Shown here: in pieces, positions 1 to 64,000 of the stretch
Position numbering within the stretch: the stretch's first letter is position 1
How the letters are laid out: each line of letters opens with the position of its first letter
Assembly: GCA_029747585.1 (NCBI GenBank)
Contig: JAPEVF010000019.1
Span: 62,001 to 126,000 of the forward strand
Length of the DNA: 64,000 nucleotides
Reading direction: 5' to 3'
From: Pleurotus djamor
Taxonomy: Eukaryota > Basidiomycota > Agaricomycetes > Agaricales > Pleurotaceae
Notes under the pieces: model-generated
What the model was told of the DNA's origin: nothing
Seen by the model: only the letters and a program-made list of their open reading frames with translations
Database searches by the model: none
Program-made: the position numbers and the translations under genes

Positions 1-350
1 CATAACATAATTGTAAGTTTGTTCGTCCGGAATCAGTGCACATGGTGCTCATCCATTCATTTTAGTTGGGAGGCTCTTACGCCAACATTCCTCGGATGAC
101 CGAGAGGCGTAGCCTTCGGAATTGGTATCAACGCAACTACCCTTATGCTTGGACTGGAGGCCGAATCGTCTATGATTTGTAGGTGACTTGTGTATCAGTC
201 TGCTATTATCATGTAAAATAGGATACGGAAAGAGTGACTTTGATATGCAAACTGCGAGTGTTTACCGTGGATGAGGGGTGTCGAGATGGACAGATGGCAG
301 GCGCAAATAGATTATCGAGAAGCGCTGTTTCCGAGGAGGGCATTATGGGC
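1..350. other. No gene seen (3' flank of tRNase Z gene)
   Basis: This stretch lies beyond the stop codon of the minus-strand tRNase Z gene. I see no convincing coding exon or RNA gene in it. Confidence 0.5.
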
Positions 351-3300
351 TTATAACCCGGGGATATCCACCTCCATTGTATTCACAGTGCTCTCGTCGT
401 CATCGCCTTCGTCGAGCGAGTCTGCTAGGCACTGTTCGATGGCGCGCATGTAGTGCCCGAGTTTCCACATATCCCCGATTTTGATGGACGCGTGGTCAAA
501 GGCTAGAGCGATGACAGGTTCTTTGGCCTGAGCTTTGTCACCAATCTTCTTTGAAGGTGACGATGACCGTGCGTCTGGGGGTAGCTTGGGATATCTCGCA
601 GAGAAGTGGGTCAAAAGGATATTCTCTGCCCCCATGCTGTGTCAAAGGGTTAGATCAGGGGACACGATTGGTTATTGCAAAAAGACAAACCTCTTGCCAA
701 TCCCCACAGCCTGACCGTAAGTGCTATGTGCCTTCTTGCGGGCCATTTCTTCCTGATCGTCTGCCATGGTAGCTTCATGGATAAGGAGAGTAGCACCTCT
801 CCCAGCCCAGACTAGGTTCTGAGTCGGTTGGGTATCGCCAGAAAAACTGATTTAAGGGATAAGCAAGACGAACAACCATACATATATAGGCCGGGCATCT
901 TACACGATAGACCAACCGTCTTTGTGCTTGATCACAGCTCCGTAACAGCGAGCACGGTGGTACACATCCACGGTTCTGAAGCTCTCAAGGCCCATTGCTT
1001 GACACATATCCGCCGCAGCGTCCCGGGACCTGAAAAAAATTGAGCGAGAGACATCCGAAAATTGGATGGAACCAACACGTTTATATCCGTCCACAGTTCA
1101 TCTCCTCCAAGTTGCCACATCCCGGTAGTTTGGTAGGAAGTAGGTCTCTTCCAATGAAGACTCTCCGAAAGGACAGTTACTACGCCGCTCGGGGATGCAT
1201 CATACAATCCAAGATCTTCAAGGTCGGAGAGTTCGCGTAAGTAAACATGCGCAGCCCGTAGAGCAACTAAGTAAAGAGGCTGAGTTGGCGGAGGATTTAG
1301 CTATATGTGAATGAAGCTCGTTAACATGGACACGATCCCCTCAAAAGGCATTACCCACCTGTCTGCGCTTTGCAAGAATTTTCGCAACACCCATATGGTG
1401 GTCGCCGTGTAGATGGCTGATATATATACACCTGAGGTCTCTCAAGAAAGCATCCACATTAGCAAAACCATGCCTGGCGTCGCCATGATCAGTCCCGGGG
1501 GCGCCGAATAAGCGTACGAGCTGACCCCAAGTCCCTTCTCCAGCATCAAGGAGTATGCTACCCCAATTGGGTATTTGGACGAGCGTGGAGGAGACTAAAA
1601 GGCTACGTGGGTCACAAGGCACGCGTAAACCGAGGAGTATAACGTACCATTGCGATATTTTGTGGGAAGGGCACTACCAGTACCTAGCGGTGTGATTGTG
1701 ACGTCTCGACCGCGCTCAGTCCCAGGACCAGCAGCCCCACTGCCTAGGAATCCGTCGATCTTAGATTTGGCAACCTTGAAGGCTTCTGTCGTTGACGGTG
1801 GGATGACTATGGGGGTTTCGGATTCTACAGCCGGATGGAAGCGGTCGTGTGCGGGTAGGTCCGTGGAGGAGTATATGGCATCAACAGCAGGCGGAGCGAA
1901 CGGACGCATTTTGATTGCGAGATTCGATTGTAATAGCATGGTCTTGCTGGGTAAATTAGGCAACGCTGAAATTCGTTTAGCACTGCCGAGGTTTGCTGCG
2001 TGGGGGGCGACTTACTTGAAATCTGTTCCTTGGGTTTCAGGTCAAATTTGGGCAACGGGAACACTTCAGAGTCCAGTTGATGCAGTCGGAGTTGATTGAA
2101 GGCAACGCTGGTAAAGGTGACTGGATCGGGGAGATGATTTTTCGATGCAACCAAATGCTAATTCATAAATATTAGCGGAAGTAGTTAAACAGAGATGAGT
2201 GTGGGTGTTCAGTACGTGTACGTCTGAGGCGAATCCGTGCATGAAGTCCTGATAACGTTTGTCTTCAAGGACACCAGCGCCGCAAAGATGAAACACGGTT
2301 CGAACATTATAGTCTTGCTTGTCTTCTTCGCGTTGAGAGCGGAATTTGGCATACGACGGTGACTCGGTAAATGCTGACACGAGCGAAGGAATGTATGCTG
2401 GCGAGGGGATATCCAAAATTATTAAGACCTACGGGAAAGTTGGTACAAACTTGTGTTGACAATAAAGGAGCTTACCCCGGGACTCTCACTCTCCCCGACA
2501 CATTCTTCTGGACGAACCGTTCTTGACTCGACTGTGTCACCAACTTTGACATCGAAGGTGACTGTCTCGCCTTTCGTGAGGCGTCCGCGAAGCCGCCCGA
2601 AGGGAACGCCAAGAGCTTCAGCGCGTTTGACATCAAATTTACCTCGGATACGGGGTCCTGCTATGATATACGCAAGTGTAGGAGGGGTAGATAGTCTTGC
2701 AGATGGTGCGCTTGGGTAGGCGGATTCGTACGAGAAGCGCGGTAGTTGTTGGTGAAACCCGCGTGGAAGTTGTGTTCGCTTGTAGACATCTATCTGCGAA
2801 GGAGTCTAGTTAACCCTGAGTCGAGGGAGTGAAGACAATACTGACGGAATCTGGGACATTGGACGGTCCTTCTCCAAGGTTGTTGTTTCTATTCTTCCCT
2901 TTATTTTGAGCCTGCTGAGCAGGGAGCTTTTTTGACCCTGGAAACATAGTATTAATTATTAGCTTAAGATACTTATTTACATCTTGTGCAGCACCCCGAG
3001 AGGGGCTAGGACTGGGAGAACGGGTGGTCTTCTTAGAGGGAGAGGCGACGCGAGGTTTTTTCATCTGTGCTGGTGGCGAAGAATCGCGTTTACGCTTCAA
3101 CAAGGGATCATCGGACGTAGCAAAGATGGGGATCCCGAAGACGGTGACGTTGTTATCTTTGTATATATGCTCATTTGTTTGGAGGGCAGAGGATTCGATG
3201 ATTTCCACTGGCATAGAATCCCTTGTCAAGTCAGATAGAGATATCAAACGACGCCTTCAGCAAACTCACCTGTAAGTATAAGATCTCATTGCGGCCACGA

Positions 3301-3631
3301 AATGCGACATTCCCGGCGGGCCAATAATATCAAGCTTCGGAATGGTCGCGTCTGCAAGAGTCATCAACAAGCCTTGATACCCGATGAGTACATTGAAGAA
3401 CGTTCTAATGTCGATGTCCGGTTACCCACCTGCAAGCCCACTTGCCCGTTCCGTTCCAGCAGAAGTAAAGAAGAGACCCTTTGTTTTCTTCCAATTCCTG
3501 CGACTCTGAAGGAATGCGCGATTTGTGTTTTCGCCAACATTGAAGATGTACTTTGCCGAGTCAAAAGTGACAACGATAGTGGGTTGAGTGTCGGAGGAGA
3601 GCGTGGAGAGAACACTCGCAGACCAATCCAT
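351..3631 (-). CDS. TRZ1: tRNase Z, long form (tRNA 3' processing endonuclease)
   Basis: Multi-exon gene for the zinc endonuclease that cuts the 3' trailer from precursor tRNAs in nucleus and mitochondria. The first exon (3631 down to about 3424) reads TVLSTL/SDTQPTIVVTFDSAKYIFNVGE-like text typical of the degenerate N-terminal half. The next exon (about 3335-3270) reads KLDIIGPPGMSHFVAAMRSY. A low-complexity Ser/Pro/Lys linker follows (about 3200-2810). The C-terminal catalytic half carries TPLGTGSALPTKYRN, then the metal motif SHLHGDHHMG (about 1420-1390), then SGDTQPTQNLVWAG and LIHEAT (about 840-780), and a final motif LLTHFSARYP near 615-585. The two-half layout marks the long (ELAC2/Trz1) form and not the short ELAC1 form. 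The start at 3631 is the only in-frame ATG, but the frame stays open upstream with Arg-rich text, so the 5' end may be incomplete. Exon joins within the gene are inferred. Confidence 0.9.
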
Positions 3632-3856
3632 AGATCTAGCGTTATAAGACCTAGAAAGGATTCCAAAAGGTCGCTGACACAGAGCGCGTCGACGCCACGC
3701 TGCGAGGATGGGTGTGGCCAGTGCGTCAAAGTTGACGAGCTTGGCGGAACAAATTCAAGCTACCGCAAGGCGCTAACAGGCGCTAAGCAAGGCAAGGTCA
3801 TGGAAGTTGTCTATACTGCTCTAAAGTCTGCCTCTACATGTGCGTAATCTATGTTA

Positions 3857-6012
3857 TTACTTTTCCACCGGATTTAAAGGTAGATTAGGGTGCATCTTCA
3901 ATTGGTGAAGTGCGTTACCAGAATGAACCTACGAATGGAATCTATCATCAAGCGGTCCGACTCATGTCAACCAGTGCACTCACGATGGGCCACAGTTCCT
4001 CCTCTTCATCCACTAAACACTCGAGAACTATTGGGCGACTGTTATCGTACTCCAAAAACTCCTTGATTTTTGAGGGGAGCTCTTCGTTATTCGAGCAACG
4101 CAAAGCTTTGACTCCCATAGAATCCGCCAGCTTCACGAAGTCTGGATTTGTCATAGGGAAGATCGTCTTCCCGTATAGAACCACTACCAGAGCGCTGTTA
4201 AGGCTAGGGAGAGACACGCATAGGAGAAGAGTCACATACCCTGCCAACGATCGACCATACCCAGTGAGTTATTGTTCAGGATAAGAACCTTGACTCCAAT
4301 TGAAAGCTCTGCAGCCGTTGCAAGCTCTGCGGACGTCATGAGGAATGACCCATCTCCATCGATGTCGATAACCGTGCGGTTTGGAGATGCAAGCTTGGCA
4401 CCCATCGCCGCTGGAAGACCGAAGCCCATAGTCTAAGAAACAACGAATGAGACCTCGGCTTCATTGGCAGGAAAGGTCATCATACCCCAAGACTACCAGA
4501 CGACACCAACGTTCTACCAGGCGCCCATGTATAATGCTGGGCAGCCCACATCTGATGATGTCCGACTCCCGTAGTAATCACGACCTCCTCGGTTGCTGAA
4601 GTCTGTCGATCCAACTCTTCTATCACAGACTGAGGCTTCGGACGCTCAGACGGACCGCTGATGTTGTAAGTGAAAGGAAGTCGCTCCTTCCAATCGCTTA
4701 TATGATCCCACCAGTTGTGACGACTACGCCGACGCATGAGGGGAATGAGGGAAGTTAGATTTTCGGTGACATCTCCAACGATGGCCAGGTCGACGGGCAG
4801 ACACTTTCCAACGCGTTTTGGATCGATCTCGAACGATATAATACCCCCAGCTCCACAGGCAGCAGCCGCACGAGCCCCCGGAGCAAAAGTGTTCCTGTTG
4901 GCCGTAACCCGATCGTCGAGACGCGCTCCAAGGGTGACCACAACATCGGCTCGTTGCACTGCGTAGTTTGCAGTGATGTTGCCATGTACTCCGAGCATCT
5001 GCAGGCTCCTGGAGTTGCGCTCATCGAAAGATCCGAGGCCATGCAGCGTGGTGGCTACTGGAATGTTACCTTTCCGCGCCATTTCGGAAAGTAGTCTCTG
5101 CGCGTCAGCTGATCGTACACCAGCGCCAGCAATGATCAGGGGCATTTCTGCGTTGTTGATCATGGACGCGACCTTTTCAAGATTAGCTCCTACGTCTAGC
5201 TGAGTTGGGCAGAGTTGTGCATCCGGTAGACTAGGCGCTGTGTCCTCTTCGACGTACGTGCTCGCGGCCACGCAGCTAGGTATATCAAGGATGACTGGTC
5301 CAGGTCTCCCCGATGTCGCGATCCGGAAAGCTTCGTCAACCGCGGGTCCCAAGCTAGCGGCGTCCTTGACGGTAACAGCCCACTTCGTACAGCTCTCCAT
5401 GATTCGAACGACGTCAACGCTCTGGAATGCCTCCGTACCCATCGCGCGAAGAGGGACCTGACCAGCAAAGACCACCATCGGTATTCCGTCACTGAACGCG
5501 TCTTGTATGGGCGTGAGCAAGTTCGTTGCACCAGGACCAGACGTGACGAAAATGACACCAGGCTTTCCTGTAATCCGAGCGTATCCCTCGGCCATATGCC
5601 CCGCACCTTGCTCGTGACGCGGCATGACTGGCGATATCCTGGGGTCTCCATAGACGACATTCTGAATATCCGCAATCGCCCCTCCTGGATAGCCGAACAC
5701 TATGTCGACATCTCGCCGGAGAAGCGCCTCAAGAACGGCCTGTGATCCCGTCTTCTGGATCTTTTTGGTCGACAAGGTAAGAGTATTGTCTCTCCGTTCG
5801 TTGGTGGAGATAGAATTGACTCCGTCCAGTCCCGTCCAATGCTTCCCGCGAAGCGCATCATCTTCCAGATTGACAGAGATTTTGTCCACCGAATGAGAGG
5901 CTAATTCGATTGAATCTCGTTCCAGCCGTTTAAGCGTTTGCAGACGTCTATGGATAACTCTCGAAACTCGAGGGAGGTGAGAGATTGGATGCTTAAAAAT
6001 CGAAGATACCAT
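3857..6012 (-). CDS. ILV2: Acetolactate synthase catalytic subunit, copy 1
   Basis: ThDP enzyme making acetolactate or acetohydroxybutyrate from pyruvate, the first common step of branched-chain amino acid synthesis, normally in mitochondria. Exons: 4486-6012, 4240-4432, 3984-4183, 3857-3928 (663 aa). Visible motifs in order: [24 protein letters not shown] with the ThDP-activating Glu, [25 protein letters not shown], then [14 protein letters not shown] across the first intron, the ThDP motif DGDGSFLM to [13 protein letters not shown], and the tail [10 protein letters not shown]. The N-terminus is basic and rich in Arg, Ser and His and lacks long acidic runs, fitting a mitochondrial presequence. 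The loop after the MVDRW motif is shorter than in yeast Ilv2 (YGKTIFP in place of the usual FYEHRYSHTHQ). It is paired with a second copy at 16837-19024 that has the same intron positions. Activity of this divergent type is inferred. Confidence 0.92.
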
Positions 6013-9000
6013 TTTAACCTTTCGTTAGGGCGTCGATGGCCTTGAGTACCGTTCTTGCTCGTGCCATGTCTATCATATACCTCGAAAAAAGTAAGGCACA
6101 ATGACCTCTTCGATACTTGAACGCATCTGATAGTTCCTAGCCCCGTCGTCCGCCACTATTACTGGCCTTGCTGCCAGCTTCCCTGATCTCATTGGTCGTC
6201 CTCCGCAGTGGTCAGATAGAATATTCCTAGCATCCATTCTTGTGGAAAATTCCGACAATCCGACAGCGCGATCTTTTGCGTAGATGTCGATGAGCCGCCA
6301 CTGGATGCATCAGATTCCAAAATGAAGGAATTTAAAGCATCCGCCAGCGGCCATCGGGCGACTGGTGCTGGCAGTGAGAGGGCAAGATTCTTTTGTAGTG
6401 CCAAGCAAGCAGCGTCTCAGTATATTCTCGTGTTATTTGCCAGATGTTAAACTCCAAAAGCATATCCACAAGTTACGGAAGCAAACGCAAAGACCCAGGG
6501 ACGGACGTTCACACTAAAAGATGGGAACGGAAGCACTGACTCCTGAATGTTTTGATCGCGCCCCTGAAAGGCCGGGGACTTCAAGAACGGCCTTCCGTCC
6601 GAGTTCAAGCTGGGTTGGGTGCTGACGGCCATCGGTATCAAGTGGCGCAGACATCTTGTTTCTACAGACGATAGCGCTTTACATGAAGTGACAAGCGGAC
6701 TTTTCTGCCCAAAACGATACTACAACATGAGGAACACCCAACAACAGACCTTATCCTCTAAAATGGATAAGAATTCATGGGGTCCACCTGAAAATGGGTC
6801 TAAGCACGCTGTAGCTGAAAGTCTTCCCCTCTAAGACGGCGACATCAATGAGGGTGGTCAATGACAATGCTACACTGAATTCATCACTGACGGTCTGCAA
6901 CCCTAGACTAACATACGACCTTCTCATTGGCCCAACCTTTGGCGTGCTCCCGGTATCCGGTGCGATGATGACAATACATGCATGGCAGACTTGCAAACTT
7001 AACACTCAGTTTCTGATAGCCATACTGCATCACGTAGACAAGACCAGAGACATACGTCACCGGAAAAGTACTGCGTCGCATGCGCTTCACCAGATGCGCC
7101 TAAGAATAAGCTGCCGAACAACTTCAAGCGTTAGCTTTTTCATCATCCTCTACATCCGAATGCTTCTCAAAATCTTCATGGTTTGTTCACCTGGTGAGTA
7201 AGTACACAGAGCACGCCATCCAATTCGCCGTAGGCAGTTGCCGTCCGCTTTCATTCCAAACAACCCGAGGTTCCGAGTAGGCCTGTGAGACCATGAAGAT
7301 GATCTGAGCTGGGCGTCCAAGTTAGCCTTGGATGACTCAAGGGCGGTGACCCAAGCGTCCGATGGTGCCCTCGTAAGGTAAGCCAAACACACGGGTTGCA
7401 AGAGTATACCTCCTTAGGTCGCCGCCCAAGCTTTGATCATCAAGATACTGAGTGATTCTGTCTAAAACTTATGTAACGTGGTGAGTTCATCGAGCCGATT
7501 TTACCGAACGGCTTACCATGTACATCTGCCCGAGAGCTACAGAGTTAATAGACAATCGCTTCTCCCCTTAGCTCACCTCCCCTTAGCTCACCCGTTAGAC
7601 CTACCCGCCGTGCCTACTCTATACCTTTTCAGCGTTCGCTGGGGGGATAGAGTATGGCCGACCAATAGCCAAAAAAAACGTTTACCTCTATTTTCCCCAG
7701 CCACCCAACGGGTTTCTTCTAGCCCTTTCGAACTCGTCGAAGAAAGAGGGAGAATGTCACTAAGGGAGTTTAAGAACAAAGCCCGGACCCGGAAGAAGTG
7801 CGCTCTGACCCTTAGCACACACAAACATCCACGAGCATAAGCACAGGGCCTCTCATTTCCGGAATGTTCAAGCCTATGAAGTCGTCGGAAATTCATGACC
7901 CATTGGACTTGGACTCTCACGAGAGCGCTCGCCTGAGTTCATTATACACTTATCTTGAAAGGGAGGAGGTGGCAAAGTGGGTGCCGTTGCCAGGTGGGTA
8001 CCATATGGGAAGTAATTGTCAGGTACCGAAGCCCAAATGGAATGGTACAGATCGTTCATGATTCGACGCATGGAGAGGGTAACTGTGCATCACAACATCT
8101 GTTCGCGGTAGAGAAAGCAAAGCGACGATAAGACACTTCCAATCAAGGAAGGTTGGGTCCTCGATAGAGGCCATATATATCCTGCGGGCCCTTGAATGGT
8201 CATCTGAACTATTGAGTCAGTTAGAGACCCTTTGAAGGGAGAGTGTACCATACTTACGCATTCAGAACGTAGCTCCGTTCGTGGGGAGATCGGAATATTG
8301 ATAAGGGTCGGTATGACAGGTTTGTGCTTGGGTGGTGAGGACGTATGCATCATGTCATTCTCGGGGCAACAAGTTCTGTAGGCCGATACGATCCAACCGC
8401 TCCGCGTAAACTATAGCCATGATGCCGGATTGCGGGAATTGTCACCAGTATTATTCTCGCCTTGCTGGTTGTGAAGGCGTCCAGTGAAGCTTGAGAGCTC
8501 ACTTCATAGCCATCACGGCTAACAAAGTGGAGCCTGAATCGGCCGATCTCTGGGAAGCCTTCGAGGATGCGTTAATGGCTTGGGAAGAAAACAACAACTG
8601 AGTTCCGAAGGGGAATTTCCTACCGCGTCAATCAGCAGACTGGGTGAGACGAGTTGCCGGGCCAGGAAGGTCTCGTTGGGTGTCTTTGGAAATCTACCGG
8701 CTTTTGGAGCGTCACGCGTACCAGTACACACGAAGGAGGTGCAGCGGAACGATTCCAACGCACTTGTGGATTGAATGTGCAAGAAGAGTATGTCTGAGGT
8801 ATAGGGGCGACGAATCCGCGTGTCACGGAGGCAAAACGATAAGCTGTGACTTTTGAGCGTACAAGTATGTAAAGAAACGTGCTCGAAGGGATACCCAGGC
8901 GGAGTCTGATGCAGTGTGTCGTTCGTTCATTACTATGCAGCAAAGGCAATCTCTGGGAAGCCCTCGTGGACCATGTTACTTTCTGGTGGGTATGCGCCTC

Positions 9001-9854
9001 TTCGGCTCCTCGGTAGGAATTTTTCAAAGATTTACTTTGAAGATGCCATTCGGGACATAGGAGTCATGGCGGGTACGAAAGGAATGGGCTTGGAACGGCT
9101 TTGAATTTTTCGTTTGGTCCCCGAGTACCAGCTACGATGGGCCAAGAAAGGGATCGGTCAGAGGGTATCTTGATGAGGACGAAGTCTATTCGGCATGCTT
9201 CGAGGAATCGCACTGAGGGGATCCAGGGGGTGGCAGAATCCCTCAACACACAGTCGTAAGGTGGTGAGCGCCGCGTAGTGGGTAGGAACAGTCGGTCTGG
9301 AGAGGTAGCCGATGCTCTCTGAGACGGTAATAGGCGACTGCCTACTTCGTTTGCCAGCAAGAAGCCCAGTGCGTAATTACATGGAGCATTCGAGTAGTCC
9401 GTTGGTTCCCGGAAGAACTCTCAGCTTTGTGAGTGCATCCTCTGTTGGGATACTGCGGAGGAATACAAGAATAGCTGTAGTGTGAGTGCACGTTGGATGT
9501 GGGGATCAGAGATGATTTCGTTCAATTGGGCCCGGCGGGAAGTTAGATTGTCGGAAAGGCTGATGTGGTATGGCGTCAAGGGTATCGGAGACGCATGGCC
9601 CTAGGCACCGTTTGTTACTTTTCCCAACCATCGATATATCCTTACTCACCTCAGGTGCCACCATCATTTCGGGCGAGTTTCATTCAAAAAGGGTGAGTAA
9701 ACTTACTCGGTCAAGGTCTTGTAGTAAGAGCTGAGATTAGGTGCCGAATCTAGCGATATCACTGACCAGATCTTCTACACACTAATGGGCCATTTGGCCG
9801 GCGGAGTGTCCCATCAATTCCCCTGCGACGGAGAATGGCTCTCTCTCATTTTCC
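6013..9854. other. Gene-poor stretch upstream of ALS copy 1 and SDR
   Basis: No exon set here gives a protein I recognise. Open frames are short, start often without ATG and do not join through splice consensus. A short tandem repeat (cttagctcacctcccc-like unit, twice) sits near 7565-7592. A possible decayed coding piece ending in LWEAFEDALMAWEENN is readable on + at about 8500-8591, too short to call. The region must hold the promoter of the minus-strand acetolactate synthase just above 6012. Confidence 0.4.
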
Positions 9855-9860
9855 TATAAA
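9855..9860 (+). promoter_or_regulatory. TATA box of SDR gene
   Basis: TATAAA in the context CCTATAAAAGTC, followed by a pyrimidine-rich, CACC-rich leader that runs to the ATG at 10053. A strong TATA plus CT-rich leader is typical of well-expressed, regulated fungal genes. The distance to the ATG is about 190 bases. Confidence 0.6.
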
Positions 9861-10052
9861 AGTCTCCCAAGTCTCCTCATGAATTCCATCCCTACACCAC
9901 CGCTTGGCTGTTCAAACGGCCTCCCCACACCGCATCGACCCTTTGGACTATATTTCCATCTGCTACCCCACCGCGTCTACTTGACATAACACCAGCCCCC
10001 CACATCCACCACGTTCCATCTCTTCGAAACCCTCCACTCGTCATTCCAAAGA

Positions 10053-11591
10053 ATGGCCACATTTTTCAACTGTCTGGGCCACCAGCCTTCACATCAACAC
10101 GAGCCAGTCAGCGATTCATACTCCTTCGCTTCGTCTACCCAACATCAACCGCAACATCAACACAACCCGTTCAACCCTATGACCTTATTCAACGTCGAGG
10201 GAATGGTAGCTGTAGTCACAGGCGGAGGCACCGGTCAGTCTCGCATAACCGTATTCCCATAGAACCGTATTGGCTAATGGATGGATCTCCGCTCTTCCCC
10301 ACCTTACTTGCCGACTTCTTACTTCGACGTCATGCGCTGCATTCGCTCGAACCCTTGAATCCACGCGTTCATTAGGCATCGGCTTAATGATAGCTTCTGC
10401 GTTGGAGAATAATGGGGCCATCGTCTACATCGTCGGGCGGCGCTTAGAGGTCCTCGAAAAGGCCGCTCGGGAACACAGTGTGAGTTCTTCGATCCCACAG
10501 ATGTTCGCGGACTGAGAATTTTCCACAGAGATACAACAATATCATCCCCCTCCAAGGGAACGTAGCTGATCGAGAGCACCTTCTCAGAATCACGGAGATC
10601 ATTAAAGAGCGTCATGGCTACGTCGATCTCCTCATCAATAACGCAGGCGTAGCTCGCAACTTATACAGGCACCCTCTACCAACGCCCTTCAGCTCGCCAT
10701 CTGCAAACCCTCTGTCACCTCCTGGTTCACCCACAAACACCCCTTCCGTCCCTTCGATACGCGCATTCCAAGACGAGCTTTGGAATACGGGCTCCCAGGA
10801 TGACTTCGCCGAAACATTCTCAGTGAACGTGACGGCCGTCTACTACACCACCATTGCTTTCCTCGATCTACTGCATCAAGGCAACCTACGGAAACATCAC
10901 CGTAATGAACTCGAAATGACCGGACTTACTCCACAAGAATACCGCCCACCCCATCACAGCTCTCAAGTCCTTACGATATCATCATCAGGATCATTCCGTT
11001 TGGACGCTCGGGTTTTATCTCCATCATACACGCTCTCCAAGCACGCTACCACACACCTTGGCAAATTGCTCGCAAATTTACTCTCCCCGTGGGGGATAAG
11101 GAGCAATGTCCTTGCTCCTGGTGTATGGCCAAGCGGTAAGTTCCTCCCTAAATCAAGCCTCTATCATATTGGCTTTTGCTTTACGGAATTTTGAGCTGAC
11201 TTCCATACCCCATTTGCTTGCCTTCTCCGTGTGTCGACCTTCGTAGAAATGACAACTGAGCCTACTCCGGGTTTCAAACTTTCGCCTAGTATGCTCGCTC
11301 AGAGTGTTCCATTGCGGCGCGTCGGTACAGAAGAGGTAAGTTTATCCCTTGCTTGTGCCTTCTCCCACTTTCTACGGACTCCGTGTCCATTTCCGCTTCA
11401 TGCTCCACTTTTTACGGGATATCTCGTCGTTAGCTCCTCGTTCACACGGAAATTCTAATCTGCATGGTTTTTATTTATAGGATATGGCTGGTACGATCTT
11501 GTTCCTGGCAAGCCGCGCCGGTGCCTACGTGAATGGCGCCGTTTGGTTGGTCGATGGTGGCCGCGTGGGTAGCGTTGCAAGCAGCTACTAA
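10053..11591 (+). CDS. Short-chain dehydrogenase/reductase (SDR), RhlG/FabG-like
   Basis: NAD(P)-dependent oxidoreductase with exons 10053-10233, 10376-10479, 10529-11135, 11247-11335 and 11481-11591 (363 aa). The cofactor motif TGGGTGIG (residues about 56-63) is split by the first intron. NNAG is at about 132-135, the catalytic Ser lies in the SSSGSF stretch, and the YTLSK pair (Tyr about 262, Lys about 266) is intact. VLAPGVWPSEMT and the closing GAVWLVDGG follow the classical SDR pattern. Two additions stand out: a Gln/His-rich N-terminal extension of about 42 residues before a second Met (MTLFNVEGM), and a Pro/Ser-rich insert after NNAGVA. The substrate cannot be read from sequence; the best match in kind is the fungal SDRs annotated as rhamnolipid 3-oxoacyl-ACP reductase-like. 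Confidence 0.9.
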
Positions 11592-12005
11592 AATGAACAG
11601 CATGTTTCCATCCAGATACAGCTGATGGTGGCGGGGACTCATGGCGATGCAGGTTAAGACGCATCGTCAGCGTAATCCAGCAATTATCGATGGACGGGGA
11701 AAATTACTGGGTAATATCCGGAGGAGGCTCAACGATTGATTTCTGACATCGTTCTCGCACTTCGGTGCTTGAGAAGCTCTTGGAAAACCTTGTAGCGGAA
11801 GTGGAAAACTCACGGGAGTTCGCATCACCCCCATTCCCAGTCATCCTCGAGATCCCCGTCGTGATTTTGTATTTATTGCATGTTTATCTTGGGTTATCTT
11901 GATCATGGCCCATTCCATGGTCTACACGGTATATATATGTTTCAAATTGGCTCTCACAACGAAGCTCTACACACTTCATCTTTGACTCAGATGCTACGGA
12001 GCCTC
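11592..12005. other. Convergent intergenic region, no gene seen
   Basis: 3' flank shared by the plus-strand SDR gene and the minus-strand small hypothetical gene. No coding exon or RNA gene was seen. Confidence 0.5.
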
Positions 12006-12421
12006 TCAACTCTCAATCTTATCCTGCTTGCCAAGAACCTTTTCTTTTTCGGCAGGTGGTCCCCATTGCGATATCCCTTGTCCCCCACCTTTCCTACCGA
12101 TCTTGCCATCGTGCCGCAATTCTTTAGACGACATCCCTTGTCCAGGATGTCCGTATCCTCCATGTACATCGGCTGAAGTGGCCCCCGGATATTCCCCAGA
12201 GGGATCTAGGTATGTGTTTTCTTCACTTTGCGGCAGGGATGCATCCTTGTCGATCAAGGTATCGACAGTTACGCGAGCGCCCTCGGGCTGACGGCCTAGC
12301 CACAGTAAGCTTAGAGGTGGTCTCTGGCAGTATGGTTTCGAGGTTTCTTACCTGCAGGTCTTCCGTCAACGATGGCTTGGTTGGTACGAGAGAAATCTTG
12401 GGAGCCGTTTAATCCAGACAT
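12006..12421 (-). CDS. Small hydrophilic Gly-rich hypothetical protein (119 aa)
   Basis: Two exons, 12352-12421 and 12006-12295, joined by a consensus intron (GTAAGA to GGCTAG) in phase 1, give 119 aa. The protein starts MSGLNGSQDFSRTNQAI, continues through RVTVDTLIDKDASLPQ, TYLDPSGEYPGATSADVHGG and RKGGGQGISQWGPPAEK, and ends KQDKIES. It has no signal peptide or membrane segment and is rich in Gly, Asp, Ser and Lys, so it is probably soluble and partly disordered. The clean splice that joins two sensible frames, and the even composition, argue that it is a real gene. I do not recognise a named family; function unknown. Confidence 0.65.
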
Positions 12422-13476
12422 GTTATTGAAGTGTTGCGGATGTCTAGATCACAAGTTATTATATATATTATCAGAGCCCCCGAGCCCCAACAGACTCAGT
12501 TGGATACATTGCGCAACATATGACCGGGGTTTGACGCACAATGGGCGTTACCATGACTCAATTGGCCGTCACTGATCGACCTCAATTCCTACCGAAGTCG
12601 GAGTGCGTGCCAATATGGCTACGGAGGCACTGACCCACCTCACGACATACGAGTTGAGCCCATAGAATTTCCTTATCCTTGCGTCCTTGTACCGAGTAAG
12701 ATTATCGAAAGATATGAACTTCGAAGTCCAAATCCCCCCCCACAGGCTCAGCGTGCCCGTGCAATGATGACCCCATAATCTGGGGATGAGAAGTGGCAGT
12801 CCACCCTTCGTCCTCGAGGCTGGTATATCTTGGCTTATTCTAATTAACGCACTCTCCCATGGGAAGATGGGTAATTATTCCTCCCATGTCGAAAGTTTTC
12901 GCAAGATCTGAGCTTCTCGTGCCACGTTGAACGGTTTACTCAGGCCCCTTAATCTATCAATACAGCTTGTTTTCGCGAGGGAGTTTGGTCTTCTAAAATC
13001 CGAAAAGACTCGATTGACAATGATGGGTGGATACGATCAGTTCTCCGTCAGCTTCTCCGTGAAAGGTCGGCCCTAGGCCTTGAGGGACAAGGGGGCAGAT
13101 AGGAGTGTCCCTGTCTATTTTAGTTCTTTTCTCACGTTTTGCTTTCCACCATCGTGCTCAAGGCATGCGCTCTTCGACATCGTCTGCAACGACGGCGACG
13201 ACTGTTTCTCTGACCTCAAGTCCACGTCGACGTGTCTGAGCTTGGGTCTCTTTTATTTCTTGTCGTCTAGACCGTCTGAATGATGATTGGCATGCAGTCT
13301 GCCCATCATTACTCCCACATCATGCTAGCAGAAGCATGGGATGACTGTTAACCGCGGCCATCAGTGTGCCTAAGCTCGACGTCCTTATAATGAACCACGT
13401 CGACGGTGATCGCTTGTCGCCGCCTTCCCCCCATTCCCCCTTGTTTTTCNTTTTTTTCTCCCCACCATCACCATTG
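12422..13476. other. Divergent promoter region, no gene seen
   Basis: Lies between the minus-strand small gene and the plus-strand GH16 gene and so should hold both promoters. A single N at 13450 sits in a T-rich tract just before the GH16 start. No coding exon was seen. Confidence 0.45.
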
Positions 13477-14949
13477 ATGTTGCGACTGTCAATGCACGCG
13501 ACGTGGCTCGCTTGCGCTTTGCTGGCGAATATTTCTCCAGTCGCTGCAGACACGTACAACCTTGTCAAAGAATATTCTGGGAGCTCATTTTTCAATGAAT
13601 GGGACTTTTTCGACCATTGTGAGTTCATTCGTTGAATTTCGTTTGATTCATTGTGCTTATATGCGCCATCTGAAGACGACAACCTCACCAACGGAGACGC
13701 AGTGTGTGTAGCCTCGAAGGCTGAGTCGACACTGATGTTGACGACCTCTTTTCGAAAGTTTTGTCTCGGCCAAAGCTGCAAAATCCTCAAAATTAGCCTA
13801 CGTCGACCCATCCTCTAGTCATGCTATCATCAAAGTCGACAATACCACGCGTATTCGCCCAGGTGAAAAGAGAAATGCAGTTCGCATCTCAACTCAAGAC
13901 AGATACACTGTTGGAAGCGTCTGGATAGCAGATATGCTTCATGTTCCATACGGTGTGAGTATATGCGCATGCTCTAACTTTCAGCTTGTCTTGGACGAAT
14001 GTTCATAATTTTCCATTCCTACGAACAGTGCTCCGTCTGGTCTTCCTGGTGGTCTTCATCGCCTAACTGGCCATTAGGCGGGTACGTTTATCTTACAGCT
14101 CACGGCCTCATCCGACCGCTGATTACGGTTTTTAGTGAGATTGACTCCTTCGAAGCGATCAACATGTCTCCTCGCAGTCAAATGGGCCTGCATGCCACTC
14201 AAGGATGCTCTCAGGTCAACCCCGTACAATCATCACCGTTGATCAACTCGACAGATTGTAATCATGATGCGAACAACAACCAAGGTTGTATCGTTACTCC
14301 TCCCAGCTTCAATTCCTATGGACCAGCATTCAGCGCTGCAGGTGGCGGCGTCTGGGTCACTGAGTTTGCAGAAAAGGGCATATCGTGCGTCTCCATCTCT
14401 CCCGTACCTCTCAACGAGCTAGAACTCACTTATGTTTTGCAAATTCCTTAGGATATGGTTCTTTGAACGCAAAGACGTCCCGCCGTCTATATCATCCTCG
14501 ATGAACTCCATAGATACATCCTCTCTCGGCACGCCTACTGGCAATTGGCCCGGTGCTGGATGTAATATCCAGCAATTTTTCCAGCCTCAACACCTGGTTC
14601 TTGATATCACCCTTTGTGGTGGTAAGTTTAATCCTCAGTCAACCCTATGTCCCTTGCTTAATCAAGAGTACCCTCAGACTTTGCGCGACCACCCGCTATC
14701 TTCTCGCAGACATGCAAGGGCGTCTGCTACGATGACTACGTACTGGGTTCCCCTTCGACATACGACACCGCCTTCTTCGACATCAGCTTCATCAAAGTCT
14801 TTGGGGCGAACGGCAACACCATCCTTCACAAGGCGAGCAGTGCGCAGGGCCAATTACTTTCACATCCCACCACAAATTCTCGGGCAAATTGGGTCTATCT
14901 AACCTCTCTCGTCGCCATAGGCGGTGTTAGCTGGCTCTGTATCTTTTAA
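13477..14949 (+). CDS. Glycoside hydrolase family 16 endo-beta-glucanase, secreted, membrane/GPI-tailed
   Basis: Seven exons: 13477-13618, 13676-13703, 13759-13954, 14029-14081, 14136-14384, 14452-14621, 14678-14949 (369 aa). An N-terminal signal peptide (LSMHATWLACALLANISPVAA) is followed by the GH16 text FFNEWDFFD, NLTNGDAVFVS, GSVWIADMLHVPYG and WSSWWSSSPNWPLGGEIDSFEAIN. The catalytic box is EIDSFE (about residues 141-146), with nucleophile and acid/base Glu both present; the fourth intron falls just before it. Later parts read HATQGC, GPAFSAAGGGVWVTEF, WPGAGCNI and FFDISFIKVF. The C-terminus is a hydrophobic tail (WVYLTSLVAIGGVSWLCIF), suggesting a GPI signal or membrane anchor. The family acts on beta-1,3(4)-glucans, so cell-wall remodelling or glucan breakdown is likely. 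Start at 13477 avoids the ambiguous base upstream and begins the signal peptide cleanly. Confidence 0.92.
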
Positions 14950-16836
14950 TTTATCGACTCGTACCTTTCTAAAGGGCCCTGTGGAAATGCTAATCATCGC
15001 CGGATGCATTTGAATGATTCTCACCACGCTCCTTGGGTGAAGTGAGAAGCACACTCTCACCTGGCTAGATCTTTCCCCCCACATTCTGTGCCTTTATGCG
15101 CTGATCATATGAGAGCCTGGTCCCGACCCTCTTTAGCACTCGAGAACGCACCTCCAAAGGAACCTTGACTAAGATCCGCGACGTCCTGGCTTCGACTTCA
15201 TGGAGTTTCATTGCTCATTCATTGTATTTGCATTAGTGCGTAGTGCGCCAGTTCCATTTCCCCGTCATGAAGTCTACTTAGTCTGAGCGTATTACAGGCT
15301 AACCTCTACTTATCTTGATTTCAAATCTTAATTGTCGGTCTTTGTGAGGACCCTCTAGATGTTGATTCATGTGTGCTTCTTCAGTTTCTGGTGTGAACGC
15401 TAGAAGCGAAAGTCAAGCTCCCTCACTTATTTCATCCGCGATGAACTAATGCACTACAAAATTCCCCCCTGCTTCTGGCTATCACTTGATCAGCGTTTCT
15501 CAGCGACACCGACTCCGGGGTTTTGGGGGTTCTTTCGGGTGTCTCCTTTGACCTTCGTGGGTCGTGCTCAGCCGTGATCAAGATTGGGTACTGAGTACGT
15601 GAGAGCTCAGACTTTTTGAGTCCCCAATGAGGATCCCAACAGCAACGCCGTCGAAACTCGTAGATACAACACATCAGACTTTGCTCGCCGTCTGAGAGAG
15701 CTGGCCAACTACCCAACTTCGAGCTTCCCCTCCTGCACCACGCTGTTCGCATGAACTCTATGCTAACGCCCGTCAGCCAACGTGGATAACTACTACATCT
15801 CCGCCTCTACAATCAAGGACACCCAATACTTTCATCACACGCATCGCGTCCGTTTACGCAACGGCTTGACTCTCCTGATATGGTCCATCGGAAACCATTT
15901 GGAAGCTGTCACGCCGCTTGTCAGGTTGTTTGATCGATGCATCGTCGGACTAACTACTCATTTTTCTTTGTTTTCTAAGCTTGCAGGCACTCCTTCCTGC
16001 ATGGAAAGACCGCATCAATCGTCCGCACGCACAACTTCGATAAGTAAACCGACCCTGGCGTCCCTCTCCAATGTTTCGTGGGTCTCAACAGCTTGATCTA
16101 ATGCAAGCAGGCAAGATGAAGCTTGGGTTTCCCCCAAGCTCTGGTTATTGGCAGGGCTGTTGCCTGCTGTTGCTTTTAGTTTCTTTGGTAAGATATACCA
16201 GCCCGAGATCTAAGGCGGCGATGAAGCCTGAGACTATACGGTGGTTACTAGTTTATCTCGGATAAGGGCAAGGCGCAGTTTCTCGGCACTTGCCTGCTAC
16301 AATGTACATTGTCGAACCAATATGGAATCGATTGCTTTCGGGCTAAGACCTTTAGACAGCCCGCTACTCGCCCAAGATGATTTTGTTCGTGTACACTGTA
16401 AGTAGATATGAGTCGTTTGCGCTGCGTCCGTGCCTCTGCTTTAGTGATGTCGACAACCGATCTATTTTGTTGAATGTCAACGAGTGTCACAGATAGAGTC
16501 GAAGTCTACATCGGTTAAACACCATTAGAATCGAAGGGCGGCCATTGTCCTTGCGCGCTGGAATTGGATATCGATGGTAGCATCTTCGGTGCGACCTGTT
16601 TTCAGAGTCCGTGGTACAACGTGTGAGGCTTGCGGGAAACTCAGGATATACCACTGTCGTTGGTACTCCGCCAACTGATACGCCACACTGCTAATCGTGG
16701 AGTGCGTATTTGCTAGAGGGAACCCGGGTGTTTGCGAAGCGAGGAATATTCTATGCACTACAAAAGATACCTAGGCGTTCGTTGCGAGCAGAGTGTCGGG
16801 AGCTTTAAGGATATTTGCATTATTATATGAAGGCGA
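14950..16836. other. Intergenic, possible gene remnants, no gene called
   Basis: Short open frames exist on both strands but none joins into a recognisable protein. A plus-strand piece near 15783-15925 reads DNYYISASTIKDTQYFHHTH and may be decayed coding sequence. The last few hundred bases should hold the promoter of acetolactate synthase copy 2. Confidence 0.4.
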
Positions 16837-19024
16837 ATGCTAGATGAAGGCAGTACAATGATGCTTCAACGCCAACGCTGGTCCAAAGTGGTTCCTTCTC
16901 TTCGTAGGGAGTCGGTGCGCAACTGTGTGCAGCATCCTAGGCATGCAATCGACTACTCCAACGCGGCCGTAGGTGTGGACGTTGCGTTACCCATTGCTAG
17001 CGAGCCTTTATGGCAGCGCTGGGAGCACACCGACGATAGAAGAGGCAACGGTGTCGGACCGTTACTGCCTCAACCAAACACCAGGACGTTCCGACCGATC
17101 GAAAGTCAGAAGAAAGGGTCTCAAGCAGTCCTTGAAGCACTTCTCAGGCATAACGTCGACACCGTGTTTGGATATCCTGGAGGTGCGATTTTAGATATCC
17201 AGAATGTTGTTTACGGAGACGCCAGGATAACGCCAGTCATGCCGCGTCACGAGCAAGGCGCGGGACACATGGCCGAGGGATACGCTCGTATTTCAGGCAA
17301 GCCAGGAGTCGTCTTCGTCACCTCTGGCCCGGGAGCGACAAACATGGTCACACCCATGCAAGATGCGTTTAGCGACGGGATACCGTTGATCGTCTTTTCT
17401 GGCCAGGTTCCTCTAGATTCAGCCGGGACAGAGGCATTCCAAGAAGCTGATATTGTCCGCATCATGCAACCATGTACGAAGTGGTCCGTCGCTGTGAACG
17501 ACGCAGCCAGCTTAGGCCCTACGATCGATGAGGCTTTCCGACTTGCTGCCTCTGGTAGACCAGGTCCAGTGCTCGTCGATATCCCTAGCTGCGTTGCGGC
17601 GAGCACCTTTAGCCAAAGAGCATCACCCCACCTATCGAGCAGTCCGTTCCGTCCAGAGCCGAGGCAAAGAAGTGGTGCTTGTCTCGAAGAGGTTGCGTCC
17701 ATGATCAACAACGCGAAAACGCCCCTGATCATCGCTGGCGCTGGCGTGCGATCAGCTGACGCGCAACGACTCCTCTCCGAGTTGGCACAGAAAGGCAACA
17801 TTCCGGTAGCCACCACACTGCATGGCCTTGGTTCCTTCGATGAACGCGACTCAAAGAGTCTACAGATGGTCGGAGTGCATGGCAGCGTCCCTGCAAATTA
17901 CGCCGTTCAGCGGGCCGACGTCGTTGTGGCCCTGGGGGCTCGACTGGACGAACGTGTCACCGCCAACAAAAAGCATTTTGCTCCCGTAGCTAGGTCTGCT
18001 GCGACCTGTGGCTCTGGGGGAATCATCCAATTCGAGATCGACCCCGCCCGCGTTGGAAAATGCCTCTCAGTGGACCTTGCTGTCATCGGGGACGTTGCTC
18101 AAAACCTTGCCTCTCTTATCCCTCTCGTTCATCACCGCGCACGACACGATTGGTGGGATCACATTAGCGATTGGAAAGAACGACTTCCTTTCTCTTACCA
18201 TGTCAGTGGCCACTCTGAGCGTCCCAAACCCCAGTCTGTCATAGAGGAACTGGATCGACAGTCTTCGGCAATTGAAGACGTGGTGATTACCACGGGAGTC
18301 GGGAATCACCAAATGTGGGCAGCGCAACATTTCACCTGGACGCCTCGTAGAACTCTCGTATCATCAGGCAGCTTTGGGGTAGGTTCATCCCTCATTTTAC
18401 TCCGAGATATCACTCTCATCTTGTATTCTTCTAGACTATGGGATTTGGCCTCCCTGCAGCACTGGGTGCTAAACTTGCCTCACCAGATCGCACCGTAATT
18501 GACATCGACGGTGATGGCTCGTTTCTTATGACCGCAGCAGAGCTGGCTACTGCGTCTGAGCTCTCCATCGGAGTCAAGGTACTCATCTTCAACAACAACT
18601 CGCTAGCCATGGTTGATCGTTGGCAAGGTATGGCAGTTAATCGGCTTGGTGTCGAACCTCCATTGACACCGTTCACACCTATAGTCCAACATTACGGGAA
18701 AACTATATTCCCAATGAAGAATCCAGATTTCACGAAACTTGCAGAATCTATGGGAGTGAAGGCCCTTCGATGCACAAGCAATGAAGAGTTACCACGTAAA
18801 ATCCAGCAATTCTTACATTATGACAACAATCTCCCCATCGTGCTGGAGTGCTTCGTAGACAAGGATGAAGAGGTCTGGCCCCTTGTGAGTCGTGGTCTAA
18901 ATCGCTTCGCCTTCAACTTCAACTTGACATTGATCTATGCGCTTCGCAGAGACTCCCTGGTCAAGCCCTCCACCAATTCAAGATGCACCCCAGTTTACCG
19001 CTGAAGCGCGCCACAGACAGCTAG
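16837..19024 (+). CDS. ILV2: Acetolactate synthase catalytic subunit, copy 2
   Basis: Paralogue of the copy at 3857-6012, on the opposite strand. Exons 16837-18378, 18435-18627, 18685-18884 and 18950-19024 give 669 aa. Exons 2 and 3 have exactly the same lengths as in copy 1 (193 and 200 bases) and all introns share position and phase, including a third-from-last intron of 57 bases that is a multiple of three and could be misread as coding. Motifs: [64 protein letters not shown] to [22 protein letters not shown], and tail QALHQFKMHPSL. A second ATG at 16858 is a possible start. The N-terminal 90 residues diverge strongly from copy 1 while the catalytic body is close, so the two may differ in targeting. 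An earlier third copy of canonical type may exist elsewhere in the genome; it is not in this window. Confidence 0.92.
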
Positions 19025-22000
19025 ACAACTTTACTTAGGCTTGACCCAATACCCGTCTTAGTCCATCAAATCATCCCCGTGCGACAATCTGTAGACTATT
19101 CTATTCACCCCAATGTTCGCGTATGTCAATGTCATAGAAGGATTACGCATGCTCTTGCGGTCTAAACTTGTTAAAAGTTCACCCCTTAGCTTCATCATTG
19201 CCTGCGTTCTGTCTCGGTGTATCATCGGAGCCGTCGTCGTCCAGGCATTGTATGACAAGGACGACTGGCAACTTCCGTCTTCCGACTCGTCTTCCAAGGG
19301 GATATTCGCTATGACGGTTTCAAGGTCGCGCATCGAGGGATGAAATTGACATAACGGCTTATGACGGCCGATTGGTGGAGATTATACACATTCGTTATCT
19401 GATAATTCTAGAAACTCGNAAAAAAATGTCGATGTCAGCGACTCAGTGGACATTTGTCGAGATTTTCCCGAGCAACCCACTTTTCCCGGGAACATAGGCG
19501 TTCCGAGTAGTTTCCAAAATGATTGGCGTGCAGTAAAAGCAGGTTTGATCTCAACGCTAGAGTGTCTTCGAGGAAAACTAAGCGGGGAATATACAATTGG
19601 AACCAAGCTTCGAGACTAGGTCCACTCGCCACAGGACCAGCAACCAGCACGGTCGTGGCTAATGTTTGTTTCCAAAACGTTTGATCATATTTTTGGAAGG
19701 GTCAGAAATACAGAAGATGAATTGCTACTTGATGGGCTATGCGACCATACCTGTTTCTACTTATTGACAACTACATATGATCGCCTCGTCATGGACATCA
19801 CAATCCAAAGGTCGCCTCCCCATACAGTCTTCCTTGATCAAAAGTCCTGAAGACGACAACATCGTGAGTCCCCCACTACAGCAGATTTCCAGATGAGGAG
19901 ACGTTTCTTCTTGTGGATGAAGCGGAAATTCCAGTTCGACAGTGCCTTATTCTCCTTTGGTAGCATGGTATAGTTGGGTTCCTAGGAAATTTCCAAGTGT
20001 TCCGTTGCGTTATTTCCTTGGACGTATGTCTCCCCCTGTTTCTAAGTTGAAAATCGGGCATGGCTAAAGATGAGATGCATGCGCAAAGAACACTCACCAC
20101 TCACCTCGTACATCGGTCGAGCTGGCGTACCTGACGCATCCCAATCGAAGAAGCGACTTTATCGGCGACCTCGGTTGGGAGCTCGGGCAGTGATATGAAG
20201 AAAGGCACCCCCGACATGATGATCGCCTTCTCTTCTGGTGATGCACATTGCCATGCATGTAACGCGGCTTTGACACGGCTAGCCATGTCCATCGCAGACT
20301 CCTGAACAATGATAGGAGTCGCCCACTTTGTATGCTTCGTGCCTGTTGGCCCTGTGTCAACTCAAAATGTAAATCACCAAGCTCAATGAAGTGCCACGAA
20401 CCATGTGGTCAGCAGACAACAGATGTGCAGGTCGCCCTAACCGACGCGACGCGGCAGGATAGGACAACCTCCCAAAGTGGGAGTGTCGCGACGCCATCGG
20501 TCTGCTTTCAGGGATGTCGATCACACCAACAAGCGACCCTGAACACCAGGCACGAACCTGACCGAGAGGTAATATTCACTAACTTACCCCCATGCACAAA
20601 GCAACGTAACCTTGAATAGCTACGGTCAAAAGCACTCAAAGTCCTTCCTGTGCATGATGTATCATTGCAGGTCTTTAGACAGATACGGTGTAAAATGACC
20701 TACCCATTTAAATCAGCACCCCAGAAGACTATGTCATTGAATTGAGGAAGTTTGACGTGGACGTGATGCGTTCATCAGCGCACGGACGAGTAGGGCGCTT
20801 CAATGAGGTCCTAGATTTCATGTTCTGTGAATGAATGAAGGCACGGTGTACATAGAAACTGATATGAGTAAAGTGCTTGTCTCCTCTGATAGAACGGTCT
20901 CACCGCTCAAGTTATCCAGAGACTTGATATGGAAGTCTACCAGAACGTTTCAACAGCCACATGTATTGGTCCGCATACGACTCCGTCTTTAACACGGTAG
21001 GTAAAGGCCACTCTGGCCGTCTAACAGTGGACCATGTCGTCCAATGGGGCTTGACACAGGGGGAGAATGCGTCGCCGGTAGTATATCAAAGCCGGGGTGC
21101 TTCTCCCTTATCCTAGACGTGACGCAACCGACCAACCTTCCATGGATTTCCTCAGAACAACACACACACTCACAAACCCTTCATTAGAAGGTATCATCAA
21201 TCTGGATGATTGCTCTAAATCTAACGGCTCCAATTAGAGACATTCTCAGCCTGAATCAATCAACTTATCTTTGGCAAGTCCGTACTCGGCGGCGAGAACC
21301 CCTTCCCGGGAGGAAAAATCCCAGTCTTCATTGAATAGACAAGGAAAGCGCACGTAGGCACGAGTACGTATAGAGCTATACGACTGAGTCGGTCGCCGAT
21401 GGTCTTGGCATGACGTATGCATGTGTTCAGATTAAAAAGGACGGGTTGCATCCAGTGTGAGGTAAGATGACTTGAGCGTTACGATAGATGGCGCGAATCC
21501 CGACACGGTTATTGGTTTTTGATATACCAGAGCGCTCCGAAGGAGTCTACTCAATCAGAGAAGGTCAGCAATGATCGCCTAGGCAATTAGTTTCCACAAT
21601 ACCTTACCGACTCGGAGTAGATACCTCCCGCTGTTTCATCACCGTTACCTGACTAAAGAGGGAGAACGGTTTCTTCGATAGAGACAACGCCGAAGCAATC
21701 GAAGTCGTTGCGGGTGAACGGTGCTGCCGACAAAAAAATCTTCTTGGAAACAAGGCTTCGTATAAATACACACATATGGAGAAGGAACAAACATCTAAGT
21801 AGAAACGGTTACGAGTCCAGAGTGAAACGAAGACTCGTTTGTAGGAAACGGAGTTTCTCTTGGCAGTAGCATTTTCGTGGGATAGCTCGGTCTGTCCTCC
21901 GATTGGCCACTTGCCTTTAGCGCGCGTCGCTGATTGGATGGCCTTTTGTTTACGCTTTATTTGTTCGATTTTGAAAAGTCACGCCTCTCTGGTATTCCCA

Positions 22001-25000
22001 CGCCGACATGTCCAAGAGCCTCTTCCCACGCCCCTCTGACGATCCCTTTATTTCGCTCCTATGCCCGCACATTCATTGGTGCGTTCGCCCGAGTCACTGT
22101 TTCATGCATTCGCAGAACTCATAAAGTAGCTGGACTATCTACTCATCTCAGTGTTTATGACTCTGAGTGCTGAAGTGCTGATTTTCTCCCAACCACCCCT
22201 GCCTCTTTACCAGTGATGTACACTGTTCCAATACTTAGTTCCTCCCATTTCTCACTCATCCAAACATAACTCGGAAAATGCATGAATTTTGAGAGGGAAA
22301 TAAGCAATACCACCTGTCCTGAGGATTTTCGCGGTAGATAAGCTGGTACAGTGTAGATGGCGGCAGTGATGGATTGGGGAGAGTTCTACAGGTGTGTTAA
22401 CGGCTCCGACCGTGAAATTGAAGAGAAGGTGAAGGTCATGGAAAGGTTTCTAGGCTGCACTGTGCCCATCCATCTGCTTAACGAATAATGAAGGTAAGGT
22501 GAGTGTAAAAGAAGTGAACCCCTGCGAACAGTCCTGCTCGTTTAAATTTGTCGCCGTTTTAAATTCAGATATGTTGCTTTGATGCTTCAAGTTTGAATTA
22601 TGCCACGGGCCAGGGAGGATCTAGGCGAGAACAGGTGTCCAGAAAAGTCGTGCAGTCACTTCGGTCGTCTCACACCAGGACTTGAGCTTGAGAGCAGATG
22701 GCGACACGCATTCTCAGGAGCAGAATAAGGGGAGCCCGTGGGACGAATTGTACATATCCGTCATAGACGGCTCTCCCTCCTTCTCGTCTTCAAGCTCACA
22801 CAAAGCTCACATCGCGCGGGCGTTCCTTGCTCCAGCTTCGAACGAGCGTGTCTCGTTGACTCTATCCTTTCCACGTCCTCAGAGATCCGTGCGCTGCTTC
22901 TCCGCGTTTTGCTCCTCGTCCTCCATGCCGTTCAATCGACTCAGCCGTCTCCTACGATCAAGTGAGCTATGACCCAACTGTGGCCAGGGTCGATTGGAAC
23001 TCGCTACCGCCGGATAAGGGCCCCGCGTTTAACGTCTGAAAACTCCAGCCGCCACCTTGATGCTTGATTATCAAACAAGGCAGTCTCATAGGGCAAATAT
23101 GTTGGGTTTTCGGTCAATGGATCAGGTGCGTACGCAATTTGCTTCGTGGAACACTTATATTGACGGTTCCTTTTCCCTGAAGACGAAAGGCTGTCCTTGC
23201 CTCCTGTGTTCACCAGCAAAGAACACCTCAGGTTGAACCGCGTCGTAATCAAAAGCCAGCATTGACCTAGCAGTCACGTCCACTATCCATGGAGTCCCCG
23301 ATCCTTTGTTCTGTGTTCCTCTCCATGAACAATGCACGCAGACCCCGTCAATCCTACCTCACATCTGGGCCGCAGCAGTTTACGGTTATCTGTCTGTAGC
23401 CTGTAGGTGGTGGTTCGTTGCGAAGTCGGCGAGTGGAGATTTTGAAGGGATGGAAAGACGAAGAATCCTTCAAATATGTGACCCATGTCTTCACTTCCTG
23501 TACATTGCGGCTCATATGCATCGGGTAGGATTCCTACCCTATATCCCGACTCTGAACACTATATTTCACGCACCATACCCACATCGCCTACTCGACTCTG
23601 TCTTTTCTAAGCTTGCTTGTCTGCCGGTGCCTCAACTACCATTGGCGCTAGGAAGGGATGCACCCCCTCCAATCCTCCTCCCCATGAGGCCCGTCATCGC
23701 CAGCAAACCACGCTCGTAGCAACAACATGAACACGACCCTACGTTGGCTGTCGCCATGTTGGAGATAGGCCCCATCTCCCTTCCACAGCATCCAACATCA
23801 GCGCTCAGTCGCAGCCGCCTCTCTCCCATCTCCTCTTTCTCTCCTCCATTAGTAATTTGATTTCATATCATTGATCAGCGCTCAGCAGTGAGTCCGTAAA
23901 TGAGAGGAACCACTTGCGTCCCAAACTCCCTCAACAATGGTAGATCTTGGGTAGATGTCATCTTATAATAGGACTCGTACGCCGTGCCGTGGCAACGGCC
24001 CACAGCGGCAAGTTTTGCGTTCATAGGGATGATATCTATATTATAAAACGCATCGTTTTTTTCCCACGGGATAAAGTCCCATTTTCGGTATAAAGACAAA
24101 GACAAACGTCAAAGACAATCGGTTATCTCGGGCTTTCCCTTTTCGTATCAAACACCTTCAGTAGGCTTTCGAAAATTCAAGAATTTCTTGGCAATGGGCA
24201 CGAGAAATTTCTGGAACCAGTCTCATCCCGTATATAAGATGGGAAGGACTGCTCACCGACCAAACCACAACCACGAATTATTACCTCTGCTTTCTCTCTC
24301 GCCTCTCGCGTAGGTAAGTCAATGGAAGATTGAGCGTGCGAATTTGAAACTGACTGTGGGAGTATCTCTACTTCCAATGAGTTATCGTGGAGGGCTCCAG
24401 ATCAGTGAGCGCGACATGAGCAGTGAGTACTTGAGTAATTACAGGCTCCTGCCCGTGAGACATGCACTAGGCAGCTCAAAAAACTTGAACTAGCATACTA
24501 GGTAAGCAGTCTACTTACACCGCGATACCTCTCAAATTTTCAAGAAGTTGCGATCTAGCGTTGATCTAGCGCGTATGAGGGTTATCCGTCGTCATATTTG
24601 TCGGGAAATCGGGCATGGGGCACTGAGGTCGACCAACCGCAGGTTGTGCGATGAGGTGCCCTTGATGTAAATTATTTTTCGGTATATTTTGGTCTCAAAT
24701 TGGTCTCCTTACTTAAGTATTTGTTTTCCGTGCGGAGCACAGGTTATCGGCTAGTGTTGTACATGGTGCGAGTGATTCTATGGGTTCTACATGTAATTTA
24801 CAAAAAGTGGAAGATGAGAAGTTGGTCCAACTATAAAGATGATCATAGTGTAAGGAAGTAATCAAGTCAAGACGTTCAGCGGGTGGTTACAAATATCCTC
24901 CTAGTCTGGGAGATGGAAAGGATGTGGTAGCCACACAGATGTGTGCGGGGCTCAACGATGATGATGTAAATAAGCAAGAAGGTCGGACTTGTAAGCAAGC

Positions 25001-25077
25001 AAAGGTAAAGAAGCTCAGACAGCGTTTTCGAGCAGGACCAGTATGGTAAAAATGGCTTCGAATCAAATAGATTGATG
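19025..25077. other. Gene-poor region of about 6 kb
   Basis: I find no gene I can support. On the minus strand at about 20101-20350 an open stretch reads TKWATPIIVQESAMDMASR and then LHAWQCASPEEKAIIMSG and PFFISLPELPTEVADKVASS. It looks protein-like, but flanking exons could not be joined, so it is at best a gene fragment or one exon of an unknown gene. A TATAAATA is present near 21756 without a convincing gene after it. One N is at 19419. No transposase, reverse transcriptase or terminal repeats were recognised. Confidence 0.35.
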
Positions 25078-25784
25078 CTATGATGCGCAACCAAAAATGT
25101 CCCAGGATGAAGCGGACTTTCTGAGCCGTGTGCGAAGCTTGTGTTCCAGGATTAGGAAGGACAAAACAACGCTATCCTGGATTTCAACTGCATCAGGCTG
25201 TAGGACCAGGAATGCAGGAACGGTCGATGAAAGATTGTTCACGACGAGCTTCGAGGAGCGCTGGAACCAAGCGATAGGAACTCTAGGAGATTCCCCTTTG
25301 TAAAGCTATAGGGGGAATATGTGAGCAGCGCGTCCCTTCCTTGAAGAACCGAGACACGTACGACTAGTTTCCCGTCCTTGGAGAACTTCCATAAGAGTAC
25401 AGTCTCCCCGACATGCAAAGTTGCTGGGCTGAAGTTCGTCAGACACGGATTTGGCAGAGGGGTATAGAGTAGGACCCACAAGATACGCCAGCCTTGAGTT
25501 GGCTTGACTAGGTTCGTCACCCTGAAGGCTTTTCCTTCATCAATGGAGATACGGTCAGATCTCATCCGTCGTCGCGTGATGGTGGCGAAGGGAATCGACT
25601 GTTCGCCTTTGGTGACTACCGTCTCTGCAAGATTCGTGGGCGTAGAAACCTCGTAAGCGACGTCCCCATGCTTCGAATTGACGTGAATCGTGCAGTTCTT
25701 GACGCTATCCGGACCGAGATAAAGGAATTTGGATGTCCGAGAGGGAACTAATCGATGCGACGAAATGGCAGTGGGGTACTGCAT
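25078..25784 (-). CDS. DUF6593 domain protein
   Basis: Three exons (25480-25784, 25362-25428, 25078-25305) joined by introns of 51 and 56 bases give 199 aa. The first exon reads SKFLYLGPDSVKNCTIHVN and DVAYEVSTPT; the second LHVGETVLLWKFSKDGKLV; the third LYKGESPRVPIAWFQR, then PAFLVLQPDAVEIQDSVVLS and FLILEHKLRTRLRK. The order (N-terminal strand, a Y-V-S-T-P step, a W-x-x-x-x-x-G core, and a closing D-x-V-x-x-S-F-x-x-L-E-x-x-x-R helix) matches the fungal DUF6593 family, which is expanded in Agaricomycetes and has no assigned function. The ATG at 25784 is the first in frame. The second intron is open in frame, so an automatic gene call may miss it; splicing it recovers the conserved C-terminus. 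Confidence 0.75.
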
Positions 25785-26976
25785 GCGCAACGAGGGGAGA
25801 GCGAAGGAGGAGAGGTATAGGGAGGGGAGAAGGCGAAGGGGGGAGAGAGAGAGGGTTAGGTCCCTCGCAATAGTGCGTATTTAAAGTGCGAGTCAGGAAA
25901 GTGACCCATCTGGCGTCGTCAAGCCGCGTCCGAGGTTCCATATACCTCTGAATGGGTATTACCAGCGCTCGGGCGCTACAAGACGTAAATGGCTCCGGCA
26001 CAGCTATGGTGGCTCCCCCATCACAACGTTTTCGACCACTTGATGCAGGAGTACAAGGTTGATCAAGTAACCTCGTGTGTGGGGAGACCACGTTAGCGAG
26101 CTGAAATAAACCTATCAGTACAGCCTTGATATCATCGACCCCTGTAATGCCGCATGGAAAGATACATGACACATTTCTTCATCACTGCGGGCGTGGTCAT
26201 ACCTGCTCAACCGCCGAACTGATCCACGGGCATTTCCCCCTCATTATTATGATGGTAGGTAGCGACCCTTGTGACCCTTTGACAGAACTTCAAGTGCAGT
26301 CCTAGGGATTAACAGCATTGATAAAACGTAAGGGGACACGGTCGCTCCAAAGGTGGGTGGATGCCACGGCGGCGTCAGTTTCGCCAGCTAGTTGAAGGGA
26401 GGTTAATCAATTCGCTTTGCGGAGGGAATGCACTGAGATCCGGTTTATTCTATGATGCCGTTCGTATTGTGGTGACTGAACTTGGGTTGTCGGAATGCAT
26501 TCGGGCAGGCGGCGCAGAAGGCATGACGCAAATGCCTTGCGGCGGAAGTAGAATCTTGTGAGTGGTGGATAACTTGCCAACGAGTACGGAAATGTGATTA
26601 GTTCGCATTCTTCCTGTCTGGCATCAAAGCTGTTGAGACATCGTTTCCCTATATTCTAGATGAACCCCCCAGGGGTTCGTTGGATAATGTCATCGAATTG
26701 ATGTTTCCCCAGAGGAAATCGTAGAGACGTTGATCGGTCAACGCCCGAGATCCCGCAATCGATGGGTTGAGGGTGAATTTAGTCCTGATCCGCTTGGAGA
26801 TTTGGCAGCATAGGCCGGTGGATTTGTTCGCATCCAGAGAACGGCTGCTCATGGTCAACAATTTCGTCGGGACACCGCGGCATCGTTTTGGTATCGTTGG
26901 TGGTGTAGATGTCGTGCGGATAAGGGCAGGGCACAAGGACGACTTCAGCATGGATATTGAAACGTGAATTCTGGTA
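25785..26976. other. Intergenic, no gene seen
   Basis: Holds the promoter of the DUF6593 gene (purine-rich on this strand near 25790-25860) and the 3' flank of the kinase gene. No coding exon was recognised. Confidence 0.45.
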
Positions 26977-27686
26977 CTAAGTGGACATTAAGACGGGATC
27001 TGAAAGGCTCAGTATCGTGCGTGTTGGCTCAAGGCTATTAGCCATGACGAAACGACCATCTTCAAGGCCCATGAGTGAGAAACGTGCTACCAAAGACAGA
27101 CCACTCACTAGGCATATCATTATTTGTTGCTCTCCACACGGCTTCATCATAATCTTTGGCGACACCACTAGCAACATGACGCTTAACAAGGCGATCCTGG
27201 GCCTCGTCAAAGTCAACATCAATCAGCCACCGCTCGTCGAGTAATTGGGCGCCTTCCACCCATGGCTCAATTGAAAGGAACGTGTAAAGCCCCTCTATGA
27301 AGATAATCCGGTCGTTGGGACGAACGTGAACGGAATCTGGTTCGGGATCCTTGACCGCATGATCGAATGAGGGTGCGTAGACGACTGGTGTCGTTTCAGT
27401 GATAGGCTGGCGTAGAGTCTGTATGAAAGACACATAGGAAGGTCCGTCGAAAGTCCAGTGAATCCCGCGCCTATCAACTTGAGATGACGACGGTGCACAC
27501 GACGAGGAGAACGGTGATAAACGAACCTGTCATGAGCCAATTTCGGATCAGGCATCGCGTCCAATTGGGCTCTCGTCAGATGCCAACCGTCTAGTCCAAC
27601 GAGCACAACGCCAACATCCTTTAGTTCGCCGTCATCAGCCAACAGAATCCTTGTTTTCTTGACGATTGNCATCTGCGAGTGTCATC
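26977..27686 (-). CDS. YFH7 / uridine-kinase-like P-loop kinase, N-terminus (P-loop) missing
   Basis: Exons 27527-27686, 27109-27470 and 26977-27059 encode the body of a fungal kinase related to yeast Yfh7 and S. pombe C227.14. Readable motifs: VVLVGLDGWHLTRAQLDAMP with the DGWH lid, then RRGIHWTFDGPSY, VYAPSFDHAVKDPEPD, RIIFIEGLYTFL, LLDERWLIDVDFDEAQ, RLVKRHVASGVAKD and NDMPNGRFVM. Substrate binding and lid regions are present, but the Walker A loop that should stand about 25 residues before VVLVGLDG is absent. The exon begins G-ATG-ACA-CTC, reading MTLADAIVKKTRILL, where TLADAIV is what normally follows GSGKS/T. Upstream, after one intron, comes the palC gene. Ns at 27669 and 27704 mark the spot. 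As it stands the kinase cannot bind ATP normally; either the assembly has lost sequence or the gene is truncated/fused. Confidence 0.75.
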
Positions 27687-27802
27687 CTAGAAAGGGAAAA
27701 AAGNTGGTAGAAAAGAGGATAAAAAAACCAGGTGAGTAGACCATTCGGATACGGACCGCTGGAGATGATAAGCGGGGTAGGCGCTAGGAGGACTTGACGT
27801 AC

Positions 27803-28590
27803 TTTTCCAACGCGTCGTTGACCACCCGGCTCAGGTCAGGTGGTTTCGGTAGACCATTTGTACCACCATCACGGCTGTTGTCCCACTCAAGCAACGCAGT
27901 TTGACTGATATACGAGAACATACCGCTGGCCTTCATGAGTAGATTTACTGCGAGATTGAGCTTTTCGTCTTTGGCTTTACGCTCGGAATCGGAGATAGTG
28001 CGGTCATGCTCGTACAGGCCTAGCGTCTTGACTGACGATCTAGCGAGGTTGCAGACGGCAAACGCATATGTCAGAATGACGTAGGCGTATTCTGCGTGGA
28101 GAGATGGTAACGAGAGTCTTGCTGAGGAGTGGAACATGCCAGCGGCCAATGTCGTGCGCCAGCTAAACACTTACGGCAAGAAAATACAAAGAACAGGACA
28201 CAATGAGCACACACTTTGACCAACTTCAATTTCGGAGGGTAGAACGCGTACCAGGTTCGGATTTGAGTCCGATCTCGTCATGGGCGACGCAGGACATAAT
28301 TCCGCGTAGTAACGGAACATACTCATCCAAAATCTGTTTAGCGTGGAGAGTGGTAAGGGTTGCGATTCAATGAAGTTTAGGGTTAATGACTTCACCTTTA
28401 CGATACGAAGATAGTCCTTCTCGTTATCGTCGGTCCGTTTGGTTTCCTTAAGCACCGCTCGCAAGTTCGCGCGAGCCATCGTAGCGTTGGAGATGTGGGC
28501 GCCATACGCCTTGCTGGTGCTCTGATCTGTGCAGAAGTCCGAGAAAGAGATTGCACCAGTCGTTGGTAGTTCAAAGAGATAAGTCGTCAT
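27803..28590 (-). CDS. palC: PalC-like BRO1-domain protein (pH-response regulator), C-terminus missing
   Basis: Exons 28396-28590, 28252-28333 and 27803-28169. The protein begins MTTYLFELPTTGAISFSDF, continues ILDEYVPLLRGIMSCVAHDE and VFSWRTTLAAGMFHSSARLS, then LGLYEHDRTISDSERKAKDE and LNLAVNLLMKASGMFSYIS, and reaches PPDLSRVVNDALEK. This is the order seen in PalC, a BRO1-like ESCRT-associated factor of the ambient-pH Pal/Rim pathway that works at the plasma membrane. After ALEK a consensus donor (GTACGTC, 27802) begins an intron whose acceptor (27687) leads not into more palC but into the kinase exon. The usual second half of PalC is not in the window. With the N at 27669 removed the whole chain, palC plus kinase, is one open frame of 415 codons. 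Identity of the N-terminal part is fairly certain; the C-terminal loss is what is odd. Confidence 0.75.
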
Positions 28591-28934
28591 GGGCGGTCGC
28601 TCGAGGCAAGGCGAGTTGGCGGCTCAACCTCAAGGATAGGATCATGTTGCCACAACTCCCCCCTGTTAACAGCTAAGGATCAGATTACAACCAAGATCCC
28701 ACGAATCTTAATCCTTATAATCTAATCAATTTACTTCTCAAATGGAGTAAATAATTTCTGTGTCAAGTTGGTGTAAAGGGGACATAGTGCGTCGTCGCCT
28801 GGTAGAATGATGTAGAAAGTCGGGGAGAAGTGGCATCGAGGGTGCCGGTGATTGATAGCACAAGGTTGGAGGGGACAAAAGAACATGATGACGCAGTGGA
28901 CATAAGCATACTAGTCGATCATCAGGACCTCCCC

Positions 28935-30616
28935 TCACTGTTGCACCACATGGTGCCCCTCCTTCGACTCCCCAATAGCAATCCTCAACCCAGCCCATAT
29001 ACAATCGGTCAGGGCAGCCCCATTTGAACAAGCGAAAACCAAAGTAGAGGCATAGAAAAAGTTTGCATTTCCCGACCCTTGCATTAACCAAAGACGATTG
29101 AATAAGGGAAGGAGCACGGCGGAATGGATGTGAAGCAGAGCTGTCACAATAGGGTGCTGAAGATCTATACACGGTTTGTCGGCATTTTCTACACCGCAAA
29201 TAGCACAAGGTGGTGACTCACAAGGGTATGTTTCCGGAAAGAGCGAAATCATGCTCAGGAAAAGCCCTGGATCGGAGAGGGTTAGATAGGACTTGAAGGT
29301 ACCTATAACTCCGAGGAGCAGAAACGCTGCATAAAGAGGGTCATGTCTGCGTGATAATGTGATGAGCTGTCCGTGGGCGTTGGCGCGATGGAGACCCACT
29401 GGAACTTTAAACACACTGGCGCAATGTAAATGAGGAGATGTACCTGTAATTTAATCAAAATGGTCAGCCACTGGATTATGGGGGACGTCCTGCGTCAGAC
29501 TTACGGAGAAAACCATGAGAAAGAAGGGACGGAAATGGTCAAACATCTCTGTGAAGAAATACCACCACATTCCGGGGTTGGGTGAGAGATCGGGGAGTGT
29601 GAAGCTATCAGGAAGACCTTAATGAGTGGCTATGTCAATTCGGAATCCGGAGGAAGACGTACTTGACACCCCAGGTCTGCAGAATCCAAGAAATGTTCCC
29701 AGCAGCTAGGCTTGAAGCGGCAGTAAGGGCAACGAAATAGAGCAGAAACTGTCCGAGCAAAGGAATGGCGCGTTTCAATGGTGACTGGAATGGTTGTGGT
29801 GATGCTAGGTGGGAATGAGGATCACTGATGAGAACGAGTAGTGTCGGCGCCAGGATTAGCACCATCGAGGGTGACATATGGATGACAAGAGCCAGACACA
29901 GGAGCGAAGCGGCGCGTCTGCCTGTTCCATTGCGATGAGTGATGGAGCAAAACTGGGCATGGGTCGCTCACCTTGACAAGCATACTTTATAGCGAACAAC
30001 GTGAGGGTGTTGTCTATCGTCGAAGTTGACAGAGCAAGTGAAGGCAGTAGCAAGTACGGGTTGAGTAGATACCTAGATAACGGTAAGCATTGACCATCCT
30101 TTAGGACGTTGGCGATTGACCTACGTAAGCGCGATCAAAGTGTCTCTCGAGCTCAGCGAAACTCGCTGCCTCGAGTGCCAGATGCTCACGAGCGCGCCAG
30201 CAGCCATTGCATCGCAGAGACACCAAAATGCATAAGCTGCCACTTTTGAAGGGGGGATTACAGTTCCAAAAAGCGCGAGCAACAGCGGTGACTAGACATA
30301 CGTCAGACGCGATAGCTGTAGAGTCAAAGTCCACAGCGTACGTGATGAAAAGATCCCCCATCATATGGGTCAGCTCCGTTTTTGAAAAGATGTACCCCCT
30401 CACGAACTATGGTCGACTTCAAGTCAGAAAAAGCCGAGCAAAAGCAGCGAAGTGACACGCACGATGAAAGTATGAAGTCAATGGCGACGAGAGCTGTTGG
30501 TCATGAGCCAGAGTGTCTGAGACGCCAGTGAGATACAGCAGTAGCTTGCATATTGTAATGGCCTGTACGACAACACCAGTCCTGAGTTGAAGAGGACGCG
30601 GAGGAGAACTTGACAT
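28935..30616 (-). CDS. GAB1: GPI transamidase subunit PIG-U / GAB1
   Basis: Polytopic ER membrane subunit of the complex that attaches GPI anchors to proteins. The first exon starts MSSSPPRPLQLRTGVVVQAI and ends near LSSPLTSYF (about 30455). Following exons read STIVREGVHLFKNGADPYDG and GSFHH, then SPLLLALFGTVIPPSKVAAY, YLLNPYLLLPSLALSTSTID, a long hydrophobic exon with LVIHMSPSMVLILAPTLLV, then PNPGMWWYFFTEMFDHFRPF, TFKSYLTLSDPGLFLSMISL and the signature GSGNANFFYASTLVFACSNG close to the end. The DPY-GG-SFHH loop, WYFFTEMFDHF and GSxNxNFFYA are diagnostic of PIG-U. The stop is at 28935. About eight exons; inner boundaries are inferred from frame changes with GT/AG sites. The minus-strand palC starts about 345 bases further on. 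Confidence 0.9.
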
Positions 30617-32248
30617 GGTGAGTGCAATTGGCGCCCAACGCCACAGCGACGATCGGCTGAGCGCTAAGGCCCACGGTTCGGTGCTTTTACCATCTCGAAG
30701 GAATGAAAAATCTATCTCAAAAACGCGTTGAGTACTCAATCTGGCTTGTATCTCGACGGCGTTTACCCAAGACTTGCAGAGAAAATGTAATAATTCCAAG
30801 GTTTGTCCATCGCCGCATTGTCGGTAGGCTAAAGCACGTAACATCGCACGTTCAGCTATCTGCCAGGAGCCCCACCGCTGTAAACAGTAACTAGTAACGT
30901 CCTAATGGCAAGCATCACCGAGAAAGCGCGTCGTGAATTCACCGCCTGCTACAAAGCCTTCATTGGCTACGACCAACCACCATCTCTCACGCGTCTCCTC
31001 GTTCTAGCTACCCTTGCTCACCAGGAGGTTGGCTAGCTTCGAATTCCTCAAGTTCGCTCTCAAGTAGTCCAATTCAAAGCTTCTACTGTCTACGCCCAGT
31101 GCCGTAACAAGCTCATGTGGTCTCTCGGGACACTTTCACCCATGCCATGCCCAAATAGTAATACTTCTTCATCGTTCTATTCTGTTCTTTGCCTATCGCT
31201 GCTTTTCAACAAGCTAAACTACTGGTCGACTTCCCGATGGCTCTATGAACTTCCCAGACGTCCCCCAAACTGTCTCGCGTCCCTTTGATTGCGGCCGCCT
31301 GACGCCTGACAAACCAGTCTCCCTGGTATTAGTAAACATCGTGCGTTACACCGAGAAACACGGTGTAGACCTTCAAATATTCGTGACCAACACGACATGG
31401 ACGGGTGCCCGCTCCCCTACATAATATATCCGATAATGCCCCCGGCCCCGTTGTACCAATTTCTTCCGCTTGATGGACCTCTGGGACCATTGGTGCCGGT
31501 CCAGCTCATCAGGTTTTTTCCAGCATGTACCACCTTCTCATCAGAAATTCTTCTCGCCGCTTCTCACTCTGTAAATATAGAGTACGTTCTCCTTTTGCGC
31601 TTGGGAGACTCCGTGCTGCTACTGTACGGCCAATAGGCCGTTTCTGGTGTTCTCAACCCCTTCTTGTCCGTGACACCGTCCTACCATTCGAACATTTAAT
31701 TTTATTTCTGACTTGTCATAATCGGGACTATTTACTCACTAAATTTCTCACTATTCCTTTTCTCTGAGGAACATGTTGTTCCAAAGACGGATAGCTCGCT
31801 CCACCTCGCGTATGTCAATGCTGTCATAGCAGCCCGCGGACGAAAGAAAGCCTCCCACTTCCACTTCCTTCCCAGCTTCCCCCACTACCGGTTTCTCGTA
31901 TCAAACGCGGTCATCTCTTATCTCATCAGCCCGCATAAACAGTTTTACCCGCGATGCCGACGCTAGCACCCAACTGCCTTTTTCGTTGACGTCGCTCCTG
32001 AAGGTGGTGGCTCATCCGAGATCTACAAATGCCTCCGCTCCCAAGCGTCCCTACTCGTCCCTTGCGTGACACCAACCCCCCTCGAAAACAATTTGAGGGT
32101 ACTCTACGCTTCTCATCTTACTTTTGGTATCCCCCTTGCGATAACCAATGACTCAACCCGCATAAGACCTTCGGGTCTCTCCTGGACCCACTGATACCCT
32201 GCTAACAGCTATCACTGTCAACGAATGATAGTGATGATGATGGAATGA

Positions 32249-32265
32249 TGGATGGATGGATGGAT
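32249..32265. repeat. GGAT microsatellite
   Basis: About four uninterrupted TGGA/GGAT units following a GATGATGAT stretch. Ordinary simple repeat without evident function. Confidence 0.8.
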
Positions 32266-33041
32266 CAGGAGAAGGATCCCTCTTTCGTGTCTTTCTTTTG
32301 TTATACCTTATTCCCCAGAACGGCTGGTAACCCAAAACCTACATACTTATGGGTATCCGTATTCTCCCTTATCTATATCAGTGTCCCTCGGGCTCACACG
32401 CACACACGCTCGCAAGGTGGCAAACGTTTCGTTTCGATGCGCATTGCTCACTATTGGGTAGTCTGAAGATAGGCCAGGGAACCCACACGAAATACCTATA
32501 TTTACAACTCACTTTCAACACAACATTCATCGGCTTACCATATTCTCGGGACCATATCTTCTTCATTCTACGTTCCCAGCTCATAGGTCTCAGACCCACC
32601 GCGCAGCGTATCGTATTCGTATCGGCGGTATATAGGTATACCATATCATCGAGATGATAAATGATTATGCATTACGGAACTCATTACATACTTGGTACTT
32701 GCCCCAACTTGATCTACACAGCGCGTAGGGTATGGAGTACATATGCAGAAGTCTCGGGAACCGAGGCTCGACCGACGAGACCAGAGTCCAGAGGCGAGAA
32801 GTCACCTAGAGAATCTCCCGTCAACGAGAACTCATACCCCACGAACCCTCAGCAGAAGTACAAGAAGCAAGGTAAACGCCGAATAGACCGCGGACAGACT
32901 CACTGTGGGGCTAAAATTAGCTCACATAGATCGCCGGTAAGACTCGGATATGGGTTTATGAATATTCAACATAATTCGCATACTTACCTCGAAGTCGAGC
33001 AAGTGGGAAAGAAAACGATGAAGACTGAGAAAGTGAAGAGG

Positions 33042-33045
33042 AAAA
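33042..33045 (-). terminator. RNA polymerase III T-run after tRNA-Val
   Basis: On the minus strand the tRNA 3' end is followed at once by TTTT, the usual Pol III stop signal. Confidence 0.6.
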
Positions 33046-33119
33046 TGATTCGACCCAGGCTCGAACTGGGGACCTTCTGTGTGTTAGACAGATGCGATAA
33101 CCAACTACGCCATCGAACC
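33046..33119 (-). tRNA. tRNA-Val (anticodon AAC)
   Basis: A 74-base cloverleaf without intron. Acceptor stem GGTTCGA pairs with TCGAATC (one G-T pair), discriminator A. D arm contains GGCGTAGTTGG, matching the internal A box. Anticodon stem TCTGT/ACAGA holds loop CTAACAC, anticodon AAC, decoding GTT/GTC valine codons. T arm CCCAG-TTCGAGC-CTGGG is perfect and supplies the B box. It closely resembles eukaryotic tRNA-Val(AAC). Confidence 0.95.
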
Positions 33120-33617
33120 TGTTGAGAGGTGGACTCACTCCACGGAACTTGATCGCGTCCACGTGGTGATCGGTACAATGTACATTTCGACTTTGTCAGT
33201 CCGTCGTCATTTTGGCGTTCTTTCTGTCAACTACATACACAAGAAGTTCGAGGGAAGTGTAAGAAACCCAAGTCCGTGAACGCGCCTACGAACATACAAT
33301 CCAAACAAAAAAGCGTTCAAATAATACATATTTTAATATCCTAACGCTTTTCTCATTGTCCGTAGAGTATAGCGAAAGAAAGACAAGAAAAATCACAGAA
33401 AAAACCGGNAAAAAAACAAACACACAAAAAACAAACAAATGGAAGAAGGAAGTAAGATGTTCAAGGGTACTACAAGGAAGACTGTCTGTCTCTGTCCTGT
33501 TCGGAGAGTATACTTTTGGTTTTACCTCGCGTATGGCGAGATAAGGCGAGGCGAGGTCGGGAGAGGGACGTCGTATGTCGTATTTCGTATCTCGGGTCCG
33601 TGTTTTCGTGGCCATTT
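33120..33617. other. Intergenic, no gene seen
   Basis: 3' flank of the WOPR gene A and upstream of the tRNA. It includes an A-rich tract with an ambiguous base at 33409. Nothing else recognised. Confidence 0.5.
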
Positions 33618-35380
33618 TCATGAAGACCGTGGACCGAGCAACCGAAGCGTACGGTCGTCAACAGGGTCACGGCGATAAGGATGGCTACGCTGAAGTGCGT
33701 ACAACGGAGCCAAATCCACTCTCCGACAAGGCCCATTAGCTCCGCGTCGCTCGTCCGAGTCCATTGAACTCGTCGGCGACGACGGTTCGTACGAATCGTC
33801 CATACGGTCGTTATTATACGTATGTGTGTGCGTAGGATTATTGTGGTGGTTATTATTATGGGGGTGATTATTGTGGTGGTTGACGAGGGGTGGGATGTGG
33901 GGGACGGAGTATGGGGTGTGGTTTTGCGTGTGTGAGGAGTGGGTATGGGTATGGGTTGTTGGGGATGGGTATTGAGGAGATCGTGGACGGCTGATGGAGA
34001 CGTTCACAGATGGAGGTGCTGGTGGGACGTACGTGTATGGTGAATCGTAGGGTCGCTGAGGCATCGACGGTCTCAAATCCGCACGGTGGACCTCAGCGCT
34101 CGGGTACCGATTGATGCCCTCGTCAGACCAATTCGGCGGCGGCGAGTGTGAGTGCGACGACGCATTTGAATGCCTCGACGAATGTTGTTGTGGGGGGACA
34201 TGAGAAGAATGAGAAGGTGGAGGAGATCGGTATGATGCAGCAGGGGAGTACGGTGCTGGGGATGGAGCGGCGCTACCGTAGAATGGTGAATCTGCATTCC
34301 GTGGAGCTGAGATTGGTGGAGGGGGAGACCACGCTCGGTTAGATAGTGTCGGTGGCCGGTTATACTCGTAGTGACTCGTCGGCGCTGCCGATGGGAGCCT
34401 GGTTGAAGATTCATTCACGTATGATGGGGCGCTGCTGAGTGGTGGTGGCGCGCGTTGATGAGGGGATGCCGCCGGGGAGTAATCCGAGGGGGCATAGTAA
34501 GACGAAGGATAGTGGGCGTTGGGGTACGGCTGGTACATGTGGAGGGACTGCGAGCCGGGAGGCGTTCCTGGATCAAGTTTTGGGGTTAGTTCGCGGATAG
34601 GCATGACCAGTGTGTGGATCGCTTACTAGTGGCAGAGGCGGCAGCCGTGGATGATTCTCCGACCCGACCAGAGCCTTCATCATTCTTTCTGCCTTTGCCG
34701 ACTCTGGTGCTTTTGAACAGGCCGTCGGGGACATCCAAGTTTCCGACTCCGTCGATGTCATCAACTGTGCCCAGTTGATCTACTGTGGCTTGCGTAAAAT
34801 ACGCAGCTGGGATCGCCGAGTCAGTTGGGGGCCGTAGTGCACAGAAGCGAGCAGCACTTACTAAGATGCCATTTCCGACGGCCCTTGGTAGTATCGACGT
34901 AGACAGAGTACGTCTGCTTGACCAAGGGATCCCAGTCCCGCGGCGGCACCTTACTGTCAGAACTATTGGCCGGATAAGCAATGACTGGCGTGGGCAAGGA
35001 CAGCACTCACGCTCTTTGGTTTCCATCTGTTGTCGGCGAGTATTTTTCATAGTAGAAGAGGAATTCCTAGTGAGATTCATCAGCCAAGTCTCCCAGAAAG
35101 CGTGTGTGCGTTCTGTAGGACTCACATCTCTGACTCGCGAAGGACTCCACCTGCGGCCTTCGGTGAATCTCTCTATGCCCAGACCTGTTATCTCTGTGTG
35201 CGGTCCTCTTTCCTCCCAGGCGTAGATGCATCCTGAGCGCAGGGCCAGCCGTTCGTCGGCATCGAGGCGCCTGGTGACCATCTGGAGGATGCCCCTCTGG
35301 ACGGCGTAGAAAATCTTGTGTGCATCCTGTGTGGATCTAATACGGACGTTTACGCAGGTGGGCCGCTGGATGTGCTGCAT
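33618..35380 (-). CDS. Gti1/Pac2 (WOPR) family transcription factor A
   Basis: DNA-binding regulator of the WOPR family (Wor1, Ryp1, Gti1, Pac2), which controls morphology, development and nutrient response in fungi. First exon 35126-35380 encodes MQHIQRPTCVNVRIRSTQDA, IFYAVQRGILQMVTRRLDAD, GCIYAWEERGPHTEITGLGI and ERFTEGRRWSPSRVRD, i.e. the first WOPR globule. The next exons give EFLFYYEKYSPTTDGNQRA and DPLVKQTYSVYVDTTKGRRK WHL, the second globule, then AYFTQATVDQLGTVDDIDGV. The C-terminal half from about 34600 down to 33618 is a long Pro/Ser/His/Tyr-rich disordered tail that closes with LAPLYALQRSHPYRRDPVDD. The tail motif LAPL-x(n)-RRxPxD recurs in factor B at 38256-39522. The first ATG in frame is 35380; upstream codons are non-ATG. 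Inner exon edges are inferred from consensus splice sites. Confidence 0.88.
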
Positions 35381-38255
35381 AGCGTAGTGCGGGTGGAGGG
35401 TCAATCGGGGTGGCGAAGGGGGAGGCTCCAAGCACGAATTATAAATATAGTCGAAATAGCTGGAGAAGAGGCAACGTTAAGGGACCGCATGCTATTCACG
35501 AAAGAAGGGTTCAACTTGATAAATTAATCAGGCTGTTTTCTTCTCTTTTCTGAAACGGTTCATTTCCGCCATTGGGCACACAGAACCCAGAAACTTGGCG
35601 GCCTGCATCTCCGATTTGAATTTGGGTCAGGAACTCTAATCACTTTACAACTCAAAATCAAGATGATCGGTTTGCCCAAGATTCAGCAGGTCGTCACTTG
35701 TCCCGTGGCGTGCAGAGAGAGCGGCCTGGAGACAGCTGGTATATTGCAGGCGACACATGGCAACCTGCTATACGGTTGTCTGCTACACTCACTGCTTGAT
35801 AAAACAACATGGAAATCCGACACAACCCAAGGAAATCTGGATTGTGGACCGGCGGAACTCGCACCCTAAATCCCATTGGAAGTTTCTAAGCGGTGAAATC
35901 CATCAGCCTTTAGTCACTTTTCAAACATACGTAGATCCTTGGCCATCCAGCCTTATTTTGCGCCCCCTCAACGTCAACCGCCCAGCAATCAACCGAAACG
36001 AGGGCACGTCTGTCACCCACCATGCATCAATTCTTTGTCTTTGTTCTCCCTCGGGAAAAATATACCATCTATGGCGTCCGTAGGTCCTCGAGCAACCAAT
36101 CCCTGCCTTACAATAGAATGTTTCTGTTTTGTTTTGATAAAATAGAGAAAATACAAAAAGAGACTCACCTGGGAGTGAGGGGAAGAGGCCTCTGTTGTTT
36201 GGCAAAAGGCTAAAATTCAGAAAACCGGAAGTNAAAAAAGTCAATCCCACACAATATTTGCTTCCGGTGCCGTAGCCAAATTCGGCACCCACATCAACCA
36301 CACACACCCATAAACGGGACTCAATCGATGATCTCCCTCCCCGGTTTCCACATTCCACTGACATGTTCCCTTGGAGTTCCACTTTGAACTTTACTTCGCC
36401 ATATCTCGTAAACTCTTATGGCATGACCCTCAAGGGAAGCGAGAATCAATTGGACGTCTCAGGACTCTCCAGGATACGGAAACTCGGCGAACAAAGAAGC
36501 AACCTTCTTCAATCAAAACGTTCAGTGGTGTTTATCGTCTTAGCGTTTCGATTTCCCGAAATATTTGGGGGACCACCGATGACTCGCCCATTATCACAGT
36601 TCGAGCGTCAACCTTTTCAATATTCACGCTATCGAGAGCGCAGGGTGCGTGTTTCCATGTTTATGTTGATGCTCACGTTTATGGGGTTCGGATTCACGCG
36701 TGAATAGAACAGAATAGAACAGAGTGCATCCCTCCCTGAACGATATCGCACATCGAGAAACCCCACCCGCAGTAGATCTGAGAACGCGAACCTTATAAAG
36801 TAATATGTCACTCGAGGAGCCACCATGCCATTATGGAGGTAATCAACAACCCGAATACACATCCATCCATCCCGTGAGTCCTTGGGTTATACCAAGTGAG
36901 TCCCCACCCCGGAATTTCAGATCCCCACTTATCCTCTTATTTCCTATAGGCTATTTCCCGTTTCCTGAGTAGTTCCTCCATTAACTCAATCCCAAGGTCC
37001 CTAGACCGAGGCGTCGGCTCCATACAACGCGCGACTCGGATAGATAGCACGACTAAGTAGCACGACTCGGAGAACGTGTAGAAGGGACGGTCCCTCTCTG
37101 CATATAGACTTATAGCCTTTCTGAGGGCTGGCCGTATTAAGAGTATACTCTACTCTATTACCCCCATGGACCTCTCTCTGTTTCCGCTAAGCCACTAAAT
37201 GAGATCCCCTCTCTTCTCGTAAGGACGCCTTCTCGTAAGGACCGTGCCCGGTGGGGGTGAGTCGTGACCTGGGGCATGACCGGTCCCAAGACCCAAGCAA
37301 GCGTCAAAAGTCCAAGCCACCAAGCCACCGAAGGTTCCATGCTTTACCATACCCATACCATACCACACTTACCATCGAGTAGGTGCGATCGAAGGCTCCG
37401 TGCCACGAGAACACAAGGTCCAGGCGGCTTAAGACTAACCCTTCAAGCTTCGGTTGCTTCGACTCCTACTCTAACAGGCATAACTTTAAAAATGGGTTAC
37501 TGCATGCTGTCATGCGAAGTGACAACCTACGACAAGCTATACAGACTTTAGTATTCTCACTAAACAAACGAGCTCGACGTTCGAACTCCTGACAAATGGT
37601 CGACGTCGGCTGGTGTGACCCTAAGAGCCTGATCTGCGATTCTCTATGCTTAGGATAGCCTCTTGCGGATAGAGAGAACTTAGACTTAACCTGTGTGCCT
37701 CGGCGGGCTGGGACCACATGACAGGTGGGATGGGATGGAACTTTAAGTAGGTGTGGGCAAAGCTAAAATGCAAGCTAACAATACCCACAACATCCGTACG
37801 TACATACGCAGTACTACAGTGAAGTATAGACGGGGATAGATACGCGTTTCCCAAGCGGCCCGGCAATAGAATGAATGGGATAGGAAACAAGAGATGCAAT
37901 TGCAAGGATGGGCGACGGACTGCATGATAATGATAATTTAGACGTTGACAGAGAGAGTACTACAAGTGGTGGGGTTACCATGACGAGCTGTGAAGAGCAA
38001 TATGAAAGCAAGCGACATAGCGATGACATGGACAAGACTGAGGAGTATGACTATGGATATAGATCAGCGATAATGACAAGAGCGAGAGGAGAAATTCCGG
38101 ATGCTTTGGAGTTGTAGTGTACAGTAAGGTTTATGTGGCAAAATTCTATCGGAGCATACGCGAAGCAAGAAAAGCAAAAATGATAGAGACAGAGACGTCT
38201 CGGGGGTAGTCTCGGGTCTTGGGGAGGGGAAAGGGAAGGGGGAAGGAGAACGGAA
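35381..38255. other. Long intergenic region between the two WOPR genes
   Basis: About 2.9 kb upstream of factor A and downstream of factor B. On the minus strand a TATAAT/ATAAATA-like stretch occurs at about 35440-35450. The rest holds short direct repeats, one N at 36233 and no recognisable coding exon. Long promoters are usual for fungal developmental regulators, so much of this may be regulatory. Confidence 0.4.
37213..37242. repeat. Direct repeat, 14 bases twice
   Basis: CTTCTCGTAAGGAC occurs at 37213-37226 and again at 37229-37242, separated by two bases. Function unknown. Confidence 0.8.
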
Positions 38256-39522
38256 CTAGGAGAACGTCCGGGTAAACGACATCAACGCCTTCTCATCGAG
38301 AGGATGCCGCCTCCGAGGCGGAATATTCTCCAAGTATGCCAATGGAGCTAGTCCAACACCTCCCATTTCTGTAGGCGAAGTCGAACTCGTACTACTCGAG
38401 ATCGTGCGAGATCGTCGGCTTCCAGTTGGAGTTCCAATATTAACACCATACTGATCGACCCCAAACGTCAACGGTGCCGGGGGTTCGAAAAGTATGACAG
38501 GTGAGGGTGACCTCATGCTCTTGGTCATGCTCATTGGGTGGCCATGGACGATTGAAGTGGGAGTCGGAAGAGGGTAATTATGGGGATGACTATGATGATG
38601 ATGGCGTCTCGGGAAGGGATGGTAACGTGGAGGGTGGTAGGCTATGGACTCTGCACCAACTTCGGGTAAATGATCGAACTGAAGGTCACGAGGAGATCGG
38701 GCTTTCGAGGATCGTGCACTTCTGTATTGCCCTTGTGGGACTTGCAACATTGCGAGGTCGGGGACATCGTCTACCGTGCGCAAACTGGTGGCGGTTCCAT
38801 GGGTATAATAAGCAACTGAAATGATACCGGAGGAAGTCAATATAGGTCAAAACAAAGCCTGCCATGAGGGGAGAGGAAGCGGAAAGATACATACTGAGAT
38901 GCCACTTTCGTCGGCCGTTCGGTGTATTGGCAAGGACTGAATAGGTTTGTTTGATCAGCTTCTCTCTGAAGATCCCGCGAGAAGGTCCAGGTTGGCCATG
39001 AGACCTGCAGCCATGCAGAGAGACCCTTGGTCAGGCATACCGAAATACAGTGATGGAACATCGTAGAATGAAAGACTAACGTAGCGTCCGAATCAGACCC
39101 CATTTCCACGTCCGGCTGAGGCTTTTCATGATAAAATAGAAACTCCTATCAGATTAAGGCAATGTTAGGACGTCATCGTGTGGGAAGGGGAGGAAAAGAT
39201 TAAGGCGTACATCTCTCACACGACTGGGCCCCCATCGTATCGAGTCAGTCCATCGCTCTATCCCCAACTATAGAATGGAACCATGTGAGGGACGAGGCCA
39301 CAAGACGCAGGTAGAAGGGGGAGGAAGGCTTACACCGGTAGCCTCTGAATTGGGACCTCGCTCCTCCCACACATATACGCAGCCCGATCGGATCGAGCGA
39401 CGCTCTTCAGTGTCTAATCGCCGCGTCACAATGGGCAGCATCCCAAGGGAGACAGCGAAGAAGATAATGTGAGCATCCGAAGGGGACCTCACGCGGAGTC
39501 CCGTGCACGTTGGTCGCTGCAT
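38256..39522 (-). CDS. Gti1/Pac2 (WOPR) family transcription factor B
   Basis: Second WOPR regulator, paralogous to factor A and in the same orientation 2.9 kb upstream of it. First exon 39334-39522 reads MQRPTCTGLRVRSPSDAHII, GMLPIVTRRLDTEERRSIRS, VYVWEERGPNSEATG. The second exon 39211-39267 gives LGIERWTDSIRWGPSRVRD; factor A has no intron at this point. Then EFLFYHEKPQPDVEMGSDSD, REKLIKQTYSVLANTPNGRR with KWHLS, and AYYTHGTATSLRTVDDVPDL. The tail is His/Pro/Ser-rich (RRHHHHSHPHNYPLPTPTS) and ends GLAPLAYLENIPPRRRHPLD with a short FTRTFS close. Both WOPR globules are complete, so DNA binding should be kept. Role in switching or development is inferred from the family. Confidence 0.88.
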
Positions 39523-41256
39523 GTAAGCGAGAAAGGAAGTGGGTATGGGCGAATGCTGCGGAGTCAGTTATAGGGAAGGATGGCATTTAGGTAGTTTCAC
39601 GGTCTTTATAATGCCGGCTAGCTGTTAAGTATGAAACGTTAAGATTGATCATCACAATGGAGGATACCTAATGTGACGGAGACTAGTACGAACCTGCGTG
39701 ATCTAACACTTTAACCGACGCACGAATGAAGGGAATTAACTTTAATCCAGGATCAATCGACGATTTGTGTGTCTATCAAAGGAGAATATGGGATGGAAGC
39801 CCGTATTTGTGGTCGGGGCCATTTTCGGTTCGTAATCCTATCCAAGTTTAGATAAACAGCAAAGTGACACGGTTCATGATACCTCCCCGAGTCACGCTTG
39901 GGGCTGTCATACAATAGGCCAACTGTGGTATTTGGATAGTCTGAGGGCTACTTGTTTATGACAGACGGCTGGGAGACGTACCAGAAGTCCCGATCGCGTG
40001 GCATGAAGTCTCGTATATTTCTGGGAATTCATCGGAAATGGATAGCTTGGTACGGAAGTAAACGTTAACCCGAAGAGCGAAAAGAAAGAAAATAGATCAT
40101 GCTAAGTTGCTGGCGGGGGCCTATGCATCGCGAAGGGGCGCCGAAAAGGTTGAGAAGCGACGGCTTGGGGCAAATTCTTGGGCCAGAAAACGCTGGCGCT
40201 GATATTCTAAACAAATAACGTAGTATCTTGATGAAAATACACGAGAAAGATTGCACTTGGAGACTCACTATGGTAGTGTTTATTGTTCCACGCAATGGAT
40301 GAGATGATCAAAACGGACACGATCCATTCAAACTGAATGGATACGCCCCTTGCATCAGAACGGGCTCAACACTTTTTTTGTTGATCATCACCGCCATACT
40401 CTCCCCGCAACACCGATCAGAGATCCTTGTGTGAATTCCGCTCAGAGCTAGCGGGAGCCCGAAGGTTGCCTAAATCAAGGAATGATGCATACACCAGATT
40501 GATGAGACGGCTTAGTGGGCAACTGATACTATATTGTCGACATGGATGCTTAACCGCAAGCGACAGCAGCCGGTTTACTAGGCAAATTGGGCGTAACCTG
40601 GATGTAAGGATGATCGTCGCATAGAAGCCAAGATGACAGGTATTCTCGGAGCACCACGCGCTTAAAGTAAGAGAGCAGTGGCACGAATGAGCGTATTTTG
40701 TGTAATTATTCAAGCTGGCAAATTAAGTTGAGAAACATTCTCGGAGGCATGGAGGTTACGTTAGACACTTACTTATAGCTAATCTTCATTTATTCGCTCC
40801 ATACTGATCGTATCGCAGTCTAAACTAGCATCTGAGGAAGAGAACTCGTCCTAAAGCCAACAGCATCGAGCAAAAAGAGGCTCGCAGTCGTGGAAGGAGT
40901 TGAAAAAGAGGTGACTTGTCACGAGTAACGCCATCGCGCTGGTTCAATTGATCATTGCGGTAGGCGAACTCGAGTGCCACACTAGTTAGGGGTCCGCGCA
41001 CTTTTGAGGAGGTCGGCACCCTTGAAGCACAGAAGTACAAAGGCTCTTCCAAAAATATGGGCCTACTCTGTTTAAGATGGTATCGTTAGCAGTAATAGAT
41101 AACTTTCGAGCTGGGGGCCGAGAAAGGCTCAGACAAGTGTACAAGCCCCTGACAGTATGAGCGCTTGGGTTCGGCTACTAAGCGCCGAGTTCGATTGAAC
41201 TGCCACCTGACCGTTTGACTCGAACCGCGTCACCCTCGGGCCACCTTCAAGAGTGG
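39523..41256. other. Intergenic, no gene seen
   Basis: Divergent promoter space for WOPR factor B (-) and cysteinyl-tRNA synthetase (+). Open frames here are short and give no recognisable protein. Confidence 0.45.
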
Positions 41257-44200
41257 ATGATTCGTGTGCTCAGCTGGCAGAGAACACGATTCTTGCGTCC
41301 ATCTAGGAACACTAGAGCATTCCATCTCAGCTCCCGTCTGGCATCGTCCTCGCCAATGTCAGCCCAACAACCTCCATGGCATCTCCCTGATTCTCCACGT
41401 CCGGACCCAGTTCTCAAAGTTTACAATTCGCTGACGAGGACCAAGGCAAGTTCATCATCCCATGTTCTGATCTTGTTATCAACCTCCAGGTTTCAGACTG
41501 AATTTGTTCCACAAAACGGCAGACATGTCAAGTGGTACAATTGCGGGCCGACCGTGTACGATGCCTCGCACATGGGCCATGCTCGGTAAGCCTTTGTCGT
41601 AGAAACTATCTGATGCGGTTTAGAATTCAGATCGCTACAGAAACTATGTCACTCAAGACATCTTGCGCCGTATAATCAGTGATTATTTTGGTTACGATGT
41701 TCATTTCGTGATGAACGTGACGGACATTGACGACAAGGCAAGAGAGACCCGTGGTTCATCATAGCATCCATCAATCTAACACGCGGATCGTCTCAGATTA
41801 TTCTTCGAGCCAGGCAAAATCATTTGTTTGAGAAATTCAGATCGGATACCAAGGCTCTCACCCCCGAGTTGCTATCGACTATACAGGATGCTTGGGCGGT
41901 CTATGTGCACGAAAAGGTTTCCAAGGGACTGGCCGAATCGGACAAGATACCCAAGGGAGAGGAACTGGCTAAGTGGCTACAGGTTGCGCAGTTGTCACAG
42001 GATAAGCAATGGAAACAGGAATGCTCTAAACGCGATGAGAAGTTTGACATGCATATCTCTGCGGCCGTGCGTGAGCCTGTTGCTTATCCACTTACGCGAC
42101 AACCTTTTACAGCCACCGATAGACTCTCACATACAATGCACTTGAAACGGCTAGGAAGTCTCTTGATCAAGGCCTCCAGGGGTCTGAGCCAGCCCATCGT
42201 CTTCTAAACGACGCCAAAGATGTTATCTCGCCTGTTCTAGACAAACAGGTGAGGCTTCCTACCCTAATTCCATCTAGCCTCAATTCTCAAGTCCTTCTAG
42301 CAGGGTAGCAGTGTAACCGACCACTCAATTTTTAGATCGACCGCGGCATACTGGGAAGAACGGTTCTTCAATGATATGGACCGCCTTCGCGTCCGGCCAC
42401 CAGATACCCTGACCCGTGTTACGGAATATGTGCCCGAAATAGTATCCTTTGTCGAGGGTATTGTTAAGAATGGGTTTGCGTACGAGGTTGATGGCAGCGT
42501 TTATTTCGACACACGGGCGTTCGACTCCGCCGATAATCATCATTATGCGAAATTAGAACCTTGGAGCACAGGGAATCGAGAACTTCTGGAAGAAGGCGAA
42601 GGTATGGTCCCTTGCTTGTCTGTTTTTTTTTCGCTCACCAGCGGTGATGTCCATGCGTCTCAGGCGCTCTTTCCAACAAGCTCGGTCGACGCTCACCGGC
42701 TGATTTTGCCCTGTGGAAAGCATCAAAACCAGGAGAACCATTTTGGCCCTCACCGTGGGGGCAAGGGCGGCCAGGATGGCACATAGAGTGTTCCGTGATG
42801 GCCAGTGCAGTGTTAGGCAGCAACATGGATATCCACTCTGGGGGAATAGATCTTGCTTTTCCTCATCATGACAACGAGATGGCGCAGTCAGAGGTGTCAA
42901 ATCTTCTTTACCGCCGCTCTTTTGTCTACGTCCTGCTGATGCTCGGATCTGATAGGCTTATCACAACTGTGATCCATGGGTGAATTACTTCCTACACACC
43001 GGCCATCTGCATATCGAAGGTTTGAAGATGAGCAAGTCACTGAAGAATTTTATCACCATTGATGTGAGTGTTGACGAATTTCTGTGCCGTTCTATGAGTT
43101 TCCCAACAGTTTCCACTAGGAAATTCTCCAAAGGTACTCAGCGCGTCAGCTGCGCTTGGCCTTCCTGACGCAACAATGGAATTCCAAGGTGGACTTTTCA
43201 GAATCGGCGATGACAGGGGAAGTTCGCAATATCGAAAACACATTTAATGTAAGTGCTATCCTCCTGGCCCAGGTCACCTAACGGCAACTGCGTGGATTGA
43301 TCTCCGGTCCCCGATAGAACTTCTTCACCGTCGTGAAAGCTCTCATTAGCCAAGCACGAGCAGATGGCAGGAAGTCAGATGGTTTCCACCATTACGAAAC
43401 TCCTGAGAATGATTTGACCGCAAGGTAGGAACCTCATCCCTCGGAAACGTGAGGACATACCTTCTTTTGCTTATTTCGGGACCTGTTGTAGCTTTCACGA
43501 GGCTCAAACCGCATTTCGAGAAGCTCTCTGCGATTCATTCAATACTCCGAGTGCCGTGGATGTCCTCAGGGACGTGGTTTCAAAGACCAATGTATACATC
43601 AATTCCCGGGGCAAGGGTCTCAACGTAGACCTCGTGGACTATGTAGCACGCTGGGTGGGTCAGATGCTACGGATGTTTGGCCTTGGGGAAGGTGGGTCTT
43701 CGGAGATTGGATGGGGACAAGAGACCAAGGATGGGGAGAGCACCAACGTAGGTCTTCCTGTTCTCGTTCTTTCTATTCTTTCGAGCACTAATTTTCTTTA
43801 TCACAGCGAGATGAGACCCTTATGCCTTATTTACGGGTGTTGTCAACATTCCGAGACGGTGTTCGCAAACTTGCTATTGACAAGGGTGACTCGGCACTCA
43901 AGGACATCTTGGCTCTTTGTGACAAACTTCGAGATTCTGATTTGGTTCCACTTGGGGTTGCCCTCGACGATCAAGAAGGTTTTGACGTTTCCCCTCGTTA
44001 TGTTTTGACATTTATCTAACCGTGACCTTCTTTGGTGTTCTCGTACGAATCTAGATGGCAAGGCACTCGTGAAGCTTGTCCCTCCGGCTGAATTGATCAG
44101 GGCGAGAGATGAGAAGCGGGCTATCGCTGAGGCGAAAGCTGCTAAAAAGGCTGCGGCTGTCGAAGCCGAGCGTCAGAAACGCATCCAGAAACTAGAGAAG

Positions 44201-44408
44201 GGTCGCGTGCCACCTGAACTCATGTTCAAGCCCCCAAACACGCCTGATGGGGCGTANTAGCAACTGGGACGATCGTGGCGTTCCGCTGGCGGATGGAGAA
44301 GGCAAGGAGCTTAGTAAGAACCAGGCGAAGAAGGTTCTGAAGGAGTGGACGGATCGTCAGAAACTCCACGCCGAGTTCCTGGCATGGCAGAGTGAACAAT
44401 CAAAGTAG
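41257..44408 (+). CDS. CRS1: Cysteinyl-tRNA synthetase, probably dual-targeted
   Basis: Class I synthetase charging tRNA-Cys. Thirteen exons (41257-41445, 41497-41585, 41641-41737, 41797-42066, 42123-42248, 42301-42601, 42664-42893, 42956-43063, 43120-43248, 43318-43424, 43492-43747, 43807-43978, 44055-44408) give about 808 aa. [18 protein letters not shown] contains the HIGH-type motif; [18 protein letters not shown] and [20 protein letters not shown] carry zinc and substrate residues; the KMSKS motif is in [11 protein letters not shown]. The large DALR-side domain ends in a Lys/Ala-rich helix and [23 protein letters not shown] at 41257 adds an Arg/Ser-rich mitochondrial-type leader; ATG at 41356 (MSAQQPPW) would give a cytosolic form. 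The introns after exons 1 and 3 begin with GC (AAG|GCAAG). The N at 44257 breaks the frame; without it the text reads DGAYSNWDDRG. Confidence 0.93.
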
Positions 44409-44445
44409 AATTTTCGAAAAGTTATCTAGTAATCTATTTTATTTA

Positions 44446-45228
44446 CTACCAATCGCACGAGTCAACTACTAATTGTGCTATCTTTTCAAGTCCCCGTTGG
44501 TCCTCCTCGTCCAATCCGGAGAGCTCTGTATTGTCTAGATCGAACACCCCAACCGTCTCACCGCCGAGTATCAGGGGGATGACCAGTTCGCTCTTCGTAT
44601 CACCATCACATGCGATGTGCCCCGGATATTCATCAACGTTCGGCACGAGGAGGGTTTGTTTCTTGAGAAACGCGTAGGCGCATACGCCCCTTGCTTTGTC
44701 CGCAGAGATGTTGATAGATTGACATGCTGGCTTCCCGCAGAAGGGGCCTAACAATAGTTCTTCAGGCTGTTCATCAGCTTGAGGGGATGGTTGATTTATC
44801 CTTATCCTTGGAATAGGATACAGTGATGAACGAACATAAAACCCTGTTGGTATCAATGATTGATGTGAGCATACTCGTCAGTAAACCGGGGTTCTCCCCG
44901 CCCAACCCCGCGACACTGTCAACTGATGAAATCACTCACCAACCCAGTTGGTAGGTTTTGAGGAGTGAATTGGAGAATCCTGTAGCGCATTGAATACTAG
45001 CGATGCTGTGTTGCTGAGATTGGACACCTAGTAGCAGAATACACGATTTTACAGCAATGATAAGCTTAAATTCGAGAATCCAAATGCTGTAAGTGATGAA
45101 AGCTTTTAGTCACTCACCCAATTGCGTTGTCCGGATAGAAGACCATCGAGCTGTAGATACACGAACTCCCAGAAATCGGTTTTGCCTTGTATGGATTTGG
45201 GGATCGTAGCTGAATCGGAATGGGTCAT
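44446..45228 (-). CDS. Free methionine-(R)-sulfoxide reductase (GAF-domain fRMsr)
   Basis: GAF-fold enzyme that reduces free Met-R-SO, part of oxidative-stress defence (yeast YKL069W type). Exons 45118-45228, 44940-45027 and 44446-44843 give 198 aa: MTHSDSATIPKSIQGKTDFW, then LQLDGLLSGQRNWVSNLSNT, then GFYVRSSLYPIP. The GAF core shows LLLGPFCGKPACQSI, ARGVCAYAFLKKQTLLVPNV, YPGHIACDGDTKSELVIPL and ETVGVFDLDN. The Cys residues in GKPAC, RGVCA and HIACD match the catalytic and resolving cysteines of the family. A short insert (RIRINQPSPQADEQPEE) lies between strands. The stop lies 37 bases from the stop of the convergent cysteinyl-tRNA synthetase gene. Confidence 0.88.
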
Positions 45229-45895
45229 CTAGGGTGGAATCCCCCCTTTGCAGTAAGGCGGGTGCTACGAGTGCTGTATCAGAATGCGATCAGACCATTC
45301 GTGACAAGTTTAACCCCGTTTCGCCGGTGTGGGCCTTGTATTGCGCAAGCATTGCGGAAGCCTGTCACAGACAACGTGCCGTATGTTCCATCACATTCTA
45401 TTTGTTTGCCACGAGAAACAGAATAGCTCACTTCTAGGGAGACGGGCCTTCACAAGACAGTGACATGATGGGTGCATTGGAACTAGGCTAGCTTCCGTCT
45501 AGGAAAGCTTGAGGAAAGCTCAAACTTCACGGAGACATTTTTTTTCTGATCAAACAGCTTCTTTAGCACATACATCTTTACTGACTGCGCTACTTAATCA
45601 AAAGCAGGAATAATATGCAATGACACGATAGGCGGATTGGTGGTAACAAAGTTTGTTTTTGCTTAGCACGATATTGTTTTTCCTCAAAACGAGCTCCTTA
45701 CTCCTATCCTAAGCGACCCCTGAAGGACTGGGAGATGAGATAAGATCAGCGCAAGGACCATCATCGCGGCCGTCGCATGCGTTTGATAGCTTGCATTCTC
45801 CCAACGGTATAATTATCATCGTGTTTGCCACGGAATCAAAATCAGACTCCATCTGATCATCTACTTGCTTAATCCCCCATCGTCGTCACAAAATC
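45229..45895. other. Divergent promoter region, no gene seen
   Basis: Lies between the minus-strand fRMsr gene and plus-strand GLTP gene. T-rich, no recognisable exon. Confidence 0.5.
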
Positions 45896-46764
45896 ATGGC
45901 CCCATACCTCGATACTGTCAAGGTCAGACAGATTCCTTCCACATCGACGTCGAATCCATCCTGACGACCGTCTGTCGATTCGTCTAGTCCTTTGCTGATG
46001 TCACCGTGAACGACGCAGGCGTCGACACACTCGGCTTCTTGGAAGCATCGAAAGGCCTGGTCGGCTTGTTTGGTGCGTTACCTTCGTCAACGAGATAGTT
46101 GCTTCGTTGGTCGTTGATATGATCCTGTTGTCTATGACATCCAGATCTTCTTGGCTCCGCAGCATTCACTGTGGTCGTCAGCGATTTGAACGGGAACATC
46201 GCCGTACGCTGAGTTTATCATTCAACTGACTTTGTACCGCGATTTAAGATCACGGATCGCTGTTAGAAAGTCAAGGCGCGGTATGATGCCGCACCCACAC
46301 TCTCGGGCACCCTGGAGCAACTTGTCGAGAATGAGAAAGGAGAAAAGAAGAGGACCGCCACGGAAGGGTTGATGTGGCTTCTACGCGGTCTTTTGTTCAC
46401 TTGCAAGGCACTCCAGAACGCCCAGGCCGACAAAACACAGGAACTTTCCACTGCTTTCACCAAAGCCTACGAAGGCACGTTGAAGGCTTTCCACAACTTC
46501 GTCGTTAAGGGTGCTTTTTCGGTGCGTGATTTCGTTCTTACCTGCTTGGCTTCGGACGGCTGAAGTCTTCATCGGTAGCTCGCAATGAAGGCATGCCCAT
46601 ACCGTGCCACACTGTACGAGAAGCTCGCCGCTGACCCTGCTGGTGGCCCTGCTGCTACGAATGAACAAGTCGAAGCGAAGCTCGATACTTGGCTTACCGC
46701 GCTTGAATCCATTGTCACCCGCATGCAGACCTTCTACAAGACTGGTGGCCACGACAAGTTCTGA
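45896..46764 (+). CDS. Glycolipid transfer protein (GLTP/HET-C2 family)
   Basis: Cytosolic all-helical carrier moving glycosphingolipids between membranes. Exons 45896-45922, 45988-46072, 46145-46203, 46267-46521, 46579-46764 give 203 aa. Text in order: SFADVTVNDAGVDTLGFLEA, GLVGLFDLLGSAAFTVVVSD, LNGNIAKVKARYD, LEQLVENEKGEKKRTATEGL, MWLLRGLLFTCKAL, AFTKAYEGTLKAFHNFVVKG and AMKACPYRATLYEKL. The Asp-x-x-Gly-Asn-Ile/Lys cluster (DLNGNIAKVKAR) and the WLLRGL Trp form the sugar headgroup site, and the FH in KAFHNFV matches the family His. Complete length for the family. In Podospora the homologue HET-C2 takes part in vegetative incompatibility; a similar role here is only a possibility. Confidence 0.93.
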
Positions 46765-47296
46765 TTCATATACCACTACTGCATCATTGTAACATTGGAT
46801 ATTAAGACAATCTCGAACACATGTGTATGATCTTGTTTCATCATGCATCATATCGGTGGATGTCCTTGTATGAATCATTTCGCCTGGTTTATATCCCGCG
46901 TAGGGTTACCGGCGGCCCCTTTAGCATAACAAGCCGCATACGAGGTAAGTAGGATTCTGACGCGCGGAAATTGACTGGAGCAAGGTGTCGATTGTCGGGA
47001 AGTGATTTCGATCATGGGTACGATGAGATATTGAGTGAAATAATCGTTAATAGGGCAGTTGCTTAATTCTGTATGTAAAAGTTGCGTTATAGATAGTTAG
47101 AAGTCGGTGAGTTCGGGATAGGTGTGAGTTCCCGAGGTCATTAACGGAAGGACGTTCTTCGAGGTTGATACACGAAGTTCATGACATGTTGTGATGCGAA
47201 TAGATACATCCGAGACTTGTAGGGCTAGAGTAAGGCCGAAATGGATGTGAGCATCGGATCATCTAGAGAGGGAGTATGGCTGACTTAGATTCACGA
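46765..47296. other. Convergent intergenic, no gene seen
   Basis: 3' flanks of GLTP (+) and the small membrane protein gene (-). Nothing recognised. Confidence 0.5.
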
Positions 47297-47713
47297 CTAG
47301 CACTTGGCTGGTTTCGGTGTGGCCCACAGGTATAATGGCTGGACGAAGCGTCTAAAGCCTGCCAGCAACAGCACAGCTGCGCAACTCATGGTACCCAAGA
47401 CCGAAGCGGTATGCATGGCGGCCCCACTGGCGACGACGGCTTTCGTGGCGATAGCACCTTCGTTCTGTTTCAGCTCCGAGCGACATCGAATACCCTGAGT
47501 TGTAGAGTGCTCACCTGGCAAAGCCGCCAATCCACTGGCCCCAATGAGGGGTAACGCAGCCAAGGGTGCTGCAACCAGGCTTATCAGAGCGAGGGTATCA
47601 CCTGCCGTCCATGGTGAGTCTAAATCGATTCCAGGATGGAAGTACTCTTCATCGTCTGCGTTGACGAAGGAATGGCCGTCAACCACTGTATAGGCGTGAA
47701 TGTACTCTCTCAT
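47297..47713 (-). CDS. Putative small two-span membrane protein
   Basis: A single open frame of 138 codons starting at the ATG at 47713. It reads MREYIHAYTVVDGHSFVNAD, DEEYFHPGIDLDSPWTAGDT, then a hydrophobic span LALISLVAAPLAALPLIGAS. A polar stretch (EHSTTQGIRCRSELKQNEG) follows, then a second hydrophobic span (SVLGTMSCAAVLLLAG), closing FVQPLYLWATPKPAKC. The polar stretch begins with a donor-like GTGAGC but no acceptor keeps the frame, so I leave it unspliced. No family recognised. Acidic start and two hydrophobic spans suggest a small membrane protein, but it could still be a chance frame. Confidence 0.4.
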   Translation of the reverse strand: MREYIHAYTVVDGHSFVNADDEEYFHPGIDLDSPWTAGDTLALISLVAAPLAALPLIGASGLAALPGEHSTTQGIRCRSELKQNEGAIATKAVVASGAAMHTASVLGTMSCAAVLLLAGFRRFVQPLYLWATPKPAKC

Positions 47714-49579
47714 TCTGGAGACAGTGGTGGTGGTTGATGATCAAGATGCGAACATGCCCAGGCCGTGCATAATGAGCTTACTGCCTCCATCGTAGTGAAC
47801 ATAAGCTTAGGGTTAGAGCACGAAGGACACCTAATACGGCGGTAGAAGGTTCGAAGTTGGAACCCACGCTTCGCTGCCTTTTAGGGGTCTACCGTGTCCT
47901 GTTAGAATCATCTGTGCGTTTCGTTCCCTCTGCTAATTCATCGAAGCAGACTTCAGCCCAGTCCTGTTTCTAAAGAAGGTAGCTTAGTTAACCTGCATGG
48001 GTCGCTTAGAACTAGAGGTAACCGGTAAACGCAGACGGTAAGACAGGGGCTCCGTGCACAGGGGCGAACCAACGATCGCGCGACACGCGCTTCCTGGTCC
48101 CCGGATTGAAATATTGAACGTTGAACGTTTGAACGTTTGAACTTGCATTCTCCCAGAAGGCCCACCCCAATATCTGCCTGCCTCTCAGCGTTTTCCAGGC
48201 ATCGCGCCTGGATTCCGTACTTGCAGCAATTGGCAATGCGATGTCTATCATGGGCATCTTTTTTTCACTGTCACTGTTTATACGTTTCCTCCGGAGCTTA
48301 CGGCACGGTGTAAAACAGCAACTTGACTTTGACTTGACTTACTTACTTCAATTACGCGACTATGGGGTGAGTAAATAATAGTTTGACATCAATACGCCAA
48401 CTCATTGTCTGTCTTGTGCGTAGCGCCTTATTGCTTTCCACTGCGCCCATCCCTTTTCTGTTGTGAAAACAACCAGGTCAAGTCAGTAGCCTCGCGCAAG
48501 CGTTCGAAATTACGCTTTAGTAAGCCCTATGCTCTCGTTTGTGAGTCAATGAACCAACCGATAGTATGAGTACATACTTACCCTACGTTCCAATAATGGA
48601 CATGCTCAGTTTCTTGTTGCTTCACTGACTCTTCCAAAGAAATTCGGACATTCCAGGTGATTCCTCGATGAAATAATGGGAATATATCGCAACTGCCGCA
48701 AACGAAGCTGGATATGCGTTATTGTGAAAGGCCCGTGGCATTGGGGTGGCAATCCGGTGGAGATACAAACAGAGCTGCCTCAAGGGTGGGGGGATTAGAA
48801 ATTTAATCGTGAACCAGTAAGTCACGGCGCCGTTTATGTTTTAAAACACTCTTCATAAGTATGAACTATTCGCATCATAGGCCAATTGAATACAACTTGC
48901 TACGAGGCTTCTCAATTCGTCATGAAGAGGGTATCCATTCACGAAATCCCGGAAACCAGCATAACCTCTCAAAGACTTGGTGCTAGCCTCTAGATCGCTT
49001 TCAGACTTGGTGACATATGAAGGTATACGGTATATGGTCACCGAACGCCTTTGGTTGAACTTCGTTTTCGCAGACCTTTGATTCGCCTTCGCATGCTTCC
49101 TGTGTCGACGTTCGCCCATTCGCCGAGCACGTTGCGGTCGACTCGCTCCTTATTTGTGTTCCAATGTATCCCAGCTATTTTCTTCCTTGGTGCGCAAGCA
49201 TCAACTCTCCCGCCAAACCTCTGATCACTAGAACTGAGGCTTTCCCCCAGTCCGCCACCAAGTTCGGTCAGCCGTAGGTTGGGAAGTAAGGTGTGCAGAC
49301 AAGCACTCAGTTCCTTCCGTCTTTCCTTCCTCTTCCCCTTTGATCGCCGTTTACGGACATTGTACCTTTGTAAATCGCTTGTTATCCACTGCCTTCTCGC
49401 ATGGATCCCAAATTATCATTATCCCTCCCCCCTCCGTCATCTCATGTTCACAACTCAGATATGACCTTGTCCGGGCTCCCACTCGTTCTTTATCATCGTA
49501 TCTACTGCTTCTTGCTGTACTTACTGTGTACTTGATCTCATTTACTCCGTTGGACTATCAATACCATCGCCACATTGTA
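47714..49579. other. Intergenic, one weak small frame
   Basis: On the minus strand an ATG-started frame of 88 codons (48853-49119; MGERRHRKHAKANQRSAKTK, then SVTIYRIPSYVTKSESDLEA) has a basic start and mixed body. It may be a small gene, but there is no splice or family support. The remaining sequence holds the LysM gene promoter and nothing recognisable. Confidence 0.35.
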
Positions 49580-51287
49580 ATGGCCCTTCCGAGGTCGTTC
49601 CCTCGAAAGCTTGCGACCCCCTACACCCCTAACCATGCCACTCCTAAATTGGGTATCAATGTTACGAGTAGTAAACGCCGCCAAGTTGAAGTTGTCCACA
49701 TCATCATGCTCCAGGGCGATGGCCGCCGCTCCTCGACGTCGACGCTAAAGGCAGCGCCAGCCAGCATTAAACTTCTCTTTGAACCGCTCCCAGACCCTGG
49801 CTCGTCGAGCAAGGCCGAGCAATACTTTGCCTCCGCCGTGGGCCACAACTTGAATCGCCAGGCCNAACTTGCGCCAGAGANGGGTCAGCGTCAGGGAGCG
49901 TCACCCCTGCGGTCTGGAAGAACAGTGCTTCGGAAGACTGGGAAGAAGAGTGGGAAGCTAGCATATCGCATTCTAGGTCGTTTACGGAATCTGCAACATC
50001 GTCACGAACGAATGGCCATCATCCGTTGCAGAATGGTTCTTTTGCTTCCGCTTCGTCTACTGTCGGACGATTTGGGTCCACTAGACCCCACCTTTCTCGG
50101 TTAATTGACCTCCAGAGCGCTGCGAATGGCGTCGATCAAGACATTTATTCAGCGAATGGAAACGCCAACAATGATCCGAGCAGCGGGGAGGAAAGAGAAG
50201 TTCTGGTTCACGAAGTAAGTCATTTGTTTGTGAACAAGTTGGTTCATTTCTGATTTATTTACTTGCATTTTACCTTGGTACCAATCCATATTTGACCGTC
50301 TGCGCGTATGGAGTTTAGGTCCTCTCCACCGACTCGCTCCCGGGAGTGTCACTTAAATATGGAATTTCACTTGCCAACCTTCGCAAGGCTAATCATCTGT
50401 GGCCGTCGGACCCAATACACCTCCGGCAGGTGCTATACATACCATTGGACATGATGACGAGCCAAAGTGCGATGTCATTTAGAGCCAAATCGTTGAGACC
50501 CGCGAACGGAGACGATGTGGCGGACTCCGATCAAGATTCTCGAGACGCTCCTCCTTCCCCTTCCAGCAGCGAATGCCCGATTTCACCTACATCGACTATC
50601 AGACGAATCCCCGCTTCACAACTGTCGTTCTTTCCGCCACCGTCGTCATCTGGTGACATGAAGGGCCAGACGTCAATATCGTCAGCTTCGGGAAGCCAAA
50701 CACAACCCATACCCGTCTTTAACGCTCATTCACGCTCTGCTACCGCTCCCTCTGCATCTCTGACAGCTCTGCTCACCGCGTTACCCATTGCTGCATCAAC
50801 ACGCGATACCATAATTGCACGGCTTTCCTTCGATTCTTCACGTGGCTCCTCAGTCAGCGATGATCAGGAGCATGAAATGGATAGCGTTCGGGCGCGGGGA
50901 CATCGCGATGATGATCCCTTTGAAACACCCAAATTGCCCTCCAAAGAACCCAATCGACCTCTTCGGTCTAAACCCTCCTTTGCATCATCCACCAAAGGCA
51001 AAGCACCCGCATCTCCCCCTCCACCACATGCAAGTGCCATACACTCTCGGACTTCTTCTCTTCACAGCAACCGAAGTGGATACGACAGCTATGACAATGC
51101 AGCCCAGGTGCAACTTGCGTCTAATGTACCACTGTCAGGCGTCAGGCAAAGGCCTGCTACCATTCGAACAGCCCAGATGGAACCCTCACCTGCTATGCAA
51201 CTTCCATCGATCTCACGGACCAGTAGTTCAGGTCTAAAGACTAAGCAGCGGAAACCAATTCCAACCGACGACTACGAATTATGGTAG
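49580..51287 (+). CDS. Intracellular-type LysM domain protein
   Basis: Two exons with an intron at about 50214-50318 (GTAAGT to TTTAG). The first exon, once the Ns at 49865 and 49881 are dropped, reads on in one frame: AEQYFASAVGHNLNRQANLR, then SVTPAVWKNSASEDWEEEWE, DLQSAANGVDQDIYSANGNA and REVLVHE. The LysM domain spans the splice: VLVHEVLSTDSLPGVSLKYG, ISLANLRKANHLWPSDPIHL, RQVLYIP. After it comes a long Ser/Pro-rich disordered tail ending TKQRKPIPTDDYELW. There is no signal peptide directly before the LysM, and a single mid-protein LysM within disordered flanks resembles LYSMD-type intracellular proteins and not secreted chitin-binding effectors. The true start is uncertain: 49580 (MALPRSFPRK) is used, 49709 is an alternative, and a hydrophobic stretch lies further up the same frame. 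Confidence 0.75.
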
Positions 51288-52492
51288 TACATCTTCACGA
51301 CTTCTGGCATATTGCGCCCGTCCTTCCATTCGATCGGTGCAAATTTCGTGTTAGAAGTCGTCCACACGCCCTCGCTGCACACGACTGGTGTGCTTACCTC
51401 CATAACCATCCTAATTTCTTCACCATCACTACATTGGCTCCGGTTCATCTTCGGGCATATCGGTGGCTCCCCTCCACGGCGTATCAACATCTCCGCTCGC
51501 AGACGTGGCAAGATTTATGTATCAACAATAGTAGACGTCCGGACCGACGCAAGGTCTATTGCACCTTTGGGTTGTATCATCATTAGTAGAAATGCATATC
51601 GGATTATTCACGCGCATGGCATGAGCATTGTCGTGTGTTCAACTTGAAAACCCGCGTTTGCAACAAGTTCTACTCCTTCCAGACGGTCGTTGTCTAGCGG
51701 TCACCGGACTGTCCATGCGCTGCGCGGAGTGTCCGCGAAGTGTACGTTCCTTATCGATACCTCATGTATGAGTTCTGAAGCCCGCCGCAGCAACTAGCGT
51801 TCCCTCTTCAAGGCATTTGTGGATGTCATGCTGCAAACACCCTCCGTCGACGTCCAATGCGAGTTACTCGATGTGATGTAGCTTGACTGAAGTGCCGTTT
51901 CGTTTGTGTTCATTTAGAACATGTCTTCACCCCCGATAGGCTAAGCGCCTACCTTGCCTCTGCGATCCTTGACCCAGTGGTTTGCTAAATGTTCCGCTGT
52001 TTAGGAAGCCTTGGTTCTGACAGACTACGGAGCGCATCCCATGACTGGGCAGGATATCAACATGACCATTTGAAACACAGTGAGCAATCACTCCCCATCC
52101 CATATCCAATAACTGCTCGTTAAAGCTCGTCGATCGCTCTGCGAGTGCGCCGTGAAGCAGCAATTTGCATACCGTTTCGCACTCCATTCCCATTCATTAC
52201 CCAACTTCCTCCGCAGCAACTGGCTTAGGTACCTCACCATTACTGCGTGTTAATGTGAAGATGGCAAAGCTTTAATCTCCCATGCTGCGCCCTGAACTGT
52301 CTGCTGAGTTCGAGGTTCAGCTCCGCTGTTCCCCATAACTTATAGATAGTAAGTGCACCTTTACGCGTAAGCCCTCCAATACTACTTACTCCTCTTTCTT
52401 CTGGCACTGCGGCGACCGTACATAGTCGTAAACGTTCAGCGTACAACCCTCCTCGTCACCCTTCGTCGAATATCAACCATCGAACACCCTCC
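51288..52492. other. Intergenic, no gene called
   Basis: Open frames occur on both strands just after the LysM stop (51281-51650). One minus-strand frame ends at 51272 with KFAPIEWKDGRNMPEVV, overlapping the LysM stop, but it has no recognisable family and the plus-strand frame is equally open. A run GTTGTCTAGCGGTCA near 51690 resembles the 5' part of a tRNA but no cloverleaf follows. Confidence 0.35.
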
Positions 52493-53421
52493 ATGTCATA
52501 TCCCTCCTCCTCCGAATCATATCATGGCCAAGATTCATCGGTTGAGATGAATGATTTCCAAACACCCGTCGTATCCGAGCGCATGGCGCTGCTCTCGCCA
52601 TCGGAGGGTCCCTCCTCTTCCTTTGGAGGGCTGAGGATGCCTGAGCTCGGCTCAGTCTGGTACGACTCCGCCTCGAGCAACGCGATCACACCTCGCACCA
52701 ACATCACCAACAATGTCGGGAATGACTTCGACAACAACAGTATCAAATCACCCAGCCTTCNGGGGGGTATTCCCGGAGGATGAGGAGGATATATTCCTAA
52801 GGGCAATGGCTGAGGGTGTCGGATCCCCTCGCAGCGATAACGGGTCGGCGGCTACCCACAGCAGGGAGGATGTCAGCCACAAGTTGGCTGAGATTACGGA
52901 GAAGAGGAGTGAAACCAAGAAGAAGGCATTCAAACAGACTGGTGAGTTTCGGACTGTTCCTGGACTCTGGTATCTGGTATTTATAAGAATCCAAACATGC
53001 AACTGACTGTTTCCCGCATGGTGATGTAGTGATTGTTGGTGTTGCTGGGACTGTTATTGGTTACACATGCACGACCCCGGCCATACGCACGGCTCTTCAC
53101 ATCATCGGCTTCAGTTCGGCGGGCCCCGTTGCAGGTTAGTGCTTATTTCGCTCCGCTACTTCCCACTAAGCTCAATTTTTCGTGCGGATAGGGTCGATTG
53201 CCACGAAAATACAGGCCCTCCTTGCGGGTCACGTCACCGCCGGCGACCTCTTCTCCTCCGCTCAGAGCGTCGCCATGGGTGGTTCCCTCCCTTTTGTAGG
53301 CAAAGTCGCCGGCGGCGGCGTCTTTGGCGGCGCTGCTGCGTATGCGAAGGCTTTGCTCTTCCGTAGGCGAGACAGAGCGTTGAGTAGAATCTATTTCGTC
53401 GGATACCAACATGTTGACTGA
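52493..53421 (+). CDS. IFI6/ISG12 (Ifi-6-16) family membrane protein A with long disordered N-terminus
   Basis: Exons 52493-52941, 53030-53134, 53192-53421 (about 260 aa). The first exon, with the spurious N at 52761 dropped, encodes a Ser/Asn/Glu-rich cytosolic-type region: MSYPSSSESYHGQDSSVEMN, then FDNNSIKSPSLRGVFPEDEE, and a Lys-rich helix EITEKRSETKKKAFKQT. The second and third exons give the hydrophobic Ifi-6-16 domain: VIVGVAGTVIGYTCTTPAIR, IIGFSSAGPVAGSIATKIQA, GHVTAGDLFSSAQSVAMGG and VGKVAGGGVFGGAAAYAK. The Gly/Ala-rich G-F-x-x-x-G-P-V-A-G-S and Q-S-x-A-M-G-G cores identify the family of the animal interferon-induced proteins IFI6/IFI27. The N-terminal 150 residues are not part of that family. 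Start at 52493 is the first ATG; the frame is open upstream. Confidence 0.75.
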
Positions 53422-54489
53422 TTCCTGGTCTTTTTCTCAGCATTAGCCTGCCGGTATGAAGCCTCCCACATGCACTGACGACCTAAGGCTCTCGGTTGGC
53501 CCGGATCACCGAAGATATGGACATCTTCAATATACCCTTACCCATGTTTTACCCTTNNTCGTTGATATATGTGCTATCTCGAGCATTCGAAATTTGGCAA
53601 GCAAAGTGAATACTTCGCGCACGCGTTTGAAGAGCCTGCTAGTCTGTTGAACCCCGCGCTCTCCCCATTTCCTTTCAAGTCAAGTATACGTCCACTTAGC
53701 TATTCATCAGCTCTCGCGCTGTGACATGATTATGTTGGTGAGCAATTATCCCTTTCTTCAAAGAAGCTTCCCAATGACTACTCATTACTCCGGTTCGTAC
53801 TGCTTATTTCAGACCCTTCATTAGACATATGACGGGCTCAGATATGATGTAAACAATCGTATATCGCCCTTTTGCCATCCCCAGTTCAAGTCGAACCTTC
53901 CTGGGTTTGTTTTTCATTGACTACGGCTTGGAAAACGATCTCAAGCTGCCCCCACTGGGTGACCGTCGTCAATGGAGTGGTCAGAGGGCAGCTGTGGCTC
54001 GGATGTGGCGGGTGGGTCGAGACCGCAATTCGGACTGAGCGTCATCATCAACTCTAAAGTGAGTGCCCTAGTCAAAGCTTCGCCTTGGCGATACAACATT
54101 ATGCCTCCCTGATACCCGTTACTCATTCAAGTGCTCTTGTATCATTAATCTCCAATCAACATCGCAACGGCTCCGAACCAAGTGGAATGCTGCTATGTTT
54201 GTTGTCATGACTCACGGCGCTGATCATTTGCCACAGAGACGTAGGCCCGTAAACATGTCCATCGCTCTTTGTACAGTTCATGTCGTCCGGATCGCCAAAC
54301 TCGCAAACTCATGACTTCGGAATTCGGTCAAGATGCATCTTTCACATTCAACACGCGGACCACGAGAAGCAGACAACAAGTACCTCGTTTTTAATCACGG
54401 CGGTCAAAGGCTAACATCTCCTCCCACACCTACTGCGGTGAGGTTGTGACTGATGCACGAGTCAGCTGCGAGGCATTCTCAGACGTACG
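53422..54489. other. Intergenic; right part is the upstream arm of a tandem duplication
   Basis: Two adjacent Ns at 53557-53558. From about 54050 onward the sequence is clearly related to 55310-55900 and acts as the 5' flank of the next IFI6-like gene. No gene seen in 53422-54050. Confidence 0.5.
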
Positions 54490-54496
54490 ATAAATA
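54490..54496 (+). promoter_or_regulatory. TATA-like box of IFI6-like gene B
   Basis: ATAAATA about 85 bases before the ATG. The same element occurs at the same distance before gene C, which supports it as a kept promoter element. Confidence 0.5.
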
Positions 54497-54577
54497 GTCC
54501 TCGCACGTCCCCCCACTTGCATCGCTCTGATCTTTCCAACTCTCGATACCAAACCTCTCAATACACCCAACACAGCT

Positions 54578-55203
54578 ATGGTTCTTTTCTCTCTAGCCCT
54601 TGGTAAGCAGCCGGTTAAGCATGCTTTCCTGTACCTGGGTGTAACATTGAAATACAGCCACCATCGGGTTCGTTCAATTCGTCGGTACCAAAATGTCCGC
54701 CGGCTGGGTACTAATCACAGGCCTCTCTCTCAAAACGGGTGAGTTCCTTGAGGCGATCATACCCATTCACTTCACTGACAATGTCATCGCGATTTCTCAT
54801 CTAATCGACTCCGACATCCGTGGTGGACCAAAACGTGACCAAACCGAATCGCAAACTACGTGGGACTCTTCAGCTTTGCTCGGGGCCACGGGAATGGCAG
54901 CAGGCGTTGCCGTCGCCCCCATCGCAGCACCACCTGTTCTAGGAGCAGTCGGGTTCGGCGCGGCGGGACCTGTCGCTGGTATGTTCCCTCCAAGTTGGTG
55001 AAGATGACTTTATCCTGACATCGTTCGTATAATTAGGTTCCATCGCGGCAGGGATACAGGCTAGCATGGGCAACGTTGTAGCAGGAAGTTTCTTCGCAGG
55101 TGCGCAAAGCGTCGCGATGGGCGGCGCCTTGCCTGCGATTGGTAGTGCTATTAGCGGTGGGATTTTAGGCGCTGTCGCTACAGTTGTCGGGCTTTTTGTC
55201 TGA
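54578..55203 (+). CDS. IFI6/ISG12 (Ifi-6-16) family membrane protein B
   Basis: Four exons 54578-54602, 54658-54738, 54874-54978, 55037-55203 give 125 aa, nearly all hydrophobic, Gly and Ala. N-terminus MVLFSLALATIGFVQFVGTK, then ALLGATGMAAGVAVAPIAAP, LGAVGFGAAGPVAGSIAAGI, NVVAGSFFAGAQSVAMGGAL and PAIGSAISGGILGAVATVVG with a short LFV end. The exon 3/4 junction falls inside GPVAG|S exactly as in genes A and C. Animal members sit in ER or mitochondrial membranes and affect apoptosis and innate immunity; the role in fungi is unknown. The second intron is long (about 135 bases) and could hide a small exon. Part of a cluster of three. Confidence 0.8.
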
Positions 55204-55815
55204 TTGAATTTACCACCAATTCACTCATTGATGTCTGTCGGGATTCGATGTCCAAGCTGGCTCTTAGACATGGTTGAGACCTTGATCCAGACACTTTGTG
55301 TCGGTCGTCGAAGTGAGTGTCCCCGTCATAAGGATCATTCGATCTGTCCTCTTTGATGCCCGTTACCCATTCAACAGGCTCTCCAATTAACATTGCAACG
55401 GCTCCGAACTAAGTGGAATTCTGCTATGGTTGTTGTCCTGATATTTACCCCAAAGACAGACTCGTAAACATGACCCGCGATCTTGACTCCTTCTACAGCT
55501 CATGCCGTCCGATTTCCATCTGGTCCTTTTCGATTCATGACACTCAGTTACACATGTCGGGCGCCCTTCCATCAGTGACCTCCCGATAAATTCCCACTTG
55601 AAATGCGGTCGAGATGCGTCCTTCACATCGAACACGCCGACCACGAGAAGTACACGAGAAGCAAAATCCTGGCTGCAAGTACTTGAGTCATTTCATGGAT
55701 TACGGCGCTCGAGACCATTCATCTCTTCTCGCACCTACTACAATGACGTTACGGACCCACGGGTGCACGAGCCAGTCCCAGAACCATTCCACTGATTGGC
55801 GCTCTCGAATGAACA

Positions 55816-55822
55816 ATAAATA
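55816..55822 (+). promoter_or_regulatory. TATA-like box of IFI6-like gene C
   Basis: ATAAATA followed by GTG about 90 bases before the ATG at 55912, matching the position in gene B. Confidence 0.5.
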
Positions 55823-55911
55823 GTGTACACGCCTGACCCACGCCCACGGCTGGCACCGTTCTACGTTCTACGACCCCCTCAATACCCAATCCTTCGATAC
55901 CCAACATCACT

Positions 55912-56561
55912 ATGGAATTATCTTCAGTTATCGGTAAGCACTCAGTTAGGCACCAATCTCTACGCCGTTCCTGTATGTTAAGCACGTTGAAATGCAGCTA
56001 GCCTCAATACAGGCCTCGGATTCGTTGGTTCCGCGGCGTCAGCTGGCTTTGCGCTGGCAACGAACGTGTCTCTTTCAACAGGTGAGTTTCTTGGTGCTAC
56101 CTACCATATCCGATTGAATTCACTGACAATGACGTCGCAAAATCTCATCTGACAATACGTTCTCTATCCGTGGTGGGTCAACGACATAAAAACGGATCGC
56201 AAACCACGCGGGGCTCTCCAGCTTTAGTCGGGGCCACGGGAATGGCAGCAGGCGTTGCCATCGCCCCCATAGCAGGGCCCGCTGTTTTAGGAGCAGTCGG
56301 GTTCAGCGCGGCTGGGCCTGTAGCTGGTACGTTCCTTCCAAGATGGTGAAGATCGATCTCAGGATTCTGACATCATCCGTGTCATTAGGTACTCTCGCAG
56401 CTGGCATGCAGGCTGGCATCGGGAATGTGATAGCAGGAAGTGTGTTCGCAGGTGCACAAAGTGTCGCTATGGGCGGCGCGATGCCTGCGATTGGTAGTGC
56501 TATTGGCGGCGGAATTGTAGGCGCTGCTGCGACGACTGTAAAGAAATGTTTCTTCAATTGA
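55912..56561 (+). CDS. IFI6/ISG12 (Ifi-6-16) family membrane protein C
   Basis: Exons 55912-55933, 55998-56081, 56222-56326, 56389-56561 give 127 aa. Text: MELSSVIASLNTGLGFVGSA, ASAGFALATNVSLSTG, ALVGATGMAAGVAIAPIAGP, AVGFSAAGPVAGTLAAGMQA, NVIAGSVFAGAQSVAMGGAM, SAIGGGIVGAAATTVKKCFF ending in N. The third exon is the same length (105 bases) as in genes A and B. N-terminus and C-terminus differ from B (a basic KKCFFN end in place of GLFV) while the central glycine-rich core is almost the same, so the ends evolve faster. Function unknown. Confidence 0.8.
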
Positions 56562-56970
56562 ATTACATTGCAAGTCCGAGACTTTTACCTGTGCGCTGAT
56601 TGATAGGCGAAGTCATCATTCCATTACCGTCTCTAGCCGTTTCTCAAGCTTCATCTTTACCAAATACATACCGCTCCCCAAGTGAGCGTCAAGATAACGG
56701 GAGGAACATCGTCTAGACCCAAGTACAACTGCTTTAGCTAACGCTACGATATGGTAAGAACGAGAAAGATGCGGGTGAATGTATATGTATACTGGATACA
56801 CGGAAAATATGAGGAAAAATATATATAAGTATCCAACACACCAGTACTTTGAACAATAAAAGTACAATTATTGAATTGAGTTACGTTGGAAATCGTAAGG
56901 TCGTTGTTGATACGCGACACTATCCGAACAGATTCTGGACCACCGTCGACCGAGCGTGCGCGTCGTAACT
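56562..56970. other. Convergent intergenic, no gene seen
   Basis: 3' flanks of IFI6-like gene C (+) and the bZIP gene (-). AT-rich, no exon. Confidence 0.5.
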
Positions 56971-57852
56971 TCATGGCTCGGGCTTGCCATCATCCCTCGG
57001 CCTCTTCAAACCGGCGGTAACGGATTCCATGGTAGGGACGGTGGCCGCGGCTCCGGTGACACCAACTACAAGACCCTTCAGCCATCCATTCTCTCTCCGA
57101 AGACCCTCGCACTCCTTCTCCAATTCATTCACTCGGGTTTCCAATTCCTTCGCCTTCCCTTCGAGAGCCGCTTCTCTCTCCTTCTTTTTTAGTCGGAAAC
57201 GTGCGCTCGCAGCGGTGTTTCTCCGACGCTTATCTTCCGCTGGGGTAACTGGGGTAGCTGCGCTCGTATCGGACGCTGGGGGTTCGATCGAAGTCTTGCG
57301 AGTGCGAGCACGTTTAGATGGTGGTGTGTCCTCTGTCGAAGGTGAAGTCGCAGAGGCCGATGGGGGCGGCGAAGAAGCTGTTTGAGGCTTGAGATTTTGG
57401 AAATGAGCTTGCATCGCGAGCATTTGCAGCAACGAAGGTGATACGGTCGAAGTCTGTGCCTGGAGCGGGGGAGGTGCAGGTGCTGCGAATGGATTGACCC
57501 CGAACGAAGAGAGGAAGGCATTCAAATCCGCTGAGGGGAAGTGTGCGTTCGAAGCAGCGTGCTGCTGCTGTTGATGACCTAGGTTATTCCCGACGTTGGT
57601 GCCTGTCACTACATTGATGTGCCCGTCGCGGATCGCTGCCCTCGCAGCCTCTATCTCTTCATGTTCTTCGTCCCCCTTGTCCTCTTCCCCTCCTCTAGCC
57701 AAAGGCTGTGGTTCCTCGTTATCGAAGCTGATGTTGGCCCATAGATCAAGTTGCGCTGCGAGCTCGGGGTAAGGTGGGATTAAATCCTGATTGTCTGGCT
57801 CGCTTGAGACGGGCTGGACGATGTTAAGGCCATGTAGGTTGGAAGGCGCCAT
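56971..57852 (-). CDS. bZIP transcription factor, Met4/Cys-3/Zip1-like
   Basis: Single exon, 293 aa, from the ATG at 57852 (MAPSNLHGLNIVQPVSSEPD). An acidic N-terminal half (PYPELAAQLDLWANISFDNE, then GGEEDKGDEEHEEIEAARA) looks like an activation region. A Gln/Pro/Ala-rich middle follows. A basic region starts at about residue 206 (EDKRRRNTAASARFRLKKKE) and runs into a leucine zipper (LETRVNELEKECEGLRREN, residues about 232-250). N-T-x-A-S-A-R-F-R-x-K-K-K is the signature of the fungal sulfur and nitrogen regulators Cys-3, MetR and Zip1, so a role in sulfur assimilation or related metabolism is likely but not proven. An upstream ATG frame (58156 down to 57824) overlaps this start out of frame. 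Confidence 0.88.
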   Translation of the reverse strand: MAPSNLHGLNIVQPVSSEPDNQDLIPPYPELAAQLDLWANISFDNEEPQPLARGGEEDKGDEEHEEIEAARAAIRDGHINVVTGTNVGNNLGHQQQQHAASNAHFPSADLNAFLSSFGVNPFAAPAPPPLQAQTSTVSPSLLQMLAMQAHFQNLKPQTASSPPPSASATSPSTEDTPPSKRARTRKTSIEPPASDTSAATPVTPAEDKRRRNTAASARFRLKKKEREAALEGKAKELETRVNELEKECEGLRRENGWLKGLVVGVTGAAATVPTMESVTAGLKRPRDDGKPEP

Positions 57853-60800
57853 CCTTTCGCGACTCGGTTGTTGTCTTGAGGCGTCTCGCAATGGAAAAGC
57901 GAGAATTGCGACAGAGTGAGGAGGTGATGGTGGTACGAAAAGAAGAGATGGAGGAGGGAGACATGTGGATTACCAAGGTCAATTCGGAGTTACCGCAATT
58001 TTTCCCGAATCTGACTAAGGAACCAATAACACCCGGTGTGCCGGTCCGCACCCCTATTGCGCCCCTGATCCACAGGGCAATCAACTTACTGTAGCCACCT
58101 TCCATGACGCACAAACCGCCATCCTCGACGCTCACAACCTTCATATTCTTAAACATAGTCTTCCCCCAGTATCAAGTCACATCAGCGATATAGCAAGCTT
58201 TAGACGCAGTTGGAATTTTTGGACCGAAGTTGTCTGATCACGCAATCTAATCATTGATGGCGCAATGTGTCAGGTACTGTGCACCAAAAGTGCCAATCAT
58301 CTTAGCCCACAACAGTTTTGCGATGCTAACTTGCTGGTTTGAGTACTATTGACGAAATGCGGGGTTTAGCCTCGAAGACCCATTGGGATGAGCAGTTGCT
58401 TACTTCCACTCTGAAGTCGATATTTACTACATACCACTGTCGTTCGTGAAATTTCTAGTCCCACGAGCATTACGAGATACGCGCCAGCCTAAAAGCTAAT
58501 TCAAATGAAGCACAAAATCATCCGATAACAATTCCAGGCCTTGAACCCGCGTGGGCACGGATAGCAAAATCGAAGACCAAAATTTCACATTTGTTCTTGG
58601 ATGTATCTTGTCTTTGAGGTCCCTCATGATACTGCGGCCCCTACAGGCCGGAGGGAAGGTTTAGTGGTTCATAGAGGTCAAGAAGTGGCCAGGAAGAGAG
58701 AAACCAGCACTCTTCTTGCGCACGTTCGACCAGCACGAGGAATAGATTCTAGGGGGCATGATTTGGAACAGGGGTCTGCTCCTGTGCAGGAGCACGACCT
58801 CTCTCACTCCCACACGGCGCCACACTTGATCGTCGCTCCCCCACCCCCATCAGCACGAGTGGTATACCTTTTGACATAAACACCGCATTTGCAGCGTCTT
58901 CTCCATGTTCTCCAATGCCTCAGACATTGCAGACAGTACTGAATACGCCTGTTGTCGTATACGCTACCCTCCGAGTCCAGTGCAGCCTGGTATTAGTTCA
59001 CGTTCAATGACAATGTAGACCGTTGGAAGGGACTTTACTGACAACCGTTGTAGCAGCGAAGCATGAAGGAAGGATCGTGTATCATCCTCAGATGATTGAC
59101 TATCAGCCTCATCCTCTTGGAATAGAGGTTGTCTTCCAGCCTAAAGAGACGTGAGCTCTGTTTCCGACACATACAAGTGGACGCGCCGGCCAGATCCTTA
59201 ATTGGAGGGCATAGCCTGATAACGGGGGGACAAGAGGAAGTACATCCCCCGAGTGGTAGCCCGGTAAGGTGGTAGGTTCAGCATAAAGACTGTCAGATTA
59301 GAGCCTTCAATGTGTGATACCGTAGAAATAACGCGTGAGATGAGCTGTCCACTTTATCCTTGAGCTTCGTCGAAGTCGCCGTTGTAAAAATTGCGTCGAA
59401 GACTCAAAGTTGCCGAAGAGTTAAAGAGTCGCCCGCGACAATGCGACTAAACGTTTGGTCGTCAACCAAAATGAAAGAGTCGGTCACTCATTAACTTAAT
59501 AGGCGAGGGCGAAGGATCGTGCAAGATACTGCCCGCGATGATAGACTGCATCACACCCCCATGGAAAGGCGTGGGTCGTCCTAGAGACACTACGGGAGCA
59601 TTGTGCAGAGCGACGCTATCGATGTACTGCATCATTCCGCTGTAGCATGNAAAAAAATGCACGACACGGGTGCCAAGGTGTCGCAAAGTGAGTTAGGCGG
59701 CTCCGAAACGACTGGGGTCGGGCGAAGGGAGATTGAAAAGGGGTAAATAGGAGGAGCATTTTAGGACAGTGGAGGGATGGTGCGGCCGAAGGTCCGAACG
59801 ACACCAAACGTATAGCTTCCTAGGGAAACTCTCGACTCAGCGAAGAGTGGACGCGTTGCAGAGGTCGGCTGTGTTTCATGAGTCCAAAATGTACCTCTGG
59901 TGGTCATTTGGTACCCACAGCATCATGGCTCCGCCTGTCGAGCATGCTTTCTCAAGGAGTAATATATCTACTTGGAGACAGTGCGTCACCGACTGCCACC
60001 CTGCTTGCTAGGAACCCGGGTTTAAATGAATCAGTCGCATTCACACTACTAGTCATAGCAGGCACAGCAAATACACAGCCGCCGGCATTGGATACGTCAA
60101 TTTCCAGCCTGGTATGTACACAGGTTAGCGCTCTGATAAGATGATTTCCAGCCAATCAAATCGCGGGTATGAGCGTTTCATTCTCTGCTTCGCGATGTGC
60201 GTCAAGCTGTCTGTAGTGTTGACGACATGGTTCTGCATGAAAAATAGTACATAACGCAGCAGAGACAGACCCGACATGTACGGCAAGTTGATTGTGTCGC
60301 TGGTCAAGTGCTGTGCGCAAAATGCGATTGAATGCCCCGATGACGTCTGGAGTAGATGAATTTAGTTGAACGTATAATTACTCACTGATCTACCCAGCTT
60401 CGTGGATACCGAGCTATCACTATAGTTGGATGCCAAATAAGCCTGCCATGCTTGCTCGGTTGTGCCACTTTCCGCCGTGCATGCACTGATACCCCATGGA
60501 AGCGGGCTAAGCCGTCTGAGACATCAGCTACCGGGGACTCCACATTTCGTCACAAACTGGATCGTTGAAAGGATGTATGATGAGTTCAATACATTCCACT
60601 CACTAAAGCCACGCCACTTACATGAAGACATCATATTGCACTCAGGATTGATAAGCCTTCCTACTATGCTGGGTGGTCGTCGTCTAGAAGCATGAGGCAT
60701 GATGAAAGTGTCCAACTCACGAATATGGTATGCGAGGAACAGAGATGGGTAGTCCCGATCGAGCCGACCTACAGCCAAAGAACGTCTGGTCTATTCGGCT

Positions 60801-62832
60801 GACCGGTGGCAATGAACGCCTCTTGATCTGTGCTGCACCCGAATGGTCCTCTCAGTCTAAGGGCCCCAAGGCTGAACGTTGATGGATGATAACATATCGA
60901 ACGTTTGAACGAAACACCCATATGCACTGGTTTTCCCATATACCTGGTGTTGGAGTTACCGGATGAAGGGAGAGGTAAATATTTGTCTCCGGGGTAGGAG
61001 AAACCCCGCGAAATCGAAAGGTTGTTCCTGAAGCATCACTAGGTCTGATTGAAGCTTAACGTTAAGCGGTTACATGCTACGTTTTACTTGATAGCCTGAC
61101 GGACTGATCAGCAGAAAACGAAGAACAATAAGCAGCATTTGGCGAACCTGAAATGTTATTCGGGATCGACTGAAAGGGACGAATGGCAGTGTATTAGAGG
61201 AGGCGACGCGTGCATGGTGAATGCAGTCCGTTCACCAATTCATTGCGGAAATTAAGAGGATGCGCAAAGGCCTCCGGATGCCTATGTGGCCGGCGATAGT
61301 TTGGATTGAGACCCGGATTGAGACCGACGTACATGGGGGTATTCTGATGAACCCAGCTGAAGTACTTGAGCCCTTCGTGATTGATATCGAGCACTAACTA
61401 ACAAGTCCGCCGAGAACGTTAGGGTGTCAGACATTAATTACCCATAAGCGACGAACGATAGCGAGTAAGGGTCTACCGACGAGAACGCGGCATATGGATT
61501 CTGACGTGCTGTAAGTACCTAAGGAGGCAGCACGGCTAAGTGAGTAAAAGATGATAATGAAATGGAATAATGTCCTACTTGGTCTTATCAGTCCCCCAAA
61601 GTCCTAGCGTTCTGATTCATTTATGAGGCGAACTAGAATATTGGTATGGTACCCAATGCATCAACTAACGCTGCTAGACGCACAAGATCATGTTCAACGA
61701 TAGGCGACGATGAATAGACAGACTCGGATGCAGTGCATTTGCCGCCAGTTTTCTAATTGAGATATGAACGTTTGAACTTTGAAGTGCTATGACACTTAAT
61801 TAGTCCAAAATATCAAGCGACCATAATGGAGACGAAGATACCGCGACCCTCAATCAATGCATTTGACATGACCATACAGAACAGGTGGCACTGGACCGGC
61901 ACCCCTTCAGAATGGCAAAGATTCAATGTACCTTGGGTCAATGATCCATATGCATCGCGGGCCGGAGAGGGAAGACATCCTGATAGACGCCTCTCATAAG
62001 AGGCATCGAGTCGGAACTCGGGACATCCTGCACCGTTCGAGAGGCGCAAAGCCACGAAGTCCAAGTCGTGGTCAGAGTGAAGTCGAAGTCCTACACGCCC
62101 CAGCTGACACCCCGAACAAGCAGATTCCCGAGAAGACTGCTCATAGGGAAGCCATGAGAATGGATGTACAGAGTTTGCGATATTTTCTTGAGCAGTGATA
62201 GCTCAGGGCGGATACTTTATCACTGGATGACTTGACAGCGACTGTTAAAAAATTTCAGAATATGGTAGTTCCATATCATCCTGTACCGAAAAACTTACTT
62301 GTGCGCCTCTGAGCACCGTTCCATCAGATTAAATGGAGCCTTAGTTGATGCATAAACACCGTGGATCGCTCAAGAAGACCGAAGTCAAGCTTCAGCCGCT
62401 CGAAGCGCCACGCCAAGTCACATGGTGCTTTATAGAGGCATTCCTATCATCAGCGAGGCTCGTGTGTAGCTTGCGGCCGCATAATTCAGGGTACGACGCG
62501 GGCGATTGATGAGAAGGCAAAGTTGAGGGGGCTGGGATTGCTCGGGCCATATTCGAGAGTAGGCGACCGCAACACGTGTTCCAGAAAAAGCCACGGGGTG
62601 CTCGTGAACTTCAGAGTTCTCTGGTTATCGTTACCTGTTGATCCGTCAAGGCAGCAATTGGAGTCAGTCGTGCCTTACTGGCGGTTTGGCAAAAAANGCG
62701 CCACAAGAACGTTCAACTAGGAAGTGACACGCCTGTGGCGTGGAAATTGTGTGATTAGCGCGCGCCTATGTCCAAATTGAGTAAGCCTCCGCCGTTTGAA
62801 CGACATTTACTGACATACCTTCGGGCTTACTC
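57853..62832. other. 5 kb gene-free stretch; 5' leader of bZIP gene at left
   Basis: The first 300 bases form the bZIP leader with an upstream ATG at 58156. After that I find no recognisable coding exon, RNA gene or terminal repeat on either strand. Single Ns at 59650 and 62697 lie beside A runs. A short perfect hairpin CTCCTGTGCAGGAG sits near 58778-58791. Confidence 0.4.
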
Positions 62833-63906
<1,074 letters not shown>

Positions 63907-64000
63907 GAGCGATTATCCCAGAGCCCTCTTTCTTGCGTTCGTTTGTTCGTCCATCTTCCTCTTCCCCTGATACACCCACTACCGCTTCATCTCCTTGGAC
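63907..64000. other. 3' flank of CWC24 gene
   Basis: CT-rich trailer; too short to hold anything recognisable. Confidence 0.5.

What the first reader, a model, noticed from the sequence alone, without database searches (positions are those of the whole stretch)
52493..56561. Fungal cluster of three IFI6/ISG12 (interferon-induced 6-16) family membrane proteins
Three consecutive plus-strand genes share the Gly/Ala-rich core G-F-x-x-x-G-P-V-A-G-S/T and A-Q-S-V-A-M-G-G with intron positions conserved inside it. In animals this family (IFI6, IFI27/ISG12) is tied to innate immunity and programmed cell death at ER and mitochondrial membranes. A multi-gene array in a fungus, with fast-changing ends and a fixed core, suggests a local defence, incompatibility or death-related function. 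That role is inference; family membership is read from sequence.
Basis: partly seen in the sequence, partly recalled or inferred. Interest (0 to 1): 0.8.

Follow-up and report, generated by a model that had tools for sequence, protein, structure and literature searches.

The report
Oyster-mushroom cluster of interferon-6-16-family genes
The pink oyster mushroom carries three neighbouring genes for small membrane-type proteins related to the animal interferon-induced IFI6/IFI27 proteins; the relationship is real, but such genes are common in fungi and nothing here shows an immune or cell-death role.

Summary
At 52493-56561 three consecutive plus-strand genes encode Gly/Ala-rich proteins with the core GF..(A/S)GPVAG(S/T)...AQSVAMGG. 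All three match Pfam PF06140 (25.8, 35.4, 28.3 bits; cut-off 29.1, so only gene 2 passes it); 0 of 9 shuffled versions match it. Two phase-1 introns sit at identical places, bounding a core exon of 105 nt in each. A profile of 80 relatives finds IFI27L1 as the only significant PDB hit (E 3.9e-5). The window is Pleurotus djamor: gene 2 is deposited as ONZ45_g1519 (with an intron translated) and a probable allele of gene 1 as ONZ45_g19010. Genes 2 and 3 are tandem duplicates; gene 1 shares its polar N-terminus with a dispersed fourth gene. The core is under purifying selection.

The family is ordinary in fungi (580 relatives in one capped search; 41 of 120 listed carry names, all fungi), probable alleles barely differ, 40 ORFs scanned across the window show no defence-type domain, and no paper on a fungal member's function was found. 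Best reading: membrane hairpin proteins, mechanism inferred. The freshest lead is outside the window: elsewhere the domain follows RING-like or kinase-like N-termini, which would suit a regulated membrane effector.

The parts
52493..52941 (+). Gene 1 exon 1: long polar N-terminus with DEEDIFLRAMAE motif; frame changes at the N at 52761
   Evidence: public protein P0043
53030..53134 (+). Gene 1 core exon, 105 nt, phase 1-1 (VIVG...GFSSAGPVAG)
   Evidence: P0043
53192..53421 (+). Gene 1 last exon (SIATKIQ...AQSVAMGG...RRRDRAL...HVD stop)
   Evidence: P0043 has the same length of end
54578..54602 (+). Gene 2 exon 1
54658..54738 (+). Gene 2 exon 2, variable N-terminal segment
54739..54873 (+). Gene 2 intron 2 (135 nt, open in frame), translated in the deposited protein ONZ45_g1519; the matching gene 3 intron is 140 nt
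54874..54978 (+). Gene 2 core exon, 105 nt, phase 1-1
55037..55203 (+). Gene 2 last exon with AQSVAMGG and stop
55912..55933 (+). Gene 3 exon 1
55998..56081 (+). Gene 3 exon 2, variable N-terminal segment
56222..56326 (+). Gene 3 core exon, 105 nt, phase 1-1
56389..56561 (+). Gene 3 last exon with AQSVAMGG and stop

Best explanation
Shown: a local cluster of three paralogous genes of the Ifi-6-16 (PF06140, IFI6/IFI27-like) family in Pleurotus djamor. Genes 2 and 3 are tandem duplicates (repeat spacing 1.2-1.35 kb); gene 1 is an older paralogue whose polar N-terminus is shared with a dispersed fourth gene. Inferred mechanism: each makes a membrane hairpin. A long hydrophobic helix, two short Gly/Ala-rich half-helices holding most of the nearly invariant residues (G-P, Q, QS, MG), and a second long helix pack through small-residue contacts and probably self-associate. 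Both ends probably face the cytosol (long polar N-tails in genes 1 and 4; basic C-tails in genes 1, 3 and 4, not 2). The proteins would sit in ER or mitochondrial membrane and alter its packing, shape or permeability, with the variable N-terminus setting location or regulation. A membrane-maintenance or stress role is more likely than self/non-self recognition. My confidence is about 0.95 for identity, 0.3 for the mechanism.
For: Pfam hits with 0 of 9 shuffles matching; the fourth gene scores 33.4 bits, over the cut-off. A profile of 80 relatives finds 2loq_A, IFI27-like protein 1, at E 3.9e-5, next best E 0.15; a 15-sequence profile finds only 2loq_A, at E 0.0035. AlphaFold model of the relative P0003 (93 aa, 71% identical to gene 3 over 61% of it), mean pLDDT 88, pTM 0.67: helices 3-31, 35-49, 52-65, 72-92; 18 of the 22 invariant or nearly invariant columns of the 80-sequence alignment fall in residues 35-68. 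Same phase-1 introns in 3 window genes and the fourth; my protein for the fourth is 100% identical to deposited ONZ45_g4881. 11 of 141 fetched relatives carry a 16-25-residue insert exactly after GPVAG, none of the 11 bearing an organism name, as expected of an untrimmed intron at that place (picked by eye from 47 pattern matches). Genes 2 vs 3: dN/dS 0.22 in the core; gene 4 probable alleles 0.06 overall, 0 in the core. N-termini of genes 1 and 4 align beyond shuffles (score 122; maximum of 2000 shuffles 74).
Against: Genes 1 and 3 lie under Pfam's cut-off (25.8 and 28.3 vs 29.1; P0043 25.1). Foldseek found no PDB match for the core model, so the link to IFI27L1 rests on the sequence profile. 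Topology, location and self-association were not tested; there is no expression evidence. A hydropathy scan at 1.4 gives one candidate segment in gene 1, a weak one. One paper headlines IFI27 as a mitochondrial matrix protein (PMC10558685, passages), which does not suit a membrane hairpin. A genome search with the N-terminus of gene 4 returned only its own two copies, not gene 1, even at E<=10.
Confidence: 0.6

Rival explanations
1. Local defence, heterokaryon-incompatibility or programmed-death genes: the hairpin permeabilises mitochondrial or ER membrane when triggered, killing fused or infected compartments.
For: Animal members affect apoptosis and virus replication, IFI6 at ER membranes with BiP (passages of PMC8228428; shrimp IFI6-16, passages of PMC9144789). 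The domain follows RING-like and kinase-like N-termini in other species. Variable N-terminus.
Against: No defence-type domain in 40 ORFs scanned; near-identical probable alleles; dN/dS below 1 in all segments; no functional paper on a fungal member found (in an open-licence library only).
Confidence: 0.15
2. Housekeeping mitochondrial or ER proteins that organise membranes or support chaperones, as proposed for IFI27 in brown adipocytes, with no immune role.
For: IFI27 is reported as mitochondrial and important for cristae morphogenesis (passages of PMC10558685). Purifying selection; neighbours with a match are mostly metabolic, tRNA, RNA or transcription proteins.
Against: Extra copies and a truncated copy in this genome suggest turnover; the N-termini of genes 2 and 3 have 0 Arg and 2 and 0 Lys, unlike a mitochondrial presequence.
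Confidence: 0.35
3. Convergent low-complexity Gly/Ala membrane proteins, not homologous to animal IFI6/IFI27.
For: Compositional bias (28-43% Gly+Ala); 2 of 3 proteins under the Pfam cut-off; a shuffled sequence can reach E 0.0057 with an unrelated family.
Against: 0 of 9 shuffles match PF06140; ordered motif, shared intron places, and IFI27L1 as the only significant PDB hit.
Confidence: 0.03

Closest known systems
Pfam PF06140 Ifi-6-16 (FAM14: IFI6, IFI27/ISG12a, IFI27L1, IFI27L2)
   Same: Core motif GF(T/S)..G....S.AA ... G.VAAGSL.A..QSV aligned to IFI27L1 2loq; small helical, largely hydrophobic protein
   Different: Fungal form has GPVAG and AMGG, long polar N-terminus in genes 1 and 4; fungi have no interferon system (established knowledge)
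Other agaricomycete Ifi-6-16 proteins (Hohenbuehelia, Lactarius, Russula, Armillaria)
   Same: About 58-72% identity over the aligned part; same intron place inferred; two Russula ochroleuca genes (locus tags 725090 and 725099) lie on contigs of the same length, so probably near each other
   Different: No match to the N-terminus of genes 1 and 4 found; five basidiomycete proteins carry RING-like N-termini
Ifi-6-16 proteins with a kinase-like N-terminus (P0118 of Wetmoreana brouardii; P0103, P0057, P0107, P0135, P0141 without organism names)
   Same: Same C-terminal core
   Different: N-terminus resembles a protein-kinase C-lobe, below Pfam cut-offs; absent from the window genes

Membership tests
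Ifi-6-16 / FAM14 | Match to the curated family model | tested here: met
   Gene 2 35.4 bits, over the 29.1 cut-off. Genes 3 (28.3) and 1 (25.8) are under it, E 1.6e-6 and 9.8e-6: not met by the strict cut-off, supported by paralogy. Fourth gene 33.4. Controls 0 of 9
Ifi-6-16 / FAM14 | Detectable homology to an animal member | tested here: met
   IFI27L1 (2loq) E 3.9e-5 with an 80-sequence profile, best of 177635 PDB sequences; with gene 4 alone only E 3.1
Ifi-6-16 / FAM14 | Fold like the solved IFI27L1 | tested here: inconclusive
   Helical model, mean pLDDT 88, but Foldseek returned no match at all
Ifi-6-16 / FAM14 | ER or mitochondrial membrane location | not testable with these tools
   Needs tagged protein
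Ifi-6-16 / FAM14 | Induction by interferon or virus | not testable with these tools
   No expression data; fungi lack interferon (established knowledge)
Fungal incompatibility / NLR-type loci | HET, NACHT or similar domain in or beside the genes | tested here: not met
   Genes 1-3 match only PF06140; 40 ORFs scanned (36 of 37 of 150 aa or more), none. Intron-split domains could be missed
Fungal incompatibility / NLR-type loci | High allelic divergence | tested here: not met
   Gene 4 probable alleles differ at 4 of 300 residues, gene 1 at 8 of 259; one pair each; genes 2 and 3 not testable

The most novel reading that the evidence does not exclude
In fungi the Ifi-6-16 core is a signal-coupled membrane effector: lineages attach regulatory N-termini (RING-like, kinase-like, or the acidic DEDIFLRAMAE tail of genes 1 and 4) to the same C-terminal hairpin, so that the interferon-induced IFI6/IFI27 proteins of animals are one recruitment of an older regulated membrane-perturbing module, analogous in logic to MLKL.
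Probability: 0.2. Interest if true: 0.75.

Novelty: new member of a known kind. Interest (0 to 1): 0.35.

Why it matters
The animal family is studied as interferon effectors acting at ER and mitochondria. Fungi have the domain without interferon, in organisms open to genetics, so its ancestral activity could be tested there. The RING-like and kinase-like N-termini would give a clue to how the domain is switched, if they hold up.

Tried and rejected
Own-genome search with the Pfam family itself gave nothing, in the 14 control genomes too; searching exon by exon with proteins worked. A scan of viral contigs (60 pattern matches) and of prokaryote genomes (595) confirmed no relative. Foldseek and VIA-align on the core model returned nothing. 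I suspected that exon 2 evolves faster than the introns: a permissive alignment suggested it (54 of 105 vs 46 of 242 differences), but with MAFFT exon 2 is 53% identical against 62% (intron 1), 71% (each half of intron 2) and 79% (intron 3), so I claim only that it is no better conserved than the introns. Exon 1+2 dS is 1.45, too high for a claim of positive selection. A protein search with gene 4 found itself and two PF06140 proteins covering 19% and 14% of it; it also missed P0043, which is in the same database and shares both N-terminus and core, so its silence on the N-terminus in other species is weak. Paper searches touching fungal members: (one search was swamped by 12,487 general papers); the only fungal mention seen is one table row in PMC10051545 (passage). 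PMC8546338 was checked by passages and is irrelevant. Parker and Porter 2004 and PMC6468951 are not held.
Full report
What is there. The window lies in a genome of 55.9 Mb held in 1413 contigs. The closest public protein to gene 3, P0001, is Pleurotus djamor ONZ45_g1519 on a contig of 194588 bases, exactly the length of the contig holding the window. It is window gene 2 letter for letter with intron 2 (54739-54873) translated. I read the window as P. djamor, family Pleurotaceae.

Gene models. Genes 2 and 3 splice to 125 and 127 aa with canonical introns. Gene 1 has an N at 52761 that breaks exon 1. The public protein P0043 (ONZ45_g19010, 260 aa, 5303-base contig), probably its allele, is open throughout, fits the splices I had chosen, and differs at 8 of 259 compared residues, 0 of them in the 70-residue core. 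A DNA search of the held assembly with gene 1 gave only the window copy, so that contig seems not to be held. In all three genes the core is cut by two phase-1 introns at the same places and the exon between them is 105 nt. I take the deposited form of gene 2 to be a model error, since the corresponding gene 3 intron is 140 nt and genes 1 and 4 splice at that place. Gene 3 gave no full-identity database hit, so it may be unannotated.

Family. Pfam gives PF06140 and nothing else for all three at E<=1, with 0 of 9 shuffles matching it. Gene 2 passes the curated cut-off; genes 1 and 3 fall short by 3.3 and 0.8 bits. A profile of 80 relatives finds IFI27L1 (2loq; that it is the human protein is recalled) at E 3.9e-5 among 177635 PDB sequences; the next hit is at E 0.15. 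Gene 4 alone reaches it only at E 3.1. A profile search of 5.8 billion proteins gave 580 relatives at E<=0.001, 120 listed; 41 of the 120 bear an organism name, by my count, all fungi, Basidiomycota and Ascomycota. That search was seeded with fungal sequences and capped (7992 candidates scored, length limited), so it is no census and says nothing about animals. No relative was confirmed in viral contigs or prokaryote genomes.

Copies in the genome. Exon searches find the three window genes, a fourth on C1328 with a probable allele on C304 (95% over 7.4 kb), and a truncated last exon on C681 and C27, which are copies of each other (97% in the longest block, less elsewhere) and share their 3' flank with gene 3. 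Counts are lower bounds. My protein for the fourth equals deposited ONZ45_g4881. It has both the long N-terminus of gene 1 (score 122, maximum of 2000 shuffles 74) and the short N-terminal exon of genes 2 and 3 (gene 3 vs 4, shuffle p about 0.001; gene 2 vs 4, p 0.05). A genome search with the N-terminus of gene 4 did not pick up gene 1, so that likeness is real but modest outside the motif. I infer that the ancestor had both parts, that genes 2 and 3 lost the tail and gene 1 the short exon.

Rates. Genes 2 vs 3: dN/dS 0.50 N-term, 0.22 core, 0.28 C-term. Probable alleles of gene 4: 21 synonymous and 4 non-synonymous changes in 300 codons. This is purifying selection, strongest in the core, with no sign of the diversifying selection expected of recognition genes. 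One pair of alleles per gene is thin evidence.

Structure. The 93-aa relative P0003 models as four helices, 3-31, 35-49, 52-65 and 72-92, mean pLDDT 88. Of 22 invariant or nearly invariant columns, 18 fall in residues 35-68, the two short middle helices and their loops, and 4 at the end of helix 1. I infer a hairpin with two half-helices in the membrane. Foldseek found no solved structure alike, and did not return 2loq.

Context. I scanned 40 ORFs of the window: 36 of the 37 of 150 aa or more (62759-63247 left out) and 4 shorter ones near the genes. 15 of 40 match a family at E<=0.01: tRNA synthetase class I (C), DALR, GAF, LysM, bZIP, CCCH finger, RING, TPP-enzyme domains, short-chain dehydrogenase, DUF6593 (below its cut-off), PIG-U and Gti1/Pac2. 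Nothing points to an incompatibility locus. Domains split by introns can be missed.

A lead beyond the window. Of 141 fetched relatives my motif rule placed the core in 130; 32 of these have more than 45 residues ahead of it (one of the 32 is P0001 with its translated intron). Eleven of the 32 group in an all-against-all BLAST. Several resemble a kinase C-lobe: sub-cut-off Pfam kinase hits in 2 of 7 scanned (best E 0.0012, profile positions 184-255); Aurora A as all 60 shown of 86 PDB hits for P0118 (best E 0.03); and 49 of 50 listed Foldseek titles naming a kinase or pseudokinase, the other naming only an inhibitor, though none at E<=0.001 (model mean pLDDT 67, block means 87-94 in residues 51-120). 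A profile of 30 sequences including these found no kinase in the PDB at E<=1, most of its rows lacking that part. Five basidiomycete proteins (P0051, P0058, P0068, P0110, P0116) give RING-type hits, all below cut-offs. Armillaria adaptin fusions (P0016, P0045, P0046) are probably gene-model mergers (my judgement).

Verdict. The thing is a new member of a known, widespread fungal branch of a known family for which I found no functional study. The immune or death role is possible but unsupported here.

Noticed in passing
public proteins P0118, P0103, P0057, P0107, P0135, P0141: Ifi-6-16 core at the C-terminus of proteins with a kinase-C-lobe-like N-terminus; only P0118 bears a name (the lichen Wetmoreana brouardii); hits below curated cut-offs.
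   Followed up: partly
public proteins P0051, P0058, P0068, P0110, P0116: Ifi-6-16 core behind a RING-like zinc finger in Fomitopsis, Punctularia, Wolfiporia, Obba and Jaapia; RING hits below cut-offs.
   Followed up: partly
G000:C681:4143-4259 and G000:C27:10726-10878: Truncated last exon of a gene 3-like copy with the same 3' flank as gene 3: a decayed or rearranged duplicate.
   Followed up: partly
window 54739-54873: Deposited protein ONZ45_g1519 translates intron 2 of gene 2.
   Followed up: yes
window 52764-52941 and L008 3703-4216: Acidic motif DE(D/E)DIFLRAMAE shared by the N-termini of genes 1 and 4; not found elsewhere, but the search was weak. Could be a binding motif.
   Followed up: partly
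window 47300-47740, minus strand: Another Ala/Gly-rich hydrophobic ORF with no Pfam match at E<=0.01.
   Followed up: no
window 4483-6024 (-) and 16831-19001 (+): Two separate thiamine-pyrophosphate-enzyme genes (N, M and C domains) in one window, on opposite strands.
   Followed up: no
window, 14 places: Single or double N bases scattered in the assembly (15 in all), one in gene 1 exon 1 and one pair just after gene 1.
   Followed up: no
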